A stretch of 64,000 bases of DNA from Buxus sempervirens (taxonomy: Eukaryota; Streptophyta; Magnoliopsida; Buxales; Buxaceae). The DNA lies in assembly GCA_947561395.2 (NCBI GenBank), contig OX387182.1, positions 43,331,949 through 43,395,948 on the forward strand, in the 5' to 3' direction. Shown here piece after piece: positions 1 to 64,000 of the stretch (positions are counted from its first letter, which is position 1; the number at the start of each line of letters is the position of its first letter). Made by a program: the position numbers and the translations under genes. The notes beneath the pieces were generated by a model that worked only from the letters and a program-made list of their open reading frames with translations, was not told where the DNA came from and did not search any database.

Positions 1-235
1 ATTCTTTATTTTTGTCTTCAATAGATAATTGATAGTCTTGGAAAAGGCTTTTTTTTTAACATCGCACACTACTACACTCGCACTGAAACCGATTCCACGC
101 AATTGGTACTCACTTTTTACATGATTGAAATGTGATATTGTGGAGTTGGTGTGAAGACTAATTTCTTGAAGTAAACCAATTTGAAATAGTTGTTGTATAT
201 GTTTATGTATGTTTTATGCAAATAATGGGAGACAG
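1..235 (+). repeat. Partial copy of a tandemly repeated unit (head segment)
   Basis: This stretch matches 2427-2660 closely, starting from the same ATTCTTTATTT and running through the poly-T tract, the ACTACACTCGCACTGAAA segment and the GGAGTTGGTGTGAAGACTAA segment. The second half also recurs at 1264-1372. It is the edge of a local tandem array rather than a gene. The left end may continue outside the window. Nothing protein-like is supported in 236-1263. Confidence 0.75.
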
Positions 236-1206
236 CCTGATATTCTTGGTTAAACTTAAAGAGTTGAACACATGATCACTTGACTGGGAATTCTAAATTT
301 TGGCCTTTATTACTTATCTTTGGTTAGTGCGATTTCATTTGTGTCACTTTGAACTTAGCACGAGCACACTAACGCATTGTGTGTGGGGTATGAGAACTGA
401 AACCATTCATAGAAGTTTTGATAACTTGATTTCTGTTGATTGACTTATACATGGACAACTTTGGCATGGTAATTGTGCGCTGAAAAAAAAAAAAAGTGCT
501 AAGACATTTTGAGCTCCTTTTTACTAAGTAACCGGGCCTCTTGCCTCACTAAGCAATGAGTGTTCGCGTCAAAAGGTAAGGAGTCTTAAATGGTTGATAG
601 TGTGGCTAGTTTAGCTTTGTAGCCTTTTTGACTCGAGTTAGTAAAACCCGTAGGGGTGAAGCTTAAGGAAGCTAGACATTGCACAGTCCACATGTTGTGA
701 AAGAAAAAAAAAAGAAAATAAACGTCTCACAATGTCATGCCTTGGTTGTTTCATCTAATAAGGAGTCCTTTGAAATTTGGGTTTGTTAGAACTTTTATAA
801 TGGAATTATTTTGAAGCCTCATAATGATATGTTAGATCACTTTACACCAAAGGCACTTGTGACGTTCAATTATCTAAGTATAAGTGATTAGGCTCATTTT
901 TTATTTATTAAGATTGTGAACATGGAGTTTCAATTTTTAAGTTATCTTTGAATGTTAACTATTGTTCTTGGTGTTGCTTTATCTTCTTTGATAGCATGTG
1001 CTTCAAATCAATTTCATGTTTGTGGGTATTATCCTGGTAGACCCTCGTGAGACTATAACTCGTCCACTAGGGACACCTAGGGGTTTAAAGGCTTGTTGCA
1101 TAAGCTAAATGCAATCGAGAATGCCAGCGAAAGTGGTATGGCTAGGACTTTCTATTTTATTTGTTTTAGTTCAGTTTTGCTAGGGACTAGCAAAAAAGCA
1201 AGTTTT

Positions 1207-1226
1207 GGGGGGGGGGGGGGGGGGGG
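1207..1226 (+). repeat. Homopolymer run of 20 G
   Basis: Twenty consecutive G, then a T and more G. The run lies just before a tandem unit begins. Runs this long are error-prone in sequencing, so the exact length should not be trusted. Confidence 0.85.
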
Positions 1227-1263
1227 TGGGGGTGTGATAAGTCATAAAAATTCCACATTTTAT

Positions 1264-2120
1264 CACATTATTGTGGAGTTGGTGTGAAGACTAATTTCTT
1301 GAAGTAAACCAATTTGAAATAATTGTTGTATATGTTTATGTATGTTTTATGCAAATAATGGAAGATATAAATAATACACAAGATGATACATGGTATCTAT
1401 GTTGTCATTGTCTTTACCCCAATAGAAACAAAATCAAATTTGAGATTTTGGGTTTGTCTAGGTGATAGAAAATTTATTTCAGTTTTAAACGCGACTTGAT
1501 TTAAGTATAAAAATGGGGCTGCCTCGGAATATGCCTTGTGTTGATTATCTATAACAACAGGCAAATATAAAGAATATCTTGAAGTTCTGTTATTGATTAA
1601 TAGTAAATGTACGATACGATTAGCGGGGTTAAATGGAATTGGTATCTTTCATGGGTGAATAAAAAAATCTTTCACTTCTTTAAGAGGGCGTCTCTTAATC
1701 TCCCCACAGAATTAGAAACGAAGAAGCTCGGTTACCGTACACTTTCTTTCCTACTCAAAGGTATCTGGAAAGGTGCCGTAAAGATCCTTATTGTATATGT
1801 AGTTGTGGAGAAAATTTCTAATGAAAATGTATTATTCCTCAATGATGCTTTAATATCTAATTTCTGATTCATTAAAAACATGGTGTAGCAGCATTGCTTG
1901 TCCTCTGTTTTAGTAGTGAGGGCTTTTTTTTTTTTCTTTCATTTTTTGGGAGGAGAATGAAATAAGCTTAGATTGCATACGTTTTTCTCTGATCATTGAA
2001 TTGAGAACTAGATTCTAATCTATCACTGTCCTAGGAAATGTTTGGGGGGTGTGCTCTCTTGTATAAAATGATAAGTAAAATGCTTAGACAGTTATTTGTT
2101 TTGTCCTCCGAGTAAATGAA
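1264..2120 (+). repeat. Tandem unit 1 of a roughly 1.3-kb repeat
   Basis: This segment is repeated at 2567-3425 in the same orientation, about 1.3 kb apart, with roughly nine in ten bases matching by eye. Both copies keep a short open frame (1607-1867 here, 2959-3192 in the second copy) that would encode a hydrophobic peptide containing LPTELETKKLGY and GIWKGAVKIL. I do not recognise this peptide, and because the copies are young, the shared open frame is weak evidence for coding. It could be an exon of a host gene, a non-coding transcript or part of a mobile element. Confidence 0.7.
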
Positions 2121-2426
2121 TATATCCATGTGATTAGTTTTTATGCTCACAAAGCCATTCTTCTTAATTCTTGTTTAGTGAGAAATTGCGTGGTTTTTGG
2201 GTGCTTAATGTACACTGTGTTTATTTTAGCCTTTGAACCAATGCAATTATCTCTTGAAGACTAAATGTAGAAAATAGTTGTGGATGTAAATATCATTAGA
2301 CCTGAAATGCACTAATAAGGATAGTTTGTGGAAAAATTCTCGGAAAAGGCTACCTCCATTTGATGAGTTGATGCCCCCAAGGATTCTATATTCCCTTTGC
2401 ATGAAAGGTTGAAAATGATTGGAAGT

Positions 2427-3425
2427 ATTCTTTATTTCTGCCTTCAATAGATAATTGATATAGTCTTGGAAAAGGCTTTTTTTTTAAACATCGCACGCTA
2501 CTACACTCGCACTGAAATCGATTCCATGCAATTGGTACTCACTTTTTACATGATTGAAGTGTGATATGGTGGAGTTGGTGTGAAGACTAATTTCTTGAAG
2601 TAAACCAATTTTTAATAATTGTTGTATATGTTTATGTATGTTATATACAAATAGTGGGAGATATATATTGATAAATAATACACAATATGATACATGGTAT
2701 CTATGTTGTCATTGTCTTAACCCCAGTGGAAACAAAATCATATTTGTGATTTTGGGTTTGTCTAGGTGATAGAAAATTTATTTCAGTTTTAAACACGACT
2801 TGATTTAAGTATAAAAATGGGGCTGCCTTGGAATATGCCTTGTTTTGATTATCTATAACAACAAGCAAATATAAAGAATATCGCGAAGTTCTGTTATTGA
2901 TTAATAGTAAATGTACAATACTATTAGCGGGGTTAAATGGAATTGGTAGCTTTCATGGATGACTAAAAAAATCTTTCACTTCTTTAAGAGGGCGTCTGTT
3001 GATCTCCCCACAGAATTAGAAACGAAGAAGCTCGGTTACCATTCACTTTCTTTCCTACTCAAAGGTATCTGGAAAGGTGCCGTAAAGATCCTTATTGGAT
3101 ATGTAGTTGTAGAGAAAATTTCTAACGAAAAGGTATTATTCCTTAGTGTTGCTTTAATATCTAATATCCGATTCATTAAAATCATGGTGTAGCAGCATTG
3201 CTTGTCATGTGTTTTAGGGGTGAGGGCTTTTTTTTTCTTTCTTTTTTTGGGAGGAGAATGAAATAAGCTTAGATTTGAGCATACGTTTTTCTCTGATCAT
3301 TGAATTGAGAACTAGATTCTAATCTATCACGGTCCTAGGAATGTTTGGGGGGTGTGCTCTCTTGTATAAAACGATAAGTAAAATGCTTAGATTGTTATTC
3401 GTTTTGTCCTCTGAGTAAATGAATT
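2427..3425 (+). repeat. Tandem unit 2 of the roughly 1.3-kb repeat
   Basis: The 5' part (2427-2660) matches 1-235 and the rest matches 1264-2120, so this is the most complete copy of the unit. It keeps the open frame at 2959-3192 with the same central peptide as unit 1 but a different start and end. The poly-T tract and the GGAGGAGAATGAAATAAGC segment are also shared. Confidence 0.75.
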
Positions 3426-3761
3426 ATATGTTTATGTCTGTTATATTGAAATAATGGGATATATATTTGTAAATAATACACAATATGATACATGGTTTTT
3501 ATGTTGCAATTGTCTTCAATCCAATAGAAACTAAATCAAATTTGTGATTTTGGGTTTGTCTAGGTGATAGAAAATTTTTCTTAGTTTTAAACACCGCTTG
3601 ATTTAAATATAAAAATGGGGTTGCCCGAGAATATGCCTTGTGTTGATTATTTGTAACAACAGGCAAATATAAAGAATATCACGAATATCTGTTATTGGTT
3701 AACAATAAATAAACAATATGATTAGGGGGGTTAAATGGGATAGGTAGGTTTCATCGGTGAC
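3426..3761 (+). repeat. Tandem unit 3, interrupted by a hAT element
   Basis: A third, more diverged copy of the unit. It matches from TATGTTTATG through the GGGTTTGTCTAGGTGATAG segment to the GGGGTTAAATGG segment. It stops at the TTTCATCGGTGA position, where the other copies continue into the short open frame. The break coincides with a CAAGGTTTT hAT-type terminus, so the transposon interrupted the repeat. The missing remainder was not found downstream. Confidence 0.65.
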
Positions 3762-6500
3762 CAAGGTTTTGAGTTTCGGTGCCACTGGGCGTCTGGAAAA
3801 CTGATTTTCCAATGAATAGAGCGAAATTTCGACAATTTCGCCAGAAAATTTTTTTCCCTTGTTTAGTCTCGAAATCAATGATTTACAATAATAATATGTA
3901 AAATAATTGCATTTGCATGTATAATTGTACTAAAATTACTACAAGTAGCAGTTATACACTTCAAAAAATTATGCAAATGCAATGTGACATGCAAATGTTA
4001 TGATCGGGGTGATGCTGTGGGCTGTGCATAAATCAAAATGACAAATAGGATCCAAATTTTAAATTAAACTGAAACAACAATACAAGAGTAAAAAAACATA
4101 CATTCATGTCGCCAAATCAGTACTGAAATGAATGGCGAGGCTCAAACCCAACCTCTCGCCAATAAAGTGGCAGTAACGCTTCCATTCCATCCGAAATCTA
4201 TACTCTCTCTGATATGAACGGACATGCTGCTCATACTCCTCTTGTGTCATGTGTGCCATGATACCAACTGGAGGGAAATCAGAATAGTATTAGCAACGAT
4301 CTGGCTTTGGCTGTGGTGGTGACGGAGGAGACGGTGTAGTATAACCAGGATGCTCGTATGGAGGGACTATAACTTCAGTAGGTATAGGCATAGCATAATA
4401 ACTATACGGATATGGATTCACTGGAAAGATCCCAAATGGATCAAATGTCTGCATGTGTGTTCCAGGATATTTGTATGAAGTATCGTAACTACTGCTATCC
4501 GATGAATCTACTGGCCTAAGTTGCTGAGGATAGTAGAATGGATAGTCCCTGGCTTAGCTGTGGTAGATACTGCTCTCCAAAAGAACTCGATGATCCTCTA
4601 ACATCTAAAGATCCAAAACTTTGTGCCATGGAGGACGAGTCATTGTGCATCCCTGTATGCTGTCTCTCCTTGCCTTTCTTCCTTTGATAGGAATGTGTTT
4701 CACTCTCATCATGACCTCTAATCTTGTGGTCAGTGTCCTGTGTGACTTGATAGAATGCCACCTTTCTAGTAAAAGGGCTCAAACCCGGCTACTGGTCTGG
4801 TGCTAACACCACCATGAGTACCACTTGTACTAGCATCTCCGCCATCTCCGTCATCATCATCTGATGATCCGAACTCATCCTCGTCATCTGTGTCCTCCTC
4901 CTTTGATGATAATGACTCAACATGTCCAAGGGCTGGTACTGTGGTTGGGGCTGATGTCGTCGCATCAGCAAAGGGAGGAACAACTCTTACGGATCTATCT
5001 AATGAGTCTGCGTTGCCCTCCCCCCTCTCCTCCATTGCAGCATCGACATTGATGCCCATCTTTGCTGCAGCATGCGCAATGATTGGGCTAGGACGACCAT
5101 CAGGCTCATCCATGTCAGCACATCTAACCCACTCTGTGAATGGATCCTCCTCATCAACTTCATTACTGAATAGCACATCCAAAGGATCCTTTACAGTGGT
5201 GGTGCACTGCTCTATCTCTAATTGTCTCGTCCTTAGTCTCATGTTGTAATGGCAGAAGACTAACTTCGGCAATCTCTAATAAGCTAGCCGGTTGCTTTGC
5301 TTCGTGTGTATGAGTGCAAACGTACTCCAATTGTGCTCACAAGTAGAGGAAGATGCCGTTTGAGCCAATACTCGGCATGCTAGCGTCCTCAGTGTAGGGC
5401 CATCTGTCCCATACGTCCTCCACCATTCACCTCGATTTACAAATTAGAAATTAGAATAGAGAAAAATCATTTAACTATCATCATCATCATCATCCTCGCC
5501 ATGGTCGACTTGAACGAGCCAATCGCTTCTTTAAATAGTATCAGCTGGTAGTGGAATTTGAAAGGGCTAAAGAGTTTAGTATTTAATATAACTACTAAGA
5601 AGTAAGAAGTAATATGCATAAGTCAAGTAATAGATTCACTACCACTTTTACAATTTACAATCCCCTACCTTGTTTCCAAAATTGCCAACGGCATCTGAAT
5701 GGGGGTCCAACTTCATGAAGACTTGGTGGACTGAAGCACAGAGGTCCGTGCGGGTGCCAAGGTTATCCTTATAATAGTACTTGGGATTCAAATAATATGC
5801 TACATTGACGACTACAAGAAAAAACATTAGTACAATTAAAATATAATTATAAACGTTTTTGAACATAAGAAATGCAAATAGAATTATAATTATACCAGCT
5901 AAATGCAGAGGATGAGCTAGCGTCTTTAACCATCTATTATTAAGAATCTTGTACACCCACTTGTACAATGAGGGTGATGCGGCCTTAATCTGAGTTTTCA
6001 TCACAGTCATACATATAGATCCTATCGTGGGATAGGCATTTGTGTCAATTATCCTTAGCACACGGTATATAGGCTTCAGTACATCAATCATCTCTCGCAC
6101 ATGCTCCCAAAAAGTGTTGGATAAAACAATATCCTCTACTCTCATCCCCATATCCGTGCAACTTTGAGTACAGCGCATCGAATCCTTACTGGTGAATAGT
6201 GATCTCAGTCCTTGCCTGTGCTTCAAAATACTATCCAATGCAATGTAGTTTGTGCCAAATCTGGTAATCTCCGGCCGAACTATGTCCCCACCACATCTCT
6301 CTTTCATCTTCGCAAGTACATAGTTGTGGTTGTATACAATTGTGGTGAGTGCTTGTGCATCTCTCAACACCTTATTCTCCTGATTCTGCCATTCAAACGG
6401 TCTCAATGATAGAGAGATTAGCATCATCGTGATGTTAAAAGAGGAGGCCCTTCTTACAGTCACAAAAATACTGATCTCCCCAACGTTCAGGAGATCTAAA
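3762..6500 (-). mobile_element. Degenerate hAT-family DNA transposon
   Basis: The left edge (CAAGGTTTTGAGTTTCGG at 3762) resembles hAT termini and resembles the end of the short hAT element at 31342-31641, including the TTTCG-rich sub-terminal sequence. The interior holds a minus-strand transposase pseudogene. The right terminus and an 8-bp target duplication could not be identified, so the right boundary is an estimate. The element appears to have lost its transposase N-terminus and 5' end. Confidence 0.6.
4290..6430 (-). pseudogene. hAT transposase pseudogene (C-terminal half)
   Basis: Read on the minus strand, 6400-5896 encodes a typical plant hAT core, including YNHNYVLAKMKE, RPEITRFGTNYIALDSI and AYPTIGSICMTV. 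An 84-bp intron (5895 down to 5812, GT..AG) joins HPLHLA to VVNVAYYLNPKYYY. A second intron probably runs from about 5674 to 5438. The dimerisation domain follows (GEWWRTYG, ASSSTCEHNWSTF, IHTKQSNRL) and is broken by a TAG stop at 5276-5278. Next come a conserved HYNMRLR segment, an acidic Asp/Ser-rich tail and a Pro/Tyr-rich C-terminus ending near 4290, with a frame change near 4530. The zinc-finger and N-terminal regions are absent. Not functional as it stands. Confidence 0.88.
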
Positions 6501-7369
6501 AGCAATATTTTCCAATATAATCTCTTTCCCTTGCATTCATCTCCCTTTTATTCCTATTTTTTTCTTCCTCTCGGCCCGCCTTGCACTGCACATGCCCTTC
6601 CCTCCTCAATTTTCCTTAAATAACTCTTTCTCGAATCCTCATTTCTTGTACAATTTAGTTTCGTTGCCCAAATAAGAAATGCTTAGATATCATCGTGAAA
6701 AGGGTGAGACGCACTATGGACTTGCCGTTCTGGGATTGCGATTTGGTTATCTTTCTAAATTTGATATGTCTATCTCTTTTGTTAAATTTTTTATTCTATT
6801 TATAGTGATTTGTTTATATTTTCATTTTTTACTAGCAATTGAGGCACGTGCGGATGATATCTTAATTTATTAGAACTAATTATATGGCATCTCATTTCTC
6901 CTCAGTCATGTAATATAACTGTCAAATAAAAAGATAAGATTATACAAATTATTATTGTTATATTTAAAACACAGTTTAGCTTTTGCATTTAATTGAATTT
7001 ATATTTCTTGCTTTAAAAATGTAGCTTTTTTAATTTTCAATTGGTAATTTGAAATTATTATATCCAATTATTTTATTAGGATTCATCTTTTAACTATTAG
7101 AACAACTTTTGTTTGTTATAAAATTTGAATGATATTATTTAAAAAGTTTATATAATACTTTTAACAGTGTAAAATGTCCCTATGATTTAGAATCTAAGAA
7201 GGGGAATTTTAATAATGCATTAGAATTATACATAAAATAAAAAATAAAAAATAACTTTTATATAAGAAATATTTGGGTTATTTAAAATTCGATAATTAAT
7301 TTTACATTTTCTACTTTAGTATGATATGAAGAAAGAACTAACATGTAGCTAGAAGTTTAATGTCATTAA
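6501..7369. other. AT-rich intergenic DNA, nothing recognised
   Basis: Strongly AT-rich sequence with no convincing exon, repeat end or RNA gene. A 64-codon frame at 6679-6873 is hydrophobic and AT-driven, has no recognisable motif, and is not called. Confidence 0.6.
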
Positions 7370-7787
7370 TTATTTTAAGGGTAAATTACACTTACCTCCT
7401 TTGAGGTATGTTATAATTACACTTACCTCCCTTGAGGTTTCTAAAATAACACTTTCCCCCTTGAGATTTGTGTATGGGTCAAAATAACACTATTTCATTG
7501 AAGTTTCCGTCAAAATAGTAATGATAGTTAGTAAAATAATTTGAACTGGACAAGATTACCCCCATTTAAGTTAAATTATAGTTATGCCTTAGGCCATTAA
7601 AATTTTTGTTCTCATCTTTATGAAGGGGTAATCTTGTTCAGTTCAAATTATTTTACTAACTATCATTACTGTTTTGACGGAAATTTCAATGAAAGAGTGT
7701 TATTTTGACCCATACACAAATCTCAAGGGGGGAAAGTATTATTTCAGAAACCTCAAGGGAGGTAAGTGTAATTTACCCTTATTTTAA
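7370..7787. mobile_element. Mutator-type MITE with perfect 9-bp target duplication
   Basis: The element spans 7379-7778. It begins GGGTAAATTACACTTACC and ends with the reverse complement. The two arms pair over nearly 190 bases, leaving a short centre rich in A and T. It is flanked on both sides by TTATTTTAA (7370-7378 and 7779-7787). A 9-bp duplication with long terminal inverted repeats is the signature of Mutator-like elements. It has no coding capacity, so it would depend on a transposase elsewhere. Confidence 0.93.
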
Positions 7788-8997
7788 TCAAAATGAATAA
7801 ATATTTTTGTGCTTCTTTACTCTTCAAATATGAAATAGAACCCGAGATGTAAGATTTTCCTTCTTTTCATTCTCTCATGTTTATATTTAATGGAAAATGT
7901 TGAAGGACTTGTATGAACAGAATTTTTATGTTAATTGTCTTTGCTACAATTAAGTAGATATTTTTTTTTTAAAAATTTCTCCATGAATATTAATTTGGTA
8001 CTTGACATTTTAGATTCAAGCATGTATGTTTGCATTGAAGAATGTCACATAGGGAGCAGGAACGATCTCATGGCTATGAAGAGTGATTCTGATCAACATG
8101 TTTGTAGTGTATTTTGTCCAAGCTCAAATTCATTATGAGGATTGTGTTATGGATTTCCCTTCATGATCTAGGGTTGGAATTGGAAGTTAGCTATAATAAA
8201 TTAACAAAAGAGAGAGTTAGGATACTCATAAGATTCAACACAATATCTAGTGAGTGCGCAGATGAAAAAATGAGACCCCAATGTTCTTCCCATATATTAG
8301 GTTATATCAGATACAAGAAGAAATTCATATATCCATATTGAATTCCAACACTATAAACTACATATTATTATTACATTTAACAATTTTATCATATTTATAT
8401 TTAGCAATTTTACCATAAATTATTACCATTTGTTTAGATACATGTAATTATCTTAACATGGGTAAATTTATTTGTTGATAAAAGATTATATAATTCAACT
8501 CAAAACTCTTTGAAAGACATTTAATATATCTGTACATTTATAAAGCGAAGGCAAAAGATTCTGGCCTCACATTTAAAAAAATACATATATACAGACATAT
8601 AAAAGCAAAACACTTTAACTACTTTTACATTTCAATAAGTATCCATTTGTTTGTGATCATTTTTTTGACTACTTTAACTTCATCAAATCAATAACTTTAC
8701 TTCCCTTATGTCTTAGTAACTATAGCAGACTATTTATACGTACATGAAGTATACATGTGCCACCCACTATTCATAAAAAAAATTAACTACTTATCCTTAG
8801 AATTCCAAAGCTTTTATCTCAATTATGTTTATATCTCTCCTTCTCCATAATTGCTTATGAATTTCGGAATTAGACATATGTTACCATTAAAAAGCGATAT
8901 AAAAAATTCTGGCTTGACATTTGTTTTCATTTAAAAGACTAGAATGTCCCCGTAATAACTATCCAACTACTGTTTGTATAAGGAATTTGAGTATATA
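7788..8997. other. AT-rich intergenic DNA with a short direct repeat
   Basis: No gene is supported. A short segment around ATTCTGGCxTxACATTT recurs at about 8543-8575 and 8890-8923. The frames at 7935-8138 and 8114-8341 have no recognisable features and look like chance. Confidence 0.55.
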
Positions 8998-9350
8998 CAT
9001 ATAACCGAACCACAACTGATTAAATATACTCTAAACCAAAACTGAATTGAAACTGCCTCGGTCTATCAAAACCCAACCGAACTGATTAGAGCAAACCCAA
9101 AATTGACTTAATAGGTTCTGTTCGATTCGGTTTATTGGTTCAACTGATAAAGCAAACAATTCCTAGTTGGTGATCTAAATTAACATATGTATATGTGCAA
9201 TTGGTTCCGTTTGGTTCGTATTGGCATTAAAACCAAAACCGAATCGGTTTTATGTAGCATAAACCAAAACCTAATTGAAACTGTTTAAGGACAACCCTAA
9301 AGACCTATAATAGATTTGGATTGGTTCGGTTCGGTTCGTCAGTTTTATAC
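8998..9350. repeat. AACCGAA / TTCGGTT-rich repeat with alternating strands
   Basis: The stretch is dense in AACCGAAC-like words and their complements. They form blocks that switch strand, for example AACCGAACC near 9003, TTCGATTCGG near 9122 and GGTTCGGTTCGGTTCG near 9326. A near-perfect palindrome AAAACCGAATCGGTTTT sits near 9236. It looks like a decayed foldback element or LTR fragment. No termini or target duplication were found. Confidence 0.45.
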
Positions 9351-10239
9351 GAACTACTATTATACCTAATAGTATCCCAAATGTACCTTCCTACCCTATA
9401 ATAAAATGCAAGCCCAGAATCATAAATTTTCCTTTCCTTTATATGTTGTCTACTCGAATTTGTTTTTCTTTTATGGGATGTTTGGTAAGTTTTCTTTTCT
9501 AATAATTATTTTAATAAGTGAGTCATTTAATTAAAGTTAAAATCCTTTAAGTGATAAACTTTAGAAAATGATATAAGTCTAGAAAGAGTAACATGTAGAC
9601 GATCACAGAAAAAATTTCCTTTTCTATAAAATAAAAAAATTATTTGCAACATTAAAAAATAAATTTTCCTTTTTTTTCTTGACGAATCATTCCCCTCTCT
9701 AAACTAAAATAGAAGTCTTCTTTCTCTTCAGGATTGAGGATATGTCTAAATTTGGACTCTAATTAGTTAGATAAATACGGATTCTTCTTTTTTTTTCCTG
9801 AAAACATCGGAGTCTTGAAAAGATTAAGATTCTTAATTATATATTTACAAGCAATGGATATAAGCCACACTAATGTTTATAAGCCACACTAATGTTTACA
9901 TACATATCTTTTCGAAAGAGCTTGATGAAAATATAGGATATACATACTAATAACTTTCATGAATTTTTTGAAGTTTATACGTTATCTTTTATATATATTA
10001 TTTTAGGAATTTGTGACTTCCATCTCTAATATAAATAAATAAATCTTCTTCTTGTGAATTATAGATCATTCACATTGGGATTATGGAAAAGGTGCGCACT
10101 TTGAAAATAAAGATTTTAAAAAAAGAGATAATTAAATTTCTTCTCTTATAAGATAACTATTGTAATTAATTTTTTTTAATTAGATAATTACTAGAGAAAA
10201 CTCTATCGAGATAATTATTGGAGAAGAAGTCTAATTTAG
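9351..10239. other. AT-rich intergenic DNA, nothing recognised
   Basis: AT-rich sequence without a supported gene. The segment TAAGCCACACTAATGTTTA occurs twice in tandem at about 9861-9899. Confidence 0.5.
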
Positions 10240-10407
10240 TAAGAGTACATTAAAATTACTCCACAAACTTTGATTTTGGCTAATTAAATGGCACATTTTG
10301 AAAAACTTACTTAAATATTTGAAATTAATGACTATAAGGAAGGATATTTTAGGTATATGAAAATTAAAAACACTTAACGTAGTTCGTGCTTTTAATAGCA
10401 GTATAGA
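10240..10407 (-). mobile_element. Helitron 5' end (minus strand)
   Basis: Read on the minus strand from 10407, the sequence is TCTATACTGCTATTAAAAGC, then CACGAACTAC and further sequence shared with the Helitron-like starts at 58710 (plus) and 58640 (minus). It is preceded by A, giving the A|TC junction expected at a Helitron 5' end. The matching 3' end at lower coordinates was not found, so the length is unknown. Confidence 0.65.
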
Positions 10408-10558
10408 TTTATTTTGACGAGTTTTCGTTGTCTTTTAACTAGATTTTTTCTTGAGTTTTGTTTTAAGGTATTTTCCCAAATATTATAGTTCAGTTTCTTC
10501 TTTAAGTTCGTTTTAGTAAACATTTTCTTTTGTTTTTAAGCTATTCACATATATTTAA

Positions 10559-10605
10559 CTAGTAAAAACGCGCACGTGCTTTGCATGTGGGAGATTGATT
10601 AGTTG
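10559..10605 (-). mobile_element. Helitron 3' end (minus strand)
   Basis: On the minus strand the sequence CACATGC-AAA-GCACGTG forms a 7-bp hairpin with one mismatch. It is followed after a short T-rich spacer by CTAG at 10559 and then a host T. A hairpin about ten bases before a terminal CTAG is the classic Helitron 3' end. The element body lies at higher coordinates, but its 5' TC end was not located. A second element of the same orientation starts only about 150 bp further on, at 10407. Confidence 0.65.
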
Positions 10606-10699
10606 TCTAATATACAAGATTTTTCCATACAATATGACGTGAACTACTAATATACAAGATTTTTCATTTTGAATATAGTTAGCATATCCAAGATCAAAT

Positions 10700-11640
10700 A
10701 AGTAATTAGTTTGTTTATAACTAACTTAAGGAAATTATAGGTATTAAAATATTTATTGTTTATAACTAACTTTAAGAAATTATAGGTATTAAAAATTAAT
10801 CTATAGATTTTAATATCTAGATATTAATATATAATCTAATTAATATGAATTGCTAATAGACAAGATTAAAAACTTTTTCTTGTCTTCTCAACCTGCATTT
10901 ATCGTTAAACTATTAGCTATTATGTTCATTTGTTTATTCTAAATATATTAGAATAATTGTTTCCAGGATAGGTAAAACAATATTAAGTTTATTTGCTTAT
11001 TAAGATTTTTCATGTTATCTAGATTTATTGTAATAATTATTTCCAGGATAGGAAATTCTAAGAATCCTTGAATAAAATATGATTATCGATAGTTATTAAA
11101 AATATTAATCAATAGATTTTAATAATTATAGATTAATATCTATAATTATATATACTATGATTTAAGGTGAATATTCCTTAGAATTTTGGCTGTCCTATCT
11201 ATATGGACACAAACAATCCTTCCAAGATCCTAAAGGACTCCTATATCCAATAGGAAAGTATCCATCTAACCATTGTATATATCTCGTAGCTGTTGTGTGT
11301 ATCCCATAGAAAACCACCCCCTTAAGTAACCAATCATATCCTGTAGAAATGTGATCTAGAAATACAAGATTTAAATATATTATTTTTAGGATGGGTAAAC
11401 AAAAGTGGTTAATTATAGATATCCATAATCAAATTACACTACTAAATATTAAGTTTATTTATTTATTAAGATTTTTCTTGTTATCTAATTATATTAGAAT
11501 AATTATTTCCAGGGTAGGGAAATTTTGAAATCGTTGAATAAAATCAAGGATTTCTTAATTTAAGCAAGATTTTAAGTGTTTATTAAGTTTATTTGTTTAA
11601 TGAAAAGCATTCAAGTATCCTATTTATGTCTCCCATTATA
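10700..11640. repeat. Degenerate LTR-like sequence with internal repeats
   Basis: A segment around AATAATTATTTCCAGG(A/G)TAGG occurs three times (near 10952, 11033 and 11508), each preceded by similar TTATTAAGATTTTTC text. A shorter segment around AACTTAAGGAAATTATAGGT is doubled at about 10720-10790. The arrangement looks like overlapping fragments of an old LTR element. No open frame, primer site or target duplication was seen. Confidence 0.45.
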
Positions 11641-11673
11641 TTATATTTCTATAGTATAATTTAGTGGGAATTA

Positions 11674-11847
11674 AGTAAAGAGACCGGTGGTGACCGTTAT
11701 GGTAGATTGACTTTTTTTTTGTCTATAGTGTGGTTATCTCATTTTTGTATATGCTGTACTTTGGGTAATCCAATGTCTTGTGGTCTCGCTCTCTTTTGAT
11801 CTTAATGAAATCTTCATTAACTATTAAAAAAAAAACAGTAAAGAGAC
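11674..11847 (+). mobile_element. 5'-truncated LINE tail with 11-bp target duplication
   Basis: A 152-bp insert (11685-11836) ends in a poly(A) run of ten at 11826-11835. It is flanked by AGTAAAGAGAC on both sides (11674-11684 and 11837-11847). The insert reads like the 3' untranslated end of a plant L1-type LINE, with TTTGGGTAATCC and a CTTAATGAAATCTTC segment before the A tail. It is too short to code for anything. The intact duplication indicates a fairly recent, severely truncated insertion. Confidence 0.88.
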
Positions 11848-13061
11848 TGTCGAATCAACCTTTTCATAAATTAACTTACAATACAAATCCAAATCATAAG
11901 AATTCTAATACTAATAAAAAATAGTGTCATGACCATCAAATCATATATTATTGCTCCTTCAGCCACACTACTCCATAATCCACGGATTCTTCAAAACACA
12001 TAACCGTTGTGTACACATCTATCTCTACGGTAAACATAAGAAGTCGAGGCGTCATATCTATTAAAGAAAATTGTGAAATTTTTTAAATTTATCTACTCCT
12101 ATAAGAATTATTTCATCTCATAGAACTGGAAGCATGTTCACACAATGTGACAACAAAATAACGTCCAAGGTTGTAAACTAGAAAGACAAAGAAGATTAAG
12201 ATAACAAATACTTGTCCAAAAAATGAATTTCATACATATGCAATATATTCTATATGTAACGAATTCCAAGGTCTTAGTGATAGTGTTATAAAAGATTGCA
12301 TCCATATCCAACTTTACAAAAAATCTATAGTTGTAGCCCTCATTGAAAACACGAAGAGAGATATATTAAGGATCTTGGTGACAATCAGATAAATCCTCGA
12401 GATTAAGTAATATAAAAATAATGAAACTAACTTGGGTGATATCTTCTTTGCACCAGGAGATTTGAGACATGACATATTATCTTGGTACTTATTCTCTCGG
12501 CGATTCTCCGCAGCTGATTATCTTGGAGATTTGATACACTAATGCAATGAAATGCTTTATTTAACAGTGAATTTGTGTTGGACACAACCTTTCATTTGAA
12601 AGGAGACAACGATTTGAAGGTAAATTGTTAGGTAGGCATTATGAAAAGGGCCACCGAAAGAAATACATAAATAGAGAAGGATATTTTGGGTAAATAAAGT
12701 TGGACAAATAGTAAAGGCCTTTGTTCCTTTTATAGTAGGGAAGGCAAAGATAATTTCATTTCTTTTCATTTTCTATTTAGGTTTCTTTTTTGAGTTTGTT
12801 TTATTTCATGTTTACATTTTCTTTTTCTTTTCATTGAGATTTTCACATGTTCATTTTAACTTAATTGTTTTACTTTCAATTTGTTTTGACTCTTTTTAGC
12901 ATTTCTCTTTGGTTTTTCTTTCTTTTTTGTTTGACGAAAAACTTAATAAGTATGTTCATTCTTTTATGTTCGTTGATTTTTTTTACCATCCAGTTTTATC
13001 GTGTTTTACCAATTACTTTCGCTTTCTAAATTTTTTCCTGAATTAATTATTCATTTTTCAC
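11848..13061. other. AT-rich intergenic DNA, nothing recognised
   Basis: No supported gene. The minus frame at 12557-12769 shows no recognisable motif and is treated as chance. Confidence 0.5.
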
Positions 13062-13392
13062 TTTCGTGATTATGTATTTTAGAAATTAAATTTGATTGTA
13101 TATTTCATTAATTTCGTTTGCGAATTTTCTTGATACTTATATGCATCCTCTTCTTCCTCCATCTTTTCATCATCTGGTCCCCTCTAAGGGTTCATCTTTC
13201 TTCAAGTAAGATTAACATCAACTATGCTTAATTGTGATTATGTATTTTAGAAATTAAATTTGATTGTCTATTTAATTGATTTTGTTTGCGAATTTTCTTG
13301 ATACTTGTATGCATCCTCTTCTTCATCCATCTTTTGCCCCCCCCCCCCCCCTCTAAGCGTTCGTCTTTCTTCAAGTAAGATCTACATCAACA
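13062..13392 (+). repeat. Direct tandem duplication of about 160 bp
   Basis: 13066-13222 and 13236-13391 share TGATTATGTATTTTAG, the TTTGATTGT segment, GCGAATTTTCTTGATACT, ATGCATCCTCTTCTTC and the TTTCTTCAAGTAAGAT end. The second copy carries a run of 15 C (13337-13351) where the first has ordinary sequence. The CTTCAAGTAAGAT end resembles a splice donor, but no gene context supports that. Confidence 0.8.
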
Positions 13393-15629
13393 ACTCTTAA
13401 TTGTTCATTGAATTTTTAATTTCATTCATTACTTAATGTTTTCAAAACTGTGATTAACAATTCATTTTTCGTTCTTATCAAACTTTCTATTGTTAGGGAG
13501 GTGAGGGAAGGCGTGTTTTTGCACCAACCTTGTCGAGCTATTGAGGTTGTCTCTCTTGCATAAATTTTTTATTGAGCTATTGAGATTGATTTTTCTCAAG
13601 GCATATCACCGCCCTGTGTTTTCTCATATAATCTCAAATTGAGGTTGGGTTTTAGAGGCTTAAACAACTATGAGAGCTTAAATGTTCTTTCTTTTTCTTT
13701 GTCATTTTAATTGTTAGAATTTCCAAAAGTGATGTAATGGGTTATTTGATTCACATGGGATTTTGAAAGCATCTAGTAAATTGTGGAAGTGGATGCCTAG
13801 GGTTGTAGATTTATCATTTGCAATCAAAGAATGAAAAAATAAAGAAAAGATAAAGGAATATGATGGAAAGCTTACAACTTTATGCCATGAACATGATCTC
13901 ATGGAAATATGTAGAACAAAGAATTTTTTCTTACTTCCGAAAAGAGTAAGTATTTGTTATCGATATCACACTGATGGGTCATTTTGTGTCATTTATATGC
14001 TTATGCATGGATGTATAAATGTCATGGACATAGTTAATAGGGCCTATGTTATTGACAGATTCTATTTTGCAGGGAGTATGACATAATAATGAGAAAATCT
14101 ATATGTTATTATACGAAGGTTTCTTTAGGTCATGCATTAGAGATTGAAATTGTAGAGACAATGGGGAAAGTGTGGTTGTTAGCAAATTGGTTGGGGAGGT
14201 GAGAGGATGGGAGAGTTGGGGCTCCTTATGCTTGTAAAATGATGATTTTGTGAATATATCTTGTTGAAGATCAAACAAAATGCTTAGAAAGTGTTAATTC
14301 CTACAAATGATCATTACACTTTGAAGCATAAATTTTGCTTGAAATCATAGGGAGAGAAGATCTAGAATCATTATTTTGAGATAATGCTTTGTTTGTAGAA
14401 GGGCACATTTATGGGAATGATTGATGAGTTTTGTATTCAAAATATGCAATTGCAACTTCCCTCTTGTCTGATCCAAATAAGAGAAAAAAGGAAAATAAAA
14501 AAGAAAAATATACTATGCTAATAGCCTAATAGAAGATTTGATGCCATTACAAGACGTTGGAAGCATTCTTGGAGTTTCATTATTCTTCCAAAATTAGCGG
14601 AAATGAGTAAAAAGAAATATTGATAAGGATCTCTTAAGACGTTGGAAGAAAATAAAGGAAATTATTATTATATTAGTGTCTTCACACGGTTGCCATTTCA
14701 ATATTTCAGCTCTATGTATTGGATATGTACTGTTTCAATGTCATTTTATATTCCATTAATCCATCCTAATGATAGCTCAAAATATCATTTTTGTTGTTAA
14801 AGGGATATTTTCGTTCTACATAGTATATTATTCTAACCAACTCGTGGCTGATGCCAATATGATTTATTTTGTTAATTTATTTGTTTATTTTTTGTATATT
14901 AGTGTCATGTTATATATAGTAATTGCTCTCACCAATCCTTGGTGCCAGGATGGTTAAATTTTAAATCTATTTTATTTATTTATTTGTTTAGTATGCTGGG
15001 CTCATGGTCTCCTCGGACCATCTCATATGGAGGACCTAGCCCATAGGATGCATTATGTGGCACATTCTTTTGAAGTTTTACCATTTAGCCGAATGGGTAG
15101 CTTGCGTTGTAATGGTATCGGCACCCATTTTTTCATACATTATTATGATTCTAAAGTTGATGTAATGATCAATTTATTTATTGATCCATGCTGACTTGTT
15201 TTCCAAGCAAGAGAGTTTTTTTGCATCTTTATGTGGAGTGAAAGTGTTGAGTTTTTATAAAACCATTGTAAATTTGTGGCATGGAAGTGTGTTTTATTTT
15301 TATTTATATTCCTTATTAAAAATTTAATTCATATATAGCTGTTTGTAGGTGATGCAAAATTTCGTTAATTTTTTTAATATTTGTATAGCATTTGTTTAGA
15401 GATTTGTTTTTTGTTATTAGTGCTGTTTCTTCCTTGTCTTTCTTGGATTCAATTAAAATATAATTATTTTATGTAGATATATTTTGAGGGTATTTACACC
15501 TTCATGTGTATTTTTAGTGTCATTTAAACCTAAAAATATCATAATATAAGAATACTTTATTTTTTCAAGGTTTTTTCTTAGTTTTTACTCTAGAATTATG
15601 TTCTGGATTTTTTTTCCTTTAAGTCGGTG
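13393..15629. other. AT-rich intergenic DNA, nothing recognised
   Basis: No convincing coding region or transposon end. Frames near 13714-13902, 13901-14086 and 14769-14957 are short, without motifs, and not called. A small GC-richer patch near 14995-15070 contains a short GGTCTCCTCGGACC hairpin of unknown meaning. Confidence 0.5.
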
Positions 15630-16100
15630 ACATTAAAAACCTTGTCCATAACTGAGACACAGAGAATTGGGCAAGAGGATCATCCAAGTCTGTGCATTAA
15701 ATGCTAAAGAATGATTTACAAGTAAACACCACGGATGAATAAGGAATCCACACCACTTTGTTTGTATTAGAAGATTCAAGAAATATATCCTGCATGGTTT
15801 CAAGGAAAGAACCTTACCCTCAACCTCCAATGACCTACGATCTCTTCTAAGTTGCAGATTCCATGGTTTTACCACTCGAAGACTAGGACAAAATTTCTAA
15901 AACAAAAGCATCGTAGTGATGAGACAAAGTGAAGAGATGAGGGAACTGTAAAGAAAAAACTGACTCACTCCACCACAAATTGTGCCAAAAACTTGTAGAA
16001 GACCCTAAGCCTACACATTCCTGTGCGTGGGGATTGAAGGAATGTGCTAAGCCTAAGACAGCCTTCCAAGGACTAACTCCTGAAAGCCGTGCCCTCAAGT
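15630..16100 (-). pseudogene. LINE ORF2 fragment (region before the RT zinc finger)
   Basis: The minus strand reads PWKAVLGLAHSFNP, CVGLGSSTSFWHNLWWSE, then QFPHLFTLS. This is the G-x-G-S-S-x-x-F-W-x-x-x-W pattern found between the reverse transcriptase and the C-terminal zinc-binding domain of plant L1-type LINEs. The frame breaks near 15880. It lies just beyond the poly(A) end of the next LINE copy, so it belongs to a separate, older copy. Confidence 0.65.
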
Positions 16101-18295
16101 TATTGGACTGTCCATTTTTTTTATGAGTGATGAGTGTGTGTGTGTATTTATGAAAAGATAAATATAATTACATTAGAACCTATGTCATATAGAATGCTCT
16201 ACATAAATATTATATCAAAAACCACCAAAAGGATCCACCACCCTCTCCCAAAAACCTTAGGACAATCACTCTAACCCCTCACTACCTCCATAAACTGCCT
16301 ATCCAAAACACCCGAAGAGTACTCTACTCTTGATGCACCCATTTTAGCCAACCTAACTGAAATCATGTTAGCGGACCTTGGCACTTGGCTGAATGAGACG
16401 TTCAACTCTCTTGCCAAAGATCTTGCTCGCATAATATACTCTGAGTGGCTACATGAACCAATAACATTGGAAGACATCCACGCTAAGACTGGAGATGAAT
16501 GTCCCATCATCACGAACTCTCTCAATCCATACGGCAATAGTGGCTAGAATCTCTATTTGGGTTGCATCACCTCCCTCCCCCATAGGACCACAAAAAATTT
16601 GTGACACATCGCCCTCCAAACCCAGTATTAACCCTCCAATACCGGATTGCCTTGGATTCCCTTTTGAGCACCTAGCAAACCTGATCACCACCCTGTTGTT
16701 CTCCGGCTCCATCCTCCTAACATTACATGTCTCCACCGTAGGTGAAGAATAACACCATCTATGCCAATCCCTCAAGATATCTGCAACTCCAATTAATATC
16801 TTGAAACTGTGGAAGGACTATGGCCTAAGATGCTATTGCTACTAGAATGGACTCGAATACCCGCTCCAATGACGACTGAGTATCTCGAAAAATCCTATTA
16901 TTGCGCTCCAACTATATGTGCCACACCATTGCATGAAGAAAAAATCTTGTTATTGCGCTCCAACTATATGTGCCACACCATTGCATGAAATATAAAACTA
17001 TAGATAATGTGGCCTATCTTCCCCAATCACAAAAATCTCCACTGATCAAAACATGCCACCAGTGTGCTTAGTAAAACCCACATCACTCCAATCAACTAAC
17101 ATAACCGCAAATCGGCACTGAACAAATAGATGATGGATACTCTCCCCTGCCTCCATACACAACACAAACGTAAGGGGATATCGCAAGCTTCCTACATCTC
17201 CTCTGGATCCAATCAATGGTGTTTATCCTGTACAATAAAGCGGTCCATAAAAAGGCCTTAACCATGAGAGTAGCTTTAGATTTCCAGAGGTGAGACACAT
17301 GGAAGGAAGCAGATGGAGGGGATGCATTGTGGCACAAGATACTGAAAAAAGACTTACAGGAATATAAACGATGAGGATGGTGACCAAACAATCCTATCAG
17401 AACAAGAAGTCAATAAAAACATCCATCAAGAAATAAAACAACAAGGCTAACTCCTCCATCCCCATCTGTCGCGGATATCTCCTAAAAGGTAAATTCCAGA
17501 CTAAGCCACAGGAGGACCATCCATTATCACCCATCTCATATTTATCAACGACCATTTAATGCCATAGAGTGTGTTGTTAGTGCTAAATTGCCAAACCCAC
17601 TTTGCCAAAAAGAGATAAATTCCATTGAGCCATGCTGCCAATATCTATTCTATTCCTCCTTTCTCTTTACCCTTTCTGACATTTTTCCACCCTGCCAAAT
17701 GCGTGCTTTTGGGACCACCACCCTCCCATAAAAAATCCCTTCAAGCTTTCTAAAATAATTTCCACCACTCTCCTAGTCATACAAAACAAAGACGTATAGT
17801 AAATAGGAAGATTTGTTAGCACCGGCTTTATCAAACTAATTCTATCCCCTTAGGATAAATGATCCCTTTGTGCGCGCTGTATGCCGCACTGTGAAGCGCA
17901 TGGGAGTGCGTGCCTCCATTTGGGAAATTGGGATTTTGGAATTGCCACTGCCTGATGGTGTGCAGGCAGACACCTGGGTGCCTAGGTTTGTCTATTAGGC
18001 GGTGTGCGGCTTAAAATTCAAGGTCAGTTCTCGGTTGCGGTTCGGGGAAGTCCGTAGACACCCCGGTCCGTCCTGTCGGGTGACGGGTCCCACGGGCTAT
18101 CCTGGTTAGAGTCAACTCGGTCTATCTCACCCAATTCCTATGTCAGATATGCATTCCTTTGTTTCAAGTCTGGGTGGGAACCACCTGTGTGGTATGGGTC
18201 CTCTGTATCTGATTTTATCTTATTTTACTTAGGTGACTTTTTGATCTGATTGGGCGGGCCCCGTTGGAAGGCCTGCGGTCTCCTTAGTGGGCTAA

Positions 18296-18360
18296 TGTTA
18301 TTTCGGACATTTCGGCTACACTAAAAAAATGTGTAACCGAAGTGTTATTTCGGTTACATT
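18296..18360. repeat. TTTCGG / CCGAA inverted motifs inside the solo LTR
   Basis: Contains ATTTCGGACATTTCGGC, then GTGTAACCGAAGTG and TTATTTCGGTTACATT. The last two are complementary and would form a hairpin. The same words recur at 19746-19970 near the promoter of this LTR. Confidence 0.6.
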
Positions 18361-19725
18361 GAAAAACCGGCTTGCCCGACCTGAGCTTTCGGGCAAGCCT
18401 AAAAAGGTCATTTTTTGGGATTTTTAGAAAGGGGTTGTTATCTTGGGTTTCTGGGGATTGTGTGGGCCCACAGTGGTTCATGTTAATGGAGAGAGGCCTC
18501 CTTGGGCCCTTTTTTGGGACTTTTTGGAATCAAAGAGATGGGGGATGAGGCTAGGGGCCTTCCCTTTACCTTGAGCTAAAACTCAAGCTATAGAACGGGG
18601 ACCTAGGGTGTCCCTGTTCTTGTGCTAAGTGCACCCCCTCTTCTCTTTGAGGGGAGCAGGAGGGGTGGCTTGGGAGGCCGGTGTACGGGTCTACGGCCAA
18701 ACCAAGCCGGCATTCAACAAAGATACATGTTTAAAACAAGGACTTGAAACATATGAATAAAACAAAAAAGCATTCATGCATAAACAAGGCTTGAAACATG
18801 TTAAAAAGGTGGATTAAAGTGTGTGTGTGGGCTTACGTGATCCTCCTTACAAGTGGAAGAGAACTAAAGGGGTGGGGGGCCTAATATGCCTTCTAGGCAA
18901 GGCATGCATGTGCATGTGAAGTGTATATGGAAATGGAGGGAGGGGAGCATGCAAGACTACATAAAATAGTAGCTAGGAATGGGGGGAATCATGGCCATGG
19001 TGAGGGGGATAGGCTACTTATGCATGTGAAAAGCACTAACATCACATCGACACTTCTCATGGCAACAAAGAGAACAAAGATCACAAGTATGCATATAACA
19101 CAAAAAAAAAGCCTTTAAAGAAGGGACTTGGGGGGATTATGGGTACATTAGACAAGAGAAGGTGGGGGAGAACATGCTCTCCCATGAATTTAAAAAGGAA
19201 ACATGGCAAGACCTTAAGCTAGGACTCATATGTGATTCTTTACACTAAAAGGAACTCTTACCTCACCCATTTGGGCCAACCTACCTCTCCTTCATCATGG
19301 GGGGCTTCACTCTTAAGAAAACATTAAGAGGAAAAGAAGGAGAAAAGGAGGAAAAAAGCATGCTCCAAGAGATGAAAACAGCAAAGGAAGAACATATGCT
19401 TACAATTCAATTATCTTTATGTATGTTTAACGAAATACCACAAGAACACTTACCTTGGTGTCAGAAATTCCCTTTGAAGTGTGTTGGGGCTCCTTGAGAG
19501 TGGGACAACACCTTGACACTCCCTTCTTACTCCCACGGTTCCACCTTTGCTTCTTCTTTGGTCTTTTTAGTGAAGAAGAAGATGAAGGGGAGGGTTGAGA
19601 CGGGTTTGAAGTGGGTTTGGGTGGTTAAGAGGGTAAATGGAGGGGAGTAGGGGGAGTGGTCGTGCAGGGGGAAAGGGGGGAGCAAGGTTAAAAAACAACA
19701 ACCCTTCGCATGGAGGCTGTTGCCT

Positions 19726-19734
19726 CCTTTTATA
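19726..19734 (-). promoter_or_regulatory. Probable TATA box of the solo LTR
   Basis: TATAAAAGG on the minus strand, about 970 bp from the 5' terminus of the LTR. It is followed downstream by a leader rich in C and T. It fits an LTR core promoter, and no transcription evidence is available. Confidence 0.55.
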
Positions 19735-19745
19735 AGCAAACAGTG

Positions 19746-19970
19746 TGTAACTGAAATTCAATTTCGGTTACACTTATTTTGTGTGTAACTGGTTATACTA
19801 GTTTCATGTGTAACCGAAATACAATTTCGGTTACACTTAAATCAAATCCGAAATCATGAATTGCAAGGATAATGTCAGAAAATCTGAAACCTTTATCTTA
19901 TGAATCAAAATTTAATTCCGGTCATACACAATTTGTGTATAACCGAAATCTGATTTCGGTTATTTTTTTA
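19746..19970. repeat. Cluster of three GTGTAACCGAAAT...ATTTCGGTTACAC palindromes
   Basis: Three imperfect inverted repeats lie at about 19747-19774, 19806-19838 and 19925-19960. Each has arms of about 11-13 bases reading GTGTAACCGAAAT and its complement, with a short AT-rich loop. They sit directly upstream of the TATA box of the solo LTR. Each could fold into a hairpin or bind a dimeric protein. Confidence 0.75.
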
Positions 19971-22020
19971 GTAAAAATTGATTTTTTCTAGATTTTCCCC
20001 TTGATTTGATTGATTTGATGGGATTCTCTCCTAATGAGAGAAGTCGAATTTTCTAATTTTTTATTTAAATTAATTCACAAAATCAAGATATTTTCATAAA
20101 AATCGATATTTTAATTTGTTGTCCTTTCGTCCGTTTTCTTCCACGTAGCAGATTTCTGCGCATCCACCACATGGGCAGTTTTCTGTACTTTTGCCCTAGG
20201 GTTTGAACTGCCCATATCTTCTCCGTCCGGACCCCGATTCCGGCAAACTCAGTTGTGTCGGAACCGGGTCGGCATTTGCTATCAACTGGGATAGAGAATT
20301 GCAACAAATTCAAGTTTTGAGCAGAAGGCTGAAACCGCTCTCAGAATTTTAATCTGCTCATAACTTCCGGATCCGGACCCTGATTTTGACAAATTCAATT
20401 GTGTTCGAATCGTGTCGAAATTTTTTTCTTTCAGGATAGAGATGGCAGTTAATTTGGGTTTGAACAGAAAGTCAATTTCTGCTCCCAGGGGTTTGATCTT
20501 CCCATAAATCCTTTATTTGGACTTTGATTCCGGCAAACTCAGTTGCTTTGGACTCATGTCGGAATTCCCTATTCACTGAGATAGGGTAGGATAATCAACT
20601 TGGCTTTGATCTGGAAGTCAGTTTATGCCCCTTAGGGTTTTGAGCTGGCTGTTAGGGTTTACACTTCTGGTACTTCCGGGAGGTGCAAAAATGAGGTGCT
20701 TACACCCTTCTCCACAATGCCAGCCTTTTCTCCACCCTCTCAATGACAGGTTCCTAGAAACTCATAGCTCGGGGAGACACAGCTAAAGGAAGATAGGTCA
20801 AGGGACACTTACCCACCTAACGGCCTAATAGTCGGTTGGAGTCTAACTTCTCATTCTCTTTTACATTCAGTCCCACCAAAGTACTCTTCCCATAATTGAC
20901 TCTTGGCCCTGACATCATATGGAAAGTAACCAGGATACTTTTAATCCATAGAAACTTATCCTAGATGCCTCCAAAAAGGAAAGTAATGTATTGTTCACAA
21001 ATTGAAGGTGAAATATCATGCGAGGACCTCTCCCCAGTCCCCTCTCGAAAACTTTGAAACAACCTTCTCTCAACCGCACTAGCATTAGAGGGTCTCCCTA
21101 ATACAAACCTCTATCTAGAAGACGGGAAGAATCCCATCCCTCTCTCTCCCCTGGTTGAGAATAAAGGATAAATTTACCTTCTCCAAACACCCATGGATCC
21201 ATCTTCTCCATTTGGCACCAAAACCTTTCCACTCTAATATCAAATCCACAAACTGCCACAAAACCCTATCATATCCCTTCTAAATATCCAAATTACTTAC
21301 CACACCTAGCTCTCCTTACCGAACTCTTATCTTCCATATTTTTTTGGCAATCAAATGCACTTTATATAATCTAACAATTATCGACAAACGCACTCTGGGC
21401 TGAATCTATGATACTAGTGAGGAGAACTTCAACCTACGAAACACAACTTAGCTATGATCTTATACAAGCTTGTGGTAAGACTAATGGGTTGAAAATATCT
21501 GATGCTGACTGCCCTTGTTTTCTTGGGCATTAATTCTAGAAAGATCCCATTGATATCTTTTTCTCCAAAGTCCCTTTCAAGCTAGTCTTTCGAGGCATCA
21601 TCTAATTTGGACTGATCCCTGTCTTTCAATTGGAACCGAAACTCTTCTTCAGATTTCTCTATCTCTGAGCAAAACTGGATCAAATTTTGACCGATTTCCT
21701 CCGAATCCTCTGTCATCCTCCCCTAAACTTCAATCCTTGAAATAGTATTGTTACGTTTGTTTTCACTAGCAATCCTATGGAAAAACTCCTTATTCCCATC
21801 CCTCCTTTCAACCAGGAAACCTAGCTTTTTGCCTCCATAAAATCTCCTTATTCTTTAATATTGTCTCCGAAGTGTTCTTAACCTCTATCCATCCTTCTCA
21901 ATCCTTAGGACCCCAATTTCCATATTCTTCTTGATTGTCTAATTGGGCCAGCTCTTCCAAAGCTTCCTTATTTTTATCCTCAAGTCTTTCAAATGTCTCC
22001 AATTTCCATATTCTTCCTGA

Positions 22021-25000
22021 TTGACAACACTTTGGCAATGATTTTATACACACTAGTCGTGAGACTAATGGGTCTAAAATCCCTTATTCTTATTTCTCTT
22101 TGCTTTTTGGGAATGAGGACCAAGAATGTAGCATTAGTTGCCTTATGGATGACCGCTTTTGAGTGAAACTCTCTAAATACTCTCATTAAATCCTCCTTGA
22201 CGATCTCCCAATTCTTCTTAAAGAACTTTATTGTAAAACCATCAGGCCTGGGCGCCTTATCCCCCTCCAATTCCCATACAGCCAACTTAATTTCCTTAAA
22301 TACCTTTTTCATCCACTCTTTTGCATGGACACTCAATTTTGATTGGCTAGTATTCTCAAGTTTAAATCGATACCTCTGCTCGGATTTGTACAGATGAGCA
22401 TAAAATTGACATAAGGAGTTACCAATTTGGCCCATGTCCTCCACCTCTCTCCCATCCATATCCAATCTAACAATTGAATTCTTGATTCTTCTTCCATTTG
22501 CAACCTTATGGAAGAAAGTTGTGTTCCCATCGCCTTCCTTCAACCATTTGACTCTAGATTTTTGCCTGCAATGAATTTCCTCATTTTTCAATATTCTTTC
22601 CGATCTTTATTTAGCTTCCAACCTCTTAGGCCTATCTTGCATTTCCCATGACCCACTTCCTTATTTTCCAACCTTTGTAATTCCTCTAATGCCTACTTTT
22701 TCAAGATTTCCACTCTCCCAAAACTTTCTTTATTCCATACCTTAATTTTGTATTTTGCTTGTTTTAAGCATCTCATGAATGAAAAATCAGCCCACTCGAC
22801 AGCATTTCTTCTCCCTTCCTCCCACCATTCATCCACTAAATTTGAAAAAAGAGGGTGTTCAAGCCACAAGTTTTCAAAACGGAATGGGATTGGATTGCTG
22901 TGCATGAGCTCATTAGACAATAATAAAGGGAGGTGATCCGATACCATTCTAGAAAGAAGCACCTGAGCAACTGACGCAAAGTGGCTATCCCAAGGACTCG
23001 ACGCTAAACACCTGTTTAGCCTAGAACACAACGGAGGGGCTTGGAGGTTAGACTAGGTAAACTGACCTCCCTGGATCGGATAATCAATTAATTCACATTG
23101 TTGGATCCAATTAGAAAAATCTCTCATAATCCTCGTGACTTTGGTCCTTGTGCTGTTAGACTCATGGGAATATCTGTACACATTAAAATCACCCACAACC
23201 GCCCACGGCAAATTAATTCTTTGTGCTTGACTCTTGCCACAACCTCTTCCTACCTCTGGCCTGCAAGGCCCATAAACTGCTGCTATCAATGAGCACTTGA
23301 AATTATCGGCCATGAATCCAAAATCCACAGTCACAGAAAAGACACCCATCTGAATAGACAAATTATGCACATAAGTGGTATCCGACAATACCAATATCCC
23401 CCCCCCCCCCCCCCCCCCCCCCGCGACCTGCCCGAAGAAGGTAACATTACCCAATCAATATCCCCAATCCCCCACACGTTCCACACCAACCTATGATCCA
23501 CTAACTCAATTTTAGATTCCACTAAAACCACTACTCCGACTTCCATTTTCTACACATCTCTTTAATTGCCAACTTCTTTTCCTTTCCCCCCAACCCCTAA
23601 TGTTCCAATATAGTATCTTCATGGAACACTTGAGGAGCCTCTTTCAAATGCTACTTTAAAGTCCTCAACAGTGACCGGAATTTCTACCCGATCGCCCCGA
23701 ACACCTTCCACCTCTTCTATAACCCTTTCTGAGAACAGCCCCACTCTTCCCAATTCCTCCCTGGACTCCTCACTCTCAACGCCTTATACACGTTTACCTA
23801 CCTGATAAGCCCCAACTTCCATAGCATAAGATGTAGCCAGAATCCCCTCCTCCTCGGTCAGAGAATGTGGCCCATCAGCACTGATAGACTTGTCTTGGCT
23901 CTTAGTGATAACAGCATTAGGTAACTGAGTTAATAAACAATCAGAAATGTGAAAACAATCCTCCGAAAACATACCTGGGTTTAAACAATCATGAGATGGA
24001 TCACAAGTTTTGGAAGGAGACTATAGCTCTTCCCTTTTATTTGAGCCGTCTGGAATAGCATTTCACCTTAGACTTTTCTGGAGATTCACCATCCATAGCT
24101 CATACCTTCAACCCATTGGAGAAAACTGATTCGAATTTTGTTGAATATTTTATGTTTTATAGCCAACAACGAAGTAGCCTCCTCCTTTAAATCCATGCAC
24201 AATAATGCCTCAAACTGAGACAGTGGAATGAACCGCAAGGGCGAACCAACCACCTTACCCACAGAAGCAAATACTTTCTCCCAATTCATAATCTCCTCTG
24301 AAGAGACACACGTCACAGGATATCGCCACATCCTACCAACACTACCTTCAACTTGCTTCACCGAAACAGGAGGAGATCCATTCACACACGACAGGCACCT
24401 GGAACCGTTACCAGAGAACCATGATTTCTCAACACATTTTGTTGCAACCTCCGAAAGATTCTAGCTGAGCAAAATATTACATCCCCATAACACATTCCCA
24501 ACCGGCTATGTCATTCTCTTTCGGAAGAACATCCAAAGCCCATCTACTGCTCGGGAATGCACAAACAGCTGAAGAAATTTGTCTCTTTTTGATTTGACTG
24601 AAGCTCTAATATTATCGTTGTATTACCTTCCCTAAAGGAACCCAAAGTCCCCACGTCTTCCACGAGACACAATTTACAGATTTTTGCGCACAACCACGAC
24701 ATTGCATCGGAACTCGAAGACACCGTCTCGGAGAACGAACGACTCCTCTTAGATATCGTCAACACTACTCTATTCGAGATGTTCGAAATTTCAAATAAGA
24801 GCTTGGATAAAATCTGAACTTCCTTCGCATTTCTCCTTGATTTAGCTTTCGCAATGGCCTGAGAAAAACCCCCACCACCATTCCTGCCGGTGGTAGACTT
24901 AACATCTTCCCCTAATTCCATCGCTGACTCACCATCTTCCCCAACGCTCTGGAGATTCCGAATAATCGGAACAATTTCATGCATGCTATAGCCGGTGCTC

Positions 25001-25345
25001 TTCAAATCTTTGCAAAGAGAAAGCATCTCGTTCAACAGAGCGTAAGAACCCCCATATTTCTTCTTAGCTATGAAACCTTTTGAACGTTTCCTCCCACGGA
25101 CCGTCCTCCAACTTTCATCGCCATCTGAGCCTTCGTTCGCCCACCGGCTCCAACTCCCATCATCAAAGAGCGGTCCCGCATCAACCCCGCCTTCCCCATC
25201 AACTGCCCCCAAATTAGACTCCTCCACCATTGATGTCGCCGAGAGGAGCTTAGATTATGGGTCCTCCAAACTCCAGTGCAACACTGGACACTGTCAACGT
25301 TCGCCGTCGCTATTCTCCGTTGTTCGCTTTTCATGTTCTAATATA
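22021..25345 (-). mobile_element. LINE copy a (L1-type, minus strand): ORF1, endonuclease, RT start
   Basis: ORF1 runs from an ATG near 25230 or 25334 to about 23600, with breaks. Later blocks at 24385-24086 (MNWEKVFASVGKVVGSPLRF) match the minus-strand ORF1 fragment at 34038-34880. ORF2 starts near 23546. Its endonuclease is recognised by VYGPCRPEV and LPWAVVGDFNVYRYS, split by a frame change at a 25-C run (23398-23422) and a TAG near 23053. RT begins at 22591 (WLKEGDGNTTFFHKVAN, DKAPRPDGFTIKFFKKNW, DFRPISLTTSVYKIIAKVLS) and ends abruptly near 22020, where sequence of copy b begins. Non-functional. Confidence 0.85.
23398..23422 (+). repeat. Homopolymer run of 25 C inside LINE copy a
   Basis: Twenty-five C, equal to poly-glycine codons on the minus strand. 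The endonuclease frame changes on either side, so the run has probably expanded or been mis-called. Confidence 0.85.
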
Positions 25346-25351
25346 ATTTAA

Positions 25352-27270
25352 ATCATTATGGAACTTAAACCAGTTTTACTCCAAGAGTGCAATCACAAGT
25401 GTTGAGACCAATAAAGACTTCACAAGTTAAAAGAATTCCAGATATTTACCCAAAGTCCCAAAATCTGAGTTGTTTTAGCACAATGTACCCAAAATCTCCA
25501 TAAAAAATCCGATTAAATTTTTGGCTATTATAGACACTCTCAAAATACCTTAATCTAACATGAGTTGGAATCACTCAAAATTAGGTTTATAATTAAAAAC
25601 TAGGTCAAAACCCCTAATTACAAAAATTTGTCATGGACGCTCGGTACAATGCTCGAGCGCTTGGTTAAGCTGAAGTTTTTCTATAATCGCTCAAAACAAG
25701 GCTCAGGTGTCCTATCGAGCTTTGAGGTTTCCGAATCTCGGACTTGAATGCTCGCTAGGGCGGTAGATCAGGAGCTCGTTGAAAACCAAAATTCAACTCT
25801 TGGATTCTGATTTTTTAAAAAACTCAGGTGGGGCACTTGCTTGGGCGTTCGAATGACGCATTGGGCATATTAAGCCGAAGCAAAATAAACAAGGGTGCTC
25901 GATCCAACTTTCAACCCATGAATATGGAGTTCGTGTAATTCGTAAATTTTTACAGATTTCATATATTTTCTGAAATTCACCATTAAAATTAGAAATCATG
26001 CTTTTATCACTTTAAATCAATTCTAATGCATACAATAGCATCTCCTAAACATGTTTAATCAATCCTAAATCACCCAAACAACAAATTGCAATATTCTCAA
26101 GTCGAAATCCAATAGAATCCCATGTTTAAGCATGTTTTTTAGTAAGACCAAAACTAAATTTTTATGCAAGTTGTAAGGGGCTACTTGCCTTGTTCCTCCG
26201 ATTTAATCTTCACCAAACGAATCCTGATATCCTCCTCTCTCAATCGCTGCGAACACAGCAACCTCCTCTAAACTAGATCATCATGAACATGTTCTTAGAA
26301 ACTTTCCAGCAAAGCTAAACTATTCGTATAGAGCATAACCTTGTTTGATCTTTTTCACTCACCTTAATCCAAACAAGAGACTCTCTTCTTCCTTCTCTAA
26401 TCTGATCAAAACTCCAAAACCAGCAAGAATCAGATTGTAGAACTCATATGGGAGAGAGTGGTCGTGCGGCTATCTCTCTCTCCTTCTCTCTCTTTTCTCC
26501 TTTTAATGAAATAAGGACTTTTAATTTCTTCTCTTTTTTTTTTCTCTTTTATATTTTCAATTAAATCCAATTCCAACCTTAAATCCCTCATAAGAAAAAT
26601 TTCTATTTTAATGAATTTTCGTGTTATTTTTAATGACTATTTTTAAATATTACCAATACCCCCCAAAATCTCTCTTACTTCCAAATTTAAGGTCCCTAAG
26701 CAAGTATAATTACCAATAGGCCTTTCTCTCACCTATTAATCTATAAATCATGTTATTTAATTCCAATTTAAACCCGTCTTAGATTTAATTAAATATTTCA
26801 GATTTGATAATTAATAAATTAATTGAGTTACTAATTGACTCTCTAGAAAAGACTAAAATACCCTTTCTTTATTTACACCATATTTAATCATTAAATCTCT
26901 TTCAAAATTTCCGGATTTAATTTTCTTTTTCTTTCCTCTTTAAATAATTATTTTCAAGCAAATAATAATAACAATATTAATATTAATAATAACCCTTATA
27001 ATAATAATAATAATAATAATAATCATAATTATAAAAATTCTATTAACTCCAAATCATAGACTTACCTTAGATTGAATTCTACAAAATCCCCAGGTCAACC
27101 TACAACTTTTCCGGCTGATCCGAATGCTTATTATTTGTTAAAAAATAATAAGATCTAAATCCTATTATTATTTCTACTTAATTATTTAATTTCTAAAATC
27201 TGGAATTTCATATTATTTTATTATTAATTCTATTTAATTATTAATTACTAGAAATTTTGGGTTTTATGGC
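25352..27270 (-). mobile_element. LTR copy A (minus strand), truncated at its 3' side
   Basis: The right edge near 27270 (minus-strand TGCCATAAAACCC, then AAATTTCTAGTAATTAATT) resembles the starts of the LTRs at 48601 and 52773. On the minus strand a TATA-like ATATAAAAGAG lies near 26549. A splice-donor-like ACAAG|GCAAGTAG follows at 26188, as in the other LTRs of this group. The left edge is lost where LINE copy a begins, so the micro-ORF end is missing. An ATA microsatellite at about 26994-27024 lies in its U3. Confidence 0.6.
26994..27024 (+). repeat. (ATA)n microsatellite
   Basis: About nine uninterrupted ATA/AAT units within an AT-rich U3-like region. Confidence 0.85.
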
Positions 27271-27655
27271 AACCTTTCCTTGAATTTTTGTTTCTTCCAC
27301 TGTGCTTCTGCAACTAGAGTCAAAGTTGGAGGAAGAATGGCGAGATCTAACCCTGGAATGGGCTAATCTAGAGTCTACCCCTGCATCCCTTGGCCCTTTG
27401 GACTTGGGCTGATCCCATCATCCTTACTTTTGACCCGGAGCCCGCAACGTCATTAGATGGCCTGATGAGGTACCTAAGCCCACTAGAGCATTTTCACCTT
27501 GGGTTGGATTGGGACCCGACCTACTATCCCCCAAATTCAAAATCGGCTTCTTACACTGCCCTTTTGAACACTTGTTCATCTTCTGCCCTACAATAGCCCT
27601 TGCCAAGGTTTTCAATGTCTCACCAACTTATTGGAAAAATCGCTAGAACATAATT
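27271..27655. other. Unassigned GC-richer segment between two LTRs
   Basis: More GC than its surroundings and with no stop in one frame from 27390 to 27596, but no recognisable domain or motif. It may be internal sequence of a retroelement. No function is assigned. Confidence 0.4.
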
Positions 27656-28100
27656 TTGAGTGAAAAATAAGAAAAAGGCATTAAAATAGTTAAGTATTGT
27701 AATATGTTATGAATGATCAGGATTGTAGATGGACAATTAGGAAAGAATAAAAGAACAATCATACAATAACGAAAGATTTATGTGGTTCAACAATTTGCTT
27801 GCATTTATGGCGGAGACAATAAGAAGTATTCACTATGAATAATATAGTGTACATAAGAATAGGAAAATCTCAAACTCCAAACCCAGTACACCAAATGCTC
27901 TCACATAAACACACTATGTGTTTCTTCACTCTGGGATAATGTTGGAATGCCTAGAAGCTCTCCTATTTATAGGTGAGCTTCATGGGTATTAAATGATATG
28001 ATAAGGTTGGTGGTTGGCAGTTGGTGGTTGCCATAAACCAGCCACCATTTTAGACTTTCTCCAAGCCAGCATTGTTGACTTCTCAAGCGACATTCTAACA
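27656..28100 (-). mobile_element. LTR of a Ty1-copia element (minus strand)
   Basis: On the minus strand it starts TGTTAGAATG at 28100, directly after a purine tract (AAGGTGGAGATT, 28101-28113) that serves as the 3' primer site. It contains CTATAAATAGG near 27970 and the AACCACATAAATC segment common in copia LTRs. The 3' boundary near 27656 is estimated. It is the 3' LTR of the truncated element next door. Confidence 0.75.
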
Positions 28101-28149
28101 AATCTCCACCTTGGCTTAAGATCTCCCAAAGGACGAACTAAACTTTTGA

Positions 28150-29800
28150 CACCTCCTCCACAGCCCTTGAGGGCAATCAATGAGTGCAGGTCCCAATTAA
28201 GTCCAAGCAATCCTAGAACTTGGCCATAGGAACATGCTTCGTGAGCATATTTGCTGGATTATCTGCGGTTGCGATCTACTTTACTATTATATCCCCTTTG
28301 GAAATAACATCTTGAACAAAATGTTACTTGACACCAATATTCTTGGTCATTTCTTGATACATCTGATTTTTGGTCAGATGTATAGCACTTTGGCTATCAC
28401 AATATACAATAGTCACACCTTGCTGTAAGCCAAGATTAGAAACCAAACCTCATAACCAGATTGCCTCTTTCACTGCTTCTGTTGTTGCCACATACTCTGC
28501 TTTTGTTGTAGACAAAGTTGTGATAGACTGTAAACTAGCCTTCCAGCTAATGGTGCAACCACATAGGGTAAACACATATCCAGTAAGAAACCTCCTTTTA
28601 CTCAGACTGCCTACATAGTCTGAGTCAAAGTAACTGACAACACTACCTAGTGTTGTACTACTCTTTTGAATGCTAGGCCCACGTTCGATGTAGTTTTCAA
28701 GTAATGAAAGATTCATTTTACTGCCTGCCAATGAGGTTTACCTGGGTCATCCATATATCTGCTTACTGCACTGATAGCTTGTGATAGGTCGGGTCTACTG
28801 CAGACCATAGCATGCATATTGCTACCAATTTCCCTTGAATAGGGAACACGACTCATGTGTTCCTTCTCGTCCTCAGTCCTTGAAGGTAAATCAGCTGACA
28901 ACTTGAAATGTGCGGCAATTGGAGTATTTATAGGCTAGCAATCTTGCATACCAAAACGTTCAAGGTCCCTCTCAATATATCTCTTTTGAGAGAGATATAA
29001 TTTGCCAGCTTATCGATCCCTTTGAATCTCCAGTCTCAAAATCTTCTTTGCCACACACCCAGATCTTTTGTCTCAAATTCAGTATTCAACTGATTTTTAA
29101 GCTTGTTGATTTCTGTTTTATATTTAGCAGCTATCAAAATATATTTTTTATTTTTTTTTGATGAATGATGAATATGTATATTATATGTATAAAAAGGAAA
29201 TGTCCTGTACAATCATGAGCACTGCCATAGGCGACATGATATTGTATCAACAACCGTCCCACCCAAAATCTACTCGTATCATCAACATATATTAACAAGT
29301 ACAAAAAGGATCCATCATGTACCTTTTTGTGACATACACAATTGTCATACTGACTCCGTCAATAGCCATGCTTGATCATGAATTAATCAAACCGCTTGTA
29401 CCACTGTCGAGGAGACTGCTTCAAGCCATATAAGGACTTCTTCAACTTGTAGATGTAGTCTTCCTTTCCTTGCACAATAAACCCCTTTGGTTTTATCATG
29501 TAGATATGTTCCTCAAGCTTACCATATAGAAAAGCCGTCTTGACATCAAGTTGCTCTAGTGCCAAATCAAGAGTTGCCACAAGGGCAAGGAGTACTTGGA
29601 TGGACGTATGCTTAAAAACACGCAAGAATACTTCATTGAAGTCTACACCTTCTTCTAAGTGTAACCTTTGGGCACCAGACGTGCTTTGAATCTTGCTGGA
29701 GTTCCATTTTTCTTCTTAAAGATCCACTTGCAACCAATAGTCTTCTTGTACTTTGGTAGTTTCATGAATCTTGTCTTATAGTTGTCTAGTTTCCAGATAA
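28150..29800 (-). pseudogene. Ty1-copia pol pseudogene (RT and RNase H)
   Basis: Read on the minus strand from 29800: RT start (TIGCKWIFKKKNGTPARFKARL), HTSIQVLLALVA with EQLDVKTAFLYGKLEE and KLKKSLYGLKQSPRQWYKRFD (29625-29383), then the catalytic YVDD near 29285. RNase H follows at 28901-28369 (SRVPY, MVCSRPDLSQAISAVSRYM, then ISWKASLQSITTLSTTKAEY), with a tail ADNPANMLTKHVP near 28240. The purine tract and LTR follow immediately. It has stops, frameshifts and an inserted LINE tail at 29141-29263. Gag, protease, integrase and the 5' LTR are absent. Confidence 0.9.
29135..29269 (-). mobile_element. LINE 3' tail inserted at the copia YVDD motif
   Basis: The RT frame ...IYVDDTS is interrupted by about 125 bp ending in a poly(A)-type tract on the minus strand (T-rich at 29144-29159). 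It resumes as ILIAAK. CAAAAT flanks the insert on both sides (29135-29140 and 29264-29269). The last part (TTCATCATTCATC before the A run) resembles the 3' end of LINE copy b at 16125-16160, so it probably comes from a related LINE. Confidence 0.7.
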
Positions 29801-31261
29801 GAATCAAATAAGAGATGATGATCTTTAAATATTAATAGGACAAGGAATAGAGCTCTATGATCGGTACACACTGGCTTCCATATGTTAGCATATGAAACTG
29901 TGGATTACTTGACGTCTGTGTCATTCTAGATCGACACGCTCAAACCTAAAATAACTAGAGCTCGAGCACTACCTTAAGCATTGAGCATAGATTTTTGTAT
30001 ACAATTGGATGCCTGTTTAGCGTCTAGTTCCAGATTTCTTAATTTTGTGAATTTTGACAGTTTTCAATTTTAAAATGATTTTTATGAAAATCCAACTCAT
30101 CTTCCTTCTTGGTTATAAGGTTTTAAAATGGTTTTCACTAGTCAATGAATTTTATAAAATTTAGGAAAGATTTTGGGTATGTTTAGGTGGAATTAGGTGG
30201 CTTCAGCGTAGATTTGTGGACTTGGTGGATTAAAAGTTGTTTTCTGACACGGTTATAAACATGATTTGATCTATATAGTTGTCTTACATGGTTATAAACA
30301 TGATTTGATTTCTGGAATTATTCAAACAGATATACAAGTGGTTTTGGGTATTGGATTGGAAATTGATGGTTTATAAAATTATGGTTTTTCTGAAGTAATA
30401 GTGGTTTTATTTTGATTCATTGAATTTCTGGTTTCCATATGTATCTTATGGGTTATTCTTACACCCATTTACCTCGGGGTAACATTTGGTACCTCTCCAT
30501 GTAGCTTGGATTGAGGATTTGGTTTCCCATGTATCTTGGGATAATCTTTTGGGTTTCCTCCATGTATCTTAGTGTGATTTTTATGCTATTATGATACTTT
30601 TGAATTATTATTTTGAATGTATTATGAACTTTGGTTGATTTGTGTCTAGCGGATATAGCTTGTTATGGATCCATAGTTTAGTTAGATAGCGAAATGAGTC
30701 ATTCTTTTTTTAGTTTACCTCATGTCCATTTATACGATTTCACTATGTATCTTGATGAGGCCCTCCTATATCTAGTTGTGCTGCAGCAATCCGCTTTTTT
30801 GATCCATGTATTTCGGTAGAAAGTTCTTGTGATGTTGTTGCAGTTTGATTGGATTGTACTTGCTAATCCAATACTGTATCTGGTTGGGTGCTCTTTTATG
30901 GGATAGTCCGTGTATCTCGGCTCACATACAACGTGAGGTGGCTCTTGGTGCAGGTCTTGACTTCTCAAAGAGGTCATATTTCATGAGTCCTATGTTACAG
31001 TTGTGTGGTTTGTTCGTTGTATTATTTAAGTAATAATTATTTGTTTTGTATGGAAACCTTGTGGCTTTTGGTTTTTGTTTTATATTTGGTTAGGAGAATT
31101 TGGATTTGTCGTTCATACCTCATATTTGGTTATGAGAATTTGAATTTGTCGTTCATACCTCATGAAAAGAGTTTTAAAATTTATGGACTGTTTTCCAACA
31201 TGCATTTTACTACTTACTTGAATTTTATATCTTATTCCATTGTTTTAATATTTTGTTTTTA

Positions 31262-31318
31262 GATACTCTTGGAGAGGACGCTCAAGTTGGGGTAGAAATT
31301 CTTGAGGGTACTGCATAA
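31262..31318 (+). other. LTR exon-2-like micro-ORF (copy B, degenerate)
   Basis: After TTTTGTTTTTAG|AT the frame reads DTLGEDAQVGVEILEGTA and a TAA stop. The first half matches the start of the copy C frame (DLGEDDTVGVDN). The DYPEYR-x-EDYF core is lost. It is recorded because it shares the acceptor position and frame with the better copies. Confidence 0.5.
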
Positions 31319-31333
31319 GATTTATAGGAACAC

Positions 31334-31649
31334 ATTATAGCCAATGTTGCCAAGATGTCATGAAATTTCTCTATTTTCCAAGGTGGCGACACGAAACAAG
31401 CTTGGAAAATGAAATTTCAAAGATTCCGTGATGTTAGCGACATTTCGCAAGATATAGCGACATCAGGGAAAATTTTCAGATTTTCCCTGATGTCAGAAAA
31501 ATGTCGCAAAATGATAAGAATTTACATTTTTTAGCCTTTTTTTCTATTCTAGCGATTTTCCCCTCATTTCAGATAAATTTCGCCGACATTTCACTTGTGA
31601 CACCTAGCGAAATGTCGTTTGAAATGATATTGTAAACCTTGATTATAGC
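31334..31649. mobile_element. hAT-type MITE, 300 bp, with perfect 8-bp target duplication
   Basis: The element spans 31342-31641 and starts CAATGTTGCC. Its right end read as reverse complement starts CAAGGTTTAC. Both flanks are ATTATAGC (31334-31341 and 31642-31649). The interior is rich in TTTCGC and GACATTTC motifs, as is the end of the hAT element at 3762. The 8-bp duplication and short imperfect inverted termini are hallmarks of hAT transposition. Non-coding. Confidence 0.88.
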
Positions 31650-31929
31650 ATATTAGATTTCGTTTACATCATGAAATAGGAACCGTTTAAGAGTTCTTCT
31701 TTTTATGTTAGGTTTTAGGAAGTGTTAAAAACTGTTAGTTACCCTTTAAATTTCAGATGTGATGTATCAAGTTTGGAAGTTTATTTTGAGGTTGTTAGCA
31801 CTTTTAAATTGAAGTAATGAAGGAGTTTTTTTAAATTTTTGGCGTACTTTGATATCAATTTGAATCATTGTGGATTTTTATTATTGTTCTAGCCCACGAC
31901 ACTAACACTTCGAGTTTGGATATTTATAC

Positions 31930-33752
31930 TCTGATTACTCCAGATCTGGGGCGTTCCAAAGGTCGCGTTCCATTTTGCTAGGAACCATTCTAAGGAGTGT
32001 GAGAGCGCCGGTGCAGAAAACTTTAGGTTGTGGAGTCCATTGTGTGGAGGTTGATGGTGCGGCAAGAGTTGCACAAGATCGTAGTGAAAGGCAGCAAGCT
32101 CTTATTGATAACTCCAAGGTGTATTCCGCTCAAAAGTGCATTCGAGGAAGATGAAAGGGAGAGGGAAAGAGTCAGTTCCATCATATTTGGGGAAGTTTAG
32201 CTGGCGGAAGGCGGATACATATGTAAAGGCCAAGGTTCGAAGAGGCATCTCGGAGGCCAACATAGCATCTTCATCCTCTGCTTCTTTTGATCAGTCACCT
32301 CCTATTCGATCCTTGTCGCAATCGCCCATTGCCTCTCCCCTTTCTCATAGTGGGTCCAAAAAAAGTTTTTATTCTGAGAAGTTTCCCTCTTTGAATGAAT
32401 GCTTGTTATCATCTCTTTCTAATGCTGTAATTCCGAGGTGCCGAGATAACAAGAATGGAAGTGCAGAAGAGACACAACTGTTGGGCAAGGAGGTTGGAGG
32501 GGTGGGGGTGTCTAACGCTCAAGGAAGAGGGGAAGGGTGAGAAGAAAATAGTAAGGAAGGGAGTGATGGAGTGGGGCCATGTGAGCTATGGAATTGATTC
32601 GCTCTTTTTCAGAGTTGGTTATTGATGAGTGTGTATCCCCTAGAGGGGAATTGATTCCAATCCCTGTGGTTGTGGAAGGCTTTAAAAGCGAGGCAGGGGA
32701 GGGCAATTTAGGTGTCTCGATATCATGTTGGAATATTTGGAGGTTGGGTGGAAGTGATAAAAGGAGGGCAATTAGGGAGATGTGTAAGCAATGGAAACTG
32801 GAAGTTGTGGTCCTAGTAGAATCCAAACTTGGGGATGTTAAGGGTTATTAGAGGGTTGTGGAGGCTAGGTGGTATTGAGTGGGTATTGTGGTTATGTGGG
32901 ACTATGTGTGTTTATGTAAGGTGGAGAGTTAGACGGGGGTCGCACAGTGTGCTTTGATTCAGTGAATGATAATTTCATATGGGCAATGATAGCTGTCTAT
33001 GGCCCATGTCGGGCTAAGGGTAGGGAGCACTTTTCGCAAGAGTTGAGTGAGCAGAATCATAGGATTAATCTTCCATGGTTGGTCGTGGGGATCTTTAATG
33101 TATACAGATTTTCCCATGAGTCTAATAAAGCAAGGACCAGAGTCACTAGAAGCACGAGGGATTTTTCGAATTGGATTCAGTATTGTGAGTTAATTGATAA
33201 TCCTTTGCAGGGCAGTTAGTTTACTTGGTCTAACCTTCAATTCCCTCCTTTATCTAAGCTAGATAGGTGTTTGGCGTCGAGGTCTTGGGATGTTCATTTT
33301 ATGTCGATAGCCCAAATGCTTATTCCTAGACCTGTTTTTGACCATTCTCTGGTGCTTCTGACAAGTGAAGCCATGCATGGTGGTCCAGTTCCATTCCGAT
33401 TTGAAAACATGTGGCTTCACTATCCCTCTTTCCCAAATTTAGTGAAGGATTGGTGGCGTGAAGGAAGGAGGTCGGTATCGGGGTGGGCAGATTTCTCCTT
33501 CATGAGATGTCTAAAAATAAAATTAAGCCATGGAATAAGGAATGCTTTGGAAGGTTGGAGATCATGAAAAAAGGAGGCTTTGGAGGAATTAGTCGCTTTG
33601 GATATTAAGGAAGGAAGTGGGGAATGGGGCTTGCAAGATAGGGGAAGACGGTTGGAGATTAAGGAATCTTTGGAAAGAATATTAAAAAAAATAAAGAAAT
33701 CCATTGGAGGCAAAATTCAAGGATTAAGTGGTTGAAGGAGGGTGATGGTGTG
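31930..33752 (+). pseudogene. LINE copy c (plus strand): ORF1 tail and endonuclease
   Basis: The ORF1 C-terminal part at 32136-32540 (SEKFPSLNECLLSSLSNAVI) matches LINE copy a at 23900. ORF2 starts near 32700 with SISCWNIWRLGG, as in apurinic-type endonucleases, continues with MIAVYGPCRAKG and LPWLVVGIFNVYRFS (33000-33110), and runs to FRFENMWLHYPSFPNLV and DWWREGRR near 33480. Compared with copy a, the GDFN aspartate is changed to isoleucine (GIFN), removing a catalytic-site residue. The copy stops at 33752, just after the LKEGDG position, where an LTR fragment begins. Confidence 0.82.
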
Positions 33753-34037
33753 GCACTCCGAATCCAGATCCATTCCTCATGAATAAATCCAATCCTGAAG
33801 TGCTAACTTTGTGGGCCCAAAGCAAACGAATATCCGGACAATTCAATTAATTAACATTCATTTAACACAGCGGAGTACGCTATCAAAATTCAAATTCTAT
33901 TAATAACCTTCAATAATGCGGAAACATGAATCAACTAACTCAAAACTCAAATAATGTGAAGTTTGGATAAAAAATTCAACTAAACTCTCATGACTCTCTA
34001 GATAAACATAATAACCTCAATTAAAAGCAATAATATC
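33753..34037 (-). mobile_element. LTR 3'-end fragment (minus strand)
   Basis: The plus strand starts TGTGGCACTCCGAATCC, the complement of an LTR end. It compares with TGTAATGCCCTGGATCC at 41313 and with the complement of GGTTCCGGGGTGCTACA at 51626. The fragment breaks off near 34037 at the next LINE piece. No micro-ORF remains. Confidence 0.5.
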
Positions 34038-34880
34038 CTGCTCATTGAACCCACCACAAGCAGCCCCTATAGATTCGAATGCCATCTTTTACCACAAATG
34101 AATAGGTAGTCCCAATACTAGAATCCAAATACCTCCAGGACATGATTTGCAATAGCCTGCGGCAAAATCAGAAGGCCATCTAGAGAGTGCTACTTTTCGA
34201 CCACTGCCCCTCGATTTTGCCACCAAAACCACTCCATCAACTTCTTCTTCGGAACCCATGAAAATGGTAGCCGCATCTAAGGACAAGGAAATAAAAGGCT
34301 TCTGCTAGCTAGCATGAATTTCTCTAATCTCCTTCGATACTGCCTTCTCCCAGTTCATGACAGGCACATAAGACTCACAAAGAACAGGATAATTCTAGCA
34401 TTCTTCAAGCGATATAGGAGCTTGCATTATAGAAATTTTGTAGTCACCACCAACATTAGCGCCAACAACAAAGATATTTCTACTCACCCATTTGAGGCCA
34501 ACACATTCAACTTTTACCGACTTCAAATAAGAGCTCGGATTTGCATCTCAACCCATAAGACGAATTCCCAACCGACTAAATCATTCTCCTTAAGTAGAAT
34601 AATCAGCGCTTTGCGAACCCTCGTGAATATGATGACAATTGCAGAAACCTCCCTTGATTAGCCTGACAAAATGAACCCAATAAACCCAAATGTTCCTTGG
34701 TTCTAAGGCTTATTACTTTGGAGCAAAGCCATTGCAAGCCTTGATTATCCAGAATGACTAGTTTAGAGAACCTAGATCTTCTTTCTGATATTCTCATTTC
34801 CCATCCTTTCCATACCCTAAAATTTTGAAACTAGAGTAGCTTTCCTCCAATGCATGCTTCTCGGCAGTCTTTGGATTTCT
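34038..34880 (-). pseudogene. LINE ORF1 fragment (minus strand)
   Basis: Read from 34880 on the minus strand: WEMRISERRSRFSKLVILD and a GLQWLCSKV segment, then a YNYPVLCESYVPVMNWEKAV segment. Next come RWPSDFAAGYCKSCP and WILVLGLPIHLW followed by AFESIGAACGGF. The GLP-x-HLW...IG-x-x-CGGF pattern is typical of ORF1 in plant LINEs, upstream of its zinc knuckle. Copy a (24.1-24.6 kb) aligns with it. It has stops and frameshifts. Confidence 0.72.
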
Positions 34881-34919
34881 GAGTGAACCCCCATCTCGAT
34901 GCTTGATGAGCTCGCAAAG

Positions 34920-36400
34920 ATGCTGCAAAAATCACTTCCAAGTGCAGAAGCTTATCAGTTATACAAGGGTGAGTCCCAAGGTCATTTTCCTCAGGGACAT
35001 GGTGATTAGAAGTAAACAGAAATTAAACTTGCTGAAAAGACTAAATTAAAAAAGAAGTGAATAAATCTGAACCTAAACAATCTAACTAAAAAAATTCTAG
35101 CTACACTACACAAGTACAAGTAATCTAATTAAATCCTAATCCTAAAAACAAGAGCAATTGAAAGGAATTAACTTCTACTTTATTCACTAAAAATGAATTA
35201 TATGTGAACATGAGGATGCTTAAACCATAAACCAAATCAGATTGTATAAGCAAGTATGAAAAGCCAATTATACTTAACCAAATTTAGGGAAATCAGAGAC
35301 TAGATTCGAAAGTAAATTGCTCTAAGAACTAGTTTATCAAACACCTAAGATGCAGGTTTTTGCTCATTCATGGATTGTACCCCTCGTACATGTTAAATCT
35401 TCTCTCCTGCGAATACCAATCCAGTAATGGCATTGGCATTCGGATGATCTAACTTTGTTTCTCAATTCTAGAATACCTAAGCTACCTGTTGAACTCTAAA
35501 TTAGATCTGGAAGGTGCTTTGAACCAGAAAAACACAAACTATACCCAAGCATCTACTGCGCCTACTGTCAACAGTAAATCAAAGATTAGTTGAAGAATTT
35601 CTAATAAATATATTATGATCTGATTGAAACTTCATAAGGATATCATGAAAACATTGAGAAGTTCTATATAATCAGATATACAAACCTAATTAGAGCTCCA
35701 CGTGAGCTCATGTTTAACTTCACTCATGCATAGAAGAAGTTCTGCTTAGTTGCAGAGAATGAAATTTCTCAGAAGACAAAAAAAATAAAAAAAAAGTTGT
35801 AAGAACTCCCTTGTTTGTCCTTAGCGATTTCTGATCATGAATAGTAGGAAAACTCCTTGGAATCTCTCAAGACACCATCTCTAAAGCTGATTGAAAGGTC
35901 CGAAAAATACAAAGAAGGAATGAAAAAATAAACAAATGCCAAAAACAACTCTCTCCAAGCCTCTCGATCCAGCCTCTTGGAATGTTGAATGCCTTCCTGG
36001 AATGACCCCTGCTCCTCTTTCTCTTTAGCTCCTCCTCCTCCATTTGTTCATCTCCAACGAATTCTGACAGGCCATTAGCCACATCGGCACCAAAACAATG
36101 CTCCTTCAATGTTTTTTAACTCCATATTTTACCCCTGTTAACAAAACAAAACCAATTAATAGTTGAGGGGTAAGAAAGTAAAGTGTGACATTTTAAACCG
36201 AGAAATCATATGCATTGGTAATGAAACATTAAGCAGAAACCAATGCATAATTAAGCCTATTAATCCCAAGATAATTTCAATTTAATGTTTAGGCTCTCTT
36301 GCGTATCCCATTGCATAATTAAGCACTTTTTAAAGACTTTTTCCTATTTTTCACTTCATTAGAAGTACTTAATTATGCGTTTTTAGCACTTTATCAATGC
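34920..36400 (-). mobile_element. Probable solo LTR, about 1.47 kb, with 4-bp target duplication
   Basis: 34924 starts TGCAAAAATC and 36396 ends GCACTTTATCA, giving TG...CA termini. ATGC is found on both sides (34920-34923 and 36397-36400). The minus-strand start TGATAAAGTGCTAAAAACG and the CAAGTG...TTTTTGCA end resemble LTRs of the Tat/Ogre type of Ty3-gypsy elements, judged from memory. It has no coding sequence. The short duplication makes the exact ends less certain than for the LTR at 17869. Confidence 0.62.
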
Positions 36401-37125
36401 CATTAACCACTGCCGTAATTGGTCACATAGATGTTGTCGCCGACGCCCTTAGAAGCCACCGGCACAGTCGCCTTCACCCCTTGCACACCACCACACACCT
36501 GTCTTCCACACATCATCGTCATATCGTACATCGTAACACTATCGCCTGCACAGTCGCGCGCCGCCGCCTTCACAGTCATACACCTTCATAGTCGCCTTAG
36601 CAAAAACTGTACGTTCTTTGAAACAAGAGTAGCTTTCCTCTCCAACGCGTACTTCACGGCAGTCTTTGGATTTCTAAGTTATTTTAATGTTAATAGGAGT
36701 CTAGAACGTGGATCCATGTTTTTTCTAATTTTAGACGTATTGGAGGGAGTTGATTTACTTTAAAATTTTAATATCTTTTATGAAGGGATAAGCATTAATT
36801 CTTTCCAAGAATGTGCCTAGGAGGAGGCTATTACTCGAAATTAGCCACGCCTTAACTAAATAGCTATAAAAATTTCAAATTTTGGGCCAGGCCTGGGCCG
36901 ATGATGAAAGACTTGTTTTTAAGCTTCAAAAGTACTCCTGTAGTGGCGATGCTTTTACTCCTGATTACTTCTGATGAGTTTAGATTATCTCTTTTTTTAG
37001 CATGCAAAGACTTAGCAATGGAGACTGGAAACCAGCTAATAGTTCATTCCATGAGAAGACGAGTTTTTCCGGCTTTTTTGTCTTGACTCTTTAGTTTATC
37101 TTCTAATTTGTCAAACTAACGCAAC
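36401..37125. other. Gap with a small LINE ORF1 remnant
   Basis: 36623-36680 read on the minus strand gives NPKTAVKYALERKATLVSK, a second copy of the ORF1 piece at 34829-34878. 36440-36600 is rich in CAC and CGCC and repetitive, with a 64-codon frame that I do not consider real. The rest is AT-rich. The frame at 36901-37086 does not resemble the upstream part of the helicase. Confidence 0.55.
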
Positions 37126-39682
37126 ATGGATTATTTGTGGCTGGCAAAGAGACTTGGAGCCCTAAACAAGTTCAAGGCTGGGGAATATAATATTCTTGTT
37201 TGCGCCGATGTCACTAGTAGAGGGCATGATATCCCAGCAGTAGATATGGTTATCAATTATGACATTCCAACCAATTCTAAGGTAGGGGAGCGTTTAAATG
37301 CAGTTCTAGGTCTAGTAAATCTTTCATAATCCTTTACAGATTGGCACTGGGGGTGAGTAGTTGGTTTCAAAACAGTGTATCATTTACCTCTGTGATTTAT
37401 CACATTGGAACCCAGTATTCAGATGTAGCCTACAAATTTTCATCATTTTAGTCATAATTTTACTATTTATGAATACACCCATTGAAAGTCTTTTGCCATC
37501 ATGCTTTTGTTTTGAGTCCTAAAATGTTTTAGTTTGCTGATTTTCAACATATCTGCAGGATTATATTTATCGAGTTTGTAGAACTGCTCGTGGAGGATGA
37601 TCTGGACTTGTGATATCATTAGTCAATCAGTATGAACTGGAATGCTATTTTCAGATAGAGAAGCTTATCGGTAGGTAACACTAATTATCTTGTTCCATAA
37701 AATTAAGGCAGTCTGGAACAAGCTATGACATAAATCCATGTTTCAGGCAAAAAGCTTCCAGAGTTCCCTGTTGAGGAAGAGGAAGTTCTGATGCTGTTGG
37801 AATGTATATCTGAAGCCAAAAGAATATCAGAGATGGTATCGTTACTAGTTTCTTCTTCTTGTTGTATTTATTAATTACCATTATTTAACATATTAGTGTT
37901 TTAAGTTCTTGTCCATATGGGAGTAGTCAATGCTAGATATATGTTTGTACTGCACCCATAGTGAACGTGCATGGTTAGGAGATATATTAATTCAAAATTA
38001 GGAATATAATTTGATCAGATTACATGCTTTTTAAGTGTTGAGGGAAAGAATCAGTGTAAGATACTGGAACAAGTCTCAAAGAATAGATATGAAGTTTATT
38101 AATGGTATTTATTTTCAGGTCAAATATTTCACTAATTGACATCTTGATAGTTAACACCAGCTTCCTTGCATATGAAACGTTTAGCATATAACTTTTCATC
38201 CTTCTCATACCGATTTTCCATGGTTGGCATCATTATAATATGATTCTGTGGCCATAAATGATATTACCCTACATGCTTGAACACCCAGCTTTGTATATGC
38301 TCAGTTTGGGTCATAAGATTTGTGAATAATGATATAGGTGCTTCCCTGGTAATGGTTTTAGTTGTCCTATTAGTGCAACTGTTCTAGTAGCAGGCCACTT
38401 GCAGTGCATGTTGCTAGACATTAGTTGTTGCCCACCTTCGTTTTACTAACATAATTATACAATTTTATTTTCTTGATTTGATAAGTGGCAGTGATACTCA
38501 TGTTTCTCCTCCATGGGACCTTATCACACACCCAAAAAATTTGGGTTCTGTATGGTGCTGGCTAACTGGTTGATAATTAATATTAGTTGAAGGGGAAAGG
38601 GAAAATGAAATTACATAGCATGTTATTAGTAAGACTGAAATAGAGGAAAAGGAAAGAACGCTGAAATCTGATCTAGTACTGCCTTCGTCTATTTCCATGA
38701 TTCCATCTCAACTATGAATCTGCAACTTTTATCTTCTTTTTTGAAATCTATATTAGCATGTCAGACTTTTTCTGTCTTTTGGAATTCATCACATAATAGT
38801 AGTCAATCAGTCTGAAATTGTCTCACATTTCCTGTTAAGCATTCTTCTTATTTGATCTCTGAACTCTTCTAATGCAGAACATGATTTGATCTCCAATTTG
38901 TTATCCATGTTATCACATCCATATCATTAACTGTTTCCAGGACATTCAAGAAGTTGGAAAGACTTTCTATTTTATATTCCTCAGCAATAGTTATTATTTA
39001 AGTAGAGTCTGATCAAAAGGTATTTGCTGGTAAACCTTTTGATAATGCTCAATGTTGGTAGATTCTCTTCTAAAGAATGAACCGTTTAACAGACTCAATA
39101 AGCCAGAAATATGTTTCTTGTTATGATAATGCTATTTCTACTCACCAATGAAAAAGCTGTTTGGATATCATCTCAAGTGCTATGTTTCTGTTGCAAGATA
39201 GGTTTGGAAAACTTCAGGCAGTGACCAATTTCACTGTAGCAAATTCTCTTTGGACTAAATCTGTAAGCTTTAGAATTGGCTTGGATTTGTTGTTACTTAA
39301 TTATCTGCCTTCTCACATTCTTTCTTGGCAATTATTAAAGTCTAATAGTTTTTTAAAAAAGGAACTTTCTTCTAGCGTATATCTTGTTCTTTCCTTTAGG
39401 ATTATGTTTTTAATTTCTCTGCATGATGTATATCTCACCATGGATGCAAATTAGGTTTTGGGGGTGAGATATGTGAGCTTTGCAAAGGGCTTCTTCTTTT
39501 TTGAATCTTTATCTGATGCCTTACTATACTTTTCCAAATTCATTTCTTGTTGATTTTCTGTAGACCATGAAAGAGAGAGTGGAGGCAGAAAAAAGAAGAC
39601 TGGAGATGATGGTGAAGATGAACTTGATGGTTATTTAAGTTTCAAGAATGTCAAGTCATCCAAAAGGTCCAAGAAGAGATGA
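37126..39682 (+). pseudogene. RH10-like: DEAD-box RNA helicase RH10-like pseudogene (3' exons)
   Basis: Plant RH10 is a nucleolar-type DEAD-box helicase. Four exon pieces are seen. 37126-37281 encodes [20 protein letters not shown], then [19 protein letters not shown] (helicase motifs IVa and V, with the usual GLDIP changed to GHDIP). 37559-37670 encodes DYIYRVCRTARGG (motif VI, HRVGR changed to YRVCR), a TGA stop at 37598-37600, then SGLVISLVNQYELECYFQIE. 37747-37835 encodes KKLPEFPVEEEEV. 39564-39682 encodes the Lys-rich tail (ESGGRKKTGDDGEDELDG), entered through a 2-base frameshift. All have GT..AG introns, so this is a genomic duplicate, not a retrocopy. Motifs I-III are absent. Confidence 0.88.
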
Positions 39683-41312
39683 CGTCCACCTATGATTATC
39701 ATCCACAATTTTGGTATTATTTCAATTTTCTTGATTTGTGATTTGTCAGTATTGTTAATGTGCCGTCATTTTGTCCTTGAACTTGAACAATTGGTGAAAT
39801 ACAACTTGTATAATTGCCCTCAAAAATTATCTAAATGAGCACCACATTTTCATTCTGGATTCAGATTTCTATTGTTTGTCTCATTTAGAATCTACTTTAA
39901 TTCTTCATTCTAATCTATTCTTTACAACAATTGTAGAAGGTCCTTACCTTTACCTTGAATTATTGAGTTTCGATGGTGTTTCAATGGCCCTTAATTGTAT
40001 CATAAGAACAGTCCATGGCTGCCTTCAAAGATTTAAAAAAAAATTAAAACAATAACATATGACTTTCATCTGCCGTCACCCTGCAGGTTTTGTGCTGGCC
40101 TTTTTCTCTGCTTATGCAATTCAAATTTGAATGTTTTTTGGGTCATGTATCTTTTTCTGAATGTATCATCTTTCAGATTATTAAATATGAGTGCATTAAT
40201 TGTTGATTAGATTTGCCTTCATATCTGAAATTGGGATCATGGGTGACAATTACTTGTATTTTTCATGTGTACAATTTGCTTTTCCTTTGTTGTCATATAT
40301 CTTTTTTGAGTGTATAATCTTTTTTAGATGATGAAATATGGGGGCATTAACTGTTGATTAGATTTGCCTTCCTTTCTGAAATTGGGATAATGGGTGACAG
40401 TTACTTGTATTTGTCATCTGTACTTGTTGCAGGATAAGCAACTTTTCTGGACGCAAGATGTTTTCTCTTTTCTTGTGGTGGATAATATGAGTTTCTATTA
40501 GTACTAAAGAGTAAAAAGGAAAAAGGAAAAGTCTTTCTCCCTATTAATTTTTTTTCTCCAATAGTATCATATGGGCATTTAGGGATTGTGTTCCACATTC
40601 TACAGATTATTTTCTGCCATCTATCTGGATTTATACTCCCAAAAAATCTCTGATACGTGTATGCTGTTTCCCAATGATGTTTTAAGTCAGCATTTGATCC
40701 TTGAGCACCAATTGAGAAAAAAAACAACACAATGTGGTAGTGCAATGGTCCATAAACAATTTGTTATGATTAGGTACATTAAAATTACGGTTTGTCTCAA
40801 TTTCTTTACAGGTCCCAGAAATTGTACTTTCTTTCAGAACAATTTTTTCTAGTTGGTTTGGTAGTGGATTTTGGTTTTCTAACAGGAACTAAATTTGGGG
40901 ATCCTATATAAAGGTGTGTTTTTGGGTTGGGGTGGGGGTGTTTTAGTTATATCCTCTTGTTCTGTGGTTAATGGGTTGCTTTTGGGGATTAAAATGTGGT
41001 TCTTGGGGGGAGCCTTTCAATAGCCTTCGATGGTTGCATGTTATTGTCTGGCTTCTCTTTTCTGTGTACTCTTGTTTTTAGAAGTATGATGCTTTAATAA
41101 TGGTTTTGTAGCTTCTCTTAGATTCAAGCATTTTTGTTGGTGTTTGCTTCTGCATTTTTGTCCTTGGAGCAGTTTTTTAGGAGTATTTTTGTACCTTGGT
41201 CTTCATTATATTTCTGTCTATGTTCACTCTATATGCACAATAAGAGGAATTTTGCACAACATTTAAGTGCCTGCCACTCCTTGTCACCTTCAAGTGCTGC
41301 AATAAGTAGTAG
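39683..41312. other. Sequence downstream of the helicase pseudogene
   Basis: AT-rich and intron- or UTR-like, without a supported gene. It holds the 130-bp direct duplication listed separately. The frames at 40401-40745 and 40586-40852 lie on opposite strands over each other and have no motif. Confidence 0.5.
40148..40427 (+). repeat. Direct tandem duplication of about 130 bp
   Basis: 40148-40277 and 40300-40427 share GATTAGATTTGCCTTC, CTGAAATTGGGAT, ATGGGTGACA and TTACTTGTATTT in the same order, about 152 bp apart. The copies have diverged by small changes. It lies between the helicase and kinase pseudogenes, and no function is suggested. Confidence 0.78.
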
Positions 41313-44300
41313 TGTAATGCCCTGGATCCGGGTTACGTAAAATAACCGTAACTCGTACCCGAAGGTTAATTAAAATTTCACAGGATCAACAAAGTAAGGG
41401 AAAACATGAAATAAAGTAATATAAAGGTTCAAACGCATAATATCAAGGTTCACTAGTTTTCCCAAACATATCCAAAAGTAATACAGGTTCATAATAAAAA
41501 CTCACTAAAGTAAGTAAAACCAACAACTAAGATCTACTCAATAAAGTAATCCTCCTCACGATACTCTGGATAGTCCACCGGATTATCAACCCCCACAGTA
41601 TCGTCCTCGCCTAAATCTTAAAACAAAACAAAACAGTGAGATACGACGATCTCAGCAAGTAGCAATGCATGCACAAGAATACAGTTATAACAATTCTAAA
41701 ACATGCACAAGTTATAATCAATTAAGTTACGATTAATCTCGGTTAATCCGACTAATCTCGGAAATACACCGTCAATTACAAATTCGGAAAAACATTATAT
41801 ATTGGGACTCGTGAAGTTTGTCTATTTTGTGTGGCTAAGCACTAGAGTTCCAGACAATCCAGTCTAACACTGCAACAGCTCAAACATCCAATATCGTCGC
41901 CCTCATGGCGGAAAAACTCAAGTGACCTCACCATCATGGTGGAAACGGAGTTGCTGCAGCACTTCCCTCATGGAAGGCCTCTCCATCATGGAGGAAACGC
42001 ACGAAGGAACTCTAGACTTAAATCCAAACAAAACATACAAATTCCACCTACAACTAGACTGTGGATCCACACTAAGTCTCGTCCTTAATATTTTGATAAA
42101 AATTCTCATATACTGTGCAATTTAACATAAAACCATGCTTTTAATGAAAGAAGACATTTTATAATTAATAATACCAATTTTTTGATTCACATAATCACTA
42201 AAGTCATCAATCATTAAAAATTTACAGCAATTGGTACATACCTTAGAAACACTTACAATTTCATCAAACGGAATCAATTAAACATATTAAGAATCCAAAA
42301 TCAAGAAAATTTTAGATTAGAATTACAAGTTCAGCAATTTCCATGTGAGGTTAAGTCAGTTCTAAAATTCCCAAATGATCACCCTTCTTAGATTAGAATA
42401 TCAAAATTCTGCTAATTCTTTACTAGTTAAGTCTAAGCCCACATACGCCCTAATTCTTTACCAAAACAAGCTCATAACATCTCACCTATATGCTGTAGGA
42501 TATATATATATATTCATGATTTTGCTTCCATCAAACTTATAACAATTTTTCCAGAAAATTCAGAAATGGGAAAAGAATTTAACTATAGCAATAACCACAA
42601 CAAGAGTACACCAATAGTTTGTGCCATACAATATACTTGCATTTACTATCATTAACCACCACAAGACTTCCAAAATCTGATTTATAATAGTAACTGCAGA
42701 AAAATTATAACCTATCTTGAGTAATTTGTTTCCCAACAATTCTATGAAAACATGGTACTATTTTTGGTTTCCTTACAATTCTAGTAAGGACATGTAATAA
42801 GATCAACTAGCCTTGAGCAAAATCTGCTCAAAGAACCCAACAACAAGTTGCTGAAATGTTGACTCATAGGTTGGTTATTTCTCTCATAACAATCATCTAT
42901 AATTTACTACCAATTCATCCTCCATAAGGTTTTCAAAAATCTGAAGGTTAAATTGAACTTAGATGAACATAATCAAAAAGATATAAGAGGTTAAAAAAAA
43001 TTCTGTTTATGGTCCATATTAAATCAGCTGCACCCTACTTATAAATTAAAGCTAAGTTATTTTATAGATTTAAAACCTAGAATTTCCACCTTCAAATCGT
43101 GTCTCAGCACCTGTACAGGATTAATAAGCTTGGAACAAGCTAAAAGGACGTGGTTGCCCACTTCTATGAATTCATTAGAACAAGTTTTAATATGCTAGAA
43201 CAAAGCTTCACTCTAAACACCTACAGCCTTAAGGGTTCTCAACTTTTGCAGTGATGATTTCTCAACATGCAATAACATAACTCCTTCATTATGAACCCAT
43301 AATATACCACACGAAAACTTTCCTACAAGTTCTTAATTATCCCAACAGAAAAACATGCACTAACACTTCCCAACAGAATAACAAGCCATCCCACAGAATA
43401 GCCGTCCAGAAATTTCACTCCATATCACATGTTTCGTGTTCCACATCCTGTTGCATTTCCAACTGAATGCCTTCCCAACAGAATGCCCACTTCTGTAGGT
43501 TCATTGACCTCGGTAAACCAAATTAGTGCTGGGCATTGACCTCACCAGGACAGCAACCATTGACGCCAAGTTAAACCAAATTTACTGAGATGGAACAAGG
43601 CTCCACTTAAAACTCCACACCCGTAAATTTTCCTCAAGACTTCAGGATTGGACGTTAATTTTTAAAAACTGCTGGTAAACATATTTCCATAAGAACTAAA
43701 CCCCATTACTTCAACCAAGCCATTATCACATGAAGGGAAACCAACCAAACAACTCAAATATCCCATACGAATTTTATCTAATTATACAAAGGATAAAACT
43801 CAGATCAACAATATCCTACTAACAAATTTCTGTAAATCTCTGATTTCATCAAATCTGGAAAATCCGAAATTTAACAACACAATGCAAGGTTTTGGAAGAA
43901 CTACTTGCCTCTAGTTTTGCAGGAGTTCGATTTCTGCAAAAACAGCAATGAAATCCAATGCTTTCCACGACCAGCAGTCCGTCACAAAGTGTTTTAAAAC
44001 CTGAGTTTTCTTTTGAACGATTTTCCACTCTAACAGAATAGTATGTCTTCTTCTTTCTTCTCCAACAGCAATGGGCGACTTCCTCTTTCTTCTCCAACAA
44101 ATCTCTCCACTCTTTCTAAATTCTTAGATCTGAGTTGCATCCATTTTTGCCTTCTCCAAAGCTGTAACTGTTGGTAACGCCCGGAGAGAAAGTAAATGTT
44201 ACGATCAGCAAAAACCATACGTTTAAAAAAACTGTTTGTATTCTATATTTGATCAAGTGTAGTGTCCTCCACTATGATACCTACACCAAGTTTACTTACG

Positions 44301-44624
44301 TTCAACAAAATCTCTTTTAACTCCCTCATGATCCACCGGTGCTCCACCACAAAATTTCCTACACCCACTAAAATCAAATACCAACTAATAGCTAACCAAA
44401 TTAATAGCTAATCAAATTAATAGTTAATCCAATTATTAAATAATAACTCATATAACATTTGAAATTGAAACCTAACTTTACTTACTTTAGTTTAGATAAA
44501 TCCAACCATTTAAGAATTTTACCAAATTGCCCTTGGACATTGCTCACCTGAAAACCAACATAGAAATGAAATGATTTTCTAATTATTTTTGAAAATAAAA
44601 TACCCAAAAATTCGGGGTTTTACA
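41313..44624 (-). mobile_element. LTR copy C, 3.3 kb, complete, minus strand
   Basis: The minus strand starts TGTAAAACCCCGAATTTTTG at 44624 and ends GGGCATTACA at 41313. Within it, on the minus strand, are a donor-like AGAG|GCAAGTAG at 43909/43908, a block of CCATGATGG-type repeats at 41900-42000, a hairpin GAGAT-CGTCGT-ATCTC at 41653-41638, a TTTTGTTTTGTTTTAAG|AT acceptor, and the micro-ORF at 41617-41534. No target duplication is seen (AGTAG versus AAAAT), so it may be a recombination product. Its right end joins the receptor kinase inside the signal-peptide region. Confidence 0.75.
41534..41617 (-). other. LTR exon-2 micro-ORF (copy C)
   Basis: Directly after the polypyrimidine tract and AAG acceptor the minus strand reads DLGEDDTVGVDNP, then VDYPEYREEDYFIE and a TAG. 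The core matches copy D (51163-51246) at ten of eleven positions while five codons use different synonymous spellings. There is no ATG in the frame. With the upstream donor, exon 1 would join in phase so that its last G completes the GAT codon, and that joined frame stays open about 22 codons upstream without an ATG. Function unknown. Confidence 0.65.
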
Positions 44625-47080
44625 AAAATTCATCTCTCCGTTGCCATTGATACCATCTCTTATGGCCAGTCTCTCACCGGAAACGAGACCATTGTGTCTA
44701 AAGGTGGCGTCTATGAACTTGGGTTCTTCAAACCAGGTAATTCTCACAACTACTACATAGGAATCTGGTACAAGAAAATTTCAGTTCAATCGGTGGTTTG
44801 GGTAGCTAACAGAGATAAACCTCTCTCTGACCCATCTTCTTCTCAATTTAAAATTTCAGAAGATGGGAACCTTGTTCTATTCAACCAATCCAAATTCCCA
44901 ATTTGGTTGACAAATTTGAGCTCTGATGTCTCTGTTGCTACCAAAGCAGTGCTTCTTGAGTCTGGAAATTTCATTCTGAGGAGTTCATCTACTATCTTTT
45001 GGCAGAGCTTTGATCACCCAACCGATTCATGGTTACCGGGTGCAAATATTATATATCGGAAAGGTAGTAATAAAAGACAGATGTTTATATCATGGAGAAA
45101 TCGAGAAGATCCTGCTCCCGGAATGTACTCCCTGGAGGTGGACCCAAATGGGAGTTATCAGTATTTCCTTGTATGGAATAGGTTTGTAAGATATTCGAGT
45201 AGTGGGATTTGGAATGGGCAGTTCTACAGTGCAATTCCGGAAATGAGGCAAGGTTTGTTCGCCAATTTCAGCTTTGTTACGACCGAGAACGAAAGCTACT
45301 TCACATGGACACCTCGTAATGATTCTGTCATGTGTAGAGTGGTGATGGATGTAAATGGGCAAATGAAGCATATGTTATGGTTGGAGGAGAAGAAAGATTG
45401 GAATTCATTTTGGATTAAACCATTTCAGCAATGCCAGGTCCATGCAATTTGTGGGGCCTTTGGTGTGTGCAATGTGGGATCCGTCTGTCACTGTTTGCAA
45501 GGCTTTGAACCATGGAGTCCAAAAGTTTGGAGCCTAAGCGATTGGTCTGGTGGGTGTATCAGGAAAACACCTATTCAGTGTGAGACTCGTAGTTCAATTG
45601 ATGGGGAGAAACATAGTTTTTTACATATTTCAAACATGAGATTGCCCAAAAATCGACAAGAGCTAGTACTAAGGAATGCCAACGATTGTAAATTGGCTTG
45701 CTTGAACAAATGTTCTTGCAATGCTTATGCATTCAGTGGTGTTCAATGTTTAATATGGGATGGTGATCTCTTAAATCTGGAACAACTCCAAGTTGGAGAC
45801 AGTGATGGTGAAGATCTCTACGTTCGAGTTGCTACTTCAGAGCTTTAGAAATATGGAATTAAGAAAAGGAAATCAACAACTGGAACTATTGTGAGTACGA
45901 TTACTGTGGTTTTATTCTTCTCAGGATTGGTTTTGGTGTTGGTTTGGAAAAGGAAAAGGAGAGCGTCAGTTAAATTTTGGAAGGGAAATGAGGTTTCTTT
46001 GGTTTCCTTTGGATACAAAGACTTGCAAACTGCAACCAACAGCTTTTTAAAAAGTTGGGTAGAGGACGATTTGGTTCTGCGTTTAAGGGGACATTGCCTG
46101 ATTCAACACTCGTAGCAGTTAAAATGCTTGAACATCCTCAACAAGGAGAGAAACAATTCCGAGCTGAAGTTAGCACAATTGGAATGATCCAGTATGTCAA
46201 TCTTGTTCGTCTCCGAGGGTTTTGCTCTGAAAGTAATAAAAGGCTATATGTCTATGACTACATGCCTAATGGATCTTTAGACTCTCATTTGTTTCATCAA
46301 AAGGATTCTAAGATCTTAGAATGGAATATGAGATATCAAATTGCACTTGGTACAGCTCGAGGATTAGCTTATCTCCATGAGAAATGTAGAGATCGTATTA
46401 TTCACTGTGACATAAAGCCTGAGAATATACTTTTGGATGCTGAATTCTACCCCAAGATGGCAGATTTTGGTCTTGCAAAGCTTGTTGGCAGGGAATTTAG
46501 TCGGGTTTTGACAACAATCAGAAGGACCAGAGGCTATCTTGCACCAGAGTGGCTAACTGGCATAGCTATAACTGCAAAAGCTGATGTTTACAGCTATGGA
46601 ATGATGCTCTTTGAAATTATATCAGGAAGGAGAAACTCTCAGCAATATAAGGATGGAAAGGTTGACTTCTTCCCTGTGTGGGCTGCTAGGAACATAAATG
46701 AAGGTGAAGATGTCCTTATCCTCTTGGACCACAGGTTAAAAGGCAATGCTAATGTGGAGGAGCTCACAAGAGCTTGTAGAGTTGCTTGTTGGTGCATCCA
46801 AGGTAATGAGGCTCATAGGCCATCAATGGGCCAGGTGGTACAGATCCTCGAGGGGATGTTGGATGTAAATCTGCCTCCTAACCCTGAATTTCTTCAAATT
46901 CTTGTTGGGAACCATGATAACACAGCCTTCCTCACATAGTCTTCCTCCTAAGAGGGTGAAAAAACATAAAGTGCCCAAAAATCTTTCTAATGTTGGAGGA
47001 CAACAAGCCAAGGATGCCATGAGCAGTTCAAATTCTGGTGGAGATTACACTTCTACAAGCTTATATCTATATTTTTAAAT
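44589..47080 (+). pseudogene. G-type lectin S-receptor-like kinase pseudogene (At2g19130-like)
   Basis: This family acts at the plasma membrane as a receptor kinase. The order is a B-lectin domain (about 44650-45040; SKGGVYELGFFKPG, YYIGIWYK, VVWVANRD), an S-locus glycoprotein domain (SSGIWNGQFYSAIPEMR), an EGF-like cysteine stretch, a PAN domain (CKLACLNKCSCNAYAF), a membrane segment (about 45885-45945; TIVSTITVVLFFSGLVLVLVW) and a kinase (46040-46900). Kinase motifs are kept: GRGRFGSAFKG, VAVK, HCDIKPENILLD, ADFGLAK and GYLAPEW. Defects: the signal peptide is lost at the LTR junction (44624), a TAG stop lies at 45846-45848, a one-base frameshift in the A run near 46050 separates the two halves, and GTRGY is changed to RTRGY. 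The first ATG (44589) lies in the LTR. The normal C-terminal tail appears to continue in another frame after 46939. Confidence 0.92.
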
Positions 47081-48600
47081 TGATCAGTTTTTTTAATTTG
47101 TATGCTTTATGGTAGATTTTTTAGTCTGAGATTACATTATTGTTAAAGAATTTGTACCCCACCTTTCCCTAAACAGATCATCCAGGTTGGTGAGGAGGTG
47201 GATCATGTTAAAAGGGACATAGACTACAAAAGTATGTTTCTAAGCGGACAATCCACCTAAACTCAGTGTAAAAACATATAGCTTCAGATTGTTTCCTAAG
47301 CTTTCATGGCTTTTAGAAACTTATGAAATTTGAGTTCTACAATTCTATGCAGCATAGCATAACTATTACCATGTACCCTCATTATGGTGGATTTTGGTTG
47401 ATTCCAACCATCCAGATTTTAAACATTTTCCTTGCTTCTGCAATGTTAATAAGCTCAAATTAGTCAATTAACTGGCTATTAATGCCATCAGTGGATGATA
47501 ATTTTTGCGTAGTCACAGAGGTTACTGATCAGTTAGATGACATGGATCAGAGGCATGGCACAATCAAACTACCAACAAACAATTATTCATTCTTTTTCTA
47601 GGCTTTGTTTTCATTTTCATTTTAGTAGTTTTATACCAATACTTGTTCCTAGTATTTGGTTCCTACCCCTCAAAGGAGATATGTATCTTAATTACTTCAT
47701 GCTATTATTTGTTTCTCCCATTACCATGGCTTCAAATTTTGTGTTATCTGATATGTTTGCTATAATATTTGTGCTTAGATGGTGGTTCTCTCGGTAGCAT
47801 TTATAAATTATAACACTAAGAAACCTGCAAATGTTGTATTCAAAATTTTTTTCCCTTCTAGATGAATTTTCAGTAGCATTATACCTGCCATGATGGTTCA
47901 TCTGTGTAGCTTACATGTTCATAGGAGTTGTGATTCTAATTTGGTTTGGTGATTTTGCTCAAAGGACTTGAATGTTGGCTTTGACTTCGTAGCCTGGGAT
48001 TTCTATCTACTGATAAGTACATGAAGTTTTTTTTTTTTAAAATTTTAGCAATGATTAGAAATAGCATTCTAACATAGAACCAATTTAAATCTTTTTACTC
48101 CATAGCCTACGGTTTTTTCATTATTCCTTCTACAACCTCTTATGTGCATCTAGCTAGGGTAGCTAGAATGCTGTGTTGTACATATAATAATTGTGCTTTT
48201 ATACTAAATTTTGGTGAAATTAAATATAAAAAAATCGCTATATTGCACATTGTAATCATGAGAGATACGTCAAGTTAAAATATTGTTACATTGTCTTTGA
48301 CACAAAATTACAAAAGTAAACAAAGTAATTTGGTGTAATGAGTCATTGCTAGCATTTTTTTGGTACTTTCAACTAAAAATAAATTACAAAAAAAAAATTA
48401 TCTTTTCAATGAACATTTTAGGGGTATTATTGTATTTTCATCGAAACATATTAGGGGTTTATTATACTTTCACTTAAGCAATAGTTATGAAGCCATCAGA
48501 GATAAGTAGGTAAGGGACAAAGTTTTCTAAACAAGGAAATTCTTTCATGTGTAGCCCCTTTTCTTATCGTTTACTCTTCTTCAATAGAAACCAGATAGCT
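47081..48600. other. Downstream flank of the kinase pseudogene
   Basis: AT-rich DNA without supported genes. The overlapping frames at 47537-47797 and 47692-47901 are short and hydrophobic or featureless and are not called. Confidence 0.5.
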
Positions 48601-51600
48601 TGTAAGATCCGGAAATTTTTAGAAATTTTAATTAAGATTTAAAATTATTGAATAAGAACAAATAGAAAAAAAAAATTTCAATTCAAGCATTTGGTTTGAA
48701 AGGGTTTGGGTAGTTTAGTGGGTTAAGGAGGATTGGTTCAATTTAAGTGAACCGGGTTCAAGTGGTTCATGGTTCAATGGTTTAAAAAAAAAAAAAAAAA
48801 AAAAACAAAAGCAAATGACGATTTGAACATTTTGGGGGTTTTGGTTTGGGGTTGTCAAGGGTTGCGACAAAGGAGAAATCGCCGAGAGAAGAAGGAGACG
48901 AGAACGGAGGAAGAAGAAGGGGGAAAGGAGAAGAAAAGAAGAAGAGGGAAAGAAGAAGAGGGAAGGGGCGTCCTTGGTTATTGCTATTGGGGTTTAACAA
49001 GAAAAAAGAAGAAGAAGGGGCGTTTGTGAGGGTTAGTCGCAGAAGATAAAGAAGAGGAGAAGAAGGGGTGTTCGTTTGGGGGTATAGCCGTAGAAGAAGA
49101 GGAGAAGAGAAAAGGGAAGAAGAAAAGAAAAAGGGAAGAAGAGAAGAGCATTGGGCGACTGGTTCTGTCTGGGCGTGGGATCTGCGAAATCTGTGTAAGT
49201 AGCATGTTTTATCGATCGTTGTTTTTTTCTTTATGTCAGTATGTTTAATCGATTGCTGTTGGTCGATTTATGTTGGTGGATTTCAAAATTTGTTTGATTG
49301 TTATTGGTCGATTGCTGTTGGTCAACTTTGCATGGGTTTGATCGAGTACTATTGGAGTTTTCAATGGATTTCTGTTGTAGTTGAGTTTTGTTAATTTCTA
49401 TTCTGGTTCTATTCGTTATTCCTCTGTTGCAAATTGAAAAGTTCTCCAATCCGAGGTTATTTTATTCCGAAGAAAAATCTGATTTCTATCTGTTATTTTA
49501 CACCGAAATAGAAAATTGGCAGCAACCCCAAGAAACACCACCAGTAGATTTTGATTATTAGGTTCAGATTGAAATTTAGGTTCAGATGTTATTTTTCAGA
49601 CTGTGGTTTGTTTTGTTGGAGATCTCTATTGAGTTCGAGGATATATTAGATGGACAATAGTAATTTGGATGACTTACTTGATATGAGAATTGTTGGTTCC
49701 ATTGGTTGAATGGGCCTTATCCTGCTTAACTGTTAGTTGCTGTTAATGACATTTAGCTGCTTTGAACCTACCAATGATTATGTAGCGATAATTTTAAGAA
49801 ACGGATTTAAATCTACTAATGATCAGGTTGTGGCAAATTACAAGGGAAAGGACCCATTCCTTGTTCAAGATTTTAGCTTATACTTTGGGGCCTAGCAAAA
49901 TTTAGGTAGATTTCTTGCTTTAAGGATTTTAAAAGGGCGATTCAAAAAGGGATTTGAAAGAATTTTGAGGCATGAAAGAGGTAAATAAGTGTTAGGAAAC
50001 TGCTAGGTTTGCATAGAAACAAATTTACAGTTCAAAAGTAGAAACCATTCTGTTATTCGGTCTTAAACCTGTGTAAAATTTCTGTGGCTTGCGAAGGCTA
50101 GTAATCTTCGCGTAAAAATTCATATTAGCAGTCTAAAATTTAGTTTAGGAGGTTGTTAGTTGAAAATGAGTGATAGTAGGTGATTTGGACCTCAAATTTG
50201 GAAATTAAAAATCACCGAAGTGAAGCCGTCAGCGAGTTGGGCTTTCGCGGCTGTTTAAAACCACCTGTAGTAAAACAGCTATAACTTTCTGTAGGAAACT
50301 CCGAATTACGAACCGTTTATTGTGTTGGGAAATAGACTCGTAGATCTTTCCAACGATGTATAGCACGCATACCAGTTCCTCATAGATCAGATCAGATTTA
50401 GAATTCAATTAACTAGTTAGAATCAGATTTTTAGAGTAAATACTGATTTCAAAATAACTATCCAGCTATTCGTGAACGGGTTGATTTGGTAAAACGATTT
50501 GCAATTTATGATTTGGGATCAAGGCTGAGGCTTTGTGTTAGTTGAAAAAGGCAAGGAGCCTAAGGATTGAATGGTCAGTGAACAGCGAGGTTCACTTGGA
50601 TTAAGTTTAATTGGGCAGTTGTTTTTGTACAGGTCTTGTTTAGTAAATTAATTGAATGATTAATTCTTATACGAGTCTAGGCCGCATATAGAGTCGTGGA
50701 TCCACAGTCCGTTTAGATCATGCGTTGGTGTTGGCTTGTCGCGTTAATACCCCGGGCCATTTGCGTACCACCGTGTGGGATCGGTGAGGCCTTCGTGTGG
50801 GATCGATGAGCTGCAGCGTGCCAGCCCATGCGTGGGTGCTCCACTCGTACGATGACCGTGCGCGGTTTCGAAGGCGAGTAGTGAGGTGGCAAACCGGCTA
50901 AGGGTGTTTAACTCGACTTATAGACACGCTAACTCATGAATCTTGCTCACTTTATTTTCTGCAATTGTATTGTTATATGAATTGCTCTTTGACATATGTG
51001 AATTGCTCTTCACCTGATTTGCTGGAATTAATCATATAGTATGTAGCATGTTAATTTATTAATTGAACTGCATAAACTGCCTATTCTATGCATTGTGCAT
51101 TTGTGCTACTTACTGAGACATTAGTCTCACGCGAGTTTTCGTTTTTACCGGTTTTGTTTTCAGATCCCGCGGGTGAGAAGCGTAGCGGGGCTGAAGTAGA
51201 CGATTATCCTGAGTATAGGCCGGAGGACTACTTCTATCCGGGCTAGTGATAGAAAAGGGCACTTTTTGATAATTGTATATGTTTTTTTGAATTGTACATA
51301 TTGTAAACATTGTAAATAAAGAGAGAGAGAGAGTGTGTGTGGGAACTTAGTGGACTTTACTTTCATCTGTAGATGTGATGGTTTAGGTTTTTTTTAAATG
51401 GATATATATAAACTGTGTTTATCAGGTATTTATTTGTGGTTTGAGGGCCTAGCCCATACTCGTATATACAGGCGTTATATAGCAGTTTTTCCGAAAATTT
51501 TAGGATTAGATTATAATTACTTTGGTTAGTTTCTTAAGTTAGTTTTCATCACACTTTGGGCCCTAAAAATAGCCCTCGGGAGCCAGTATAAACCCGACAC

Positions 51601-51626
51601 GTGTTGACCTGGTTCCGGGGTGCTAC
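48601..51626 (+). mobile_element. LTR copy D, 3.0 kb, complete, plus strand
   Basis: Starts TGTAAGATCCGG and ends GGTTCCGGGGTGCTACA. It contains a purine-rich exon-1-like region (48880-49190), a donor CTGT|GTAAGTAG at 49194/49195, a GTGTGGGATCGGTGAGG repeat block near 50770-50815, a hairpin GAGAC-ATTA-GTCTC at 51115-51128, an acceptor TTTTGTTTTCAG|AT at 51163/51164, the micro-ORF, an AATAAA at 51315-51320 and a GA/GT microsatellite. The flanks (TAGCT, TTTCC) do not match, so no target duplication. The implied intron is about 1.97 kb. Confidence 0.75.
51163..51246 (+). other. LTR exon-2 micro-ORF (copy D)
   Basis: After TTTTGTTTTCAG the frame reads DPAGEKRSGAEV, then DDYPEYRPEDYFYPG and a TAG. 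It is followed 69 bases later by a possible AATAAA signal. If spliced from the donor at 49194 the first codon becomes TAT and the frame stays open back to 49050. A TAA at 49047-49049 separates it from an ATG at 48846 in the same frame. I do not know this peptide, but its core is shared with copies C and H. Confidence 0.65.
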
Positions 51627-51679
51627 ATTTCCACTCATTTAATGAAGGATATGATGGTAAAAAGTGAAAACCCTAATTT

Positions 51680-51840
51680 TGAGCAAAAAACATGTATTCG
51701 ACATATCAGGTCGGATATACAAGCATCTATGTGTATCCGACATCATATGTCGGATACATTAAAGCTTGCTTGTATCTGACAACTTATGTCGGATACAAAA
51801 AGATATGCTTGTATCCGACCTGAGTTGTCGGATACAAGGA
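51680..51840. repeat. Array of TATCCGAC / GTCGGATA palindromes
   Basis: Four imperfect inverted repeats follow each other: ATTCGAC...GTCGGATA, GTATCCGACATCATATGTCG, GTATCTGACAACTTATGTCG and GTATCCGACCTGAGTTGTCG. Each is followed by GATAC and separated by AAGC-rich spacers of 15-25 bases. They lie just outside the end of LTR copy D. The design (short palindromes in a row) resembles the CCGAAAT array at 19746-19970 with a different core word. Confidence 0.75.
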
Positions 51841-51909
51841 AAAAGCTTGTTTTCTTAAATTTTGTGTTGGTTTCAAAAGAGATAATGTCTTTTGCCAATT
51901 ATTCATTTT

Positions 51910-52773
51910 TCTGTGCAATTTGGGGTGTCTACAGGCGCCTAGGTGCTCTAGCTGGGCGCTAACCCAATACAATGGGCGCCTACTTGATCCCCTGAGCGCC
52001 CATGTTAAAATCTACATAATTTTAAACGAACGAACGTTCCGAAATTCCATTTTCTTTCAAATCCAACTGCCAAACTCATTTTTCTTCACATCAAACACAC
52101 AAATAACATCCTAAACACTCTAAGATCAAAATCAAACAAGTTTTAAACTCTAAAACCTTCACAATCCAAATCAAACAACAGAAATTACAAAAATCGCAGT
52201 AAATCCCAATAACATGTATATCTCGTTTAAACTTCGATTTCTTCGCTTAGAAATAGTTGGAAAGGTGCTACTTACTTGTCAACGCGCTAACCCAAGCTCG
52301 AATCCCCCTTTCTTCTCCTTCTTCCCCCTGCGCTCGCTCCACCCTTGACGAACAGAAGAGAACCCTCAGGTTCTCTCTTCAAATAACCTATATATATATA
52401 TTTAAGTTTTAATTAGACCACTTAAACCGATTTAATTAAACCAATAAATCAAACCAAACTCAAATCAATTAATCTATTAACCCATTAAACCACTAAATCA
52501 ATTATTCAACTAAACCATTCAACCACTAAGCCCATTAAACAAGCCGAACCCAAATAAAATAATTCCTTTTCTCAAGTAAAATAATCCAACAAAACTGAGC
52601 TCAAATCACTTAACCCAGTTTTACTTGAAATGACCCGATCCAATCGAACCAAACCATTCATTTCTTTTAAAAATTTGATTTATTTAACCTCATCAAATCC
52701 TTTAACCTCTATTTAAATCCATCAATCTCTATTTATTCTTAATTAAAATTTTTTGAAATTCCAGGGTCATACA
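51910..52773 (-). mobile_element. LTR copy E (minus strand), 5' part only
   Basis: The minus strand starts TGTATGACCCTGG at 52773, followed by AAAAAATTTTAATTAAGA as in copy D. A TATA-rich stretch (CTATATATATATAGG) near 52390 precedes an exon-like segment and a donor GACAA|GTAAGTAGCACC at 52275/52274. The 3' part with the acceptor and micro-ORF is missing. A GGGCGCC-rich patch (51930-52000) marks its left part. It lies inverted to copy D. Confidence 0.6.
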
Positions 52774-53045
52774 ATATGTCTGTATATATTGGGAGAGAAC
52801 TTGTGAGCATTTAGTTGCCTTAGTTGTATTTTGTATACACAAAGTTCATACTTCGGAGATTATTATACGGGTGCCATTTTGTTAGATGGAACATTTTATT
52901 CTATGCTTCTTATTGTTTATGTACTCTGATGATTACATTGTAATTGCTCAGATTGATTGTATCAATTAGGTTCTTTTGGGCCCATAAGTAGGGCTCGGGG
53001 ACGGGTTGGTGCCATGATAGGGCAGACCCAGTTCCGGGGCACTAC
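52774..53045 (+). mobile_element. LTR 3'-end fragment F (plus strand)
   Basis: Matches 53790-54046 closely (GTGAGCATTT, GATTATTATA, CATGCTTCTTAT, GATTACATTGTAATTG, CCCATAAGTAGGGCTCGGGG) and ends GTTCCGGGGCACTACA. It is the first of two tandem copies of the same LTR tail. Confidence 0.72.
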
Positions 53046-54046
53046 AATTAGTGTTGGCTTGTTAGCTTAATGACCTTGTCCATAACTGCATTCCACTGAT
53101 GTGGAATCTAGTGAGACCCTCCATACAGACATGGAATCCAGTATGGAGGTGCTACGGCAACCAACCGCCATGGGGAATCGGTGGGATGTTCTTGTGATTC
53201 ACTTTATGATTTGAGGCTTGGATTAGACCATTATTTTGGATTGTCACTTGCTAGCCCATGTGTGGGTGCTCCGCATGCTGAGATGTCCCTAGCTAGGTTT
53301 CTCTCTGTAAGTCGTGTGTAGGTGACACATGGACAGATGTTGTTAATCTAATTTACAGACATGCTAAGCCACAAGTCCTACCAAGACATGCTTGTAGTAT
53401 ATGATTGTACTTATTAAATTGATTTCATTTGCTATCTGATTGAGATGCTTTAATTTGGACTTGGTACTTTATATTTGAGAATGTTAGCTTGATGCCATAA
53501 AATTGCATTAACTATTTCTATTCATTCATATTTGTTGCTTATTGGGACTTTAGTCTCATGCGTGTTTTGTTTTACTGACTTTGCTTTCAGATCCTCCAGG
53601 TGGGTTATGTACTAGGGCAAAGATTGAGGGAGAGCTTGATTATAGGTCTAAGGCTACTACCTCCCATTGTAGGGTCCTCCTCATGATACTTATAGTTTTG
53701 TTTTGGGAATTGTAAATGGAAATGTAGTGATTCATTTTGGACTTATACACCTAAGAGTTACTTTTTGGATAATGAGTTTTGTATATGATTGTACATATGA
53801 GAGAGTGATTGTGAGCATTTGGTTACTCTTTTTTGTTATAAACAGGTATCACATCTTTGAGATTATTATATAGATAACTTTTGTTAGATGGAAATTTTAT
53901 TCCATGCTTCTTATGCTTATATGCACTCTGATGATTACATTGTAATTGCCCTTGATTGTATCAATTAGGTTTTTTGGGCCCATAAGTAGGGCTCGGGGAT
54001 GGATTGGTGCCCCGTATGGGAAGATCTAGTTCCGGGGCGCTGCAAC
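53046..54046 (+). mobile_element. LTR 3' part G (plus strand)
   Basis: Starts within the LTR (GTGTTGGCTTGTTAGC, like 50727 in copy D) and runs through a GGAATC repeat block, a hairpin GGGAC-TTTA-GTCTC at 53544-53557, an acceptor TTTGCTTTCAG|AT at 53590/53591, a degraded micro-ORF (DPPGG..., then LDYRSKATT) and the same tail as fragment F. The period of about 1.0 kb shows a partial tandem duplication inside the LTR, probably by unequal crossing-over. Confidence 0.7.
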
Positions 54047-54730
54047 TATGATCAAGGGATTATTGTGGATTAACTTTGATTTTATGAGCGGCAAAGTATG
54101 TAGTTATGGCTGGAAGGGGCAAATGTAATTAAGAAAAAAAATTTGTGGATGAAATTTGATGTTTTTGCTGTATTCTTGGTTAATAGGGGTATAATAATCA
54201 ATACATTTTTAATATGCACATGATATAACAATCCTAATTTTTGTTTGCAACGTTGTGTTTTTTAAGGTATTACTGATTCAGGGGAGGGTTGTAAAATTTT
54301 CTAAATATATTATAATAATGAAATATTCAAGAGAGTTTATATAACATAACGTTGACATATTCAAAGAGTTTACATAACATAACATCAGTGTTATGGATAG
54401 CAATCTAACACACTGAAGAAAGAAAATATAGTTAAGAAAAAAAAATGAAAGTTGTCAAAAAAAAAAAAATGGTTCTCTCTCGCTCTATGTCTAATGTGAT
54501 CTCTCCAACAATACCAAAGGATTTCAGCACAAGTTTGCAAATTTTTGCATGCCTCTTAAGAATCTAATTAGCCCTTTTTTTTGGTTAAAATTTTTTTTTA
54601 CACAGGTTTATTTATAATCTCATAACCTTCTAATCTTTCTTCCTCTAACACTGATTGTTGTGCACAACTAGAATGCAAGTGGAAGATGATAAATGCATTT
54701 AATAGAAGTATACAAAGTTGTTTATAGCAC

Positions 54731-54740
54731 CTATAAATAG
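54731..54740 (+). promoter_or_regulatory. Orphan TATA box
   Basis: CTATAAATAG preceded by GTTTATAGCAC and followed, about 30 bases later, by a C-rich CACTCCAATTCATCC stretch that would suit a plant transcription start. No open frame follows. It may drive a non-coding transcript or mark a small LTR. Confidence 0.45.
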
Positions 54741-54807
54741 AACACGATCACCTATTCACTCCAATTCATCCAACATACACCTTCTAGAATGAAATAAAAA
54801 AGCCTTG

Positions 54808-55032
54808 AATCCGCTTGTTACAAAGTATTCATGTCTATTACTTATGCAAGCTTCCTAATTATTACTAGGAGTTTACCCAAGTATTACACCAAATAGAAGC
54901 AATTCTCGCCATCTAGTTTTTGCACCCTGAATCCACTTGTTACAACGCATTCACATCTATTACCTCTACAAGCTTCCTAATTATTACAAGGATCCACTAG
55001 ATAGAAGCAATTCTCACCATCTAGTTGTTGCT
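54808..55032 (+). repeat. Direct tandem duplication of about 115 bp
   Basis: 54808-54920 and 54927-55030 share CTTGTTACAA, AAGCTTCCTAATTATTAC, AATAGAAGCAATTCTC or its near match and CCATCTAGTT in order. It sits directly downstream of the orphan TATA box, so both copies would be in its transcript. Confidence 0.8.
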
Positions 55033-55521
55033 TTCCGGCTAATTCTGTAACAAAATATCAAGATGAATTACGAAAAAAATGTCATCAACCACAATCGTCA
55101 AGATTATTAGCTTAAAATCAATCATTGTAATAACTCTTATGGATGGATCTCTGCATTTCAGTAATCTCTTATTAAAGATATTTGTTTTATTAATAAAAAT
55201 CTCTAATCAAAATTACAAAATAGTTGATTAGAGTTATATGGATTTAATGAATTATACATATCAAAGTTAGATATACATTAGAACTTTATTATTGCCATTT
55301 TCATCTCAAATATTTGCTCATCACATAATACTATTAATTAGACATTCCTAGGTTATTAATTATTAAAATTAAAATTAAAATTATTTGAGAAGAAATCTAC
55401 ATACCCAAGGATCTTATTAAAAATATTAAAACTATTTTAGTAGGATTTTATCAACGAAAAATGGTATTTTTTTGAAATTAGATATTCTTCAAAAGATATA
55501 GTATACTTATGAGATTAGTAA

Positions 55522-55683
55522 TCTATATCTATACTACTATTAAAAGCATGAAAAAAAACGTATTAGAGAACGAAAAAATAATTATGAAAAGAATGTTTTG
55601 TTTTTGGTTCAATTCTTCTCGTGATTGTCTATAAATACTTATTAATGGAAGAAATTAATAGTTAGCGATTTTATAAAAATTCT
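55522..55683 (+). mobile_element. Helitron 5' end (plus strand), cut by LTR copy H
   Basis: Starts A|TCTATATCTATACTACTATT then AAAAGCATG, nearly identical to the start at 58710. LTR copy H is inserted 160 bp further on, with target duplication ATTCT. No 3' hairpin and CTAG end was identified. Confidence 0.6.
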
Positions 55684-57916
55684 TGTAAGATCCCAACTCT
55701 TTGATCAATGTTTAAGTTATAATTGTAATATTATAACTAATACAGGGTTTGTGTTGTGAATGTGATCTTTCAGAGGCTTAGATTGGAATTGTGAAGCAGA
55801 GTCCTCAAATTAAGAAGGGACCTTAAGGTGAGTTTCAATTTTAATTTGGATTTTAATTAGAGTGTTGATAAACAATTGATGTTTTGTATATATATGTTGC
55901 TGAAATTTTAATGGCATGAGAGTAAATATAATGAACTAATGGAGAAGGGTAGGGAGGAAATTTGCTTTAAATATTAAGGGTAATTTGGGGAAGGAGGAAA
56001 AAGTGCTATAAACCCATCTAAAGCCAATTCGTATGTAGCATTTTTGGTTCTCTCTCTTCTCCATTTCTTCTCAAGAACAAAACCCTAACCCTAGGAATTG
56101 GCGGCGATTTGTTGTATTCATTTGAAGGATTCCATTCAATGGGAAAGCATGCTAGAAGCTTAAAGTGGAGCTAAGTTGCTGATTTCAAGCTTGGAGAGAA
56201 GAACAATTCTGGAAACTTGAAGAAAACGGTATTTTGATTTCATATTTGGGTTGCTAAGCTAAGAAGAAGGTGATTATAGCTTCAAGGTAAGCAACACCCT
56301 TCTAAGAAAACCTTGATTTAGTTTTCTTGAATTTAAAATGAATTTTCGGATTTCTGTTGCTGATATAGAATTTTGGGTGATAAAATGATCTATTTTGTAT
56401 ATAATTGTGTTCTTTTGTTAGGGATAAGTTAGGGAAACCAAACAGTATGCTTGCTAGTTGTACCATACAAATTTTGACCCCTTGAGAATGCCAATTTGCT
56501 GTAGTTTTGGAGGTTAGAATCTTAACAATTGAATTAGGTTCAGATTTGAGGATTTCGTAGTTTAAGTGCTTTGATTTATATTAGATTGCAATTAAAGATT
56601 TATTTGTGATAATTAGTGATGTTAGGAGGTGATTTGGGACCGATTTGACATCAGGATTTTGCAAGAAAAATCATGGAAGTTAGATGGTTCTCGTCCTAGT
56701 GTAGTAGGACAGCTCGTAACCACCTGTAGTAAAAATTGCTATAACTCTCTCTAGGAAATTTCAAATTTAATTCCGTTTGATGCGTTAGAAACTATACTCG
56801 TAGACCTTTCTATTGGTATATGGCTCACTAGTTGATTCTTCACCAATTGAATCAAGTTTGACACTTTGTAAGGGTCAAAAACCAGATCTGCAGTTTGACT
56901 GCACTTTTAGGAAAAAGTGTATATTAGCCCAATTTTTCATGCGATTAATTTAAGGGTTGCAAATTCATAAATTAAGATTGAAATGAGATTAGTATCATTA
57001 TATGTTGCTGTTAAATGAGTTTGCAATTTATTTTAGATCCATATGACTATAGTATGTTTGCAAATTGAGATAAATGTGATGCTATGTTTGCATAAGAAAG
57101 TATTGCCTGAATTTCTATATGAAATGAATGACTTAAGGTGAAATGTATGGAAGCATGAGGGCATAGGCCCATGATCTGAAAATGAAATGTAAACCATGGG
57201 GCAATGGCCTGGATAATTATGAAGTAGTAGCCTTACGGGCTGTGTTTGAGAAACATAGTTCTGTTGACATGGAAATGATTGTGTGAGAAACCAAATAAAA
57301 TGAAAGGCATAAAATTTTAACTTAAGATGCGGATCCGTATAACTTAAGTAGGTGTGTTTAAATATAATACTGTTGTTTCATCATGTGTGGATTTTATTGA
57401 TTTTGGCTTGAGGTCGAAGTTCTATTGATGTCGGCTGGAGGCCGATGGTTGTACTGAATTCTAGCACTAGGGGGAATCGGTGGCTGATGCCCAAGATTCA
57501 TCTAGATGCCCTATGCTAAGGGGAATCGGCGTTAGGATGCCCAATACTAAGGGGAATCAGGTTGGATGCCTAACCTATATGGGAAACCTATAGAGTTAGA
57601 TGTGGTCATGACGTTTACAATTAAACCACCTAGTTAATACTATAAATGGAATGAGATCAACATGGTTGTTGTTGCAAAGAGTTAGTATATCTTAATGCTT
57701 GTTTCCATTGATTAATGAATGCCCTTGTATGCTTGTGCTAAATGTTATGAATGATATGTAAAGATGTATATTGGCATATTGCATCGGTTTTCGATATATT
57801 GCTATGCATCATGGATTTGAAAAGATATGGCATGAACTGTGGTTTTCAAAAGCATGCATAGTGTTGCTTACTTGGACCCTTCGTCTCATCAAACGTGGTT
57901 TATCGGTTTTGTTTTA

Positions 57917-58012
57917 GATCCATCGACGTCTGGAGCTAAAGCCGATAAGGGGAAGGAGAAAGCTTTGGGATACAGAGAGGAGGACTTCTTCAAGCTTGCT
58001 AGGACTACCTAG
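57917..58012 (+). other. LTR exon-2 micro-ORF (copy H)
   Basis: After TTTTGTTTTAG the frame reads DPSTSGAKADKGKEKAL, then GYREEDFFKLARTT and a TAG. It starts with the same DP as copies D and G, and YREEDFF matches the YR-x-EDYF core of C and D. No ATG is present in the frame. When joined to exon 1 at 56286, the frame meets a TAG only a few codons upstream, so exon 1 of this copy cannot supply the start. Confidence 0.6.
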
Positions 58013-58044
58013 ATAATGTATATCTTATTTTTGATTTATGTAGA

Positions 58045-58069
58045 TAGAGAGAGAGAGAGAGAGAGAGGG
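58045..58069 (+). repeat. (GA)n microsatellite at the LTR 3' region
   Basis: About ten GA units just downstream of the micro-ORF. Copies D and G have shorter GAGAG tracts at the equivalent place, so the tract is part of the LTR layout. Confidence 0.8.
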
Positions 58070-58381
58070 ATGTGAGATGCTTAGATGACCCACTTTTGTA
58101 AAACTATGTATATAACTTTTAATGGGTTCTTTTGATACCTTTTCTTCATGGCTTATACTTTAAATGCTTCTTTTATAATTAGTGTTACTGTACACATATA
58201 GTATATGTTGCACCCACGTTTATCAGGTATTTTACACATTTGGATATCGTCCATTTTCTAGGCATTATATACGCCTTTTGTCCAAAAAAAAAATTTACTA
58301 TCATGTTTATTAGGACCTGGTTAACATCCCTCAGCTGCTCTTAGTCCAAAGGGGCGGGATGTGGCTTAATGGGGTGTTACA

Positions 58382-58635
58382 ATTCTTTTTAAGTAGATAA
58401 GTATTAGAGAAGGAAAATTATAATTTACTTTTATTTTTTTATAAAAGTTCTTGTAAGCAGATAAGTAGTTTAGAAGAAAACAATAAATATGCAAAGTTAA
58501 TTTGCTTTTATGTTTTTACTAAAAATCTTTTTAGATAGATAGATTTGTGAAATTAAAGATTATAGAGAAGGATATTTCAGGTATGTGAAAATCAAAAACA
58601 CTCATGGCAGTTCATGTTTTTAATAATAATAGCAT

Positions 58636-58640
<5 letters not shown>
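58382..58640 (-). mobile_element. Helitron-like 5' region (minus strand)
   Basis: Read on the minus strand from 58640, TAAAAACATGAACTGCC then GAGTGTTTTTGATTTTCACAT aligns with the plus-strand sequence from 58729. It also aligns with the minus-strand sequence from 10390. The extreme TC terminus is lost in the TA/CATA repeats. Confidence 0.55.
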
Positions 58641-58668
<28 letters not shown>

Positions 58669-58709
58669 TATGTATATATATATATGTATATATATATATA
58701 TTATAAAAA
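58622..58709 (+). repeat. (CATA)n and (TA)n microsatellite
   Basis: CATA units followed by TATATATG units separate two Helitron 5' ends that point away from each other. Confidence 0.85.
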
Positions 58710-58920
58710 TCTATATCTATACTACTAGTAAAAGCACAAACTACCTTGAGCGTTTTCAATTTTCACATAACTAAAATGTCCTTCCCTACAATCTTTAATT
58801 CCACATATTTAACATCAATTAAACGTCTAAACTTCATTATTATTGTTGTGTAGAATCTTTCTTCAATAAAATCCTACCGCATTACAACTGTTCTCTAATA
58901 CTTATCTACTTAAAAAAAGT
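58710..58920 (+). mobile_element. Helitron 5' end (plus strand)
   Basis: Starts A|TCTATATCTATACTACTAGT then AAAAGCACAAACTACC. The next 150 bases resemble the complements of 58640-58480 and 10390-10250. The 3' end was not found in the AT-rich DNA that follows. Confidence 0.6.
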
Positions 58921-61864
58921 TTTATATGTTATCTTCAATATTATTCTCTAAGATTTTCCTTACCTTTTTATATAGAGGAACGAATCCTCCTCTTTTTTCT
59001 TTTTTCTTTTTTAAAAGAAATCTCATCTTGTAGGGTTTGACCGGATTAAATAAAAAAAATCTATTTATTAAATGAAAATTGTTTGTCCCATACAATATCA
59101 ATTCCAAATCCTTATCTAATATAATCAAGATAAGCAAATCCAAAAAAAAAATGATAAAGGAGAATCGTACTAAAATTAGAGATTTTTTCTAACTGATAAG
59201 ATATTATATAGAATATTAATTACTAATATAGAAGGATAATTTTTATTTTCTTTTTATCTTGAATTTTATCAATGATAATAGCCCATTATCCCTATTATCC
59301 GTTCTAAAAACACTATTTTTTTATTTTATATTATTTTTATTTAAAATCACTTAGACCTTTTAGAGCCTTATATGATTGATGCCTAAATAAAGAAAAAAGC
59401 AAATTACCCTGGAATTATACGTAAAGTTTTTATTTTACATGATTTATATTAAAATAATATTTATACTTTAGAGTAAAAGAAAGAATAAATAGAATTATTT
59501 ATTCTTATGTTATATTTTTCTATTAATAATAATATTTCGTTAATTTTCCAGAATTTTATATAAATATTTATTTTCTCTTAATTTCATTGTAAAAAACAAA
59601 TATTTATCTCGACTTTGCTTTAATTATGGATCGAAAGAAAAAGAGATGCTATAATCCAAATTCCTTATCTAATAATGTTTAAAATATTTTCATTTAACAA
59701 ATTTTAACTCACTATTAAATTTTTATTAATTGTACTCTAATATAATTAACAACTATAGTATAATCTTAATATAGTCTTAGTAGATATTGGCTACTACGTA
59801 CATATATATAATTACTATTTATAAATGACTCTATGAAAGAGAATGTTTATTAATTATTATAATATAAGAACATATATGTAGAAAATTTACTATAGATAAT
59901 TATATTAAATACCTATCATAATAAGAAATTACATATAGTTATTATTATATTATAATAAATAAAATGTTTTTTACTTATAGTTATTTTATAAATAAGTAGC
60001 TTATAGGTGTAAGTGTAAATTTAAAGAAAATGATTTTTTTGTTTACAATAATTTTATTAAAATAAATAACAAGGTAAAAATAAGAACATATCTAATATAC
60101 TATAATTTAAATAATATCCTTTTTTTAATATGATAGGAGTTATTTAGATTATTAATTAACAATAGACTATGACAAAATACAAAAAATGTAAAATAACATA
60201 ATATTTTATAGAAGTATTCATCACTCTAGCATAGTATTCGATCTAATAATTTAAAGGCTGCCATATTTGCAATTTCATTTTCTTCCTTAATTATTATTAA
60301 GCTATGTAATATATTGCATTTTATTCAACTTCGTTGAATTAAGCAAAATAACATTTCATTGAAAAGAATACTTATTGTTATTGTATTGAACTTTAATTTG
60401 GGGACAATAAATCTCATTAGAAGAAATACTCAGTACTACAATAAAATTTTCAAATGTTTTCTCTAGAGTTCTTTTTTATTATCATTACATTTAAATATAT
60501 GTTGCAAACAAAAAATAATAATAAAACACATATTTATTTCTAATGAAAAAAAAATATTTATTAAATTTATTTCTATCATCCTACTACAATGAAAACAATT
60601 TTTTTCTTAATAAAAATAAAATGTTTATAAACTGTTGTTATTTTTCAATATATCTATAATAAACAATGATATATGCTTCTTTTCCAATTTATATGTACAT
60701 AAATAGGGCCTTAAAATAACTTTTGAAAGGACACTTAAAATAATTTTTAGTATCTGAGTTGTATTAGGAGCTCATATAATTCTACTATAATAAAATGATT
60801 TTTTTTGAGTGAAAGTTGAGCTAAAATATTAGTAGCTCAAATTTTTATTAAATTCCATATAAATATTATTAGAATATGTCCTTAGATTTTAAAAAAAACA
60901 CATGTTTTTGTGACAGGTTTTGGGTTATTATCTACCCATAATATAATATTAAAGTTGCTATCTGCCCACAATTTATAATATAATTGTAATGGAATCATAT
61001 TGATGATGTTTATGTTAATATAATCTAATACAAATTTAACAGAGAAGGGGAAGAGTTTTTTAAAATAAGAATTGTCGTTAAGAAGATATTTTGTTATTAA
61101 TAGAAAATATAAACACCTTAAAGAACTAACTATTAACAAAAACACGAAGTAATTTAATATTTTTGTATCTTGAAATACTCTTGCTTAGAATTTCTATAAT
61201 TACCTATTTGGAGTCCCAATTTAGTGGAATGAATCGCAACCCAAAAAAAAAATTATTATAAATTAAATAAAATTTCAATATGAATTTACATAAATAATAA
61301 AAAAGAAGAAGTATAATCTTATAGAAAAAGTATACTCAAAAGAATCAAACGCATAATAATGGGCAGCTCCAGTCAATTCCATTTTTGGAACCGTTCAAGT
61401 ATCATTTTAATTTTTCCAACTTTGAGCTTACTCAGTTTCTTTATTCAAATTAACAGTTGTTTTCTCAAAGGAACAAGTCCTTTGAGGAAAAAGAAATGCA
61501 ATCTCTGATTTTCTAATAATATAAAACATTTTTATTTTTTTAAATAATGCAAAATATGAAAATATGTTAATTTAATATTAAAAATCAATTGCTAAACTTT
61601 CTAGAAGTATGAATCATTGTTAACATGCAACACATGTTCACAATTGCTAGTAATATTTAAATGGATCAAGGTTTGATTTGGGATCTGGTCAGGTTAGGCT
61701 AAACCCTAGTCCTATTTATGATTACCAAACCTTTAAAAGCGGATCGAGCGAGTGGGTTGCCTGATAAACCCGTCCCATTGCCAGTCTAGCCCTCGAGTTA
61801 TTAAAAGAGAATCCCAAAAGAAAACGGAGAATAATAAGACCGCAACACCGATACCAAAAAAATA
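58921..61864. other. Very AT-rich intergenic DNA, nothing recognised
   Basis: No convincing gene. The minus frames at 58922-59143 and 60882-61145 are AT-driven and without motifs. Part may be Helitron interior, but the 3' end signature was not seen. Confidence 0.5.
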
Positions 61865-62319
61865 GGGAAATTAAATTTTTAGTGGTACTTTATCAAATTA
61901 TTTAAGATTTAGTCGGTAAAGTTTTGAGTTTTAACTTTTAATACACCTTTATAAAAATAATTAATTTTTAATATCATTTCATTGTTATGGATAAATTCTT
62001 CCAAAAATACCCTTATACAACTTACTTCCGAGACTTTTACAAGCAATAAATTGACTTGTACAAATAATAAAATGACTTGTGCAAGTCAATAAATTAACTT
62101 GTACAAGTCAATAAAATGATTTGTACCATGAATGAGTGACTTGTACAAGTCGTTTGGATAAGTGATGTAAGGGCATTCTTGGAATAGTTGATTTGTAATA
62201 GTGAAATAGTACTAAAAATTAATTATGTTGATAAAAGTGTACTAAAAATTAAAACTCAAAACTTTGCCAACTAAATGATAAATAATTTGATAAAGTACCA
62301 CTAAAAATTAAATTTATCC
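61865..62319. mobile_element. Foldback MITE with a central ACTTGTACAAGT array
   Basis: The left arm begins GGGAAATTAAATTTTTAGTG and the right arm, read as complement, GGATAAATTTAATTTTTAGTG. The arms match over about 165 bases with indels. The centre (62045-62150) contains several ACTTGTACAAGT-like words separated by CAATAAAATG spacers. No clear target duplication was found, so the superfamily is uncertain; a Mutator origin is possible. Confidence 0.75.
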
Positions 62320-62339
62320 TGTACGAAATTGGTTGCTAA

Positions 62340-64000
62340 CCACCCCCTCAAAATTTTTAGAGTTCAGAACCAAGCACGACGATATTGCCGAAGGACAACT
62401 CCTGGTCATGGAATGGAAAGTCTACATTCAAACCCCCAATTCCTATACCCAGAGATGCTTCAGACTCTTTGAAAAAGAGAAAGTTATCATCACACCCTAG
62501 CTCGAATGTGATCAAGGAGATAGCTGAAGATCTTCAACCATGAAAGTGTTTTTTTTGGAATTGCAATGGTTTAGGAAAAACTACTACTTAAGCTCACCTT
62601 AAGGATCACTTTTTGCTGCATAAGCCTCAGCTTATTTTATTATTAGGAACTTTTGTACAGAAAAATTTTGCAATAAAAGTTTCTAAAAAATGAGGACATG
62701 TTAATTATTTTGTGCTTCCTGCAATTGATGGTCGTGAAGATTTTTTGGTAATCTGGATGTAGGAGTTATCGGTTACAGTGCTCTCCCACAATCAATGGTC
62801 AATTACTTTGGTGGTTTCCCATCATGGTTCTTCCTATATTCTTATATTTCTTCATGCAAAGCAGCCAAATAGAATCTCCAAATATCTCAATGGCTTGAAG
62901 CTCAGATGAACTCTTTTTCTCTTCCATGGATACTATGCGGAGATTTCAATGCGATGAGGCAATCTCCTGATAAAAGAGGTGGATCAAACCTTGACAGAAG
63001 ACAAGTGGAAAGATTTTAGGCTTTCCTAGATAATTTTAATTTGATAGAAGTTAAAATAAGAGGACCTCAGTTCACCTGGTGTAACCAGCAGCATGGCTCC
63101 AGATGAATTTTGAAGAAAATAGATAGAGCGTTTGTCTCTTCTGATTTACTGGAACTGTTTCCCCATCCTGTTATCTACTCTTAGCCTATTCTTGCATCAT
63201 ATCATTGCCAACTAATACTTCATTTATCTTATGAAAACAAGATCCATGGTAAGCCATTTAGATTTGAAGCTTTCTGGGTTTGGGAGGAAACATGTCAAGA
63301 TATAATAGCACAAACTTGGGCTCAAGGTGGCATGTAGGCGACATCAAGGCCACTTTTACCGAAGCTTCATTTGCTAGCTTTTGCATTAAAGAAATGGAAC
63401 AAGGATTTTGTTGGCAACATCCATAAAAAAAAAAAAAAAGAGTGCTCTCAGACAACAGCTTCAGAATATACAAGATTGTCTTCTCACCAGTTCAAATAAT
63501 TCTTTGTTAGCAGAGGAAGCCAGAATTCAAAAAGAATATGCCTAGGTTTTACTATAGCAAGAAGCTTTCTAGTTACAAAAATTACACATAACTTGGCTCA
63601 AGGAAGGAGACCAGAACACAAGTTTCTTCTACCGCACCACCTTGATTCGAAGGCAGATGAATTTTATACAATCCTTGAAGGATGAAAACAATATTGGGGT
63701 AACATCTATAGAAGCTTTAGAGAAACTATTTATTGAGCACTTCCAAAATCCATATACAGCTGTACCATGGGAGCTAGATTATGAATCGCCAGGACTTAAC
63801 CAAGTTTCAATCACTCCTGTTAAGAATGATATTCTTAGTCATATTCCTTCCCCTTCGGAAATATGGGACATAGTTAAAGGGATGGGATCGTTAAAATGCC
63901 CCGAACCTGATGGTTTCCAGGGCATTTTTTTATCGAACCTATTGGTCAGTTGTTGGACAAGATGTCATTCAAATGATCCAATCTCTTTTCAATTCAGAAA
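62340..64000 (+). pseudogene. LINE copy d (second family): endonuclease and RT start, runs off the window
   Basis: The ORF2-like start at 62540 reads MKVFFWNCNGLGKTTT, then a stop. Endonuclease pieces follow, broken by frameshifts: LPWILCGDFNAMRQSPDKRG (about 62920-62980), RGPQFTWCNQQHGS and KIDRAFVSSDLLELFPHPVI (near 63060-63175). The linker is HITWLKEGDQNTSFFYRTTL (63585-63645) and the RT start is GSLKCPEPDGFQGIF (near 63890). The wording differs from LINE copies a-c, so it is a separate L1-type family. It has several stops. The rest of RT lies beyond 64000. Confidence 0.85.

What the first reader, a model, noticed from the sequence alone, without database searches (positions are those of the whole stretch)
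41534..58012. A conserved micro-ORF (core DYPEYR-x-EDYF) carried inside several diverged LTRs
Copies C (41617-41534, minus) and D (51163-51246) encode the same 11-residue core apart from one position, yet the LTRs around it are strongly diverged. In ten conserved codons I count six silent base changes (GAT/GAC, CCT/CCA, AGG/CGT with two, GAC/GAT, TTC/TTT). Copy H keeps YREEDFF with other silent differences. All three end in TAG soon after. This pattern points to selection on a protein, in a place (the LTR) that normally encodes nothing. I know of no description of it. Caveat: no frame has its own ATG.
Basis: partly seen in the sequence, partly recalled or inferred. Interest (0 to 1): 0.88.

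Follow-up and report, generated by a model that had tools for sequence, protein, structure and literature searches.

The report
Gag tail exon hidden in LTRs
The short conserved reading frame in these plant retrotransposon LTRs is most likely the last coding exon of a spliced Gag protein, so the long terminal repeat, usually thought non-coding, seems to carry a protein tail; no RNA was available to prove the splice.

Summary
The window's own 676 Mb plant genome holds over a thousand first-look candidates per family (150 scored each). Full-length relatives are Ty3/gypsy elements of chromovirus type. In families C, D and H the gag/protease boundary carries a phase-1 donor, GGAG|GTAYT. The LTR frame starts at an acceptor of matching phase, so removing protease-pol would give Gag plus a 27-31 residue tail ending ...YRxED[YF][FY]. 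Support: pN/pS 0.16-0.49 in frame, 0.60-1.99 in wrong frames; 0.34-0.36 in copies chosen by flanking DNA; about 1 just upstream of the acceptor; frame-breaking indels rare inside, common outside; GGAGGTA kept in 32 of 35 gag/protease boundaries while the neighbouring Val codon varies. Prediction: in a fourth family, F, the exon was found in 5 of 6 elements; one element of another type lacked it. Against: no RNA seen, weak donor, no spliced retrocopy, other species not testable.

The parts
41537..41616 (-). LTR terminal coding exon, copy C (D-LGEDDTVGVDNPVDYPEYREEDYFIE; the first D is a split codon, its G from the upstream exon; stop 41536-41534)
   Evidence: 148 of 150 scored genome copies without stop (my reading of the table)
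41637..41654 (-). hairpin upstream of acceptor, TGAGAT-N6-ATCTCA (copy C)
   Evidence: positional conservation only, folding energy not exceptional
41313..44624 (-). LTR of copy C (TGTAAAACCCCG...GGGCATTACA), no internal region beside it, flanking 5-mers differ
51164..51243 (+). LTR terminal coding exon, copy D (D-PAGEKRSGAEVDDYPEYRPEDYFYPG; first D from a split codon; stop 51244-51246)
   Evidence: 150 of 150 scored genome copies without stop (my reading of the table)
51114..51129 (+). hairpin TGAGAC-ATTA-GTCTCA upstream of acceptor (copy D)
51141..51163 (+). T-rich tract and acceptor GTTTTTACCGGTTTTGTTTTCAG| (copy D)
   Evidence: AG intact in 119 of 123 genome and window copies; L052, L070, L086 and L125 read AA
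48601..51627 (+). LTR of copy D (TGTAAGATCC...GGGGTGCTACA), flanking 5-mers differ
   Evidence: same end followed by PBS in genome copies L013, L019 and L026
53590..53712 (+). decayed exon copy E (DPPGGLCTRAKIEGELDYRS..., frame lost in the core)
57918..58009 (+). LTR terminal coding exon, copy H (D-PSTSGAKADKGKEKALGYREEDFFKLARTT; first D from a split codon; stop 58010-58012)
   Evidence: 136 of 150 scored genome copies without stop (my reading of the table)
55684..58381 (+). solo LTR of copy H, 2698 bp, TSD ATTCT

Best explanation
The conserved frame is the 3' terminal coding exon of a Ty3/gypsy retrotransposon of chromovirus type (Tekay/Del-like), placed inside its LTR. In a full-length transcript a weak donor (GGAG|GTAYY) at the gag/protease boundary is joined, in part of the RNAs, to the acceptor in the 3' LTR. 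This removes protease, RT and integrase and produces Gag with a 27-31 residue tail and a stop, while unspliced RNA gives Gag-Pol and the genome. Shown: the sequences, matching phase, constraint on exon and on donor, retention in two elements without RT, and the prediction in a fourth family. Inferred: the splice itself, its share of the RNA, the poly(A) site, and that the tail works on Gag (assembly, Gag:Pol ratio, or RNA routing).
For: (1) Acceptor of phase 1 in C, D, H and F; AG intact in 119 of 123 copies. (2) Phase-1 donor at the same aligned gag/PR column in C, H and D: of 12 GT sites shared by the three gags it has the highest minimum donor score. (3) GGAGGTA intact in 32 of 35 PR starts, GT in 35 of 35, while the preceding Val codon is GTA 16, GTT 10, GTC 4, GTG 3. 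(4) pN/pS in frame 0.16-0.49, wrong frames 0.60-1.99, bins of one pair left out; flank-DNA sample 0.34-0.36 against 0.63-1.87; the 16 codons before the acceptor 1.05 (D) and 0.87 (C). (5) Non-3n indels over 106 copies: exon 2, upstream 50 nt 51, downstream 100 nt 265. (6) Two D elements without RT keep gag, donor and an unbroken exon in both LTRs (L026/L031/L027 and L019/L032/L020). (7) Family F, taken from the PR-start survey, had the exon in 5 of 6 elements.
Against: No RNA or peptide was seen. No reverse-transcribed spliced copy: in the junction search (family D only) none of the 150 scored rows holds the gag part. The donor is weak (4.5-5.6 bits on my own approximate matrix). Another Gly codon near it (ISG) is also nearly invariant GGT (32 of 35), so part of the codon conservation may be shared ancestry. 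A GT shared by the gags at column 172 scores 3.5-11.7 but in phase 0. Most exon copies, including those of the indel count, were found by protein similarity, which favours low dN and few indels; of 33 copies found by flanking DNA, 2 have a frameshift in the exon. An in-frame ATG does lie upstream in the unspliced frame of D and H. F element L175 and one element of another type (L172) did not show the exon. Whether full D elements with RT exist was not examined.
Confidence: 0.85

Rival explanations
1. The exon is translated, but as the tail of another product: spliced from a donor in the leader, further inside gag, or near the end of pol.
For: A donor-like TGAG|GTAA site sits at or just after the pol stop in C, D and F elements. 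Gag column 172 has a shared GT, phase 0.
Against: The pol-end site lies behind the stop codon, so the LTR exon would then be untranslated. Column 172 is in the wrong phase. Two D elements that lack RT keep donor and exon. Among C, D and H no protein-like match away from the acceptor region was better than about E 0.02. The leader and pol were not searched systematically for donors.
Confidence: 0.07
2. A stand-alone micropeptide translated from the unspliced LTR, from an upstream ATG or a non-AUG start.
For: The unspliced frame is open upstream in many copies, and has an in-frame ATG in copy D (25 codons up), copy H (21 codons up), 13 of 30 D loci and 5 of 30 C loci.
Against: The frame closes at the acceptor in window copy C and 5 codons before it in the two F copies checked, without ATG; pN/pS in the 16 codons before the acceptor is 1.05 (D) and 0.87 (C). 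Non-3n indels are common there, 51 in 50 nt against 2 in the exon.
Confidence: 0.04
3. Conservation at RNA or DNA level only (splicing enhancer, R-region or hairpin function), without translation.
For: Hairpin and T-rich tract next to it are also kept in C, D and E. The core is purine-rich like an exonic enhancer (recalled).
Against: Changes follow the codon frame: pN/pS far below one only in frame 0. Arg uses CGT, AGG and AGA across families. Few indels break the frame. Hairpin folding is not exceptional.
Confidence: 0.03
4. Chance resemblance.
For: Only three short copies in the window; the block was chosen after reading.
Against: E 1.3e-4 in the window; over a thousand first-look candidates per family in the genome; a fourth family was predicted.
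Confidence: 0.01

Closest known systems
Spliced Gag-only RNA of BARE1 (barley, Ty1/copia), PMC3735527 (passages read)
   Same: Single gag-pol ORF; a donor at the end of gag; the spliced RNA encodes only Gag.
   Different: BARE1 removes 104 nt and gains a stop by frameshift three residues on; here the intron would span all of pol and the last exon lies in the LTR, with a conserved tail.
shGAG of EVD and other Arabidopsis Ty1/copia, PMC8892269 and review PMC12786077; short Gag isoforms in sunflower, PMC7730604 (passages read)
   Same: Alternative splicing makes a short Gag message.
   Different: EVD is Copia and uses premature polyadenylation behind the intron; no conserved LTR-encoded tail is described in the passages seen. 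In PMC7730604 Tekay members were absent from the expressed set.
copia of Drosophila (as cited in PMC3735527)
   Different: Other superfamily. Where its acceptor lies was not stated in the passage seen.
Ogre, CRR and Bagy2 spliced transcripts (as cited in PMC3735527, PMC6317226, PMC12786077; passages)
   Same: Plant Ty3/gypsy elements with introns.
   Different: Ogre splices between ORFs to allow the whole polyprotein; CRR removes rt; Bagy2 makes env RNA; none is described there with an LTR coding exon.
CERV of Cer1 (C. elegans Ty3/gypsy), PMC10309623 (passages read)
   Same: A spliced mRNA of a Ty3/gypsy element encodes a protein sharing peptide sequence with Gag.
   [quoted passage not shown] works in genomic RNA export.

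Membership tests
Chromovirus, Tekay/Del clade (Ty3/gypsy) | gag-protease-RT-RNaseH-integrase order in one ORF | tested here: met
   L067: one frame of 1335 aa up to the end of the fetched stretch; L065 has a gag-to-RNaseH frame and, one stop later, the integrase frame; L066 is broken; Pfam hits on pieces of L067 and L065
Chromovirus, Tekay/Del clade (Ty3/gypsy) | Chromodomain at the integrase end | tested here: inconclusive
   PF00385 E 0.0029, 17.9 bits, below its curated cut-off of 25.1
Chromovirus, Tekay/Del clade (Ty3/gypsy) | PBS TGGTATCAGAGC behind the 5' LTR (initiator-Met type, recalled) | tested here: met
   TGGTATCAGAG, with small variants,
Chromovirus, Tekay/Del clade (Ty3/gypsy) | Place in the RT tree | not tested
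   no reference RT set at hand; the clade name rests on resemblance recalled
Gag-only expression by alternative splicing | Donor near the end of gag, in frame | tested here: met
   by sequence only:
Gag-only expression by alternative splicing | Acceptor that gives a stop soon after | tested here: met
   by sequence only: LTR acceptor and stop after 27-31 codons
Gag-only expression by alternative splicing | Spliced RNA observed | not testable with these tools
   no transcriptome; genomic junction search for D without hit
Stand-alone LTR micro-ORF | Own start codon, kept across copies | tested here: not met
   in-frame upstream ATG in window D and H, 13 of 30 D and 5 of 30 C loci; none in window C or the two F copies checked
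Stand-alone LTR micro-ORF | Coding constraint upstream of the acceptor | tested here: not met
   pN/pS 1.05 (D, 15 distinct copies) and 0.87 (C, 16) in the 16 codons before it; indels

The most novel reading that the evidence does not exclude
Plant Tekay-like chromoviruses generally use the 3' LTR as a coding terminal exon: one alternative splice from the gag/protease boundary into the LTR makes a distinct tailed Gag, and the conserved YRxED[YF][FY] tail has its own job in particle assembly or RNA sorting. Each solo LTR then scatters a ready acceptor-stop exon through plant genomes.
Probability: 0.45. Interest if true: 0.85.

Novelty: new variant of a known kind. Interest (0 to 1): 0.72.

Why it matters
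The passages seen here do not say how single-ORF plant chromoviruses make more Gag than Pol. A coding exon in the LTR would answer it for these families, would mean LTRs are not purely regulatory, and is directly testable with long-read RNA. It also gives LTR annotation a protein signature and suggests that solo LTRs may act as ready-made terminal exons for host genes.

Tried and rejected
Stand-alone micro-ORF: rejected, because constraint starts at the acceptor. LTR leader exon (promoter-like stretch and GTAAG at 56287 in H, near 49195 in D, both by eye): set aside, no in-frame ATG seen by eye before them and no cross-copy conservation. Hairpin as the main signal: folding not exceptional. Chance: rejected.

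Dead ends: three searches of the large protein database and two scans of viral contigs gave nothing usable, 866 candidates shared words with the predicted Gag but none scored, so cross-species tests were not possible. Junction search for a spliced retrocopy: none for D; its C-type twin did not complete. The first tblastn was empty because of a wrong option and was redone. A genome count for the F exon did not complete. Literature: ten paper runs ran (one search was an input error); none of the listings or passages seen describes an LTR terminal coding exon in gypsy elements. The library holds open-licence papers only.

Dropped rows: L070, L086 and L125 (acceptor AG reads AA, frame not parsed) from the dN/dS sets; L114 and the H2/H3-type copies (L115-L121) from the H dN/dS set because of length; L133 and L136 (frameshifts) from the flank-DNA dN/dS; 7 of the 40 flank-DNA places were not examined; L066 gave no match to the donor pattern and was left out of the gag alignment. 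For the 60 copies L070-L129 the parser looked for an AG, which favours intact acceptors. The twelve representatives were chosen by me; other copies deviate from the core. Of the six F elements, donor DNA was seen for three (L165, L166, L167); the other three rest on the protein hit.
Full report
What was checked. Six of the eight base differences between C and D lie in the ten shared codons and all six are silent. A fourth, decayed copy lies at 53590. The copies have one layout: a short hairpin (clear in C, D and E, weak in H), a T-rich tract, AG|AT, then 27 (C), 27 (D) or 31 (H) codons and a stop; E runs on out of frame. Copy H is a solo LTR of 2698 bp with target duplication ATTCT. The LTRs of C and D have clear ends but unequal flanks. 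None of the 24 frames of 100 codons or more in the window read like a gag-pol of this family to me; Pfam was run on 7 of them and showed a kinase, a lectin-type receptor part and a copia RT.

The genome. The window's own genome (676.5 Mb, 247 contigs) could be searched. The exon peptide of D has 1666 first-look candidates, C 2004, H 1268; 150 of each were scored. By my reading of the tables 150, 148 and 136 of these have no stop inside. They were found by protein similarity, so that alone is not evidence of selection.

The element. Several hits come in pairs 4-9 kb apart, the two LTRs of full-length elements. Behind the 5' LTR lies TGGTATCAGAG. C-type element L067 has one gag-pol frame up to the end of the fetched stretch; L065 has one stop in it and L066 is broken. 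Pieces of L067 and L065 match Retrotrans_gag, Ty3_capsid, CCHC, protease, RT, RNase H, integrase and, weakly, chromodomain. Two D-type elements keep gag, have no RT, and carry a second frame with protease and the end of the chromodomain region.

The donor. In C, D and H the gag/protease boundary reads GGA-G|GT-A(C/T)T, phase 1, at one aligned column. The LTR exon begins inside a codon, in the phase needed. The joined products would be ...QLVG-D-LGEDD...DYPEYREEDYFIE (C)...TPDG-D-PAGEK...DYPEYRPEDYFYPG (D) and ...SVVG-D-PSTSG...YREEDFFKLARTT (H). Of 12 GT sites shared by the three gags at one column and phase, this one has the highest minimum donor score (4.5-5.6 bits, my own approximate matrix). 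One other shared site reaches 3.5-11.7 bits but in phase 0.

Constraint on the donor. I fetched 35 of the 150 protease starts. GGAGGTA is intact in 32, and GT in all 35; the next bases are CC 18, CT 10 or TT 7. The Val codon just before is GTA 16, GTT 10, GTC 4, GTG 3 (two copies have Ile). Other Gly codons further on in the same fragments are GGA 34, GGG 25, GGT 6, GGC 1, while the boundary Gly is GGT in 34 of 35. Against this, a Gly six codons on is GGT in 32 of 35, so shared ancestry accounts for part of it.

Constraint on the exon. Pairwise pN/pS in frame is 0.18-0.39 for D (29 distinct exons of 49 copies), 0.16-0.49 for C (37 of 51) and 0.25-0.36 for H (12); the other two frames give 0.60-1.99; H bins with a single pair are left out. 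The closest bins are low too, which shows ascertainment by protein. I therefore searched with 124 bases of DNA upstream of the D acceptor: 40 places scored of 1412 candidates, 33 examined, 31 with an intact frame and 2 with a one-base frameshift. Their pN/pS is 0.34-0.36 in every bin, wrong frames 0.63-1.87. In the 16 codons before the acceptor, same frame, copies without gaps give 1.05 (D, 15 distinct) and 0.87 (C, 16), so the coding signal starts at the acceptor. Non-3n indels over 106 distinct copies of the protein-found sample: exon 2, upstream 50 nt 51, downstream 100 nt 265. Across twelve representatives that I chose from four families, the core reads Y-R-x-E-D-[YF]-[FY] throughout, with Arg as CGT, AGG or AGA; other copies deviate.

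The start codon. The exon holds no ATG. The unspliced frame has one upstream in window copies D (51088) and H (57854), in 13 of 30 D loci and in 5 of 30 C loci; in window copy C the frame closes at the acceptor and in two F copies five codons before it. An own start is thus not a shared feature.

A prediction. Family F (64% identity to the H query, frames up to about 1600 codons) carries the donor in the five copies read (L163-L167). I fetched the place where a 3' LTR should follow; L170 held the exon, and L171 stopped just short of it. Its continuation L173 and, at the offset seen in L170, L174, L176 and L177 held it too; L175 did not: 5 of 6 elements. It reads DPGEDDIPGVEPDADYPEYRGEDFFVE or, in L173, DPSEGDIRGVEPGADYPEYRGEDYFVE. 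Donor DNA was read for three of the six. One element of another type (L172) showed neither PPT nor exon.

How it would work. Splicing of part of the transcripts from the gag/protease boundary into the 3' LTR removes all of pol and ends Gag with the tail; unspliced RNA serves as genome and Gag-Pol message. The weak donor fits partial splicing (inference). Two D elements without RT keep gag, donor and intact exons, which ties the tail to Gag (inference; D elements with RT were not looked for). What the tail does is unknown; because its sequence is kept, more than a stop codon seems needed. My guess is a role in particle assembly or in marking Gag apart from Gag-Pol.

What is known. Gag-only RNAs by splicing are known in copia, BARE1 and EVD, all Ty1/copia, and short Gag isoforms were reported in sunflower; plant gypsy introns are known in Ogre, CRR and Bagy2 (passages in PMC3735527, PMC8892269, PMC12786077, PMC7730604, PMC6317226). 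The review PMC12786077 says plant LTR retrotransposons generally lack introns, naming Ogre and EVD as exceptions. Cer1 of C. elegans makes the regulator CERV from a spliced RNA (passages of PMC10309623). None of the passages seen describes a coding exon in an LTR; the ten literature searches are listed under Tried and rejected. So the kind is known and the variant appears new: a gypsy chromovirus-type element, all of pol as intron, the last exon in the LTR, and a conserved tail.

Limits. No RNA, no other species, and the clade name not tested by a tree. No spliced retrocopy was found for D.

Noticed in passing
L065 near 5309, L066 (minus), L031 near 2886, L032, L033, L034 (minus), L170 near 123: A donor-like TGAG|GTAA(A/C) sits at or just behind the pol stop codon in C, D and F elements. 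If spliced to the same LTR acceptor it would remove the PPT and U3 from a gag-pol message.
   Followed up: partly
window 50161-50364 and 56607-56824: A box inside the LTR (...CTATAACT.TCT.TAGGAAA...ACTCGTAGA.CTTTC...) is conserved between D and H (65% over 218 bp), more than the LTR around it.
   Followed up: partly
L031 1926-2882, L032 1893-2774, L034: D-type elements without RT keep a second frame with a Glu/Ser-rich stretch, protease and the end of the chromodomain region; they may be non-autonomous partners.
   Followed up: partly
G000:C15:31957332-31977546: Four H-type exons at 6.7-kb spacing with three protease starts between them: a head-to-tail array of elements sharing LTRs.
   Followed up: no
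window 44583-46939: G-type lectin S-receptor-like kinase gene whose 5' end meets the antisense LTR of copy C.
   Followed up: no
window 52773-53050: An LTR end (plus) abuts an LTR-start-like stretch on the minus strand, suggesting nested or rearranged LTRs next to copy E.
   Followed up: no
window 50819-51232 and 53249-53658: D and E share about 63% over 432 bp but E has lost the frame inside the core: a decayed copy to compare with constrained ones.
   Followed up: partly
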